Positions 1 to 64,000 of a DNA stretch of 64,000 nt are shown piece after piece. The position numbers were made by a program, and so were the translations under genes. The stretch's first letter is position 1, and each line of letters begins with the position of its first letter. The DNA comes from Sialis fuliginosa (taxonomy: Eukaryota; Arthropoda; Insecta; Megaloptera; Sialidae), in the NCBI GenBank assembly GCA_961205875.1, contig OY540821.1, positions 15,810,001 to 15,874,000 of the forward strand, written 5' to 3'. Below the pieces are notes generated by a model. The model searched no databases and had not been told where the DNA came from. It worked only from the letters and a program-made list of their open reading frames with translations.

Positions 1-403
1 TTAATTAATACCCCAAAATTGAAGTTATCAAGAAAAGGATTCAAAAAATACAAGAAGAATTGCTTAGCTTGAATTTACATCGCAATAATACAGGGTTGGA
101 TTGATTTTTAATCTGCTAACAATCAATTCAACCCTGTATAATGATTATTCACATATTTTTTATTAATATAATTTTCTGTTTTCAGATTTTCGACCGTTCC
201 GCAAGAGTATTTTTCTTTTTTCTAACAAAACTGAAGTTATCAAGAAAATGAATCAAAAAATACAAGAAGAATTGCTTAGCTTGAATTTGCATCGCGATAA
301 TACAGGGTTGGATTGATTTTTAATCTGCTAACAATCAATTCAACCCTGTATAATGATTATTCACATATTTTTTATTAATATAAATTTTCTGTTTTCAGAT
401 CAC
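1..403 (+). repeat. Tandem array of about 212-bp units, first block
   Basis: Two units, the first cut by the window edge. Each carries a hairpin (arms 89-105 and 122-138 in the first, built on ACAGGGTTG...CAACCCTGT) and, downstream, a pyrimidine-rich TTTTCTGTTTTCAG that looks like a splice acceptor, then CCGTTCCGCAAGAG. The same unit returns at 2158-3050. Confidence 0.9.
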
Positions 404-2157
404 GGGCGGATCTTAAGCTGATATTTCTTTTTTTAGTTCACGTGTATATTCTCAAAGAATCAAGAAAGAAAATTCAAGGAGAGTGTTAAATAATAATAGT
501 GAAAAAAGTGTATTTAAAAAAAGCTTTTATGCCTGGAACACATCGTCGAGTGTTTGTCGAATATGGCTGAATGCCGAGTCGTAAACGGTATATTCGTGTT
601 AGTTTGTCTTCATTAGGAAAATGTTAAGAACATTCGGACCGTTGTCTCGTGAAAATCATCGCGATGTGTGTCCAAGGCATTGGTATTTAATATTAATAGT
701 GAAAAAAGTGTATTTAAAATTAAGTGAAATGGGCAATTTTAAAAAAGTGAAGTGCATGTATAAAATATTGTGTTTGTTTAGTGAGTGTTCACCATAGGAG
801 TCACCACCACTTTTTTAAGGAGTAAAAGCTTTGTAAAGGTTTGGGTTTTATATATTTACAGTGTGCTTAGTAGGTATTTGGTCCAACGTTTCACCCCTTC
901 CCCAAGCGGTCGTAGGGCTTGATCAATAAGCCCTCCGCTTACCAATAACTTTGTTATTATATCGTATTTCACCTAACAGATACATTGATCTGTTTTGCGA
1001 CTTACGAATTTATATTATTTTGTAGTATAATTTAGCTGTTCTTCCGATTTAATTGGTTTCCGATCTAGCGAGGAACCCTGTCTGTTTGGGATCTAGAAGA
1101 TCCGTTATCGGACAGTGTTAGTCGTTGGGTTCTCTTTGGGTGGGAGGGCGGAATATTTGAACAACAAACGACGAACCGTGGTCCGCTGCCCATTTGGAAT
1201 GTCTTAGGTAGGGACGTGAGAGGTAGACTGGGTACGTCAATGGACTTTAAGTAAAACAAGCGATAAGTAATCTTGTCTAGGATTTCTTAAGCGATATCTC
1301 ACTGAATAGTGATTAGACGATATATATATCGCTGGAAGAAACTAGCGAAAAGACCGTTATGCTTGAATTTGCTGGAGAAAGTCTAGGCGATGTCTGCCTT
1401 GAGCGGGTGCGTTTTGGGCGGCACAAGTAGAGACACTGACTACACAACCAACACCCTATATTGTAAACCTCATCCACCTCACACAATGTATGTATGTTTA
1501 TTTCAGGATTTGGACTGCTGTGTCGATTTCCAGACACGGCGGCATCGAGGGATTTTTGTTTGTTGATTCTTTTTAAAATGAATTTTTTATTAGTGTTTTT
1601 TTTTTTTTAATAGTCAGTTTGTTGAGTAAATTAGATTATCGCGTAACTTTGTCCTCCAGAACAGATTCTGAACAGCACACTTAGGTTAATGCGGAGTTGC
1701 TCTCTTCCTATGGACTATAAATGTTTATTTATCTAGTTTATAAGTACTAATCATCTTTTTTTCAGGTTTTTATAAGCAATCCCCTATCTCTTACTCGTTA
1801 TTTATAATATATGTTATGTTAATTAAAGGGAAAATAAAACTCAGTAATCTTGTTTCATTTTAATCACGTTAGTAAATTTTTTATTATCTATTTGAAATTT
1901 TAAAAAGATACAAATATTTTTCTAAAGATTACTGAGTTTTTATTTTCTAGTCATTTCTAGGAAGAGAGTATTTTTCATTTCAGGAACAGTTTGTGAAAAA
2001 AAATTAGTGTTTGAAAAGTTCATATTTGCAATAAAATATATAATCAAATCAGTGTTTCTCAACTTTTTTAACCACATGAAAATAAAATACCGTAATATGA
2101 ATCTGAAAAATGTAAATTATTGACTCGAGAAACACTATAGATTATATATTTTGCGAT
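404..2157. other. Sequence between the two array blocks; no gene recognised
   Basis: Holds an inverted repeat 529-545/662-680 (ATGCCTGGAACACATCG and its partner) bracketed by direct repeats at 494-519 and 694-719, exactly 200 bp apart. A bulged hairpin, AAGCGG...CCGCTT, lies at 904-940. Two further inverted repeats are 1831-1851/1925-1947 and about 2028-2068/2125-2157; the latter has hAT-like CAGTGTTTCTC ends. The stretch 850-1560 is less AT-rich than its surroundings but has only short unrelated frames. Confidence 0.6.
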
Positions 2158-3050
2158 TTAATAATTTTTTATTAATATAATTTTCTCTGTTTTCAGATTT
2201 TCGTCTGTTCCGCAAGAGTATTTTTCTTTTTTCTAAAGAAATTGAAGTTATCAAGAAAAGAAATCAAAAAATACAAGAAGAATTGCTTAGCTTGAATTTG
2301 CATCGCGATAATACAGGGTTGAATTGATTTTCAATCTGTTGACAATCAATGCAACCCTGTATAATGATTATTCACATATTTTGTATTAATATAATTTTCT
2401 GTTTTCAGATTTTCGACCGTTCCGCAAGAGTATTTTTATTTTTCTGGCAAAATTGAAGTTATCAAGAAAAGGAATCAAAAAATACAAGAAAAATTGCTAG
2501 AATTTGCATCGCAATAATACAGGGTTGGATTGATTTTTAATCTGTTGACAATCAATGCAACCCTGTATAATGAGTATTCACCATATTTTTTATTAATATA
2601 ATTTTCTGTTTTCAGATTTTCGTCTGTTCCGCAAGAGTATTTTTCTTTTTTCTAACAAAATTGAAGTTATCAAGAAAAGTTTACAAGAATTACAAGAAAA
2701 ATTGCTTAGCTTTAATTTGCATCGCGATAATACAGGGTTGGATTGATTTTTAATCTGTTGACAATCAATGCAACCCTGTATAATGATTATTCATATATTT
2801 TTTATTAATATAATTTTCTGTTTTCAGATTTTCGACTGTTCCGCAAGAGTATTTTTCTTTTTTCTAACAAAATTGAAGTTATCAAGAAAAGGAATCAAAA
2901 AATACAAGAAGAACTGCTTAGTTTTAATTTGCATCGCGATAATACAGGGTTGGATTGATTTTTAATCTGTTGACAATCAATGCAACTCTGTATAATGATT
3001 ATTCACATATTTTTTATTAATATAATTTTCTGTTTTCAGATTTTCGACCA
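2158..3050 (+). repeat. Tandem array of about 212-bp units, second block
   Basis: Four full units plus a partial one. The TTTTCAGATTTTCG landmark falls near 2191, 2403, 2610, 2822 and 3033, so the period is 207-212 bp. Each unit repeats the ACAGGGTTG/CAACCCTGT hairpin. Degenerate pieces with TTTCAGAT continue to about 3325. Confidence 0.92.
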
Positions 3051-3794
3051 AAAAGATGCTCGTTTCAATTTATCACTATTTTTTATTATTATCATTTTCT
3101 CTATTTTCAGATTATGAGCTGATCTCAAGATTTAATATTTATTTATATTACTTTGATCTTTCAGAATCAGTTATGAAGTTATCAAAAAAGGAAAAATGGA
3201 ATTCAACATACATCGGATTTTAAAATATCTGTATAAGATGAAATTAATCATTGATTTTTATGTTTCAGATAATTTTTTATTAAAACTAATATATTTCTAA
3301 GGGGGCCCCTTATATTTCAGATTGTTTGGTCTATGTGATGTTATGTTTATGTTACGCATTTCATGTTTTTTTTTATTGAGTTACAGCGCACCGAGAACCG
3401 ACATTCCAGCTGTTTTTTTTGCATGTGTTATTATGTTTTTTTAAAATTTTTTTGCATGCATTTTATGTTTTATGTTTAATTTTTTTTGCATGTAATTTAT
3501 GTTTTATGTTTAATTTTTTTTGCATGCATTTTATGTTTTATGTTTTGGGATTTGTGTTTTGTGTTTTGTGTTGTCTCGTCCGGGCCGTGCGCGGAAGCCT
3601 GAAACCGCGTATACGGCGCGTCCCCCGGTTGGCCGATGGGGGAAGCCCCTTGTTAACAGAAATACACCTTAGAGTTGTTGGCAATATTATTTGTGTTCAT
3701 TCTTCTAAACATTTATAAATAGGTACATTTGATTTTGTATCAATTCTGGGAACAAGGGGTCACTCCTAATATACTGAATATGGAGTCGTGGACC
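3051..3794. other. Degenerate array tail and simple T-rich repeats; no gene
   Basis: At 3419-3550 a run of about 35-bp copies of TTTTTTGCATGCATTTTATG appears three times. A GC-rich patch follows at 3568-3660 (CGTCCGGGCC...GGCGCGTCCCCCGG). No coding signal is supported. Confidence 0.5.
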
Positions 3795-3802
3795 AAACAG
3801 GC

Positions 3803-4120
3803 CAGGGGTTATTTTAAGAAATTTGTCCAACTGCAAATACCTTTTATTTTTATTTTTTACTCTACACTTTATATATTTCTCTCTTACAAATTATAGTTAC
3901 CTTTTTTTGCTCTACACTAATGTCCGGTATTATAAACGAGCTAGCAAGCACTTCCAAATGAGGTTTCAAATCTATCTGACAGTTCTCTTGCAGTTTCATG
4001 AAGTGTTTGACAATTTTCGCGTACGCGTGGTATGTAAACGCCAAGTACACAAATTAGCTTTCACAACTGCAATTTCATTTTTGGAACTGTAGAAACAAGT
4101 ACACTCTAAAATAACCCCTG
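3803..4120. mobile_element. hAT-like non-autonomous transposon with perfect 8-bp TSD
   Basis: Ends CAGGGGTTATTTTA and its complement at 4107-4120. It is flanked by identical AAACAGGC at 3795-3802 and 4121-4128, an 8-bp duplication typical of hAT elements. It has no transposase. The inner part (about 3921-4060) is shared with 44719-45029. Confidence 0.9.
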
Positions 4121-4195
4121 AAACAGGCATAATAATAAATACACTGTTATTTTGTAAATGTATTACGTACATATGTAATGTACATACCTATTATA

Positions 4196-4569
4196 CAGTG
4201 TATTCCAAGTTGATTAAGACATAGGAAATTTAACATGTGGGCAATTAGAAATGTTGTAGTAACCTTTGGTCAAATTTAACGATGTATGATTGGTGCATTT
4301 TGAAATGTCGCCACAAAATTTAATAAAATAGTCATTAGTATTTTGTTTTCAAATTTATATCTGCCAAAAAATATTATTATAATTTTATCTAGGATGCTTA
4401 CTTCAATATTAAAGTTGAAAACAAAATACTGTTGATTAATTTAAAAATTATCAGTTAGTTTCGAGGCGGCATTTCAAAATGCACCAATCACACATCGTTA
4501 AATTTGACCAACACTTCTAATTGTCCCCATGTTAAATTTCCTATGTCTTAATCAACTTGGAATACACTG
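4196..4569. mobile_element. Mariner-like MITE with long terminal inverted repeats
   Basis: Arms of about 105-115 bp begin CAGTGTATTCCAAGTTG and are flanked by TA on both sides (4194-4195, 4570-4571). A TA duplication plus a CAGTG-type end fits Tc1/mariner-derived miniatures. Both outer flanks also contain ATATGTAATGTACATA. Confidence 0.85.
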
Positions 4570-4571
4570 TA

Positions 4572-6218
4572 ACATATGTAATGTACATATTATATAGAAA
4601 AGATAAAATCAGTCTCGATAGAAAGTGGTTTTAGTAGTATCTAACGCTAATAAAATGACAGTTCTCATAAAGTGGAATATTTTGTGCAGTATTTTAGTCT
4701 CGTATATTTGAATCACACGTTTCAAGCGCGAGAAATGTCGATTTGTAAGTCGAATTTTAATGGAAACGCATAAAAAAGGCGAACAAATTGTTCTATAGAA
4801 ATGTACAAATACGCAATAACTCCAGTTTCAGTACGGCGGCGTGTCTGTGTAATGTGGGGGGGTTTAGTGAGGTGAAAGTGAGATGGAAAATGTCAGGGAC
4901 TGATCTGTTGTTTGTTTTTTTTTTAGGGGAGAAAATTTTATTAAAATTGTTTTTTTTTATTTTGGGTGTGGAATGGAAACATGATATGAAATTTTTTGGA
5001 GGGGGTTTAATATTTTTTGGAAGTTGATAAAATAAAATAGAGATCATATTTTGTTTGTATTTATATATTTGTTTATTTTTCGTTTTTTTTTCTGTCTGTC
5101 TATTTAATATTTTTATTTAATAATAATTCAACAATAAAAATTATTCAATTTCAAAAAAAAACTCCAACAAAAAGAAATGTGAAATATATTTCCTTCGGTT
5201 CTAAATTAAATAGCAATTTTCTGTTATTTTTTGTAATCTATGTTTTATTTTTCAAGAAAATTAATTTAATTACATCTTCAATATAAATCCTGTTCTATTG
5301 ACAGTTAAATTGAATAAAAATGTGTAGATATAAAAACGTGTATTTAAATTTTCCCGAGAATTCAAAAGATGCGGTCTCATATTCAATTCAATTCATTTAT
5401 AAAATTAACTTTCTTATTGATTGAAAGTAATTTTAAATTTTGTATTCATATTCAAAGCGTATTAATTTTTATAAATTTAATTTGTTTCATATCGTATAAA
5501 ATCATTTCAATGCTCTAGCGTCTCTTAAAAAAAGTGTGCTTACTATATAATTTGAACATGCAAAAACGAGACTGCAAGCTTGTTTTTTTCTACATATATT
5601 ATACAAAAATTAGTATCTTGAAAAAAAAAATATTAAAAATATTTTCCATATTTTCTCTAAATATATTTTGATTTTTCCCTTAATTATTTTGACGAATGTA
5701 AGTATATAAAAATTGATGTATTTATTTAAATATACGATAATTACTTGGAAATTCAACTATGGTTAATACAAAATTCGCATTTTAGAGGTTACACTGTACA
5801 CATATTCAATAATTTTATTGATTTATTGCAAACGTAAATTTATGTTTATTTCATTCAAACTGAAAATATAACAATGACTCATTTTATCATTCGTTTAGTT
5901 TTTTTTATCAAAATGATTTATAATATTTAATGTAAGTTTTCCCCCTTTTTCCCCGTCATTTGAAGAAAAACAAAAACAAATCATCTATATACTCATATTT
6001 CTTCATATTGCTAAACCCTTCGTACAAATCACAGAAAATCTTATATTATGTATTTCATGGTGTAATATAGTCGGTATTTGAACCGTTCAAATGCCGTAGT
6101 GATTAATTCATATAAAAATTTATTGATTTTGCTTCTGAACAGTTCGTATAAATTTTTATATTTGACAATCATTTTTTCGAAACCATTTTATTTATTAGGG
6201 TCGATCAGACTATTGAAC
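4572..6218. other. AT-rich stretch without recognised gene or repeat
   Basis: Only short open frames caused by low complexity were seen (for example T/G-rich 4850-5030). No splice-linked coding pieces or clear inverted repeats were found. Confidence 0.5.
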
Positions 6219-6617
6219 CGGCACCAGTCTTGGGTCTTACTGCCATTACTGAATCATAATCTAAAACATCGTAATTTGATGACAATATCAAGATGGTAGA
6301 CATTGCAACTAATTATTAGTGTAATTTATTTATTGATTATTATACTAACATATTTTACACTGTTTCTTATCATTTTGTATCATTATCAAATGGGTGCCCA
6401 TTACTGGTGTTTCTTTATCCATGAAAGAAAAAACATAAACAAAATAAAAGTCTATAATTAAAAATATTTGCGGACTTTGTTAATTAAATTGATTTAATAA
6501 AGAGGTATTTGTTTTATTAGTAACATAAATTCATGATAATTACAAAAAAGAAGCCCATCAATTCTAAAAAACAGTATATCTTGGTTTTAAAAGATCCAAG
6601 ACTGGTGCCAGTACCTT
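6219..6617. mobile_element. GGTACTGGCACCAG-ended MITE, copy 1 (left end truncated)
   Basis: The left part retains GGCACCAGTCTTGG; the right end reads CTGGTGCCAGTACCTT. It matches the interiors at 20484-20910 and 38849-39354 (ACTAATTATTAG followed by TAATTTATTTATT). A hAT element has inserted at its right end. Confidence 0.8.
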
Positions 6618-6621
6618 ATTT

Positions 6622-6980
6622 CAGGGCTTCGAACCGGAACTGAACCGAAAACCAGAAAAACCGTTATTTTTTGCCGGAATGAAAACCGGAACAGAACCGA
6701 AATAAAAATATCGGTTTTAACGGTTCAGTACATGTTAAAATACTCGCGTTAACATGATCTTCAATTGTCGTTCAGACTATCATACAAGTGCCATAAAATA
6801 TTCTAAATTATGGTACAAAATTTTTTTTTAATACAAATAATTTTTTTTTAATTAATCACTCGGAGCTGAGCCGAAAAAACCGGAAAACAATTCTTTTTTG
6901 CGGAACGAAAACCGGAACCGAACCGAAATATATTTTTTTACTCGAACCGGAAAGAAAACCAAAAACGGTTCGAAACCCTG
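6622..6980. mobile_element. hAT-like MITE with 8-bp TSD CCTTATTT, copy 1
   Basis: Ends CAGGGCTTCGAACCG and CGGTTCGAAACCCTG. Identical CCTTATTT flanks lie at 6614-6621 and 6981-6988. The interior is full of AACCGGAAC/GAACCGAAA repeats on both strands. The left duplication overlaps the end of the preceding MITE, showing insertion into it. Confidence 0.92.
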
Positions 6981-6988
6981 CCTTATTT

Positions 6989-7657
6989 TATCTTAAAAAA
7001 TTAAGCTTTTTCAATTTATCATTTTATAAATTAACACATGTGACCCAACATGTAACAATAAAATAATATTTACAATATCCACGGTACAGATTTTTTAAAT
7101 TAACATATTTAAATATTCCCAAAATACTGCAAGATAAAATATACTACCTATACGTATATCTACTATAGATTCTAGAAGTACAATAACAGCAAAGACATGA
7201 ACAACATATATTTAGTATACCATGACAAAGACAAACCTAGCAGCCATCAACCCTCTATATATCAAGGGTAGGAAACGTAGAGGCTAGTGTCTATATCACT
7301 ACCAACCCCTTCCACGTTTTCCTACCCCTTCTCGACGTTCCCCGTCCCCGTTGACAGGACGATAAACTTGAAATATTATTTTCCTGTAGATAAAAAATTA
7401 TTCTCGTCTAACATAGACAAACTAGCTCCAGTTGGAGTTGGAGGGATATTTGTTTGTTTGTTTTTTATATTGATAGTTGACGCGATTTTTGGCACTTATG
7501 GATGGTGCTCACGGAATGTAAGAAATGTGATATAGTGTTTTGTATAGTTGTAGAATTTATTTATGATATTAACCATACGTTTTTAATCTATTATATTTTC
7601 GGGTATAATATGCACAGATTGATTCTAAGAATGTAAAATGTTCTAGTCTATTTTTAT
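6989..7657. other. AT-rich spacer between two hAT copies; no gene
   Basis: Nothing beyond short chance frames. A small dyad occurs around the CCCTCTATATATCAAGGG stretch near 7250. Confidence 0.4.
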
Positions 7658-8030
7658 CAGGGCTTTGAACCGGAACTGAACCGAAAACCGGAGAAACCGT
7701 TATTTTTTGCCGGAACGAAAACCGGAACAGAACCGAAATAAAAATATCGGTTTTTACGGTTCAGTACATGTTAAAATACGCGCGTTAACATGATCTTATT
7801 TCCCACTTCAATTGTCCTTCTGGCTATCATACAAGTACCATAAAATGTTCTAAATTATGATAGAAAAAAATTTTTTAATACAAATACTTTTTTTTTAAAT
7901 TAATCACTCGGAGCTGAACCGGAAAAACCGTTATTTTTTCGGAACGAAAACCGGAACCGAACCAAAATATATTTTTTTACTCGAACCGGAACGAAAACCG
8001 AAACGAAAAAAATTACGGTTCGAAACCCTG
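7658..8030. mobile_element. hAT-like MITE, copy 2 of the 6622-6980 family
   Basis: Ends CAGGGCTTTGAACCG and CGGTTCGAAACCCTG. Flanks ATTTTTAT (7650-7657) and AGTTTTAT (8031-8038) match at 7 of 8 bases. Same interior as copy 1. Confidence 0.9.
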
Positions 8031-8529
8031 AGTTTTATGGATAGTAAAAAATGTTTAATTTATGATTTAATGAAGTGTGTTCAGAATAGAATCACTCACG
8101 CTCCCGAGTTCATTTTTTTACTCACACCCGATCACGCACGGCTGATCAGATTCGTAACAAGTTTTTTGCGCATTTGAAATTTAAAAAAATGTATTTCAAA
8201 ATATATGAATGCCGAAAGAAATATGAAAAATTGTAATTTTCGATTTAATATAAATAAAGGTGTCCCAGAATTAACGCAAGAAGTAATTTTGATAGAAAAC
8301 ACAGGTAATTTTTTTTATTGATTCTTAAAGTATACAGTATTGGGTTATATAATCTCTGTAATACGTATAAGAAAGTTCCATGACACTCATGGCAGATATT
8401 TCTCCTCTGTTATGAACCATTTGAATTATAATAATTTTTTTTTTCAAAAATTCGTTTTTACAAAAAAATGAATAGAACATAAATTATAGATATAGATATT
8501 ACCTACATTTTTTAACTTGACCATTTTAC

Positions 8530-8760
8530 TCTATTTTGCACTGTTTCAGAGTAATTCGAAAAATTAAAAAATCGACGTAGGTAAACATCTGTATCCGGTT
8601 GAAAGATCGTTTTCAAAAATAGGACGTTTTCTTCCCAGCCAAAAATTAATCTTAAATATAAAATATCACCCTTCTACGATTTGTCGTATTTGAGTTACAG
8701 CGCTTACAGACAGACAGACGGACCCACAGACATCATGGCGAAAATAGTCAGAATGGTTTC
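8530..8760 (+). repeat. Dispersed repeat with CTGT-type tetranucleotide tract, family B
   Basis: Shares GTATCCGGTT and TTGAGTTACAGCG, then an ACAGACAGACAGACGG tract, with about 23060-23260 and 25255-25385. Family not identified. Confidence 0.65.
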
Positions 8761-11190
8761 AGTGAAGGTCAAAATAGATAATTCCGTCAAAATCCGGAGT
8801 TCGAAAAAAATCGGCTTCACTATACTTACTTATACTAATGTATATTTCATATACATGGTATAAGAAAGTAAAAATATCCATAATTCTTCAATTTATTTAT
8901 ATCACTCTAAATGAACAAAAATCCACATTATTCGACTACGGAAGGTCCAATATCTCAAGGACAATAACTACCCTCTACCCCTTCTACACACACCGTGGTG
9001 TTGTCAATCTCGAGAAGTATCCATCCATCAATCAGTTCTTGTGAACAATTTCAATTCGACACAATCACAAATTCAATCCGAGAACCAAGCGACACATCTT
9101 TTAGACGAAACGTTTTGTAGAGATGGATGATATCTTACACCCCCCCCCCTTCCCCCCCCCCCACACACACACACACAATCAATGGAGAATTTTGTGTGGG
9201 GATTTATGGGTGTATTCGTCATTAAAATTATTAGTTTAATGATATATCTGAATTATCCCAAATGTACCAAAAATTGGTTTGAATATCTTAAAAAACGCCC
9301 AAAAATTTTTCAGAACATTTCATTTATAAATTTTAAACTCATTGCTGTTAATAACATGGGATCTTAGGGTAAAATGATACATCTAAAACGTTTTGGAATT
9401 TTCGCAATATGTCAATTCAGTGTTTACCAAAGTTAAAATCCCTATGTACCCCTTTATAGTTAAATGTTACTAGCGCACCCTCGGGCGTACAGTTAAAGGG
9501 AGTTTAGAGGATTGAGGTAATATTTGAAAAAATACAATACAAAACGCAAATTTTTAAGCTTAAAGAAATTTTTAAAAAAAGAGTAAAAAATTGTTCTCCA
9601 ATTTCACAATTTTAAATTGATCTTTCCGTTTCACGTCAAGATAAACACTTTTCGTCCCGTGTCTGTCTGTCTGTCCGTCCGTATGTATGTCTGTCTCCTG
9701 AATCCTTAGATTGAAATTATCAAAAAATTAAAATATACGAAAAAATAATCATTTCGAATTAATATTTTTTAGTAATATTTTATAAAAATGCTTTTGTTTC
9801 CTTGTATCCATTTAGAAAATTGAACACATTAAGCGACTAATTCTATTAACCGATGCCCTACTGTATGTCTAGCATCGAAAAGTTTAAAATTCAACCCACA
9901 TTTTTATTTACACATGACGCCACTGTATCTCCACACATATACAGATGTATACAGTGTCCGTAAAGACGATCAATCAGCCTGTAAATACTGATATAGGAGT
10001 CGTGCGCGTCATTCGTTCAATTTACGGAAAAGTGATTAAAACTACGAACTCAATTGACGGAAGAAAGTGGCTGAAACTCGAAGGGAAATGTGGAAACGAA
10101 ATTAGGTTCTATTTAACTCTTTTTACCAAGATGGATCAATTAATATAAAGTAAATGTAGTCTGGGTTTATGTGTATGAGTCACGTACACTTTTCTATAGA
10201 ATTCAACGGACAAAAAATCACAGAACTCAAAAGGCTCTCGTGGCAAAATTTTTGGCTCTACAGAAATAAATTAAATAACAATTTTATAGGAAATTAATTC
10301 TCCAAGTACAAAAATTTATATAAGTATATTTTTATATAGTATATATTTAAGTAAAGTAAATTATTTTAGTCCACATTCTTCTCTAAAAAACGTTTTTTTT
10401 TATATTAAATGATGTATTATTTTGCATCTCCATACAAAATTAATTAACAAAGATTCTTGCTATAGGGATAAATATGAAAAGAGAGAAAGCGAAATAAAAA
10501 TACCTTACTGTTTAAATGAATTAAAAAATAACTCCAATTAGAAAAATACTGAAAGAGAAAATCCTTAAAAAGAGGAAGGCCTCTTCTACTTTTACACATA
10601 AATAATAAATGCTCTGCTTTTTTGTAAATAACTGAACAACAAAAATGTTTAACACTTACAAACCGGATTGAATTATTTCAATAAAATTATATTGTATGTT
10701 ACAGTCGAACTAACTTAATATTGCACTTGACGTTTCCACCAATATCTCATGGCTATCTTAATTTAAAGATACTACGTATAGTTTATACGATAGAAAAAAA
10801 AATTAAATGATACAAGAATAAAATCTAAAATGGGAGTAGGATTTTTAAACTAAATAAAACTACATGATACTGTTTCAGAATAAAAAAGTCTGGGCCAAAG
10901 TTTTATTGGTGTTGAATGTTAATATTTACCCCCCCCCCCCCCCCCCCCATCTCAATAATTATAGATACGGCATTACACTAAAATATATTGTAAAAATAAA
11001 TCTACATTTAATGTACAGTAAAATGCAGAAGTGGTAGTCCAGTTTTCATTCAAATTTAGTAGGCTCCTCCCATTTGATTATTATAATATTTAAATCATTT
11101 CTCCATGTACCAAAGAGACAGATATTTTGAAATTTTATTATATATTTATATAACTTTTTATTTTTTATTTAAAATGCTCTAACTATATAA
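8761..11190. other. AT-rich, gene-free stretch with simple repeats
   Basis: Contains a C-rich plus (CA)n tract at 9141-9177, a partial copy of the CTGT repeat family A at 9583-9785 (TGTCTGTCTGTCTGTCCGTC), and a run of 20 C at 10929-10948. No supported gene; the frame at 9945-10148 has no recognisable domain. Confidence 0.5.
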
Positions 11191-11194
11191 GCTC

Positions 11195-11260
11195 TTCTGT
11201 TGGAAGCGATTCTGACTTCAGACCTTTACGGTGGCAGACGACTTCTGAAGCCCATAGTAC
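11195..11260 (-). repeat. Short paralogue of the 15.3-16.06 kb flanks
   Basis: Read on the minus strand it matches 15336-15361 (GTACTATG, CTTCAGAAGTC) and then 16029-16056 (GTAAA, GTCAGAATCGCTT), with only about six bases where the 15.3 kb copy has 667 bp. Confidence 0.65.
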
Positions 11261-11864
11261 GTTAACTATCAATTTAAAAATGAATTTAATAAAAAAAACT
11301 CAAAACAACGATTATAATGTTACACAATAAATATAAAAGAATGATTCATACATTCCAAGAAAAACACAGATCAAGTTTGACAATAAATAACTTTGTCTCC
11401 ATTCTATTCCTAGAAAATCCCACTATAAAGTATGGTAATGTTTATAATCACTCGGCTTGAAACGGTTAATAGTCCATGTAATACAATTAACACAAACTCG
11501 ATTAATTTTTTATCAAGAGCTCTGTGGAAAATAAGATCGCACTTTGTAAATAAACACCATCCAGTCTAATGGATAGTCGGGAAGAGGAAGAAGAATACCG
11601 CTAAACAAAACAAAAAATCCAGCGTATTTCACTTAAATGTATTAGCAGGAATTGCTGCCACCATTTGAAAACAAAATTCCCTATATATTTCCTTACTCGT
11701 AATGGTTTTTTCTTTGTGTGGTTATTTTAAAGTTTTTTGGTGATATTTTTTGTTGTTTCTTGATTTCTGGATATTAATTACGTTTTCTTTAACGTCTAAC
11801 CTTTTAATTGTTAGTTTAGTAATAAGCCTGAATTTTTTCATGATATAATTTACCAACAAAAAAA

Positions 11865-12180
11865 AAGCTTCCTCGCAATATCAAAGATACGAGAAGCTTT
11901 GTGATCGTTTTAGAATGAGACAAAAAAAATGTTCCCCGATTTCAAAATTTTAAATTGATCTTTCCGTTTTAGGTCAAGACAAACACTTTTCGTTCCGTGT
12001 CTGTCCGTCTGTCTGCGTATGTGTGTGATATTAATGAAACTTGGTTGGATGGTTGGGTCTGACTTGAAGACGGTTCCATTTCAAAATCGTGTGTAAGGGG
12101 TAGAGGTGACATCCCAAAATATATATTTTTTTAAGATATCTCAAGAACGATACCATAACATATTGCGTGAAAATTTTATA
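11865..12180 (+). repeat. Dispersed repeat with CTGT tract, family A
   Basis: Matches 34009-34340 nearly throughout: GATACGAGAAGCTTTGTGAT, AATTGATCTTTCC, then a TGTCCGTCTGTCTG tract, ACTTGGTTGGATGGTTGG, and AGGGG or GGGGAGAGGTGACATCCC. A partial copy lies at 9583-9785. Confidence 0.8.
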
Positions 12181-13060
12181 GATTTTTAGTTGATTTATTT
12201 ATGGACTGTATACCTGTACAATGTTTTTAATTGTTGCAATTAATTTGATTTTTATTGTTTGATCTTATATTGACCTTTTTTATTGGATCGAGAATATTTT
12301 TTTTCTTATTCTTTTGTTTTTATAATGGCATGTTTACACCAATAAAACAAAACAGCAAAAAATTGCAACAAAAACATTTTTAAATACGAATTTTGTTAAA
12401 ACATCGTTTTGACTTTTTGGTGTAAACAAGCTATAAGATTACTATTTTTTAACATAATCCAATTAATTGAAAAACTATACGATACAATTTTTGTTTTAAT
12501 TTAATTTTAAATGACTGTCTATAAGAACATACCACAGGACATACGCTTTCATAGATATTATATTCATTAGTAATTAAACTATGATTAAACAACACGTTAC
12601 TCATACCATGCAATCCTCCCAAACATATTCCGCTCTCGGCAAAGCCTTGAAAATACGTATGAAAGTTACATCTCTCTCACACACTTGATGTTTGTTATCG
12701 GCTACGATGTTTTATTCCACCTATTAATTAATTTTACGCATCAGTGACCTTTTTGGCACATTTAAAGGGTTGTGTGTGTGTATCTATGAACACCCTCGCG
12801 CCGTAGGCAAGGCTTGGGGGAAAATACGCACTGGGGATGTTGTAAAGGATATTTCAAATGTCATTTTATTCTTTCTTTTGAAATATGTATAAATTAAATA
12901 AATATGATTCGTATACATATTGTAATTTTAACAATTAATTATTATTAAGCAAACTAATATTAAAAAAATTTCATGTTTTGTTTAAACAATAAGGTAAATA
13001 ATTTGAGGTTATGAGACTTACATTTTTAAAGTTTGAAATTTGTTTAAGTATTGAGCAGTA
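12181..13060. other. AT-rich stretch; nothing recognised
   Basis: No conserved coding pieces or clear repeats were seen. A moderately GC patch lies at 12785-12835. Confidence 0.4.
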
Positions 13061-13068
13061 ACATGGGT

Positions 13069-13273
13069 AGTTGGTGTCCACTTTCTGGAAAGTCAGGGAA
13101 GCCTAAAGTGGTCAGGGAATTTACTGAAAATTCTGAAAAGTCAGGGAATTTATTATTTTTTTTTAGAAAGTCAGGGAAAAAAAAGGTCTTCAAATATTAT
13201 TTCTGCACATTCTTGCTCCGGGAATCTGTGGTCAGGAATTTTTATTTCCAAAAACCAGTGGAGTGCGTGGAGA
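13069..13273. mobile_element. CAGGGTGTCCAC-family MITE, degenerate copy
   Basis: Contains GTGTCCACTTTCTGGAAAG and repeated AGTCAGGGAA units, as in 21930-22221 and 27339-27616. Both ends are worn (right end CCAGTGGAGTGCGTGG) and no duplication is visible. Confidence 0.7.
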
Positions 13274-15335
13274 ATAATTACAAGTAAAATCTTGGAAATA
13301 CGAAATTAACTTTTTTAATTTAAATCAAAAAATTAAAAACGTTAATTCGTAGGGAATATATTCTTATATTATGGTTTTTTCTAATTCAATTAATTAATAT
13401 TTACAAGCGCAATCGTGGACATACAAAATTTAATTTTTTGTTGTTGTTTGTTTTATAATTTTAAATTTATCACTCATGAAAACTGGTTAAATGTTTTAAT
13501 TTTTACTTGCACCTAACGTAACAAAATATAGCCTATAACCTGCCCAGAGAAAGTACCTATGAATTAAAAAAGAAACCACGTAAATCGAGTGATAAGCGCA
13601 CTTACGGACAGACAGACAGAGAGACGTTGAGCTTTATATATATTAAGATTATATTTACTATTATTTTTATGTAAATAATAAAACCAGAACGTTGGGATGC
13701 AAAAAACCCTCGAGCTAAACTCCTAATATAAAAATAATGCTTCCAAAGAATTTTTCACTCTCTAAAATTAATTTTCAAGATCTGAAGAGTTTTTTTTCGG
13801 CCAGACCTTTTTTAGTCGTCTAAAACACATATTCACGTATACACTTTTAATTTCTTTTTATGCGTGGATTTAGAAATCATATTTCAAAAGATTATATCTT
13901 TATTTATTTTAATATAAAACAAAATTACACATGGAATAAAGTATCACAGCTACCTTTGATGCTTTTGTTTAAAATTAGCACATGCAATGACTTCTTTTTG
14001 AGTGTTTTAAAATAAACCAAAATGTGTAACATTCATATTAAATATTTTCTTGTAAATATACAAGCTGTCCCAAATAGAAATTTGAACAAAAAGTTCTAAT
14101 AAACGGAAATTCTTACCTAACAAGTGACAGTTAAAAAAACACAACAAAAGTAATTTTAATGAGACCATATGTATTATAATTATTATATTATGGTATTATA
14201 TTTTATCTAAATAATCTAAAGCAACGTTTCCCAAAGTATCTCTCTCTCTTGTACAGTACCAATATTAATTTATTTTTAATTGTAAATTCTTTTATTGTCT
14301 TTCAATTTTAAAATCACCCCTAATATTTAAACAGAACATCCACATTGAAATAGCGTGTAGAGGGCACTAAAACATGTAATAAATAACTTGATGTCAATAC
14401 ATCGCTACAAATATCTCTATTGGCACGCCCATGGGAGTTCAGTGGCGTGCCGAAATAAGGGGAACATTACGACGTATATATGCATACCTATACTTTGTTA
14501 TATATATGTATATAACCATTGGAAAGAGTCGGTTGATTTTATTTATTTTTTTAATATAATATGAAAAATACATTTTACATTTACTTTTTTATTATAGACA
14601 CTATCAAATATTAACATATAAATGTGTAAGATCTATTTATATAAAACATAAATAAATAATGCATCGTATTGCCAAAAAACTACATAACCGATTTTGATGG
14701 GACTTTCACTATAAGAAAGTCTAAAACTCTAAAATTAGTATAGGCTTAAAAAGTAGTTAAATTGCTATTTTTGAGTTGTTTGTTTGACAAAATATTTAAA
14801 TCAATTTAATTGAAAATCAATGAAAAGGTGTTTATTTTACTAGTTTGAAAATACATAAAAACATCGGTAAATTACAGTATGACTGTATCAAGGAAAATTT
14901 ACAATTGACATCTAAAAACATTTTTAATTTTTTTTTAAATCAATTACAAATTATTATCATTAAGTTATTTAACTATGCCAATTAAAAAATTCACAAAACA
15001 CATTCATGAACAATTTTCGAACATCTTTAATACTTGCAATATTATATATAAAAAACACTATCCCGCGTCGACCAGACTGGAGAAGGTGGAGCCGACAGCC
15101 ACTAAGTTAGTGAACTCTGACTTCCCCCCAAGTTTTACTGTTCCGTGTGACAGACCGCCGGATATCCGGTAAGACGTCAACCTTACGACAGATGGCTCCA
15201 CTGCAACGTGGAAAGGTTTTGTTCTTCGATAAATAAATGTTTTTACTTTTATTACTGCATTACGAATGCTATATATGTACAAGTATGTATAAGTATATAC
15301 TATACTGTTACAACATAATCAATATAGTGATAAAA
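13274..15335. other. AT-rich, gene-free stretch
   Basis: A minus-strand copy of CTGT repeat family C lies at about 13530-13645. CAGTGGCGTGCCG at 14444 looks like a hAT terminus. A GC-richer patch at 15058-15225, with a GGATATCC palindrome, was not identified. Confidence 0.45.
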
Positions 15336-15361
15336 TGTACTATGAACTTCAGAAGTCATCT

Positions 15362-16028
15362 TGTGACAGCACAGAATGAAACAACGTTATTTTAATCTAT
15401 TACATAAGTTTTAATCATACTTCGATAAATTTTAATAAATAAATTATATAACTACTGATATAAAAGCCGGCCCAAAAATGTAGAGAATTCAGTAACCATT
15501 CAGTAACCATTCGTGCTACAGTCTGCAGTGTTCCATAAAGGTACTTATTTTGTCTATTGAAGTGTCAGTGATTTTATTTCGGCAAGTCAAGCTACCTATC
15601 ATCCAGCGACCTAGGAGTTGCGCAGTGTTGGTGGTACGCTCTGTCTTCGGCTTGAAGAAGAGTTCGAGCCAGCTCGGAGATTACCAACCTCGCGGAACAA
15701 GGATTTTAGGAGTGGTGGTCCACCTAATTTCCCTTTCTAGTGATCCAGGATCTGCTCGTTGGAGGTGTAACGGCTTGAGGCTACCGAAGCCATCAGTGAC
15801 TATTTTTTTGTTTTGTTATCTTTTTTTTTGAGCAGAATATTGCAGACTTTACTTTGGTTATTGTGTACATAATTTTTTTTTATTGATATATATATATTTT
15901 TTTTAATATAATTTTATTATTGAACCTATATATTTTATTTTCGTCCGAACGTCGAACCACCCCGTCTCCACTGTGCTACGCCGAGGCAAACTAGTTCTAA
16001 TTGCCGATAGTGGTAATAATCTGTTACC
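15362..16028 (+). mobile_element. Candidate solo LTR or related element with its own promoter
   Basis: A 667-bp block beginning TGTGACAG and ending CTGTTACC (imperfect inverted ends, 6 of 8). It contains a TATA box, an initiator and a GC-richer transcribed-looking region, while a paralogue at 11195-11260 has the flanks without it. No perfect target duplication and no AATAAA were found, so LTR status is inference. Confidence 0.4.
15459..15493 (+). promoter_or_regulatory. TATA box and arthropod initiator
   Basis: TATAAAAG at 15459-15466 is followed at the right distance by TTCAGT (15488-15493; A about +32 from the start of the TATA box). The initiator region is duplicated 11 bp later (TTCAGTAACCATTCGTGC). 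This spacing is typical of insect core promoters, including those in LTRs. Confidence 0.6.
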
Positions 16029-16059
16029 GTAAAAGTCAGAATCGCTTACAACAGATTCC

Positions 16060-17892
16060 AAAATATTAAGATAAACATCATCAGTTATCTTTTTCTAAGA
16101 TTGATCTAATATAGTTACATCATTTTAAATAAAATAAAAACAAAAATATACGTCGATTTTATTTTATATCAAGTTTAACATACATATTTAAATACCAAAA
16201 TTCGGAATATCAAATATTTATTGTCACAAAATTTACTTATACAATTTTTAATAGATAATATATATGAGTAACTACCTATTATAAATTTTCGGCATGTAGT
16301 CCTTATATAAATTGTTTTAGATTCGGAATAGTTTTTATAAAAAAATAAACGCAATATTAAAAAATCGAACTGAAAAGGTTATTAATATAAATCCAAATCT
16401 CCAATAAAGTAGAGTATAAGTTTTTTCTACTGCAGTAATATAGAAACTTTCTTTTTAAACAACTTCTCAATTCTTTTAACAAGACATAAATTAGATAATA
16501 ATCTAAAGATTAGTGTATGACCAGTTATATTAGACCGTGAAATGGACCACAAAGTGTCCCCAACTTAGAAAAAACACAAGTTATTGGGCAGATAAAAATC
16601 CCTGTCGGGTAGATTTCCGGTTCCTGCTGGATTTATAAGTACAGCGGTAAATTTATTTGAGGAAACTAAAACACCATGTTTTTCTTACACTCTTTCAGTT
16701 CTGCTTTTATATATTATACGTGAAATTTTACAGTTTTTGAAGTTAATAAATTAGTCTTTTATATACTCTAAGCTTACATTAATTGATGAGCTTCTGAAAT
16801 ATACTAGGTATACCTAAATGTTAAACGGACGAATTTATAAATAAAATCTACTTAAAATGTCATTTAAAGAGCACAAGTTTTGTTGCAACTATTTTGGCCC
16901 CTGCCAATATACACAAAATTTAATACATATAGTTTTCTGACTTATCTTTAATATATTATACATACATAAAATATATAAAGCTCAACGTCTGTCTGTTTGT
17001 CCAGGCAATTAAGCTGCAGTTTATATTTAAATTGTTCAATAATTAACTACCTTTGGCAAATTTAGCACGAGTAAGTACTGTGCATTTACTTGGCAGATGT
17101 TTTTAAAGTAGTCTGGTAATATATTGTAATAATTACTACCTTTGCATAATATAAGAGATTTATCAGTTTGTCTGAAACATCGAGTACATTGAAATCCTAA
17201 TAAATCTACAACGATCGCTTTAAAGAAGCTTTACTACATTTACGATCCATTAAAACTCTGAACCGTGATGCATTTCATTCAAATCTTCAGCACAAATAAA
17301 CAAAGAGCAAAAACAAAAAAGCAGCGATCTGTAAACAAAACAAACTCATTTTGATTTGTAACACTCGCAAGTACTATCTAATCTTATACGCGATACATAC
17401 CCAAACATTTCACATGTTATATTCATCACTTCCCCCCCCCCTTTTATTTACGCCACACTGTACCTCTATACACCCTTTACCCCACTATAACTTCGCACAG
17501 ACGCGGTGGAGTTCTTTTCGGAGTGATGGGTAACATTCCCCCCTCGCCCCGCTCGCCCGTCTTGTCAAGTTGACGAATTACTCTGGTAGTGTAATAATCG
17601 GCAGTGTGTTTTACACCATCGCCTGGGGAAAAACACACTGATGTCCGTCCGTTGGAATGGATCGAGTTTCCGTCATGGTTAATTTTCATGGTTTTGTTAA
17701 CGTTTTTCATTTCAGATGTTGACGTATTCGGGCATTTTTTTTTAGTTTTAGAGGTAACTAGTTACTATTTTTTTAGGTTTTAAAATTGTATCTAGTTAAT
17801 TACCTATGAAACTGATTAATTGTGGTTGCTCTAGTTACATTACTTTGGAAGTTATGAGATAATCTTTGTTTGTAAATACTACTCTGAAGGAA
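16060..17892. other. AT-rich stretch; GC-richer island 17500-17700
   Basis: A CTGT repeat family C fragment lies at 16970-17010. At 17500-17700 a GC-richer segment has only short frames on both strands (17477-17710 minus, 17351-17533 plus), with no recognised domain. Confidence 0.4.
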
Positions 17893-17896
17893 TTTT

Positions 17897-17927
17897 TTCA
17901 ACACCCTGTAACTCAGAGGGTGTTGAA
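17897..17927. repeat. Perfect short hairpin
   Basis: Arms TTCAACACCCT and AGGGTGTTGAA with a 9-nt loop, 65 bp left of the 742-bp palindrome. Confidence 0.8.
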
Positions 17928-17992
17928 GATAGACCCCCCTTTTCTACAATTTTTTAATTACAATGACCTAGGGAATCAGCCACTAAAATATC

Positions 17993-18734
17993 ACGTCTTA
18001 TTTTCTTGTTTTTTAGTCGATATTTGTATGACAAGTTGAAGTTCACTGCAGGAAATTTCACTAAAAAATTTCAAATTTTTGATTTCGTTAATAGTATGTT
18101 TATTGTATAGAAAATGACGTGAAAAGTTGAACTGTTCAAACCGCAGGTCTGTATCTCAAACTGTTTTCGAGATATAGCCTCTCAAAGTTTCAGTTTTTTC
18201 AAAATTTTGAAGAAAAATGGCCCTAACTTTTGAATGCGTAGTCGGAATTGATTTAAGTTGACGGATTTGGAATCAGCGTGTCAAAATCTATGTAATGACA
18301 TGTATAATACCTTAAAACTCGAAAAAAAAAATTTCGCGAAAAATCGAAAAAATTCAAAGGGGTATACCTTAAAAAAATGTCGATTTTTGGCCAAAATTTT
18401 TTTGTCGGATTTTAAAGTATTATACATGTCATTATATAGATTTTGACACGCTGATTTCAAATCCGTCAACTGAAATCAATTCCGACTACACGTTCAAAAG
18501 TTATGGCCTTTTTTCTCCAAAAATTTGAAAAAACTAAAACTTTGAGAGGCTATATCTCGAGAACGGTTTAAGATACAGACCTGCGGTTTGAACAGTTCAA
18601 CTTTTCACGTCATTTTCTATACAATAAACATACTTTTAACGAAATCAAAAAATCTAAATTTTTTAGTGATATTTCCTGCAGTGAACTTCAACTCGTCATA
18701 CAAATATCGACTAAAATACAAGAAAATAAGACGT
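17993..18734. mobile_element. 742-bp palindromic (foldback-like) element, copy 1
   Basis: Almost the whole element is an inverted repeat about a centre near 18365, with ends ACGTCTTATTTTCTTG and complement. Each arm includes GTTCAAACCGCAGGTCTG, GAGATATAGCCTCTC and GGAATCAGCGTGTC. The same 62-residue frame appears on both strands as an artefact of the symmetry. The right flank to about 18870 is shared with copy 2. Confidence 0.92.
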
Positions 18735-18870
18735 AGAATCATTTAGTTACTATATAAATATATAAGAATTTATTTTAAAAAGTAAAAGCTTGAACTTAAA
18801 GTGTTTCATAACTAGTTTTTTTGTTAATAGGAGGGGGAGGATTGGCTAAATATGCTTCCCCTATGCTGAA

Positions 18871-20483
18871 ATGTTAAAATGATTATTGTTTTTTGATATA
18901 TTGTTTTTTTTTAAATCAAAAATTTTAAACTGTTGACGAGAATCCTAAATACTTCCTTTACTACAGTTGTACAGGAGTGAACATTAAACAAAGAAATTTT
19001 TTTAATCAACTTGGGTTCCAAAAAAAAATTAGGGGGGCCGTGGGTTATCAATTTGAGTTGCAGGGGAGCCGCGACATCAAAAAGTTTAAGAAGCACTGTT
19101 CTAGATTGCTGAATAAGGATTTGTTAGTTAACAACTGAAAAAAAAAATTTTTATTAACATTGTATATTTTTAACAATATTTTTTGCAAAAACGTGCTTAA
19201 AGATTTTAAAGATAAAAAAAAAGTTTACTCAAAAATTACATCCAGTATACATTCCTAGCTTGGCGCCCCGATCGGTCGCTCTGGTTCCCTCCCCCTAAAG
19301 CCGGTGCTGGATGTAACAACGATTTATAGAACTGACATGTAGACACACAACAAAAAGTCAACTGGAGACTAAAAATTGTTCTGCTTTCAGATATAATCAC
19401 ATACTCGTAGCTTCCTCGTATCCTTTGGATATGGCAAGAAAGCAATACATCCAATTAAATTATTCTTTATCTTTTTTTAATTGTAATTAAAATGTTGAGA
19501 ACCGCTCGTAAAGCGAACGTATAATCCCCGCCACAAAGGGCAAATAGCGTGGTACTAACCAAAGCTGGCTTTGAATGCCCACTGCAGTAATTAAGTTTGT
19601 CTGCTGATTTAAAATAGATCGACAATTGTCTTTTGCATCGCTGGCTACGATCTTTGTTGGGATGTTTATTCTGTCTCCGATAACTAAACCCTCTCACGAT
19701 TATCTGATCTGCAAATACTGGCAATAAAAATCATGTAATTAATTAGTCCTTACTACATACATAAATAATTAAAAGAAGTAGCATCCCTTTGGCTTAGATT
19801 AAATGTCTTTAGTTAATTGTTATTTATGTTCTAAATAATCTACGAGCTAAGCTGGGGTGTGTTTTTACCATAAAAAGGGTACTTTGGAAAGAAAATTTAA
19901 CTAAAATGCAATCGTAAATGAGTTCTCTTCATTTAATTATCATTTTTTATCAATATATAAAATGCAGCATTTTTTATTTATTTCCATTTATATTAAATAA
20001 TCAAAGTATGCGTTATCACATTATATTGATTTTTCAATGTATCTTATTTTTCCAATCATTTAGAAAAAAACCTGACTTTCCCCAATGAAGAATTTTCGAA
20101 ATATCCCATGAAATAGATAAATAGCCCTAAAAATTAATCGCGCCTGATGTAACCTATCCATCAGAGCTGTTAATCTCGCACCATTTAATAAAGTGCCCTT
20201 CCCGCACCCTCCCCTACAGCTGTGCAGGACATCCTCACCACCCCCTCCCCCGCCCTGCAGGCAAAAAACTGTAGCCAGCAAAAAGTCTATCTGCTCTCTC
20301 TGATACGTAAGGATATGGACTTTGATAATATTTGATATATTTGAAAATTATCAAAAAAAGTGTTTAGGAAAAATCTTACTATTTCTATATTTATATTTTC
20401 TTATAAAATATATAAAAATGATAATGTTTTTTTTCGAAATAGATGCAGGCGAAGACGCAAGTAATTTTTACTTTTAAATAAAT
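18871..20483. other. Gene-free stretch with a hAT terminus
   Basis: At 19070-19100, AAAAAGTTTAAGAAGCACTG resembles the inner-facing end of a hAT element whose partner end was not found. Minus-strand frames at 19236-19454 and 19467-19724 lie in a GC-richer patch but show no domain. Confidence 0.4.
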
Positions 20484-20910
20484 AAGGTACTGGCACCAGT
20501 CTTGGATATGACCCCAGTAATGGCTATTTTTTAATTAAATGTACTGAATTAGAAATATTTGTTGATATTTACTTACTACCATTTCTGAATATTAATCTAT
20601 ATACATTTAACTGTCTCACAGCGTGATTTGATGACAATCGCCGAATAGGTGTCAAAATGGTGGACATTTAAACTAATTATTAGTATAATTTATTTATTAA
20701 TTATTACATTATCATAGAAACTGCTTTACATTGTTTCAAATTTGACGATTCTTTCTTATATTTGCGGACTTTGGTAATTAAATTGATTAAATAAAAAGTT
20801 ACTTGTTTTATTAGTAACATGAGTTCATGGAAACTACAAAAAATAAGCCCGTGAATCGCAAAAACATTAAACTTTGTTCTTATAGCGGCCATAACTGGTG
20901 TCAGTACCTT
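20484..20910. mobile_element. GGTACTGGCACCAG-ended MITE, copy 2
   Basis: Left end AAGGTACTGGCACCAGTC and right end CTGGTGTCAGTACCTT form the inverted repeat. The interior matches 6219-6617 and 38849-39354. Confidence 0.88.
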
Positions 20911-21924
20911 ATTTGTATTCAGATATTTAAAATTGGAACAACTGATTTAACATACCTGATATATTACAATACATTCTATTTAAAATAATTCTAAAAAAAC
21001 GTATTTTACTTATTTTTTAATATTATAAACGTGTGACCCTTAATGTAAAACAAAATTTCACATATACTATGTAACATTCTTTAAATTTTTATCATTCATA
21101 TGGATGTAAATTAATAACAAAAAAATCTTTGTGTCGCTTGAAATTCCTTCAAAAACAAATTTCACAGCATTATAAATTCATGTTTTGTATATCTTGACAT
21201 CAAAATTTTCCCTATATTAATTTTCCATTCAAATTTAAAATTGTGTTTTGAAAATTCATGGAAATATACATTTTATCAAAGAAAACCAAACGTTATTATT
21301 AAACATTAATTAAGCGAGGAAAATACGTGACTTTTGTCATATAGGTGATTATAAATGATTATAACCTATATGTATTTCAATTCAAATTAATTAATTGATA
21401 TTTTCAATACAGTTTTTGAAATATGTCATTTACAAATATTCCTTTTATATAAAAAATAATTAAAACTCATGTTTATTCAGTAAATTTTTTTTTTTTTATT
21501 TACGACAATCATTGTCAATAATAAAATAAATTTTAATGTTCCGTGCCGAAATCAGAAAAAATAACAAATGGAATCAATAACCTTCTAGCTACAGTAGGTA
21601 CCGTAAAAAAATCATCCTGTATAAATATATAGCACATATTCCATTTGATTTGTAATTAACAACAAATATTGATGCAATAAAATCATATTTTCGCAATCAT
21701 GGTTCAATTCAGAAATTATTCATCGAAAAAACGTTGACTGAAAAAGATTTTAAAAGCCGAAAATTATGGACGGGCATATGATGGACGTATTGTAAACACA
21801 TCGTTTTGTGATAACAGATTTGTACGATTTGCATAGCAGGGTCGGACTTACTTTATTTTTAATAAGGAGTTTCTATTTGGAACCAAATTATTTTTTTAAC
21901 GAAGATAAATAACTAACAATAATT
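20911..21924. other. AT-rich stretch; nothing recognised
   Basis: No supported gene, RNA or repeat. Confidence 0.4.
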
Positions 21925-21929
21925 TGTAT

Positions 21930-22221
21930 CAGGGTGTCCACTTTCTGGAAAGTCAGGGAAACCTAAAGTGGTCAGGGAATTTATAAAATTTTTTTTGGAA
22001 AGTCGGGGAAAAATTGTATAAATTTAAGTTGACGAGCAAAAAAATAATTGAATTGAAAGTAAGTAACAAGAGTGTAAAATTTTCAAGTTATGACGAAAAA
22101 AAAGGTTTTCAAATTTTATTTCTGCACATTCTTGCCCCGGGGTCCCCTGAGTCAGGGAATTTTGAATCTGTGGTCAGGGAAAGTTAGGGAATTTTATTTC
22201 CAAAAACCAGTAGACACCCTG
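21930..22221. mobile_element. CAGGGTGTCCACT MITE with 5-bp TSD TGTAT
   Basis: Ends CAGGGTGTCCACT and AGTAGACACCCTG, flanked by TGTAT at 21925-21929 and 22222-22226. The interior has several AGTCAGGGAA repeats. No transposase. Confidence 0.88.
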
Positions 22222-22226
22222 TGTAT

Positions 22227-25200
22227 TTTTTTTCGGGGAAAATCGAGAAAAAACAAGAAATTATTAATAAAAATAAGTAATTTTAGATAATACGTGTAGA
22301 ACAAAGTATTAAAATTATAGCCCGATCGGATTATTAGAATTTCGTTTCTGCTTCCCACCAACTGATAAAAAGTGTAATAAAAAAAGTAATAAACAATGGA
22401 ATGAAGCGATTTCAAATATTGAAAAAATGGTAAGCTGATAAATATATAATTACCTTAGTTTAATAAAAGTTTGTATCTAATATAGTTTTTACTGTTATCT
22501 ACATTAATTACTGCTCTGTACTGTAGAACAAAAACGTAAAAACCAAAAATAACTAAATCTAGATTTTATTATTCTACAGGGACCAACTGAAAAAAAACAG
22601 TACGCTAGATTATATATCAATGCAGCTCAAACAACTAGTGGGCGAAATTTACATAGCAACTATGTATATATGCATACCAAAAGCATTTATTTTCAAATCG
22701 AATTACGACGATTTGTTTTATCAGAAACATTGGCCTGACGTTTCTGGGGTAAACAAATATAGAAAGACTCCATTTTCAAATAGAGTGTAAATATATTGTA
22801 ATCAACTTCCCTGGTCGGCACAAGACTTTTTTCTATACATTATGAAGAAATTAGTTAACACTTTCCGCTAAGAAATTTAATATAAACTAAATTACATTAA
22901 TTGTTGTTTTTGTTAATGTTTAAAATTCCATTCTGTGATTTTATTTCAAATGTTTTTATTATAAATCGTTATTTTTCTGTTTAAAAAAATGTTGTTTTGT
23001 CAATGGCAAAAATGGGGGAAAATGAACAAAATATAAATTATAGATAAGAGTATTTTCTACAACTTTTCAAAAATAATTCGAAAAATTCAAAAATTGACAT
23101 CAGTAAACATCCGTTTCCGGTTTAGTGATGGTTTTCAAAAATAGCGAGTGCACATCTATTGTATATAAAAAATAAAAATCTTAGATTTAAAATTTCATTT
23201 TGTAAGTCTCACCGTTTTGGCTGTAGAGCATTCACAGACACACACACAGACGTCATTGACTTACTGATTATAAGTAACCAAAATAAATAATATTTTATTC
23301 ACGTGTAGGTTAAATTAAAATCAACATATGTAAGACCATCTAAAATTAGTATTTACTTATTTACCTGAAATCTAAAATTACCTATAACTGTATGTATGGG
23401 ATATGTATGCAGCTTTATTACAATATAAATATCACGTCAAATAAGACCAAAACGAAGAATTGAGTAAGTAAGAGTCGTGGGAGGCTGAAAATCTGTTCTC
23501 AAACTTGTAGCCAGGTAAAAGTTTCACAGGTACGAAGAACGCCGCCAGTTCTTCCGGGTTTGCTCCGGCAGCGAGGAAGGGGTAGCGGCAGATTACATCT
23601 ATTTTGCATCAGTGTTATACGTGTTGTACAAAGTGTAAGGAAAGAGGTAATATAGGTTTTTGTTTTATTACGTATTCTGATATTATTTTATATTGAGGAG
23701 ATTAAAGATAGATTTTAAATTGGAATGCATAATAAAATCTTCAGTAATATTAAGTTTTAAATAGTTTAAATTAATACAAATCTAATTCATTAAAGATTAT
23801 TGAGTACTGTTGTTCCGATTTTACTGTAACCGATGTAGTTAAACCTGCTGTTTATACACATACGAGAATAACGTCAACTGGAATTATAATTCCGATTTGA
23901 ATTAATATAAGTTCGATGGCGTACCAAAAAGAAATCCCAAAAATACTTTGTTTCATTTACGTTCCACGAATCACGCTTTCTTTTGTTTTCTATCTCTTCG
24001 TCTCAGGTATTTTAACCATATTTTAACTGACGACGCTTTTTCAAATATTAATGCGAAGTACATTACGAAGAAATCCCAAATTTTAGTATCACAACTTCAA
24101 AAATAAAATTAGTTTATTCGTAAATAAGTAAGTGTACCTGTTATCGTATACCGTGATTTTATATAAAACATTAAGAGAATTTTTGTGTCACTTTCTGAAA
24201 TGCATTTTTTATATTAGATTAAAGACTTTTCTGTGAATTTTCGTGCTTTTGATTTTACTTGAAACCCAAGTTGAATATAATTTATTTTAATTTTTTGTTT
24301 TTCACTTTCATTTGTATAAATAAACTTGTATATATAAAGTATCTTCATTTAAGAGTAGCTGTATCCGCGGTTTCGCTCGCGTAGGCTACGAAATTATTGC
24401 TTTAGCCTTTGCTTCTAAATAATAATTTTTGTAGATCATATTTTTTCCAAATTTGCTTTTTTGTATCGCTGTACGACCATTTTTAACCAAATTATCATTC
24501 CCTAAAAGTACCCAAAAATACGTAAGAAAAACATAGTCCGGTTAAAAGTACAAATCCTTTGATATTAATGACAGTTTTTTTGAAGCGAAGTATTTATTTA
24601 AAAAAAAAAAATTTTCTGAAAAAAGTTAGTGACCCCTGCTATAGAATCTGCATACATTAAGCAATAATATTTTTTTAAATTTACAAAATCATTTGGATAA
24701 ATTTTCAATGATTATATTTTATATTAATAAATATTTTAATAATTCTAAATTACCAAGTCAAAAATTGCTCATCTTTTAATTAATTTAATTATGCAAAGCC
24801 CATTCTGAAATCAATGAGATCATCTGCACAGATTATTTGTACGTAATACGGTCGTCAAGTAACGGTCTATATTAATTAATTTGTCCATCTTTTTCGTCGT
24901 TTCCCCCTTTTCTCTAAGCATTATTTTAAAAGCGAGGAGAATAAAATCAAGATAAAGAGTATTCTTACACATTGGCGTCGAATAAAAACTGATTCTTGTG
25001 TATTTTAGGTATATATTTAAAAATAGAAAATAAATAAACCTTATTTTCAGAATTTCTTAAAAATATTATACATTGTGTATTATAGATCTTTGTGACTATT
25101 TAAATTTAATTATTATTATCGATACAACAGACCAATACTAAATAATTTAATAAAATATGAAAATTCTTGGTCCAGTCCTATAACTTTCCACTGTTTTAAG

Positions 25201-25830
25201 TAATTTGATCAGTTGTATTGTAAGAATATTATTATTATCTTATAGATAATATAAACTTTCAAAAATTAACACAGTATCCGGTTTAAAAATCTTAGGGAGT
25301 TTTCTTTGCAGACAAAAAATAATCTTCGATACGATTTATCGTATTTGAGTTACAGCGTCTACAGACCGACACACAGACATAAAAAGTTAATAAAAATATA
25401 CAGATATAAAAGGTAATAAAACAATATCGAAAATTATTGTTCATAGTCCAAATGTTCTGTATAAGAATTAGGAATTACGAATTACATTACTTATAAAAAA
25501 TTTGGACATTGTTCAAATACAATTCTCTTTAAAAAAAGTATAAAAACTTTATATTAAAAAGTTTATAAAATCTAATATGTCAAAAGAGCAAAATCATTCG
25601 CATGAAAATTTGTTTTTCAATTTTTATATTAATGTCTGGAAAGTTTATAACTACTTCAAATTGACCTTTTTTATACAATAATATACATTCATACTTTAAT
25701 TTACTTTGACATTTGAAATCATATTGTACCAATTTATTCTAGACTTATTTAATTTTTCTTATTATTTAGTTATTATCAACTAAATTCTTTGTTTTTGAAA
25801 ATATTAATTTATTATTTCTTTTAAAGATCT
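22227..25830. other. Gene-free stretch with repeat fragments
   Basis: CTGT repeat family B fragments lie at 23060-23260 and 25255-25385. A GC-rich island at 23470-23640 ends in a donor-like AAGAGGTAATA. At 24355-24395, TATCCGCGGTTTCGCTCGCG resembles a widespread insect retroelement tail. No complete gene was seen. Confidence 0.45.
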
Positions 25831-25890
25831 TGCGGGCCGGATTGGAACTTTTCGCGGGCCGGATGTGGTCCACCGTTGTTCACAACTATT
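25831..25890. repeat. hAT-type terminal fragment
   Basis: TGCGGGCCGGATT and CGCGGGCCGGATGTGG resemble the terminal region of some animal hAT elements. Isolated fragment. Confidence 0.45.
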
Positions 25891-26329
25891 CCCATGGTAT
25901 CCACAACTGTTGGTATGTAATATATTTAATCACACATTTTTATAAAAATAAATAAAACTTTCGCCTCCTATGGACACGGTAGGTTCAGATTTAATTCAAT
26001 ATTGGTTTCAAATCTGATTATTTCGATTAACAGCCTTTTAAAGGAACGCAGAAGCTCGTATTGGGGCTCTCGCCGATATAATGAGATTGGCATCATGTTA
26101 AATTTGCTTACCCGATTTACTACGAAACACCCCCGCCCCCCCACGCCCCTCTCGCCGCTCTTGTACACCCCATTATCAATCCTAATTCTTACCTTTTTAG
26201 TGCTTACCGTTTAACAAGCGTTGCATAGAACTTTATACTATTTACGATTTAATGGTAAGATGATTTAAATTAATTATTACAAAATCATGAAAAACAGATA
26301 GTAATTTACTTAATCTTAAATCATGTTCG

Positions 26330-26690
26330 TTATGGTTTCGCACGGGAGTTAATATTCCACCCTCTGTGACGTATGGAGAGTTGTACTTGATGTTTTAGCT
26401 GACCTGGCAAACGTTGTTCTACCCAAAAATAATTTGTTCAAAAATCAGACCATAAATACACATTTTCGTAAATATCTCGACTCCAGCCTCACCTACTGAG
26501 TCAATTTTTTGTAAAAATATTTCTTGCCACGTAACTAACATATATTCTGAATATGAGCCAAATCCATAATAAGATAAACCTAACAGAGCATCAAACGAAC
26601 ATATGGTGTGAATATGGCTTTGATACATCCAGTAGTTTAGGTCTGATGAGATCACATATATACGCACCGTTTTAGTAGGTGTAGAATAGT
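26330..26690. repeat. Probable retroelement fragment
   Basis: GACCTGGCAAACGTTGTTCT and the surrounding sequence resemble a motif common in dispersed insect repeats. This is recognition from memory and was not checked. A minus-strand frame (26419-26667) has no assignable domain. Confidence 0.35.
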
Positions 26691-27338
26691 ATAGAATAAA
26701 TTCCTATTGTGCGATCCTATCAGATAATTCTCCGTAAATCGTAGGGTCTCATAAGTATCACCTGCCCTGATTACCCCAGGGCACTTCTCCTTCCGTTATG
26801 TAATCCATTAGGTGCGTTCGTTGTAATAATCTAGCTATAATAATGTCATAAGGGAAATGAAAAAAAATCGGAACTGCCATTAAATTATTTCTACCATTAT
26901 TTTTTATTATTAATTATGTGGATTTTTTTAACGAATTAGTTGTTTTATATGGGTTTAAGAATTCCATTTACGTGGTTTCTATGTACGCGATATTAGGTCA
27001 ACAAAATAAGCAATGAATATTCACGCAACGGTAAACAGTTTTAGTGTATTGCGTCAGATCTTGTATATCTCAAACCCGCATTACATATTTACTTGTACTC
27101 GAATTCCCGTACACAGTCTACACAAAACATAAAGTACATACACACATATGTACTTGTAATTAAATAGGGGACTTGATGGAATACATGATCCAATATTTAA
27201 TATTATATCATTGATGATATGTGTGTTTAAATTATTGCTAGTATTTGATACGAATTTACCCTTTAACGGGTAATGTTTGTTATTTATTAATTCGAAATTA
27301 CTGGTGATTTACGAAAGAAATATTCATAGGTACAAACC

Positions 27339-27616
27339 CAGGGTGTCCACTTTCTGGAAAGTCAGGGAAGCCTAAAGTGGTCAGGGAAAGTCAGGGAATT
27401 TATTTAAAATTTTTAAAAGTCAGGGAATTTATTGAATTTTTTTTTTTTTTTGGAAGTCAGGGAATTTATTATATCTGGAAAGTCAGTAAAGTGTATAAAT
27501 TTTAGTTGACGAGTACATTGTACATTCTGGGGCTCCTCGATCACTTCTTGCCCCCGAGCTTCTAGTGGTCAGGGAAAGTCAGGGAATTTTATTTTCAAAA
27601 AACAGTGGACACTCTG
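27339..27616. mobile_element. CAGGGTGTCCACT MITE with 5-bp TSD AAACC
   Basis: Ends CAGGGTGTCCACT and AGTGGACACTCTG, flanked by AAACC at 27334-27338 and 27617-27621. Interior repeats of AGTCAGGGAA as in the 21.9 kb copy. Confidence 0.88.
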
Positions 27617-27621
27617 AAACC

Positions 27622-29274
27622 TGTTTTGTTACTTAGTGGTATGGTCAAATTAAAATAACTAGCAATTAAATATTTAAATATACATACATGTTCTTTAATA
27701 TCTTTTTAAGGCAACATGAATTAATGACGAATTAATTAGTATTTAAATTTGGAGGGTGGTTTTCACCCCTTCAATAACTGTTTACGCACGTACAAATAAT
27801 AAATGTCCCTTAGGTTCAATTAAACCACGAATGTACCAAGTCTTATTAAAATTAATGAGATAATATTCGCATCGTTCACTTTTTAGACAAAATTTCGAAT
27901 ATTTCCAAAACCTCTAATCCGATTAGCACCAAAATCAATAGGTCTGAAGTACTCACTAAGACAAACATTTTCCGCAAAATTAGTTCAGATCGGTGAATTT
28001 TTACAGTAGTTACACACATAAACACAACCACTGTTGATAATTTCAAAAAATCTGTCAAAAGTGGAGTTACTCATTTTTCCCTCAGAATCAATTAAGTTAT
28101 TATATACGTAATAATAAAGCTATTGAAAACTTCTTCCTATGAAAGGAGTATTCAGTTGAAAGTTACATAATGGTTACGTGAAAACATTCCTAACAAATAT
28201 GAATACTGGAAAACTGTTGTAGCTGTTCGCGGTTTTAATTAAAAATTGCATTATTTATTTTTGCATTAAAATTCATTACCTAATTTATAGGAGGTGGAGA
28301 GACTTGTGTATGCGTGTATGTATCGAATAAAAAATTCAGCTTTCTATTTAGGTATGACTTCCCTTTAAAAATATCATGTGATATCGAAGAAAATATTTAT
28401 ATAGTTTATCTACGCGAGATTGCTCGATGAAGTTTTAATTTTTGTAAATAATCTATTAATTATCAACCAATGCAAACTTTAAAACTTCAGTGAGAATTTT
28501 AAAGTTATTATTTGCTTCTAGAATAATCAGAAATCAAAAATCAATTTAGACATTTTTTTTTTTAATTTGATTTTGTAATGAAAATATCTTCGTCCATTTT
28601 GATAGTTTTTAAAGTATGTGTCTGTCTAATTACTGAAAAGAACAGAACATAAATTATAGAATTTTTTTTCTGTTATGAATCATTTGAAAAAAAATATTTA
28701 AATTAAAATTTAAAAAATTTGAGGGAAAAAAATTAACTGAACTTGCTGTGAATCAGCCCTACTGTAAAAAAAACTGCACAAATATATAATAAACAAACAG
28801 CACTGAGCTTTCGGAAAAGAAGCAATTCATCGTTCAAGAGATCTTTATCATCTGTAAAATTTTCAATGACCCACGAGGTATGGCATTTTCCCCTACATAT
28901 CCAAAATTTGATAAAGACGAAAAAAGAAACTGAATTATCAGACTTTATTAAAAACAAAACTTTAATAAAAGAATATTGCTTTTGAAATAATCGAACAACG
29001 ATATTAAATTTCAGTTTAATTTTATCGAAGAGGATTTTCAATATATCCAGAACTCTCTAGATACAATCTGTAAAGTTTGCTAAATGAGAAATTATCAACT
29101 TTATGTATTATAATGTAACATAGTTAAAGTGTCATTAATAACAAAACTTGTGTCGGTAAAGAAGATATCTGTATTAAATTGTCGAGAATGTTAATTTCTA
29201 ACTTATTTTATCATAAATTACCTTAATTTTTGGTTCAAGAGAGTAAGCTTGTATTATATTTACATATTAGGTGA
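27622..29274. other. AT-rich stretch; no supported gene
   Basis: A 102-residue hydrophobic minus-strand frame (28733-29041) shows no domain or splice partners and was not called. Confidence 0.4.
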
Positions 29275-29399
29275 TCCATCGCAGTGGCGAGGCGTGAAAT
29301 TTTTAAAAGGGAAGCATATTTTGTCAATCCTCCCCCTCCTGTTCAAGCTTTTACTTTTTTAAATAAATTCTTATATATTTATATTAACTAAATGATTCT
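29275..29399. repeat. Flank shared with palindrome copy 1, hAT-like outer end
   Basis: In reverse orientation it matches 18735-18870 (GGGAAGCATATTT, CAATCCTCCCCCTCCT, AAATAAATTCTTATATATTT). It starts with CAGTGGCGAGGCGTG, which resembles hAT ends. Confidence 0.75.
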
Positions 29400-30141
29400 A
29401 CGTCTTATTTTCTTGTATTTTAGTCGATATTTGTATGACGAGTTGAAGTTCACTGCAGGAAATTTCACTAAATAATTTTGAATTTTAGATTTCGTTAAAA
29501 GTATGTTTTTTGTATAGAAAATGACGGGAAAAGTTGAACTGTTCAAACCGCAGGTCTGTATCTCAAATCGTTCTCGAGATATAGCCTCTCAAAATTTTAA
29601 TTTTTTCAAATTTTTGGAGAAAAAAGGCCATAACTTTTGAACGTGTGGTCGGAATTGATTTTAGTTGACGGATTTGAAATCAGCGTGTCAAAATCTATAT
29701 AATGACATGTATAATACTTTAAAATCAGACAAAAAAAATTTGGTCAAAAATCGACATTTTTTTAAGGTATACCCCTTTGAATTTTTTCGATTTTTCGCGA
29801 AAATTTTTTTTGCGAGTTTTAAGGTATTATACATGTCATTACATAGATTTTGACACGCTGATTCCAAATCCGTCAACTAAAATCAATTTCGACCACACGT
29901 TCAAAAGTTATGGCCTTTTTTCTCCAAAAATTTGAAAAAACTAAAATTTTGGGAGGCTATATCTCGAGAACGGTTTGAGATACAGACCTGCGGTTTGAAC
30001 AGTTCAACTTTTCACGTCATTTTCTATACAAAAAACATACTTTTAACTAAATCAAAAATTCTAAATTTTTTAGTGAAATTTCTTGCAATGAACTTCAACT
30101 CGTCATACAAATATCGACTAAAATACAAGAAAATAAGACGT
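29400..30141. mobile_element. 742-bp palindromic (foldback-like) element, copy 2
   Basis: Exactly the same length as copy 1, with the same ACGTCTTATTTTCTTG ends and inverted arms. It is inverted relative to copy 1, as judged from the shared flank. Confidence 0.92.
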
Positions 30142-30307
30142 AGAGGTATTAAAGTTGTATAATTGAGTGTGTAAATAAATATTAAATGGTATTTTTGATT
30201 TTTGGTTAATTCTAATAATATTTTTAAATTATTTATTAACTGAAAACACAGATTTGTATTAATTTACCCATAAAGCAACGATACAGTAACGTTATCAAAC
30301 ACAAATA

Positions 30308-30441
30308 CAATGGAACTTCGTTAGTACGTTTTTGAAGAGATTGAGGAAAAACACGTTCTAATGAGAAGGCGTCTTAAATGCCGGGACCTAACAATAAAAA
30401 CCTAATACTATGGCGAAAAACGTACTAAAGAGGTTCCACTG
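30308..30441. mobile_element. 134-bp mariner-like MITE with TA TSD
   Basis: Arms of about 23 bp (CAATGGAACTTCGTTAGTAC and complement of CAGTGGAACCTCTTTAGTAC), flanked by TA at 30306-30307 and 30442-30443. Confidence 0.88.
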
Positions 30442-30839
30442 TATTGAATTATTCTAGACAAACCATTATTCAAAATTAGGTGTAATAATTGGTAAAGATA
30501 TTACACATTATTAAAAGTAATCTCAATTTGACCTCCCCTCCAATTATACCATGAAATTGATCCTGACACTCCTTAAAACTAGCAGGGACATTTATTACAA
30601 TTTGAGGGAGACCTCACACATTTCTAGACTCCCCCTCCAAACAATAAAACAAATCTACACTTAGTAATGTGGATGATTAGTATTATATTTACACAATGAC
30701 CACTGCAATAATCCAGTAGTTCTCAAAATAAATAAATTACTGATTTTATTTTTATCATTTTCATTTATAAGTTTATCTTCTATCCCAAAACATATTTAAA
30801 CTATTGAGTATATATATATATATGATAAATCTATATCAA

Positions 30840-30947
30840 TATATTTATATGTTATGAAGCCCAATGTCTATCTGTCTGTCAGTTAGGAGTTAGGGCGCTT
30901 ATCACTCGATAACCACTTATCCGATTTACGTGTTTTTTTTTAGTTCA
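30840..30947 (+). repeat. CTGT repeat family C, interrupted copy (left part)
   Basis: CTATCTGTCTGTCAG, GCGCTTATCACTCGAT and GATTTACGTG match the reverse complement of 13530-13645. The match resumes after 31736 (CTCTCGTTAG, TATATTTTGTTAC), so an element has split it. Confidence 0.65.
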
Positions 30948-30951
30948 TAGA

Positions 30952-31731
30952 TGGCTGATTCTCAAAAAAAATCTAAATTGGTGTCCTTTCTGATTTCTAT
31001 AAAACGAGATCGAAAATTAAAGTTAAGGAGATTCTTTTATGAAACTACATCACTAGGTGTACCAAATTGTATATTGATTTTATTTCAGTTATTATAAATT
31101 GTAAAAGTATATTAAAATTTATACCTCAAAAATCATTCCCTCACTGTGTCCCAACCACCAAATTTAAATACATTTCTAATTTGTTTCGAAAAGTTTTCTA
31201 GAATGTGTTTAATAACTTATTATTTATTCATTTATAACAATATTCTCTATTTAAAAATGTACAACAGTAAGTAAAACACAAACAGAAAAAAACAGAAAAT
31301 AAATTTACAAGTATGTCCTTAAAAAACGAATCATTCCCTCACAATTTCTGTAACAGTGAAATTAGACCGTAATTTTAAATCTATCTGAATGCAGTGTTAT
31401 TGTTTTTATAATGTGGCAATACTGACATTAAAAAATAAATATGGCGAAAGGGCTGAGTGTTGAAGTGTATTGTTGAAATTGTTTTAAAGTATTATCCAAA
31501 TTTACATTTTCGCTCGTCATTCCCTCACTAATACACTAAGCTATCATATCCTCACTTTTGAATTTTTGTTTTAACCCCCTTTAAAGTCAAAAATATTGGG
31601 GACCACTATAACCCTTCAGAAAATTACCCTATGTTTTATTATATTTACGAAATAAATTGTAAATTATTAAAAAAAAAAAAACCACAATATAACAAAATCA
31701 TTTTTCTACTTTTTTTGAGAATCAGCCAGAT
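30952..31731. mobile_element. Inverted-repeat element with TGGCTGATTCTC ends
   Basis: Left TGGCTGATTCTCAAAAAAA at about 30953 and right TTTTTTTGAGAATCAGCCA ending near 31731. The interior contains several copies of CATTCCCTCAC (near 31134, 31332, 31518). It is inserted into a CTGT family C repeat whose uninterrupted relative is at 13530-13645. Confidence 0.7.
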
Positions 31732-31739
31732 ATATTCTC

Positions 31740-34008
31740 TCGTTAGGTTTTAATATATATTTTGTTACATTAGGAAAACCATTCTTTGGTAAGATCTGAC
31801 TGTGATACCATGTGAAAATCATTTTTTTTTATGATGTGACGAAAAAAATTCAATAAAAATAAAAGTGAAACAGTCAATTTTTAAAACGAAACACCTCAAA
31901 TGTGTCAATAAATAGTCATCAAAAAATACATCAAAAATTTAATAAAAATTAAAATTACATAACACCCATCTAATTTTCAACTTATATTTAAAAAGATAAC
32001 AATCGGACTTACATTACCATTAAAAAAATTCATCAATAATGCACGATGCATCGTATCGTTTTCATTTAAAACAATCAATAAATATTACATCACGACAAAT
32101 ACATGTAGGTGTATACAGGAAGTAACTACGTGGAGGGGGGGGGTGGTCTCCACCCTTAGATGAGATACGCCCTAACGGGATACTCAAACTGTACCCCCTA
32201 GAGCTATCAAAATCCAATTAATCTATCTTACCAAATGCACTGATGTGTTAGAACACAGAATTCAATTCCTTTGTTTTACGTCAAATACTACAGACGCGTG
32301 CGTATGTGTGTGTGTGTGTGCGTGTGTGATTCTGTGGAAAATAAACGACAAGTTCATATTTTTAACTATTCAGTTGCAAATGTGATTAAGTTCAATTTTC
32401 GTCAATTTACAATAAAACATGTTTGTAATTCGCTAAATCTTAATTTGAATTCAAATCGCTGTTTGGGAACTTCAGAAGGGTTCAAGTTCTATTCTATAGG
32501 GGGCAAAGTAGTCACTGACCATAGTGAATACAATAACTTACTAGTTTTTGGTTTTAATTACAAAAAATATTTATTATATTTTCCAGTTATACTATCCTAT
32601 AGACCAAAAATCTAAAAAAAAGATAGTACAGACTTTGGTGATACTACAAACGACAAATATTACAGTTAGCAATATAATTTAAAACTTTGGAGAAATAAAG
32701 ATGGACGGCATACATTTATTTATTTTTATTTTCATTCCTAAGCATATGGTATGTCGAAATGTGGATCTTAATTTTTTTCTAACTCTAAAATGATGTCTGC
32801 AAAGGGCTCTAAACAATTCACGTACTTAGTGCGTACCTTCGGAACCCTAAAGGCATAATCTGTGTATGCCTTGATCGATTTTTATTAATTATAAACAAAT
32901 AACTCATATAACCCTCATTTAATATTATCAAAAACCAAAAATAAACCAATTAAGTAACATCTAATAAAAGTAAATTAGAGTATTAACATATAAAAATAAC
33001 AAATAATTCTCAAACTTTATAAATAAATAACTTAAAATAAACATTATTTAATAAAAATAAAATTTTTTCTTTAATTCTAATTTAATATATAAAAAGGCAA
33101 AATTAACTAAAAAAATTATTTGATATTTTGTGTTAGCACATGCGACTTATATTCCGTGTAATCAATTCAATTAATGAGTAATTCGAAACCGCCAATATAA
33201 GTTCGACATAATGTGAAAATATATAAAAAAGAAACTCATTAAATTATATCTGGCCGACAATATACATTTCATTGTTTGTTTTTATCTGTTTAGCTATTAT
33301 TGGTTATTGAATGGGAGCTGTTACATTTGAGTAAATTAAGACTCAAATATATTGCTATTACCAGTAGATATTTTTTTACTAAAGATAAAAAAAATCGAAT
33401 TCGAGATTTAGATGGAAATATTCTTTTTGGCTTTTCGATAGTTTCACCATGATGTCTGTGTGTCTGTCTGTCTGTGGGTGAAATTAAATTTTATATTTCT
33501 TCAAGAAAAAAAAACATTTTTTTGAAAATGATTTTACAATCGGAAACAAATGTCAAATTTTGAATTTTTGTAATTATTTTTGATTATATATACATAGAAA
33601 AAAATAAATAGAAAACCTTTGTATATAATTTATCTAAATTATATAGGTACATTCAATTTTCTCTTGTCTCTATCAAATTAAGAAATAAATATCATTATGT
33701 AATAATAACATTTAATTTCGTCTCCTAATTTAATTTCTATTTTATCAAAGACAGCGACCTGGTTTGATTATGTTTAAAGTTAATTATTTAAATCGGAAAT
33801 GGGACTATTTCATGGCTGAAGGAGTCTTTAAAATAAACATAAAAGAAATCGACTGAAAGCTCTCCCCTCTTCAGAGTAAGTACATTTCACTGTAATTAGT
33901 TTAAGTACCTTAAATGTTTGACAAATAAAAATACGACGTACGTTTTGAAATATTTTATTTTAATGGGTATTCAATGGTCATATAGTTTTGTTATTTATTT
34001 CATATTTT
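31740..34008. other. AT-rich stretch with microsatellite; no gene
   Basis: A (GT)n tract at 32302-32328 creates a chance 114-residue frame. A TGTCTGTCTGTCTGTG tract lies at 33458-33478. Nothing else is supported. Confidence 0.45.
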
Positions 34009-34490
34009 TTTGCTTCCTCACTATATCGAAGATACGAGAAGCTTTGTGATCGTTTTAAAATGAGACAAAAAAATTGTTCTCCGATTTCAAAATTTTAAAT
34101 TGATCTTTCCATTTCAGATCAAGACAAACACTTTTTGTTCCGTATCTGTCTGTGTGTCTGTCCCCTGAATCTTTGTCGCACGCATAACTCATGAACCATT
34201 GAACCGATATTAATAAAACTTGGTTGGATGGTTGGGTTTGTCTTGTGGACAGTCACATTTCATAATCGTGTGTAAGGGGGAGAGGTGACATCCCAAAATA
34301 TTTATTTTTTCAAGATATCTCAAGAACGACACATATTACATTCAATTTCCTATAATATTTAACATATTAAATGCCATTTTGACGTTTACATAGCAAAAAA
34401 ATGTAGATTTAAATTTAAATTGTCAAAAAATTAAAATTATACGAAAAAATAATCAGGTGCATTCGAACTAATATTTTTTAGTAAAATTGA
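34009..34490 (+). repeat. Dispersed repeat with CTGT tract, family A, second copy
   Basis: Matches 11865-12180 and then continues with ATACGAAAAAATAATCA, which is shared with 9735-9755. The tetranucleotide tract is TCTGTCTGTGTGTCTGTCC at about 34145. Confidence 0.8.
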
Positions 34491-34615
34491 TTAAAAATTA
34501 AATGCCATTGTACAATTTTGGTGAATTTAGCACTGTGAATTTACTTGGAAGATGTTTTTTATATTATGCTTAATGTGAATGCATTAGCTCTCACCAACGA
34601 AGTGTATTCATAGAC

Positions 34616-34694
34616 CAGTGGTGTAGGAACGGGGGGGCTTTTGGGGTCGACCCCCCCCCCCCGAAATATTCAATGTTTTCTTACTATGCCACTG
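34616..34694. mobile_element. Tiny hAT-like remnant
   Basis: CAGTGGTGTAGGAACGGGGG at the left and CTATGCCACTG at the right, about 78 bp apart, with the middle GACCCCCCCC. It resembles the right end of the element at 44260-44325. No clean 8-bp duplication. Confidence 0.55.
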
Positions 34695-35611
34695 TCAGAC
34701 GTATAGAAGTATAAAGGAATATGTAATTTTTTAATGTAATAATTGTATTATTTTGTTTACTTTGATCAAAAGGAAAACCAGAACCGACCCTGCCTATAAA
34801 CTTTGTGATATTCTGAACTGGATATAATGTATTCACTCACCGTCGCAAAACTGTAACCGCTTTTGTTGTAACAAAATTTACCAAACGTATTTCATTAATT
34901 AACCAGGTCGACACGGGATGTTCAAAGAGCGCTGCTATCGCTTATCGCAGTGACGCCATCTCTCGGAAATGTCATGCAAACGTTTCTATGGCGCGAAACT
35001 CAAACCGCAAACTTTTAAACATGATATGCCTCACAAGTTTTATTTTAATAATGAAGATAACAGAAGTCGTGCGAAATTTTGATACGAAATTAAGAATTAT
35101 TCAAACTTCACAATTTGAGAATTTATGATAAGTATGATACATTGTTTGCGTTTTGTTTTTGAAATGTATAATTATGTTGACATAACATTTGTTTGATGTA
35201 AAATTATTCCCATATTTCTCCAAATTATTCGTAATCGGTGACGACGGAACATTTTTATTTCACGACAATGGGGGAGAAGAGCATGCTAATTTAAAAACAA
35301 ACTGCTTTGTAATTTTAATGTAAAATTTTGCAATTTTACAGTCTACTAACGAGATACTAAATTTTAACTGTTAACATTTTTTATAACGTTAATTATTTTT
35401 TGTTTTTTAACCTCTTTATATATATCTATTAATATTTTTAATGTTCGGGGCCAAGAATGAAATAGTTACACTCCTGTTTAAAACAAGGACAAGTATATTC
35501 CAAACCTATTTCTATCTCTTTCTTTTGACACGACTCTGTTTTCGAGTCAGATGCGTGGTCCATTCTCTATGTCTATGGTTAAGCTGTTTTCAAAAAAAAA
35601 TTACTAGTTTT
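34695..35611. other. Mostly AT-rich; moderate-GC patch 34900-35030
   Basis: The patch (AAAGAGCGCTGCTATCGC, GGCGCGAAACTC) has no long frame or recognised RNA. The rest is AT-rich. Confidence 0.35.
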
Positions 35612-35615
35612 TTAA

Positions 35616-36235
35616 GGGGGCAGACCCAGTTGGGACTTCCAAAAAATTTATGGCAAAATATTAAAAAATAAGTGGGATACAGCAAATTTGGGAGGGGTCC
35701 AAAAAAAAGTGTTTTGCCGTGATCACTGCTACTCGTTACTAGATCATCTGAAATAAAAAAAAAAAAAACATAAGGAATCATTAGCTAATGATATAATGCT
35801 CCGGATGAACGAAGGGATTTGAAAAATTTTGAAATTTCACAAAATGGCGGATATTGAAAGTCAAAATTCTTTATTCGACTAAAATTTCACTCGCATTTTC
35901 GGCTATAAAAAAATAATAATCGTCAAAAAAAAATATCCTTCGTTCATCCTGAGGACAATTATGTATAGAATAAGTGAGAAAAATTTCAAACCAATCGAGC
36001 CGTTCTCAAGTTACAGTGATCACCGACTTCAAAAAAACATGGTTTCGAGAAAAACACGTTTAAAGTTTTGAGTACGAATTGCATGCAGATAAAAAATTTA
36101 TTTTGGAACTTACACTGAATCGTCTATGGACAGGACATTTGTCTGAAATTTTCAAAGAATACTTTTGAAATATTCTACTTTGAGAAAATGCAAAAAAAAA
36201 ATGGATTTTTCAAAATTCTAACTGGGTCTGCCCCC
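35616..36235. mobile_element. TTAA-target DNA element, 620 bp
   Basis: Ends GGGGGCAGACCCAGTT and its complement, flanked by TTAA at 35612-35615 and 36236-36239. A TTAA duplication points to piggyBac or Kolobok-type mobilisation; the family cannot be decided. An inner inverted repeat, GGATGAACGAAGG/CCTTCGTTCATCC, lies near 35803 and 35938. No transposase. Confidence 0.85.
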
Positions 36236-36750
36236 TTAAGCTGGGACACCTTGTATTTTATGCATCTAATCATTTTGGCTTTTGAATAATTTATATTTAC
36301 TGATACCAGATATAAAATTGACAGCCCTGCATTGCACAAAGTATTATAAAACCTCAAGTAAAATTAATATCCCGCTAAAGTTTGGGCGTAATGAATCATT
36401 ACTGAGAACACTATTGGGTAAAGTTTTACACCAAGCGTCATGATCTTAGTTGTCTATAAACTTTATACTTCTGCTGATGTGAGCATGTAACATTACAAAA
36501 TTTTAATTAAGTATCTAGGTATCCATTTTGGTTCAAGTTTATTACATATTAGTACACCGTTTTTATATGCCTTTTTGTCTACAATCTTACGATGGATTTA
36601 AACTCTTAAAGATGTTCATTAAATTTAAAGTTTCAGATGTAAGTGAGAAAATATGTAGCTAATTAATAATATAATACGTCTCCGAAGACTGGGTTTATTT
36701 TATTTTAAGATGAGATTTTGGGACAAATCAACTATTATTATAGTAAGGTG

Positions 36751-37020
36751 CAGTGGGGTAAGTGCATTAACGGGTTCTTTTTGTTATAATACGAGTGAAA
36801 TTGTAATAGCTAATATGTAGTGAACTACTAAAAGTTAATACCAACTTGTTTAAAAAGTTCACTACTCCAAAACTAAACAACGTATCTTGATGCGATAAAA
36901 AGCATTTTATACTAGGCGTATTCACAATTCTGCTCTTACCCCATAGCGTATGAAATAATGCTTCAAAGCGTTTTTAACTACCGGTAATGCACTTGCCCCG
37001 AAAATGGGGCAAGTGCACTG
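36751..37020. repeat. Inverted-repeat element with GGGG(C/T)AAGTGCA ends
   Basis: Left CAGTGGGGTAAGTGCATTAA. The right part has CCGGTAATGCACTTGCCCCG followed by a further inverted copy, GGGGCAAGTGCACTG, so the right end folds on itself. Confidence 0.7.
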
Positions 37021-38848
37021 TAGTTGACATTTTTTACAATTTCCTATCATAATGCAAATATACAAAGAAAATTGGCGTCCTATTCAATTTAAACTAGTCA
37101 GTAATAACTGCACAATCATTTGATACTGAAAATATTAAGTATTTATATAACAGATTGAAAATATATGGGTTCAAAATTCAACTCCGGTAACATATGCATA
37201 ACAAAGTAAAAAATTTGATTTTTATATTAGGAGCTATATTCCACCATTTTTAAACAATCCAGCTCTAGATAGACATACCCATCCCACACGACTACCTTTC
37301 CTCCCCTCTCCCCCATTCTCTAGGTTTAAATACAGCAGGATTAGTTAACGCTGATTCGCCGCTAAGACAAATGACGGTGCGTCTGTTTAACTACGTCATT
37401 TTTCGTGGAGATTAGAGGAAATACTGTAAGGCGTGAGATTATAGCGGTTAGACGCGATAAAGACGGTCATGTGTATGTGTTTCTTTCTCTTTCTCTCTAG
37501 AACGTATTTCACATACGTTTTATGTGTGCCTATGTGCAGACAAAAACTCAAATAGATTAGAATTGTTGTTGGCTACTTGCGGGTATACTCGTCAAAAATA
37601 TTAAAACATAATGATTTACTCAATAATATTTATTTACCACAGTTTTAAATAATGTAATTTTTTTTTTCGAAAGTAATAAAATATAAGTATAACAAAATAA
37701 TGGGGGGGGAGAAGCTTAACGTCTTATTAATGATGTACACTAAAATTGTAATTAGAAAAGCAACTAAAATCGTTATTTTCACAATCTAACTAATTTGAAT
37801 TTAAAAAAATGTTTATTCTACACAGAGCCATACTTACATATAAGGTGCTAATGGAAAAATTAGGTCGCACTAAATGTTTATAGTTGGTGAAAAAGAAAAG
37901 GTTTCACAATATTATAATAACCTAACCTGAGGCCTTATCCAATAAATTTTATTTTTTTAACTATACATTTTTTTTCATTCTTCATTTGGCCTCGATTCTC
38001 AAGATGTGTAAATAAGGGGTCTTGCCATTACATTTAAATGCGAGGTTAATGTTCTACATTTCAATTAAATATTTCTTTAATATATTTATATGTAAAAATC
38101 CGCAAATGAAAATAATTTTTTTGTAATATTTTAACATTATTAATTAAACCTTCACACGTCGATATAATAATAATTATTGTAATTACATAACATATCTATA
38201 AGGGGAAATGCACTACCGATATTTAAGATAACCATATTACCCCATATTCCCTTTCTTTGCTTAACAATAACAAACACCACAAAATACAAAAGTGAAGAAA
38301 AAGTATGAAAAAAAAAACGCAGTATACGAAATACATTTTTTACCCACAACTAAATCTTAAAGATCGAAATTTCCGTCTGAAGAAGAAAAACAATACATAA
38401 GTTAAACATTACAGGAAACATTAGATTTTCAAGACAATTTAACAAGATATAAGAAAAACTCTACAATAGTGTGAAATTGTGAAAATTTCCACTAAATTTA
38501 TTCATTTGCCAAACACAAAACTATGTAAACTTATCATAAATTTACATTCATGTTTTAGTTTATGATAATAGTGCCAACTGCAAAAGAAAAATACGACAGA
38601 TATGTTAAACAGAAAAAAAACTATGTGTTGAAGAGAAAATGCATTCTACAGCTAGGGAAATTTAAAAATTCAATGAGATTGAAAAATCTTGAATATTTTA
38701 ACGTTCTGAATTTATCAATGAACAAATAATTTAACAGTCAAGTATAATTTTTTTTTATCAGGAACATTTTATTTCATCATAGAGTTATAATATACCGCCT
38801 GACATGCTCACAAAATTTTCATGAATTATATTTTAATGTTCTTTAAAT
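37021..38848. other. AT-rich stretch; GC-richer 37260-37480
   Basis: No gene was recognised. The GC-richer segment (GCTGATTCGCCGCTAAG and following) has no long frame. Confidence 0.35.
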
Positions 38849-39354
38849 AAGGTACTAAATATGACCCCCAATATGGCTATTTTTTAATTAAAACTGAATT
38901 AGAAATATTTATTGATATTTGATTACTACCATTTCTGAATATTAATCTATATACATTTAACTGTCTTACAACGTGATTTGACGAAAATATGTGTCAAAAT
39001 GGTGGACATTTAAACTAATTATTAGAATAATTTATTTATTAATTATTACATTATCATAGAGCAACTGCTTTACATTCTTTCCTTTATATATTTTGTGTCG
39101 TAGTACTTATCATTTTGTAATCATTAACAAGTGTCCATCACTGCGTGCTCATTACTTTATTCATTACTGGAGAAAAAACGTAAACAAAATAGAAGGCTAT
39201 AATTTAAAAAAAAAAAACTATATTTGAAATATAAAGAGTTACTTGTTTTATTAGTAACATGAGTTCATAATAATTATAAAAAGAAGCCCCTCAATCACAA
39301 AAAAAAAACAGTAAACTTTGCTCTTATAGTGGCTATAACTGGTGCCAGTACCTT
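38849..39354. mobile_element. GGTACTGGCACCAG-ended MITE, copy 3
   Basis: Left end AAGGTACTAAATATGACC, which lacks the internal GGCACCAGTCTTGG; right end CTGGTGCCAGTACCTT. Interior as in copies 1 and 2, slightly longer. Confidence 0.82.
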
Positions 39355-42300
39355 AGTAATAGTTGTGTTTTTATAGTACCTCAAATGAAAAGGTTTTATT
39401 GTGAAATATGAAATAAATAAACAAATGAATATACCTAACTTTTAAACATATTTTACAAAACACATCAAAACAAAAATACCAGAAATTTCACATCGGATAT
39501 AATATAAATGCAAAATTATATTCCGGATTATTAATTCCTTCATTCACGGGAGATTAATTCACAGGTTTAACAAACCACGAAATAGAGGGCGCTTTGTTTG
39601 TGGCGGGCAATTTGTAATCCGATCGTGAAAAATTTCAAGAATTTCTAGTTTTTGTCAGTACTAATAATGGATTGTGTTTTTGTAGGAATTTGTTTTTCAC
39701 GGGGGATGTATAATTATTGCATTCGAACGTCAATGTTGTTTTCATTTTATTGTTGCTGTTTACAGCAGTGACGGCGGAAGTGAATTATAATATCATACAG
39801 TGGCGTGTTAATATTAAATGTATTGAATTGGTATTTTAATCTGCAATGAGATGTGAAATTTTTAAGCTGCTCAAATCGGAAGTTTTTGTATTTTTAATAA
39901 TTGGTCAGTAGCGTGCCTGTAAAAAAATAATTTTAATCTAACATAAGATAATATATATTAAATGTTGTATTAATTTTGTTTTACAGGTATATAAATAATT
40001 TTGTCTGATCTTACGAAATGAATTAGTTGATATTTTGAAATAATAATAAAAGTAATAAAAATACAAAAAAAAATGAAAGAAAAAATACGATATTTCTCTA
40101 GTAAAAATGTATACAGATGAAAAAGATTTGATTTTAATAAAACCGCGGAGTAATCGTAGTTTAATTTTAAAAATATGTTTTCGGGGATATTTTAATTTAT
40201 ATTTCCATTGCCAAATAAAAAACTACGAGTAAATTAAATTTATTATATGTATTCAAGTAACAAAAAAAGAATATAAAAATGTATACTTACTCTCGCCGTC
40301 TTCTGAATAAATATTAACTTATTTTTTATTAAAATGTATATTTTTTTATTATATATTAAAAATATCTTTTTAAAAATAATTAAAATTTTAACCCTCTTTG
40401 TCCATTAATCTTTTTTTCGCACGTTCTATTTTTATTTCCATCCATTAAATGTACAATAAATTTAAGATGTTTCGGAAAATATTTGTATTATAAACACTTA
40501 ATCTCTAATAAAAATTCAAATTAATAAAACCTAATAAATCATTTCTACATTGTGAAAAGTTTTAGCTCTGAATTTAATAAAGGAAATAAACACAAGCCAT
40601 AAAACAATTTATAACTGAAGATTGCGTCTAAAATTCCACTACACTGTAAATCCCGCTTGAGGGGAGGGATAAACTCGGTGGGATGAGAAGTAAATTTTGA
40701 TATTGTATTAAATTTAAAATGTCAACAAATTAAAATAAATGTAGTCATGCCTCGGGTTTAAAGAATTCTTTGATAATTTTAACACAGGCGCCAACAGAGG
40801 AAAATACAATTTTAAAATGACCAGTAATAAATTTATATAATCTGTTATAAATATGCACTTCTATCTACTGATTTTGTAGATTTTTTGTTTCAATAAATAT
40901 TAAATAAAAACTTTCCCTACCTAGAAAATATACAGGTGATACCCATGACAATGAAAAATCTCAAGTAAATCGCAGTAGCTAGCCGATTTTTGAAATTTTG
41001 ATATTTTCTTTTTTTAAGACCGAAATAAAAAAAGGTGTTAAAAATGAAAAAAAAATTAAAACCATTTTGTGAAATAATTAAATTTTTAAAAACGTCTACG
41101 CACAACCATAGCTACATTCATATAGATTTTGATAAAATATTTTAATTTTCTTTCCAATAACCTATCCTGAAATTTCGATGGAACAATAGAGAGAAAAATT
41201 TTTTTAGTTGTCCCAATAATTAGTAATACATGTAAAAAAAATTTCCAAACATTGACAGTTTTTTAATCCGTCACACGATTTTAAAAGATTATTAATAAAT
41301 AGTGAAAATTTACTATTTGATATTAATCTTTAAATAAACAAGAGCAAAATGTAGGTATTAGATATATTTGAAAATTTCTTTGATTTTTACTATATTAAAA
41401 AATCAATGGAGTTTTTTAATTCACGCTAGACTGTAATTTTTCTCAGTCTCTGTCTCGTGTACGAGACGGGACGAAACAGATACGTAATTTTCACGAGACA
41501 AGATCGAGATGAAACTGTGTCTTGTAAAATTCGATACAAAAACGAAACTTCAGTTCTAAAAATCGAGACAAAACAAGACTTACCTACCTGACTCTAGTCT
41601 CGTCTCATATCTCTAAAAAACTATCACACTGAAATAATATAATTTAAATATTAAGTATTCTTAATTGTTATTAATAAAAATAATAATAAACTACATCGTC
41701 AATTCAGGTAATCCCATTTTCTGATGATTAACATGTTTCAGATTTTATTAAAGCATGAAAATAATTAAATTTAAATCTCATTCAAAAAAATAATATGTTC
41801 CATCACAAAAGAGGGATTGGGGTTTACCTCCTCCCTTCACAAAATACGTCACTGCTCGTTTAATAACCGCATTCCTTGGGGTACGCAGTAAAATTAATTT
41901 GTGGATTTGTAAAAAAATGTTGTTCAGGTATGATACAATTATTTTGTACGGTTTAGTTTTACCCGTAACTACCCTACATGATTTTTACTTTTTAATTAAA
42001 ATTAGGGAGACGACTTTGACGAATGTAACACAAACATTACTTGTGATTTTATTCAGGAGATAATATGACTAACTTCATGTAGTGATTAATCGAAAAAAAA
42101 ATATGGAACTTTTGCTTTTGTAATAAATATATTAATTATACAGTTCGAACTTTTTTCTTCCTAAAGATCTTAACAGGTTACTCTAAAGCAGGGCCCCCCC
42201 AACCTTTTTGTAACTAAGAGCACAATTATAAAAATCGCTATTTTGATGCAGGCACTCGAGTGTCTCTCACGCCTAAACTAAAAAAGTTAGACATAAAATA

Positions 42301-44200
42301 TATTTTGTTTGTTTATTGCTTACTTCTTTTTATACACCTATCCCCTTCGCTTTTACACGATTTATAAATTGACAATTTTCAAAAAACTAGTAAAAATGTT
42401 TATTCCGCTCCATATACGCCTATACAAAGATTTGATGGCATTTTTGAATTTTTTTCCTTCGGTAACCTGATGAAAAGAACAGGGGAATCCCGGTAATCTT
42501 CATCATTGTTCCTAATGTAAAATAAATTAAATATCTACTTATATTACTTTCATATGTTTGTTGTTTTATGAACTAAGAACAATTTTGAGTTTTCCAAGAT
42601 GTCTGACTTTTGTTTCACTTAAATAAATTACTGAATCATGCACATTTTGGGTTTTTTTTTCGTTTTACACGATTTTATTTAGCAAAATCCAAGATTTCAG
42701 TTTACACGATTTTATGCAGAACGTATCTACCGTGTAAATCGGAGGATAGGTATATACGTATGCCGCGACAGGTAAAAATGCGATTCTTAAAACTTTTATT
42801 ATTATTATATTAAATATTTTTAGATATCCCAACCAATATGGTGATTTTTGCGATATTTATTAATATAAGTATTACCAAACAGGCAAATTTACAAAAGTGT
42901 AAGTTGTGAAAAGCCTATGATAGTAGCATCTTCTACCTCCTCCCCTCCCCCCCCCCACTAATCAACTGTTTATACCTACGAATTTTCTACTAATATAAGA
43001 AAACTATAGAAAATAAAGAAGATAACGTGTTAACAAAATAAAACAAATAGTAATCGTACAATGTGTTTTATATATTTACTAAATTACCTACTCAGTTTAA
43101 CAAAAATAGTAATAAAAGATTTACCTATAGGTTCTTTGGTTTAATAGCAGCCAGACTCCATTTCCCAGAAGAAAATAACAAATGGGGAAAAATAACTGCG
43201 TAAATAAAAATAGTAATAAAAAATAATATCACTGGAGTGCGCTATGTCATAAACTTTTAATGCCATTTATTTTATTTCGTTTATATTTTACCTACCTATT
43301 TTTAATATATTTGATAGACGCTGTCTTGCAATATATTATGAACTGACAATGGGAATTATTACGTGAATGAATTTTAGTGTCCCGTAGAAAACTAGGAACC
43401 CTTATAGTTTCACTCTGTCCGTCTGTCTGTCTCTCTATGTAAATTTTATACCGATTAAGACTGATAACCCAAAAACAGAAATGATAAGATTTTTGAAAAA
43501 AAAAATTTCACTTAATCCATTAAGCGGTATGTCTTTAGATAGATCTCTTAAAATGCAACAAAAAATGTTATATGACCTTTTGATTTTAACCCTTCAGTCA
43601 CGAATTATTTGCTTTTAAATGTCTAATTTCTAAACTATCGATTCAAAGATCTAAGTCACTTTGGCTTCTGGACGTCTTTTTTTATTTATTTTTATAACAG
43701 TCTATATCAAACTGTGAAAAATCTTTGTGAAAGCTAGAGAGAAAATGTTCTGCAACACTAGTACTTAAATATTTTCTTTATGAATAACTAAGGAAAAATG
43801 GAAATATGTTTGTTTTTCTCGCTAAAACAGCTCCACACCTTTTCTTTTACCCCTCGTCTATGCGAACAACATTTTACTCTAGAGACACTCGCAGTATTTT
43901 TATGTATGAAATCTGTTTTCTTACTTTTTATCAAGGGCTGGGGAAAACGCATTAATATAATTTCTTTCCATTACATTGAAATTTATTCACTATGCGCTGT
44001 ATATACATACATATATATTTACATCTTGGGCCAATTTTGACAAAAGACACAACTAATGACCACACAATTGAAAATTATAATTATTATTGAAGACCTTTTT
44101 TTTTTAATTAAATACAATGAATTATATGATCAAAAATAAAAAAAAGGTCATTTGGTTCAAAATTTTTATATTTATTTCGCATATTATAACAGCATTGAAA
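39355..44200. other. Long AT-rich gene-free stretch
   Basis: Holds a GAGAC-rich segment with the dyad GTCTCGTGTACGAGAC (41430-41610), a hAT-like end CAGGGCCCCCCCAACC at 42187, C-rich runs near 42947, and a CTGTCCGTCTGTCTGTC tract at 43417. No gene is supported. Confidence 0.4.
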
Positions 44201-44259
44201 ATTTCGGGGGGGGTTATTATCACAAAAATTCAAAATTGTTATACTAATTTCATATATTT

Positions 44260-44325
44260 TAAAATTTCGGGTGGGGTTTCGACCCCAAACCCCCCCCCCC
44301 CCCCCCGTTCCTACGCCACTGACTA
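44260..44325. repeat. hAT-like right end with 17-C run
   Basis: C-run at 44290-44306 followed by GTTCCTACGCCACTG. Resembles the 34616-34694 remnant. Its partner end was not found. Confidence 0.45.
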
Positions 44326-44746
44326 ATGAACAAATAAATAAAAATACAAATAACTTAAATAATTAATATAATATCAGGTTTTCGAGAAAAGGGATCAATA
44401 TGGCAGATATTTTTTTGTAATCTATTATATTATTTTGTACATATTTGAAGTCATCTGTAAAAGACGTAGTAGTTTTTACTAAATAGAAAAACTCTATGGT
44501 ACGGGACACCAATACGCGAAGCTCGACTCGCATTTTATTTTTAATTGCTGATTGCAAAGGAGGGAAGGAAGTAAAAATTCAGTATTTTTTCAACACAGAT
44601 TTTTATTTTTAAAAATTGGTTACAATTTTTTTATTGGTAAGAGATTTAGTGAAAAATTATAAGTACGAACATTAATTTTCATAATGCAAGTATTTATATA
44701 ATAACTTTCTTACATTAATATCCGGTATTATAAAGGAGCTAACAAA

Positions 44747-45029
44747 GCTAGCTAGCAAGCACTTTCAAATGGGGTATTAATTCTGTGATGGTATCTATGG
44801 ATCAGTTATGGAATTTAGAGCAGTGATACTTCAACTTATTCATTTATTATAGCACAGTTGGCAACCCTGACTGTACAAAATAATTTTCATAATATCGCCA
44901 CTGTTTTAATACCGTTGGTGTTTATATATACATACCACCCGTGTACGAAAATTGTCAAACACTTCATGAAACTTCGAGAGAACTGTCAGATAGGTTCGAA
45001 ACCTTATTTGAAAGTGCTTGCTAGCTAGC
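44747..45029. mobile_element. Inverted-repeat element related to 3803-4120
   Basis: Ends GCTAGCTAGCAAGCACTTTC and complement. The interior shares GACAATTTTCG, TTCATGAAGTGTTTGAC and TCCGGTATTATAAA with the 3.8-4.1 kb hAT-like element, but the CAGGGG ends are not visible here. Confidence 0.75.
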
Positions 45030-45050
45030 AAATTTTGTATTTTTTGTATT

Positions 45051-45508
45051 TCAATAAATTTGTACCATTGTGCTTAAAAAAATTTTTAATAAGAGCTCCA
45101 TGAATTTATTTTCTTTATGCTTGAATAGTATTATTGGTGATTCTTTTTGAATGGGTACTATTTTAACTGGGGAGTACTTTGACGTTAACTCCGTGGGTAC
45201 AAGTTTTTTATTAGGTTGTATAATACTCGCATGAATCACAGTTTTCACTGGAGCAGAAAGTTCAGATGTTACAGAGTTGAGAAGTTTTTCAGATTTGGGA
45301 AAAGTAACAATATCTTCAGTAAATGATAACTGTAACAAAATTAATAAAATAATAATATTGTTAAAAAATAATAATTCTTTCAAAAATACAGTGGCGGAGC
45401 AAGGGGGGGGGGTATATTGTAATATAAATTCAGTGGAAAAAAAACACTCACCTCTAAAAATGTTACTAAAAATAGTACAATAAATAATTTTCTCAGAGTA
45501 AGACTCAT
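45051..45508 (-). CDS. Candidate small secreted peptide gene, two exons
   Basis: Exon 1 (45452-45508) encodes 19 residues, MSLTLRKLFIVLFLVTFLE, and ends at a strong donor GAG|GTGAGTG. Exon 2 (45051-45329) follows an acceptor TTTTGTTACAG in the same phase and adds 92 residues, giving 111 in all. The N-terminus is a good signal peptide, with cleavage likely near SFTED. The mature part is Lys/Ser/Val-rich (KTVIHASIIQPNKK, SPVKIVPIQKESP) with no Cys and no recognised domain. The intron is 122 bp and contains a hAT-terminus-like CAGTGGCGGAGCAAGG. The last coding bases stop 22 bp short of an inverted-repeat element (44747-45029), so the 3' end may be transposon-influenced. It could instead be a chance frame or part of a larger gene with further exons. 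No family is recognised. Confidence 0.45.
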
Positions 45509-47354
45509 TTTTCTTTTAAACTATTCTTGTATGTTAAAATTATAAATAATTTAAAATTGATATGAAACTTATTTATATAGTTTTCACAACGAGAAAATCA
45601 TGATTATGAATTAATTGATATTAATTATTAATGAACCAATAAATATCGTGATTAAGAATATTTTTATAACACATAAAATATTTTTATATCCAATAAATAC
45701 TTAATAGTTACTAAATTCAAAAAACAGTGGCGTATCTATAATTTTAATATAAAATATTATTTCTAAACGGGGTGAAAATTAAAGCCTTGGCACTTTATAG
45801 AGGGGTCCCTTTCCACTAAGAAATTTTTGACGACCAAAAAAAAAATGTTTTTTAACTCACCTCTTTAGACCTATAGTATTTTATTACTTACCTAATTTAA
45901 AAAATTAAATGAAAACTTAATATTAAAAATAAATAGATAAATACTTTGACAAAACAACTTTATTGAATTTTTTTTTTCATTTTACAATCTGAGCAGAAAA
46001 TTAGACAAATATTTTTTTTTTTTTGATTTGCAAGAATATACTATACATATTGACATTTCGAAATCAAACAGCCCAATATGTCAAAATTGGAATGTTAAAT
46101 TATTTTTAAAAATACATCAATGAATTCATTTTGGATGGAATCATTTTCAAAAACTCAAAACAGAAAAACAAATATTAACACAATCGTGAAGGCAACAAAT
46201 TTCACTTTAAAAGTTCTGAGCAAAAGCTATTAAAAAAATATCAGCCATCACGATGTGGATTGATAATGATTCAATTTTATAACAATTATCAATGCCAATT
46301 TATTTATTAATTATTTGCTTATACTTTCATTATTATTTTTTTTCAATATCTACTTAATATACATAATATGTATCTTCAAACGTTCATAATACTAGAATAG
46401 CAATAAACACATTTAATTCAAAAAAATAAAACATAACCTAAAAATTTTTAATTTGTGAAACAATCATTAAATTCATTGAGTTCGTGCTTCTGCTTAAACT
46501 AGCTCTTTCAATTTCGTGCTATTTTCATATACATTGTATCAATCTGTATGAAATTATAAATATCAATAATTAATATTAATAATAGAGATAATATTGTCAT
46601 GTAGCATCTAATATCTACTAAATTAAAATAAAATATATATGTATATAAAAATTCTCACTTTTATTCAATCAATTTTTAAAATAAACCAACTAAAATAAAA
46701 TTTTATATAAATTTAAACTACAAGCTGTTTGAAATAATAAATTGAGGTTAGAATACATAAATAAATTTATTTGTAGGTTATATATCTATATTTATTTTAT
46801 CTTTAAATTCAATTTAGTAATAGGACTATTATAAATATTGAAAATAACAAGTTAATTGTTTATTTTTCTTTGCTGCATCCACAAATTTTAAATCAATTAA
46901 TTAATAAGAGCTTTCCAAGCAAACGTTAACTTGTAAAGCATAAAATACTCTTGATCTTAAAGTAATTGTTGTCTACATTGCTTTCTTGTCATTATTTCAA
47001 CCAACAATTAATCACAAATTGCTATAAAGTGTCATATCTTGAAATAACGACAAAAACAACGGAGCTTATTATAGGTAAAAAACTGATAAAATTTGTGAAT
47101 ATACCTCACAAATTAATAACAAGTCTTAAATGGTTATTAAAAATAAATATTCCAATACTTTACTTTAAAAAATTGGCACAAAACAAGTAATATAAATTAA
47201 AAAACAAAGACGACTACACCCCCAGATCTTTACAATGTAAAACAATTAAAATGGGGTCATAATATTCTGCATCTGCATCGTTTTAGTATTAGTAAGGACA
47301 AATTCCTGACGCAAAATAGATCTGGGTGAATATTATTATATAAACATACTGTCT
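45509..47354. other. AT-rich stretch; nothing supported
   Basis: CAGTGGCGTATCT at 45727 resembles a hAT end. No coding signal. Confidence 0.35.
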
Positions 47355-47605
47355 ATTCATTTGAAAACTTGCCACCTGAATATTTCTGAAATTAAACATA
47401 AAAAAATGTCTCGTTTTGACAGAGAAATAAAAAAAAATAAAAAAATTTCAATTTTCAAAAACATTTAACAAAATCATTGAAGATTTTGGACATTCAAGAA
47501 ATGTCGTGGAAAATTTTAATTATATGAAAAATTATTTGTTTTTTTTAACCTTAAATTTTTTTAAATGCATACTTTCAGAAATATTTAGGTGGAGTTTTCA
47601 AATGA
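47355..47605. repeat. Inverted repeat with 33-37-bp arms
   Basis: Arms 47355-47391 and 47573-47605 (CATTTGAAAACTTGCCACC against GGTGGAGTTTTCAAATG). No clear duplication, no coding. Confidence 0.75.
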
Positions 47606-47679
47606 ACATACAATATATGACTGTGCATATTATAAAAGCACCAAGAAAATTTTCAGACAGATTGTAACAAAGTATAAAT

Positions 47680-47993
47680 CAAGGGTGGGCAACCTTACCA
47701 AATTACGGGACCAAATAAAATAATTTTCAAACAAATTACTGATTTCTCGTGTACTGAAAAAACAACTATTATTTACTATGGTAATTTAGTGCTATCTTTT
47801 TAATAATTAATCAATCTAACGCCCTGTATTATCAAACATTTCATTGAGTGTCTAAATATTGATTTAAATCACGTTTGTAATTTAGCATTTAGCGCTAAAG
47901 GAGCTTTAAATTTGTTGATGATACTGGGCATAAATTTGGTCCGATTGTTGTCACAGTAACATGTAAAATTAGGCCGAAGGTTGCCTACCATTG
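47680..47993. mobile_element. hAT-like MITE, CAAGGGTGGGCAACCTT ends
   Basis: Left CAAGGGTGGGCAACCTT; right AAGGTTGCCTACCATTG. The end sequence resembles known animal hAT miniatures. No convincing TSD remains. Confidence 0.7.
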
Positions 47994-49503
47994 AAAAAAA
48001 ATAAATTACATATAAAATTATATTTAAAAAAAAATCCAACCCCTTCACATTCTAATAAGAGCACTTTAGTAAGACCATTTAAAGTGAAGTTATTGTTAAT
48101 TGCTTTGTTTTTAAAATAAAACCATTTACTTTTTTATGTTATTCTTGAAATTTTGACATAGCCAAAAACGTTATCTTTTCTTCCTAAATATTAAAAATAG
48201 ATATTTATTTTAATACATTAATAAATATTTTATATTTGGATGCAGTTATATAAAAAGGAAATAAAACATATTAATGTTATATACATACATAATTAAACGT
48301 CTTAACATTTTATCGATTTGTTCCTTTTTATATATACCGTCCATTTATAAAAAGTAAATGGAAATATACTTACAAGTGACATCAATCAACAGTGTTTCAA
48401 AAATATTTTAAAATATTGTGAATCATTTGAAAGGGCTGTATATAATCTATATATTATATAATGTATATAACCGACATTGTTATAATTAAACCAAATAATA
48501 ACCTTAAAATATATTCATTGAGATATTCGAATAACAATGTCAGCATAAACCACTAGATTTATCACAAAAAATATTCTTTAATATAACGATATTTTGATTA
48601 ATTAAGGTTAGGGTTGTCAGATTTCATTTCTAATATGCTGAAAATAATTAATAATAACATCAATATCTAGCAACCCTAAATTAAGATATATATTTTACAA
48701 CATAATGCAATTTTCAATAATACCATCAATGATTTACTGTTAGTAAATAGTGATAACTAAGAAAATAAACCGTTAATCACCTAGATTTTATTTTAATGTC
48801 ATTATAAGATAAAACATTTTTTTTTGTTTAAAAAAACTCAATTTATATTCAAGTTACTAAAAATTATAAAATAAATTTGTTATTTTTTAAAATAAATATA
48901 TTTCCTATTAATTAAGATAATTAAAAAAACATCTAAGTGATTAAGGGTAAATACAAAAGCTTCTCTTCTTATAAAATAAATATAAATTTAATTCCAAGTA
49001 AATTTAAATTAAAATGTTCAAAAGAAATAGTAAATTCTGTAAATATTATTTATTAAAAAATGTAAGAAGTTGTTCATATTTCTCAATTATTTTGGTATTA
49101 ATTTTTTACTCATATTCGATATGAAAAAGCGTATATGATATTAAAATCATCTACGTATATTTTTTTTAATGAAATGAATATAAGTATTATGTTGTAAAAT
49201 ATAATTGTTGAATCAATACTTAAGCATAAATGTATATGGCTAAAAACATTACAAAATGGCTCATACATTTAGAAAACAAAATATACATTTCCTTTGATAA
49301 AATAGATCACAAATATTCGATTGAAAAATATCTAATCATCTTAAAACATAATAAAGTTTATAACTGAGCCCCTTTTTATGAAAATGGCATGAGTCAAATT
49401 TAAAATACATATTCATTTACTGAACAATGGACAGTTATAATAATTTATAACAATTAAAATATAACAATCCACTTTCATAATCAAAGGGTCATTTAATTGT
49501 TGT
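47994..49503. other. AT-rich stretch with one small dyad element
   Basis: At about 48605-48681, TTAGGGTTGTCAGAT and TCTAGCAACCCTAA form a short inverted-repeat element. Nothing else is supported. Confidence 0.45.
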
Positions 49504-49511
49504 GTCTACAC

Positions 49512-49803
49512 TAGAGGTCGGCGATTGTTAAATTCAACATTCAAAGTGTTCTCTTAGTTTTAGTTACTGAATTTTCAACGAGGTTACGTTTATTAATTTG
49601 TTTCGTTTTTTTAAGCAAGTTTCTTATATTTTATAGCCTTTAATTCTCTGTTAATTTATCGTAACAAAAACATTGAAAAAGTTATTTGTTTATTATTAAC
49701 GAACTTTTCAAAATAATAATAATAATAGTAATAATTTTATTTATTCAAATTTAAAACTCTATTCGAGTTATTCAACCGAAACATTTGATTTCACCCACCT
49801 CTA
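49512..49803. mobile_element. hAT-like MITE with near-perfect 8-bp TSD
   Basis: Ends TAGAGGTCGGC and CCACCTCTA. Flanks GTCTACAC (49504-49511) and GTCTGCAC (49804-49811) match at 7 of 8. Lies about 200 bp past the CD164-like stop codon. Confidence 0.82.
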
Positions 49804-49888
49804 GTCTGCACATTTACTTATCTAGGTGGCATAACTATATTTTCTATAATTTAATATAACATATGCCATTTTCAAAATTGCATCCGAA

Positions 49889-49894
49889 TTTATT
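49889..49894 (-). terminator. Candidate polyadenylation signal of the CD164-like gene
   Basis: AATAAA on the minus strand, about 105 bp downstream of the stop codon. It precedes the hAT-like element at 49512-49803, so the transcript would end before that element. This is position-based inference; other AATAAA matches exist further downstream, as expected in AT-rich DNA. Confidence 0.4.
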
Positions 49895-49999
49895 AATTGT
49901 TCAAATTCAAAATAAAATATTACTTACTTGGTTCTCATTAACCAACTAAAAACAAACAAATAAAAACAAATCTTATCATCAAAACAATACGTTCTGTCT

Positions 50000-51399
50000 C
50001 TACAATGTATGATAATTACGTTCAGTACGTGCTTTGTAGAACTTCCACGAGACAAACCCAATTGCCATTAGTCCCAGAGTCAGTACAATACCTCCAATAA
50101 AGCTAGGTCCATCAAACTTCCGTTCTGGCTTGGCAGGCGGTGGTGCAATCGTCGTTACATTTGGTGCAGCCGTCGTGGTCGGTGGTACAGTTGAATTAGC
50201 TGTTGTAGTCGTGGGCAAGAGTGTTGTTGTTGGTTCAGTTGTTGTGGGCAAAGTAGTTGTTATTGGCTTTTCCGTAGTTGGCGTAGTTGGTGGAGTTACA
50301 GTGGTTGTGCTTGTAGTTGACGTTGTCGTTGGTTTTGACGTGGTAGTTGGTGTTGGTGTAGTAGTCGGAGGAGGAGCAGTTGTAATATTTGAATTGGGTA
50401 ATGGTTGAGGGCTAATATTAATTGAAGGATCTACACGTTCATTTATTTCAGTAGTCACTGTAAAAGTATAAATAATAACTGATATACAATTGTACATTAT
50501 TATTATTATAATTATAAAATAACCAGGGCACAAATGTGTATAAATAACTATAACAAAGGGGAGAAGATCAATTGTTAGTGACAAACTGGCTCGATAAGCA
50601 TAAAACTATATATTAATCATTTTTAATGCACCGTATTAATTTGTCGGCCTAGCTAGAAAATGTTCTATTATCTACACACTTGTTTAACTGTTATAGTTTG
50701 TAACATGAAAAATAACCGATCTAAACATTATAATTGCATTGTTGAACCCGTGTCATCTTTCATGTTCAAACTATACCTACATTATTTTGGAATTGAACTT
50801 CTTCCTTATTGTATATATATTACAATTAACATTACTGAAGAAATCCTGTTAAAAATGCATATTAGTTTATAATACTTCTCTTTGCAAACATGTAATATAA
50901 ATGACCTAATCAGTTTTTACATTTAATATGTACATTATCATTATACAAAGATAAAATGTTAAGTCAACATATTTATTAATAACAGTAATGATAATTACTT
51001 AAACCAGTAACAAGTCAATAATAATTGACAGTAATATTAATACGCTAATTAAAATAAATATCATAATTTACCAAATAATTAACTTATAATAATCGATTAG
51101 AGAAACGACACGAATTATTATACATTCTAACAATAAAAATTCCATTGTTTAAAATATAATTAAACTCTTCATAAAAATAAAATTGATTGATCGATTTAAG
51201 AAGTATTATATCTGTAATATAAATTCCATATTTTTAAATCATTAATAATATGTAAAAATATATTAATGGCATTAATGATAAATATCTCAATATGTCACAA
51301 AGTACAGTAACCTTAACACTTACCATCCATTGTACTTTTTGCTGTAGTAATTGCTCCAAGTAGAAGAGAAATTAAGATAATAGTTTTAAATATCTCCAT
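50000..51399 (-). CDS. vsg: CD164-like sialomucin (visgun orthologue), two exons
   Basis: Two coding exons, 51324-51399 and 50000-50457, join across an 866-bp GT...AG intron (donor GTAAGTG, acceptor TTTTACAG) to give 177 residues. Residues 1-20 form a signal peptide. About residues 27-135 are a mucin domain of Thr/Pro runs with several N-x-S/T sites (NIS, NIT, NST, NVT). Residues 145-165 are a transmembrane helix starting FIGGIVLTLG. The cytoplasmic tail is short and ends RNYHTL. The FIGGIVL membrane start and the C-terminal YHTL, a Tyr-x-x-hydrophobic endosome/lysosome sorting signal, are hallmarks of CD164/endolyn, whose fly member is visgun. Known role of the family: a heavily O-glycosylated protein of the cell surface and endolysosomes. 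The start at 51399 is chosen because it supplies the signal peptide; reading back into the intron from the second exon gives a longer open frame that lacks one. It is divergent from ZC4H2. Confidence 0.93.
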
Positions 51400-52031
51400 T
51401 TTTTATTGAAATGTTATACTGATTATCAAATTGTAGAACAAACAAAAATCTAATAAGAATTCCAATAAAATAACGAAGTTACAGCTTACACTACACACGA
51501 CACAGTATAAGTGAATTCCCTTTTATAATCTAAAATATTGTAATGTTGGCTGAAACAGTGGTTCTAAAATTTCATTTGAAACAAAGAAAAATTAATGTAT
51601 TTTATTCAAATATATTTGATAAATGTAAAAGCTTGTTGTAGTATTGATATTATGCATAAATTTATTGTAATTAATATGATTTTATGTTGTAAAATAGGTT
51701 TTATTAATATTTTAATCATGATTAAAATGTTTGAAAACTAATGATTTGGCGCTATAGTCGTACGGGGAATAATAGAACTACTGTCACAAAGATTTTAATT
51801 TTGACAAAGTGGTGTAAAGTAATTGTCAAATTTATATTTTAATATTTAATTATATATTTTGATTATTTTTCACTAAAAAATAATTTAAATATACATAGAA
51901 GTAACGTTTCAAGTTACATAAATAGATTTCGTGTTTTATTATTTTATTTATTAATAATAAAAAATTGTTCCTGAATCAATGCGGTGATTATAGTAAACAT
52001 AATTCACAAATTTTGATTTTTTTAAATAAAA
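51400..52031. promoter_or_regulatory. Divergent intergenic promoter region between CD164-like gene and ZC4H2
   Basis: These 632 bp separate two start codons facing away from each other, so they must hold both 5' UTRs and both promoters unless untranslated exons lie elsewhere. A perfect 20-bp palindrome, ATTTTAATCATGATTAAAAT, sits at 51709-51728, almost exactly midway. No convincing TATA box was seen. A short less AT-rich patch lies at about 51750-51785. Confidence 0.5.
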
Positions 52032-53692
<1,661 letters not shown>

Positions 53693-54751
53693 AAACGGTC
53701 TGAATTTTTTCTATTGTTTATTTTGATGTCAGTGATGATTTAAATATTTATTTTGTGATTCTTGGCTTCTTGTTATTAGTATAAGCATCGTTTTTTTAAA
53801 CAATTTACAATAATTTAATTGTAATGTGTGAAGAAATATTGGCTGAGATATTCATGAAATTTTATTAGAATTTTTTTGCATCAAAAAATAGTTTTAGCGT
53901 TTCTTACGTAATTTTAAATATATGTAGTCTTACATAAAAATGAGTATTAAGCTTTTTTTCTTATTATTGATTTCAATAGATATTTTTCTGTAGGCTGTAT
54001 TTCATTTTCATTTTATTTATAATCATTTTCGTAATAAATACGTTTAACTATACCCTAATTATATTATCTTATAATTTTATTTGTATGTTATTAATTAATA
54101 TAAATAGAAAATACTAATACAGCTATTTTTTCTTTACTTAAATTATTAATAATGATGTAATATTAAAAGTGCTTTGAGATGATCAAGCGCATTTTCACAA
54201 CAAACTAATATACAAGATGATTTACAACTAGTGTAAAAAAAAAATTACGATATATCGAACTTTATATGAATATGTGTTCGGAAATTCTTCGTAAGGGAGC
54301 TACAGCCTTCCAAAAGTAAAAAGTTTATACTTATTGACACGAGTTCCTTTAATTTGCAAAGAAATAACAATAAACGTTAATAAAATGTCTCATATGTGGA
54401 TAATTATACTTAATAAAGAAATCCTACAATTTGATTTATTTTTTTTAATGTATAAAAATATATTATATAAAATAATTATTGAATACGCTAATGGTGGAAA
54501 TGCACTTTTAAAAGTTGTACAAATTCAATGTATTTGTATTGTAATATAATACTAAAATGTATTAATTAAGTAACATTTAAGTACTTTTAAAAAACTGTTC
54601 TCGTATAGACAGATATTTGTATTAAATAGCACGTATCGTTCATTATATGGCAGTGTATTGTAAGCGCCTTATAGAGGACGATATATTATACTAATATGCA
54701 TTTTAAGACTTTATTAATCACTACATATAATTGTTGTAAAAATTGTGCCAA

Positions 54752-54757
54752 AATAAA
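54752..54757 (+). terminator. Candidate distal polyadenylation signal of ZC4H2
   Basis: AATAAA about 1060 bp past the ZC4H2 stop codon, followed within 25 bp by a TTTGTGTTTT stretch that suits a GU-rich downstream element. An earlier AATAAA at 54033-54038 is an alternative. Inference only. Confidence 0.4.
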
Positions 54758-54815
54758 ACATTTTAAAATATCAATTTGTGTTTTAAGATAAGAAATTACA
54801 AGTGTTGAAGAATTT

Positions 54816-54821
54816 TTTATT
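54816..54821 (-). terminator. Candidate polyadenylation signal of KLHDC4
   Basis: AATAAA on the minus strand about 120 bp past the KLHDC4 stop codon. It lies within about 60 bp of the ZC4H2 distal signal on the other strand, so the two mRNAs probably end almost tail to tail. Confidence 0.45.
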
Positions 54822-54941
54822 TTAAATATTTTTTTTACAATCAGAATATTTTTTTTTTACAACAATAACTTCATATAAAATTTAGTTTCACGGGCAGTTT
54901 TTTAATATATCACAAAATAGGACAGTTTTAATATTAAAATA

Positions 54942-57322
<2,381 letters not shown>

Positions 57323-57550
57323 GTTTAATAACTTTGTGCCAATTTATTTAAATAACCATGCGGTGTTAACGTGTTTACGAATTTATAACTGAAAGTAAAC
57401 AAATAAAAACGTATTGCTTGTATTGTATGTTAGTTTATTTTTTTAATTGTACTCAGATGATAGCAAAGTCCGAAGTGAAGCACACAAATATGTATTAGCA
57501 AAATAATTTAGAAAATAATGAAAGATTTACAAATAAATGTGCCTTTTTCA

Positions 57551-57589
57551 TTTGACGCTAGACGCTAGCGTCAAATATTGTCACGTGAC
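57551..57589. promoter_or_regulatory. Candidate KLHDC4 upstream sites: palindrome and GTCACGTGAC E-box
   Basis: About 230-270 bp upstream of the KLHDC4 start codon. Arms TTTGACGCTAG and CTAGCGTCAAA flank a 3-nt spacer at 57551-57575. Five bases later a perfect 10-bp palindrome, GTCACGTGAC, occupies 57580-57589. That decamer matches the E-box/CLEAR consensus bound by bHLH-zip factors of the USF and MITF/TFE type. The sequence is clear; a role in KLHDC4 control is inferred from position only. Confidence 0.45.
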
Positions 57590-57710
57590 CTATTTTGATG
57601 CTAGCCATGCTAGCTTTCAAAATCCTGTTTGACGTTTAAATGTAAAGCAAATAATATTCATTAATTTATTAAAAAATGATTTCATTTGAGTAATTTTTGA
57701 GCACAGTAAG

Positions 57711-60700
57711 AAATAATCAATAGGTGCATCAATCATACATAGTATGTATGTCTCAACAATGACACCATGTAATAAGTAAGTATATAATAAATAATTATAA
57801 ATAAAAGGTAAGTAATTTCAATAATACAATATTTTATACCTGTGTAGATAAACAGGTAAAAAATAACTAATTATGAGCATTTATGTAGATAAATAGATGC
57901 TTTAAATTCACTCAGTTTTCAGTTTTGGAAGTATACACTGATAACATGCATTACATCAGATTTTAAATTAATTCATTAATACATACGATAACGTCTCTTC
58001 TTTGACAAAAAAACATTGCTTTAGTCGGAATGGTATCTGAAAATAATATTGAAATTTGAAAGGTACATGTGCGCCATCTAGCAAAAACTGCTTGAACTAA
58101 TAAGGTTTTGATAGTTCAAGTTTGTCTCGCTAGATGGTACAACATGTACTTTTTAAATTGTAATGTATTTTCAGATGCCATTCCGACTAAATCATTTTTT
58201 TTTGCAAATTAGAGACGTTATCGTATGTATTAGGGCATCCTAATTCCAAATATGCCTATAAAAAGTTGCACTCGGAACGATAAAACCGTTTTTTATCAAC
58301 ATTTATTTAAAAAATTTGCTTGAAATTTTTAACAAATGAAGGAAATTTAATCTGGTGTTATATATGATATCAGCGTGTCCTTTTACATATGATGGCGTGC
58401 ATAATATTTTCAAATTAAAAAAGGGTGTATCAATTAAAGTACTGAAAAACACATCCTTATTGAATTTGAAAATAATTAATACGCCATCGTATGTTATATG
58501 ACACGCTGATAACATAAATGCTAATAGATTTTAAATCAATTCACTGGTTCAAAATTTGATGAAATTTTTTAAGACAAAAGTTGATAAAAAACCGTGTTAT
58601 CGATCCGAGCGCAACTTTTTATGGGCATATTTGGAATCAGGGTGCCCTAATACATACGATAGCGTCTCTAACTCGCCAAAAAAAATTTTTCCCCAAAAAG
58701 AAACAAGGCTATAGTATGGCTTAAAAAACACTCGAAAAACACTTTTTTCGATTTTCAAATAATTAGATACGTTATCGCATGTAAAGGCATACGCTAATTC
58801 GACAATTTTTATCTGTTGTAAAATTCATCAAAGGGTTCAAAAGTTACAGCCATTTTACGACGAAAAATTGATAAAAAACAGTGATAGCGGTCCGAGCGGA
58901 ATTTTTTATCAACATTTTTGGAATCACCATGCTGTTATACATACGATAGCGTGCCTAACTCGACAAAAAAAAATTTAATCTGATGACGGCACCTTCGCCA
59001 TGGTGCAGGTGCTGTCATGTTACGTCATCAGATTAAAAATTTTTTTGTCGAGTTAGGCACGCTATCGGATGTATAACAGCATGGTGATTCCAAAAATGTT
59101 GATAAAAAATTCCGCTCGAACCGCTATCACTGTTCTTTATCAATTTTTCGTCGTAAAATGGCTGTAACTTTTGAACCCTTTGATGAATTTTACAACAGAT
59201 AAAAATTGTCGAATTAGCGTATGCCTTTACATGCGATAACGTATCTAATTATTTGAAAATCGAAAAAAGTGTTTTTCGAGTGTTTTTTAAGCCATACTAT
59301 AGCCTTGCTTCTTTTTTGGGAAAAAATTTTTTCTGGCGAGTTAGAGACGCTATCGTATGTATTAGGGCACCCTGATTCCAAATATGCCCATAAAAAGTTG
59401 CGCTCGGATCGATAACATGGTTTTTTATCAACTTTTGTCATAAAAAATTTCATCAAATTTTGAACCAGTAAATTGATTTAAAATCTATTATCATTTATGT
59501 TATCAGCGTGTCATATAACTTACGATGGCGTGTTAATTATTTTCAAATTCAATAAGGATGTGTTTTTCAGTACTTGAATTGATACACCCATTTTGAATTT
59601 GAAAATATTATGCACGCCATCATATGCAAAAGGACACGCTGATATCATATATAACACCAGATTAAAATTCCTTTGTTTGTTGAAAAATTCAAGCAAATTT
59701 TTAAGACAAAAGTTGATAAAAAACAGTTTCATCGGTCCGAATGAAACTTTTTATATGCATTTTTGGACTCAGGATGCCCTAATATATACGATAACGTCTC
59801 TAACACGATTAAAAAAATTAACTTAGTCGGAATGGTTTCTGAAAAAATTATTATTATTTTTCAGAAACCATTCCGATTAAGTCGATTTTTTTTAACGTGT
59901 TAGAGACGTTATCGTATGTATTAGGGCACACTGATTCCAAATATGCACATAAATAGTTGCGCTCGGATCGATAACATGGTTTTTTATCAAGTTTTGTCTT
60001 AGAAATTTTAGTGAAAATTTGAACCAGTGAATGTATTTAAAATCTGATATCATGTATGTTATCAGCGAGTCTTTTTACATACGATAGCGTGTCTATTACT
60101 TTCAAATTCAAAATAGATGTATTAATTATCGTACCAAAAAACACACTCTTTTTGAATTTGAAAGTAATAAACACCCCATCGTATGTAAGAACACTCGCTG
60201 ATAACATATATGATATCAGATTTTAAATACATTCACTGGTTCAAATTTTCACTAAAATTTCTAAGACAAAACTTGATAAAAAATCATGTTATCGATCCGA
60301 GCGCAACTTTTTATGGGCATATTTGGAATCAAGGTGCCCTAATACATACGATAGCGTCTCTAACTCGCCAGAAAAATTTTTTTCCCAAAAAAGAAGCAAG
60401 GCTATAGTATGGCTTAAAAAACACTCGAAAAACACTTTTTTCGATTTTCAAATAATTAGATACGTTATCGCATGTAAAGGGATACGCTAATTCGACAATT
60501 TGTATCTGTTGTGAAATTGATCAAAGGGTTCAAAAGTTACAGCCATTTTACGACGAAAAATTGATAAAAAACAGTGGTAGCGGTCCGAGCGGAATTTTTT
60601 ATCAGCATTTTTGGAATCACCATGCTGTTATACATACGATAGCGTGCCTAACTCGACAAAAAAATTTTTAATCTGATGACGTAACATGACGGCACCTCTA

Positions 60701-63700
60701 CCATATATACAGAATAAAATATTTTTTGATATTTTTGTATTCCTTATTCAAAAATACCATTTATATGTTATTTCTGTACATTTTTATATATGGTGAAGGT
60801 GCCGTCATGTTACGTCATCAGATTAAAAAATTTTTTGTCGAGTTAGGCACGCTATCGTATGTATAACAGCATAGTGATTCCAAAAATGTTGATAAAAAGT
60901 TCCGCTCGGACCGCTATCACTGTTTTTTATCAATTTTTCGTCATAAAATGGCTGTAACTTTTGAACCCTTTGATGAATTTCACAACAGATAAAAATTGTC
61001 GAATTAGCGTATCCCTTTACATGCGATAACGTATCTAATTATTTAAAAATCGAAAAAAGTGTTTTTCGAGTGTTTTTTAAGCCATACTATAGCCTTGCTT
61101 CTTTTTTGGGAAAAAATTTTTTCTGGCGAGTTAGAGACGCTATCGTATGTATTAGGGCACCCTGATTCCAAATATGCCCATAAAAAGTTGCGCTCGGATC
61201 GATAACATGGTTTTTTATCAACTTTTGTTATAAAAAATTTCATCAAATTTTGAACCAGTGAATTGATTTAAAATCTATTATCATTTATGTTATCAGCGTG
61301 TCATATAACTTACGATGGCGTGTTAATTATTTTCAAATTCAATAAGGATGTGTTTTTCAGTACTTGAATTGATACACCCATTTTGAATTTGAAAATATTA
61401 TGCACGCCATCATATGCAAAAGGACACGCTGATATCATATATAACACCAGATTAAAATTCCTTTGTTTGTTAAAAAATTCAAGCAAATTTTTAAGACAAA
61501 TGTTGATAAAAAACAGTTTCATCGGTCCGAGTGAAACTTTTTATATGCATTTTTGGACTCAGGATGCCCTAATATATACGATAACGTATCTAACACGATT
61601 AAAAAAAATTAACTTAGTCGGAATGGCTTCTGAAAAAATTATTATTATTTTTCAGAAACCATTCCGATTAAGTCGATTTTTTTTAACGTGTTAGAGACGT
61701 TATCGTATGTATTAGGGCACCCTGATTCCAAATATACCCATAAATAGTTGCGCTCGGATCGATAACATGGTTTTTTTATCAAGTTTTGTCTTAGAAATTT
61801 TAGTGAAAATTTGAACCAGTGAATGTATTTAAAATCTGATATCATATATGTTATCAGCGAGTGTTCTTACATACGGTAGCGTGTCTATTACTTTCAAATT
61901 CAAAATAGATGTATTAATTATCGTACCAAAAAACACACTCTTTTTGAATTTGAAAGTAATAAACACCCCATCGTATGTAAGAACACTCGTTGATAACATA
62001 TATGATATCAGATTTTAAATCAATTCACTGGTTCAAAATTTGATGAAATTTTTTAAGACAAAACTTGATAAAAAACCATGTTATCGATCCGAGCGCAACT
62101 TTTTATGGGCATATTTGGAATCAGGGTGCCCTAATACATACGATAGCGTCTCTAACTCGCCAGAAAAATTTTTTTCCCAAAAAAGAAGCAAGGCTATAGT
62201 ATGGCTTAAAAAACACTCGAAAAACACTTTTTTCGATTTTCAAATAATTAGATACGTTATCGCATGTAAAGGGATACGCTAATTCGACAATTTTTATCTG
62301 TTGTGAAATTCATCAAAGGGTTCAAAAGTTACAGCCATTATACGACGAAAAATTGATAAAAAACAGTGGTAGCGGTCCGAGCGGAATTTTTTATCAGCAT
62401 TTTTGGAATCACCATGCTGTTATACATACGATAGCGTGCCTAACTCGACAAAAAAATTTTTAATCTGATGACGTAACATGACGGCACCTCTACCATATAT
62501 ACAGAATAAAATATTTTTTGATATTTTTGTATTCCTTATTCAAAAATACCATTTATATGTTATTTCTGTACATTTTTATATATGGTGGAGGTGCTGTCAT
62601 GTTATGTCATCAGATAATTTTTTTTTTTGTCGAGTTAGGCACGCTATCGTATGTATAACAGCATGGTGATTCCAAAAATGCTAATAAAAAATTCCGCTCG
62701 GACCGCTATCACTGTTTTTTATCAATTTTTCGTCGTAAAATGGCTGTAACTTTTGAACCCTTTGATGAATTTTACAACAGATAAAAATTGTCGAATTAGC
62801 GTATCCCTTTACATGCGATAACCTATCTAATTATTTGAAAATCGAAAAAAGTGTTTTTCGAGTGTTTTTTAAGCCATACTATAGCCTTGTTTCTTTTTGG
62901 GGAAATTTTTTTTTTGGCGAGTTAGAGACGCTATCGTATGTATTAGGGCACCCTGATTCCAAATATGCCCATAAAAAGTTGCGCTCGGATCGATAACATG
63001 GTTTTTTATCAAGTTTTGTCTTAAAAAATTTCATCAAATTTTGAACCAGTGAATTGATTTAAAATCTATTATCATTTATGTTATCAGCGTGTCATAATAC
63101 ATACGATGGCGTGTTAATTATTTTCAAATTCAATAAGGATGTGTTTTTCAGTACTTTAATTGATACATTCATTTTGAATTTGAAAATATTATGCACGCCA
63201 TCATATGTAAAAGGACACGCTGATATCATATATAACACCAGATTAAATCTCCTTCATTTGTTAAAAATTTCAAGCAAATTTTTTAGACAAATGTTAGTAA
63301 AAAACAGGTTTATCGATTCGAACGAAACTTTTAATGTGAATTTTTGGAATCAGAGTGGTCTTATACATACGATAGCTGCTCTAACTCGACAAAAAAAATT
63401 GACTTAGTCGAAATGGCATCTGAAAAAATTATTAAAATTTAATAGGTACATGTGGCACCATTTAGCGGAACAAACTTTAACAAACATAAAGATGTTTGTT
63501 CAAGCTGTTTTTGGTAGATGGCACCACATGTACCTTCTAATTTTAATATTTGTTTCAGATGCCATTCCGACTAAATCAATTTTTTTTTGTCACACATAGC
63601 ATTTGTTAATATGTATACCTATTTATCTACACAGGTATAACATACATGTTTGTTCACTTACTGAATTTATAACATCTATTTATCTACATAGATGCTCTTA

Positions 63701-63858
63701 ATTAGTTATTTGTTACCTGTTTATCTACACAGGTTATAAAATATTGTATAATTGAAAATTACTTACCTTTTATTTATAAATATTATTATATACTTATTAC
63801 ATGGCGTCATTGTTGAGACATACATACTATGTATTATTGATGCACCTTTTGATTATTT
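57711..63858. repeat. Giant palindromic array (about 6.1 kb) with terminal inverted repeats
   Basis: The outer arms (about 57711-57905 and 63660-63858) are inverted copies (AAATAATCAA, GGTGCATCAAT, CATAGTATGTATGTCTCAAC). Between them lie six units of about 896 bp in alternating orientation with dyad centres near 58106, 59005, 59851, 60747, 61642, 62539 and 63488. Each unit contains three diverged subunits of about 300 bp sharing GATAAAAAAC, CGRTCCGAGCG, TTTTTGGAATCA and ATACATACGATAGCGT. Short frames occur on both strands only because of the symmetry. No transposase was found. Confidence 0.93.
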
Positions 63859-64000
63859 ATTGTAAAATACTTTTTATTGTATTGTGTATAATAAAAAAAT
63901 AAAATAAAACATACCATCTTGTGATTTGAATACTGAACCCTTGGGTTGCGAGGGGGTAAATACATGTGAGTTAAATTTTTTGAAAGTATTTTGAACTGAT
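63859..64000. other. Sequence right of the palindromic array
   Basis: AT-rich, cut by the window end; nothing recognised. Confidence 0.4.

Follow-up and report, generated by a model that had tools for sequence, protein, structure and literature searches.

An 8145-bp palindromic element of Sialis fuliginosa as a probable non-autonomous foldback-type PIF/Harbinger transposon

The window analyzed here, a stretch of 64,000 nucleotides from Sialis fuliginosa, hosts close to its right end a block of alternating palindromes, raising the question of what kind of locus such a structure represents. An earlier note had proposed either a foldback-type transposon grown by palindromic duplication or a locus whose transcript folds into a very long hairpin. 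The inverted symmetry itself is real. An inverted-repeat search within 57000-64000 returned 70 pairs, the longest arms measuring 794 nt (94%) and 707 nt (90%), and comparison of the block with its own reverse complement gave inverted matches of up to 3.6 kb with 86-88% identity. Both alternating kinds of dyad centre were recovered at the positions previously assigned to them, type A in the modules h0 and A, type B in module Y. The folding energy of one 751-nt Y module is -552 kcal/mol compared with a mean of -143 kcal/mol for 20 shuffles (z -55.5), and a 23-base core pattern with two degenerate positions matched the genome 441 times, its reversed control 0 times; thus, the symmetry of the block is not due to chance. 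Since each module is its own palindrome, the block is a direct tandem repeat as well, with a period of 1790-1792 bp (repeat families D4 and D5); one D4 interval measures 1693 bp, the first Y there being devoid of the insert. Readings in terms of one orientation only or of alternating orientation only were consequently dropped, both being true together. The initial description as unlike ordinary tandem satellites was overstated in view of the direct repetition. ORF scans of window and loci did not reveal any convincing transposon ORF within the core, and neither a composition profile nor a tandem-repeat scan added to the main finding.

The block had been delimited at 57711 and 63858, which proved wrong as ends of the element: relatives are alike past both points, and the whole element spans window position 57537 to window-equivalent position 65681 (8145 bp), extending beyond the window end. 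Its right part was read in locus L041 and is given in window-equivalent coordinates. The element is located between two head-to-head genes, KLHDC4-like and ARMC8, and its core follows the grammar T(hXYX)n h T', with h, X, and Y each palindromic. The features are as follows.

57534..57536, unstranded: left target-site duplication TAA; right copy TAA at window-equivalent 65682-65684, in L041
57537..57717, plus strand: left terminus (ATGTGCCTTTTTCATTTGACGCTAGACGCTAGCGTC...), 87% over 182 bp to L012:3018-3200
57708..57976, plus strand: left module T, G-type, 93.6% identical, inverted, to T'
57977..58235, plus strand: palindromic module h0, type A centre ~58106, 82.5% self-reverse-complement
58236..58660, plus strand: palindromic module X (Xa), 79% self-reverse-complement, 93.4% inverted to X at 59352
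58680..59332, plus strand: palindromic module Y without the ~98-bp central insert, type B centre ~59005, 96.9% self-reverse-complement
59352..59776, minus strand: module X (Xa, inverted), from module comparison
59820..59899, plus strand: module A (short internal form of h), type A centre ~59851, from module comparison
59920..60360, plus strand: module X (Xb), 93% palindromic
60372..61122, plus strand: module Y with ~98-bp central insert, type B centre ~60747, from module comparison and folding
61142..61566, minus strand: module X (Xa, inverted), 98.8% direct to 59352-59776
61611..61690, plus strand: module A, type A centre ~61642, 98.8% to 59820-59899
61711..62152, plus strand: module X (Xb), 95.9% to 59920-60360
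62164..62913, plus strand: module Y with central insert, type B centre ~62539, 96.7% to 60372-61122
62933..63350, minus strand: module X (Xa, inverted), from module comparison
63360..63592, minus strand: right module h0', 83.5% inverted to 57977-58235
63656..63861, minus strand: right module T', F-type, from module comparison and arm typing
63862..64000, minus strand: start of right F-type arm, continuing to window-equivalent 65681 (L041 1-1781)

The left terminus shows homology with the outermost 183 bp of one fuller copy, and the window copy lacks the remainder of the left arm; the right F-type arm contains repeats of ~267 bp and finishes in the terminus ...TCATATGAAAAGGCACCC.

The genome search suggested earlier, for like units with target duplications, revealed related copies dispersed over many chromosomes. 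The unit of copy number is a dyad-symmetric 1.79-kb unit in direct tandem, with n being 1, 2, or 3 in most of 33 loci (14 loci with a single Y module, 11 with two, 3 with three, 1 with three or more, and 4 irregular). As in foldback elements, the inverted arms are long, internally repetitive, and of different length between copies whose cores carry from one to three Y modules. Satellite DNA forms long tandem arrays confined to restricted sites; the arrays found here are short and present on many chromosomes. Growth by palindromic duplication, as formerly suggested, is thus only part of the picture: the series represents the tandem addition or removal of an already palindromic unit. C13 carries 10 of 28 elements (p 2.4e-7) within the best 40 of 443 candidates, a sample biased toward query-like copies, whose 40 rows were grouped into elements by eye. 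Comparison of monomer types showed a mean identity of 73% for types 1 and 2 and 67% for types 3 and 4 (shuffled control: mean 60%, maximum 68.5%). The remaining type pairs hardly exceeded the control mean or did not exceed it; considering this weak likeness, we do not claim descent of all repeats from one monomer.

The ends of the copies provide the link to a transposon superfamily. In the window copy, each end shows a terminus of the GGGTGCCTTTTCAT type flanked by a TAA duplication; as the left terminus reads ATGTGCC and not GGGTGCC like the right one, the left TAA depends on alignment to relatives. Most of the 33 family ends aligned exhibit the short terminal inverted repeat GGGTGCCTTTTCATGTGACGC or a close form. 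By one alignment rule, TTA or TAA (TWA) adjoins the terminus at 23 of these 33 ends, against ~3 that we estimate by chance in 70% A+T DNA. Among the ends, L060 and L066 share a common flank and are not independent. The other 10 ends are without TWA, and among eight two-ended copies six show matching TWA duplications and two unequal flanks. One end (L043) is TAC by the alignment rule; by eye, a small terminus insertion turns it into TTA, still unlike its partner. A 3-bp TTA/TAA target-site duplication defines PIF/Harbinger elements, and their short terminal inverted repeats commonly start with GG in the Medicago table, according to the accessible part of the source (PMC2213677).

Three fuller relatives (L009, L012, and L014) contain a decayed DDE_Tnp_4 remnant in both inverted arms, on either side of the core. 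Reading across one apparent intron and with X at one stop, the L012 remnant scored 45.6 bits against PF13359 (DDE_Tnp_4; cut-off 24.8); a 43-residue piece of it alone reached 20.5 bits, under this cut-off. A whole-genome PF13359 search recovered the remnant loci C6:16870388 (34.8 bits) and C6:19922435 (34.3 bits). PIF/Harbinger elements encode an IS5-like DDE transposase (PF13359) and a second, Myb/SANT-like ORF. The transposase was seen in relatives only, the window copy having no recognizable transposase sequence, and no autonomous partner emerged among the eight best PF13359 loci, which gave no tblastn match (E<=1e-3) to the L012 remnant. Based on the decayed DDE_Tnp_4 in fuller relatives and the TTA/TAA-flanked family ends, we assign the feature with high confidence to the non-autonomous foldback-type PIF/Harbinger DNA transposons. 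The earlier proposal of a foldback-type transposon is hereby strengthened, with transposase remnant, terminus, and 3-bp TWA duplication specifying the superfamily. No host function is indicated for the element.

Likeness between the arms varies among copies. Arm-arm identity exceeds the identity to every other sampled copy in 14 of 26 cases; in the remaining 12, the window copy among them, at least one other copy is as close or closer. Within the best 37 of 341 candidates, L036 matches its own mirror arm to 100% and the next full-length sequence to 87%. On the level of Y arms, the nearest neighbor lies within the same locus in 56 of 97 cases (permutation mean 3.2, maximum 11). The window copy is a chimera of two arm types, its left end being G-type and its right end F-type. 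Arm types were assigned by our own reading, with 10 of the 26 copies omitted from the arm-class comparison because one end was absent or matched too weakly for typing (L016, L022, L026, L028, L031, L032, L034, L036, L037, and L039). Recent insertion from unsampled parents that were already symmetric could alternatively account for the arm likeness.

The same core is enclosed by both arm types, G and F, and the diverged cores L031, L036, and L037 show weak T matches only and no clear G or F end. Both observations would fit a T-to-T' core that was an independent foldback or satellite-like element, landed in a Harbinger element, and was then carried along. We consider this improbable, since the symmetry in L009, L012, and L014 takes in the transposase-bearing arms, inverted on both core sides, which is not expected from simple insertion of a core. 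The stable folding of the Y module and possible read-through transcription, given the position between two head-to-head genes, would agree with a hairpin-RNA locus, in which the palindrome transcript forms long double-stranded RNA diced into small RNAs, so that the structure is kept. Dispersed copies with transposon termini and duplications account for the structure without any RNA role, and all 38 Rfam microRNA matches lie under their gathering scores and were discarded as evidence, being the expected output of a long hairpin; a hairpin-RNA locus is accordingly quite unlikely. The 1.79-kb direct tandem units, 96.7% alike across 1500 bp compared, the motif period of 266-295 bp across most of the core, and the concerted likeness inside loci are reminiscent of a dispersed satellite with higher-order repeats. 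Such a satellite, already disfavoured, is very unlikely in the face of short arrays (n from 1 to ~3) at dispersed sites and of fuller copies finishing in conserved, mostly TWA-flanked termini. An assembly artefact from mirror-image chimeric reads, as might be suspected from the arms of L015 being identical across 1200 bp, is barely conceivable, because the grammar is common to loci at many genome positions, L015 has ~0.8 kb extra in one arm only, and 25 of the 26 copies have non-identical arms.

For a foldback-type PIF/Harbinger element, a Harbinger transposase acting in trans would cut at the termini and insert the element at TWA. Core units of 1.79 kb may be added or removed when units exchange unequally or slip against each other, and copying from arm to arm, by conversion or hairpin-templated repair, may preserve the similarity of the arms within one insertion. 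Exchange between copies would yield chimeric elements, e.g., the window copy. Tentatively, each insertion might even be a self-homogenizing palindrome, in which the arms are copied onto each other and palindromic units are added or lost within the individual insertion, perhaps via a hairpin transposition intermediate. The evolution of a DNA transposon would then resemble that of a chromosome-specific higher-order satellite, and copies sharing a chromosome (e.g., C11) would be the most alike.

The closest precedents are Galileo, Tetris, and the MtPH-A6-4 elements of Medicago truncatula, compared here on the basis of the accessible portions of the respective sources. Galileo, a foldback-like element of the P superfamily in Drosophila, shares tandem repeats inside very long inverted arms, arm extension by recruiting internal sequence, arms 98-100% alike within a copy, and chimeric copies (PMC3573991, PMC4168063). 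It differs by a P-type transposase and 7-8-bp duplications from the Sialis element with its DDE_Tnp_4 remnant and 3-bp TWA. Tetris from Drosophila virilis is likewise a non-coding foldback element, its internal tandem repeat number differing between alleles and its internal repeats having supplied building blocks for satellite arrays; it generates 8-10-bp duplications and has 220-bp tandem repeats inside each TIR (PMC4079207), whereas in the Sialis element the repeat unit forms a palindrome of its own and extends across the centre. MtPH-A6-4 elements belong to PIF/Harbinger, with 3-bp TTA/TAA duplications and non-coding members hosting 2-35 repeat copies, sometimes opposed at both ends, as well as internal inversions; their repeats measure 60 bp, and the accessible text describes neither palindromic modules of kilobase size nor inverted arms with a transposase (PMC2213677). 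The macro-dyad satellites of Tribolium madens resemble the core in their higher-order repeats, palindromic units, and larger mirror symmetry, but form multi-megabase (peri)centromeric arrays instead of dispersed single elements with transposon ends (PMC13081366, as far as accessible).

The accessible sources report foldback architecture for Galileo, a P-type element, and for Tm1, a Mutator-type element. In the open-licence literature, judged mostly by titles and abstract starts, no foldback PIF/Harbinger element with such a core was recognized. The Sialis elements represent a PIF/Harbinger family with foldback architecture in which all core modules are palindromic and the copy-number unit itself is symmetric. 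Their dispersed copies with one, two, and three units form a natural series for studying the growth of large palindromes, the reasons why both arms of an insertion frequently remain similar, and the seeding of satellites by transposons.

The earlier note had described two kinds of dyad centre alternating through a palindromic block at 57711..63858 of the window, which spans C13:15810001-15874000 in a genome of 392 Mb with 20 contigs. Reading the block and comparing it with itself confirmed both kinds where they had been placed, and the self-comparison revealed inverted arms of up to 794 nt at 94% identity or, with gaps, of up to 3.6 kb at 86-88%. The palindromic block is real. The ends proposed for it are not the true ends, since similarity among relatives continues past them.

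In the relative L012, the left arm terminus reads TAA|GGTTGCCTTTTCATGTGACGC; the terminal 182 bp of this copy recur in the window at 57538-57717 with 87% identity. The module T follows directly, so the window copy lacks the greater part of its left arm. The right end lies beyond the window and reads ...GCGTCATATGAAAAGGCACCC|TAA in L041, the fetched continuation of this non-autonomous, foldback-type PIF/Harbinger copy.

Features of the window and its continuation (coordinates prolonged beyond 64000)
14-433 and 2164-3048: a 212-bp repeat in tandem, one array at each place (matching at 90-91%), perhaps another mobile element
57322, minus strand: start codon of a Kelch-repeat gene (Kelch domains by search), which we take to be KLHDC4-like
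57537-65681: the element, 8145 bp, TAA at both sides
about 60700-60790 and 62490-62585: ~98-bp insert in the middle of the second and the third of the three Y modules
about 65035-65152 (L041:1135-1252), minus strand: 5S-rRNA-like stretch in the F-type arm
66217: probable start of a gene for ARMC8 (7nsc as the best match in the PDB, E 1e-90)

The distance from start codon to start codon is 8895 bp, and because 8145 bp of this is element, the insertion sits within an otherwise ~750-bp head-to-head spacer.

Mapping the modules of the split block onto 32 fetched relatives and the window yielded a single core grammar, in which T, h, X, Y and X are followed by optional (h X Y X) units and then by inverted h and T. 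The form of h depends on its place, the long h0 standing beside T and the short A inside the core. Identity of the modules to their own reverse complement amounts to 86-89% for A, 81-82% for h0, 74-79% for Xa, 91-93% for Xb and 93-97% for Y. The core unit recurs directly in tandem with a period of 1790-1792 bp, two units being 96.7% identical across the first 1500 bp; as this symmetric unit repeats head to tail, the core is a direct tandem repeat and an alternating palindrome at once. A 15-bp motif appears on both strands at 266-295 bp spacing, extended to 387 where an insert lies in Y, with 404 as the first plus-strand interval; allowing up to 3 mismatches, only 2 matches occur in the remaining 57.5 kb of the window. 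The ~98-bp insert is itself partly an inverted repeat and is lacking in the first window Y, and both Y forms were also observed in other copies.

Copies differ in their number of Y modules, read by eye from the module table of 33 loci.

Y modules per core
One Y, 14 of 33 loci: L012, L014-L016, L018, L019, L022, L024, L026, L027, L029, L031, L037, L040
Two Y, 11 of 33: left block of L009, L011, L013, L017, L020, L021, L025, L028, L030, L032, L034
Three Y, 3 of 33: window, L010, L023
At least three Y: L033 (cut by the fetched end)
Irregular, 4 of 33: L035, L036, L038, L039

Cores typically measure about 2.4-2.7, 4.2-4.5 or 6.2-6.3 kb; L012, L013, L031 and L037 are among the exceptions. An additional X A without Y in L012 and L040, and an additional X h in L029, match what would be expected of exchange between X modules.

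Under a single alignment rule, TTA or TAA precedes the terminus at 23 of 33 ends (L060 and L066 share a flank and are not independent); among the ten others (L011, L020, L043, L049, L056, L057, L059, L064, L069, L070), the terminus itself is poorly preserved in L057, L059 and L070. The duplications match in six of the eight copies with both ends seen, as TAA in the window, L012, L014 (C7:9668144) and C12:11058337, and as TTA at C6:19921580 and in a 276-bp miniature copy (L063, C3:13246991-13247266); the flanks of C7:19166710 and of the composite L009 do not match. With both termini and TTA on each side, the miniature indicates that the family also makes MITEs. The composite, comprising L009 with L042 and L043, covers ~11 kb at about C13:6868845-6879847 with unequal flanks. 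An F-type arm abuts X position 236 in it, likewise in L033 and L034.

This arm type carries ~267-bp tandem repeat copies (L041:344-1039, 92% identical), also present in further C13 and C10 copies. The core of its 5S-rRNA-like stretch reads ...GGTTAAGC...TTGGATGGGTGACC; it scores 17.3 bits against RF00001, under the gathering score of 38 (E 0.22, 161 bases searched), and the whole of L041 gave no Rfam match at E<=1.

The two arms of one copy are often nearly identical: they show no difference over 1200 bp in L015, 99.7% identity in L036 and 99.3% in L021, and the outer arms of L009 share 99.35% over 1545 bp. Of 26 copies, 14 have arms that match each other better than they match any further copy sampled, with a margin below half a percent in some, e.g., L014, L017 and L020; in the other 12, window included (91.4 vs 92.6), they are not mutually closest. 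Arm identity averages 95.9% in single-type copies (n=12) versus 89.5% in chimeras of the arm types G and F (n=4; left block of L009, L024, L025 and the window; Mann-Whitney p 0.0045), 10 of the 26 copies having been dropped as untyped. For L036, a genome-wide search (best 37 of 341 candidates scored) ranked its own mirror first at 100%, then matches of 87% over full length or at most 94% over part of the core; after L036 itself, the next five elements all lie on C11, its own chromosome. For 56 of 97 Y arms, the nearest neighbour belongs to the same locus, where permutations gave a mean of 3.2 and a maximum of 11. Divergence averages 3.0% for partner arms, 3.4% inside a locus and 5.7% from one locus to another. 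Judged from these comparisons, the likeness of arms and Y modules is compatible with homogenisation inside insertions; alternatively, recent insertion from symmetric parents may account for the arm likeness.

A transposase in decay is present in the arms of fuller copies. Against PF13359 (DDE_Tnp_4), a piece of 43 residues reaches 20.5 bits, under the 24.8 cut-off, the score rising to 29.5 bits across an apparent intron and to 45.6 with X at one stop as well. Genome-wide, at least 146 PF13359 matches were found (best 150 of 189 candidates scored), including the remnant loci C6:16870388 and C6:19922435, and many others among the matches listed have open frames. A mobiliser was sought among the eight best loci, none of which resembles the remnant at E<=1e-3. 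Among the matches listed, DDE_Tnp_4 is strikingly concentrated on C14 at about 2.4-8.1 Mb, with many open frames.

A 23-base core pattern matched the genome 441 times, versus 0 for the reversed control. In contig order, 93 of the first 100 matches fall on C1-C8, which places the remaining 348 on C9-C20; these are the smaller contigs, so far as their lengths are known. Matches are sparse on the largest contigs (8 on C1; none on C2 among the matches listed) and denser on smaller ones.

In the open-licence literature searched, mostly titles and the beginnings of abstracts, foldback elements with repetitive arms are represented by the P-type Galileo (PMC3573991, PMC4168063) and the Mutator-like Tm1 (PMC3169594), and a Medicago PIF/Harbinger subfamily has opposite-orientation repeats at both ends (PMC2213677). 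No description of a PIF/Harbinger element that is of foldback type and has a palindromic core was recognised in these texts.
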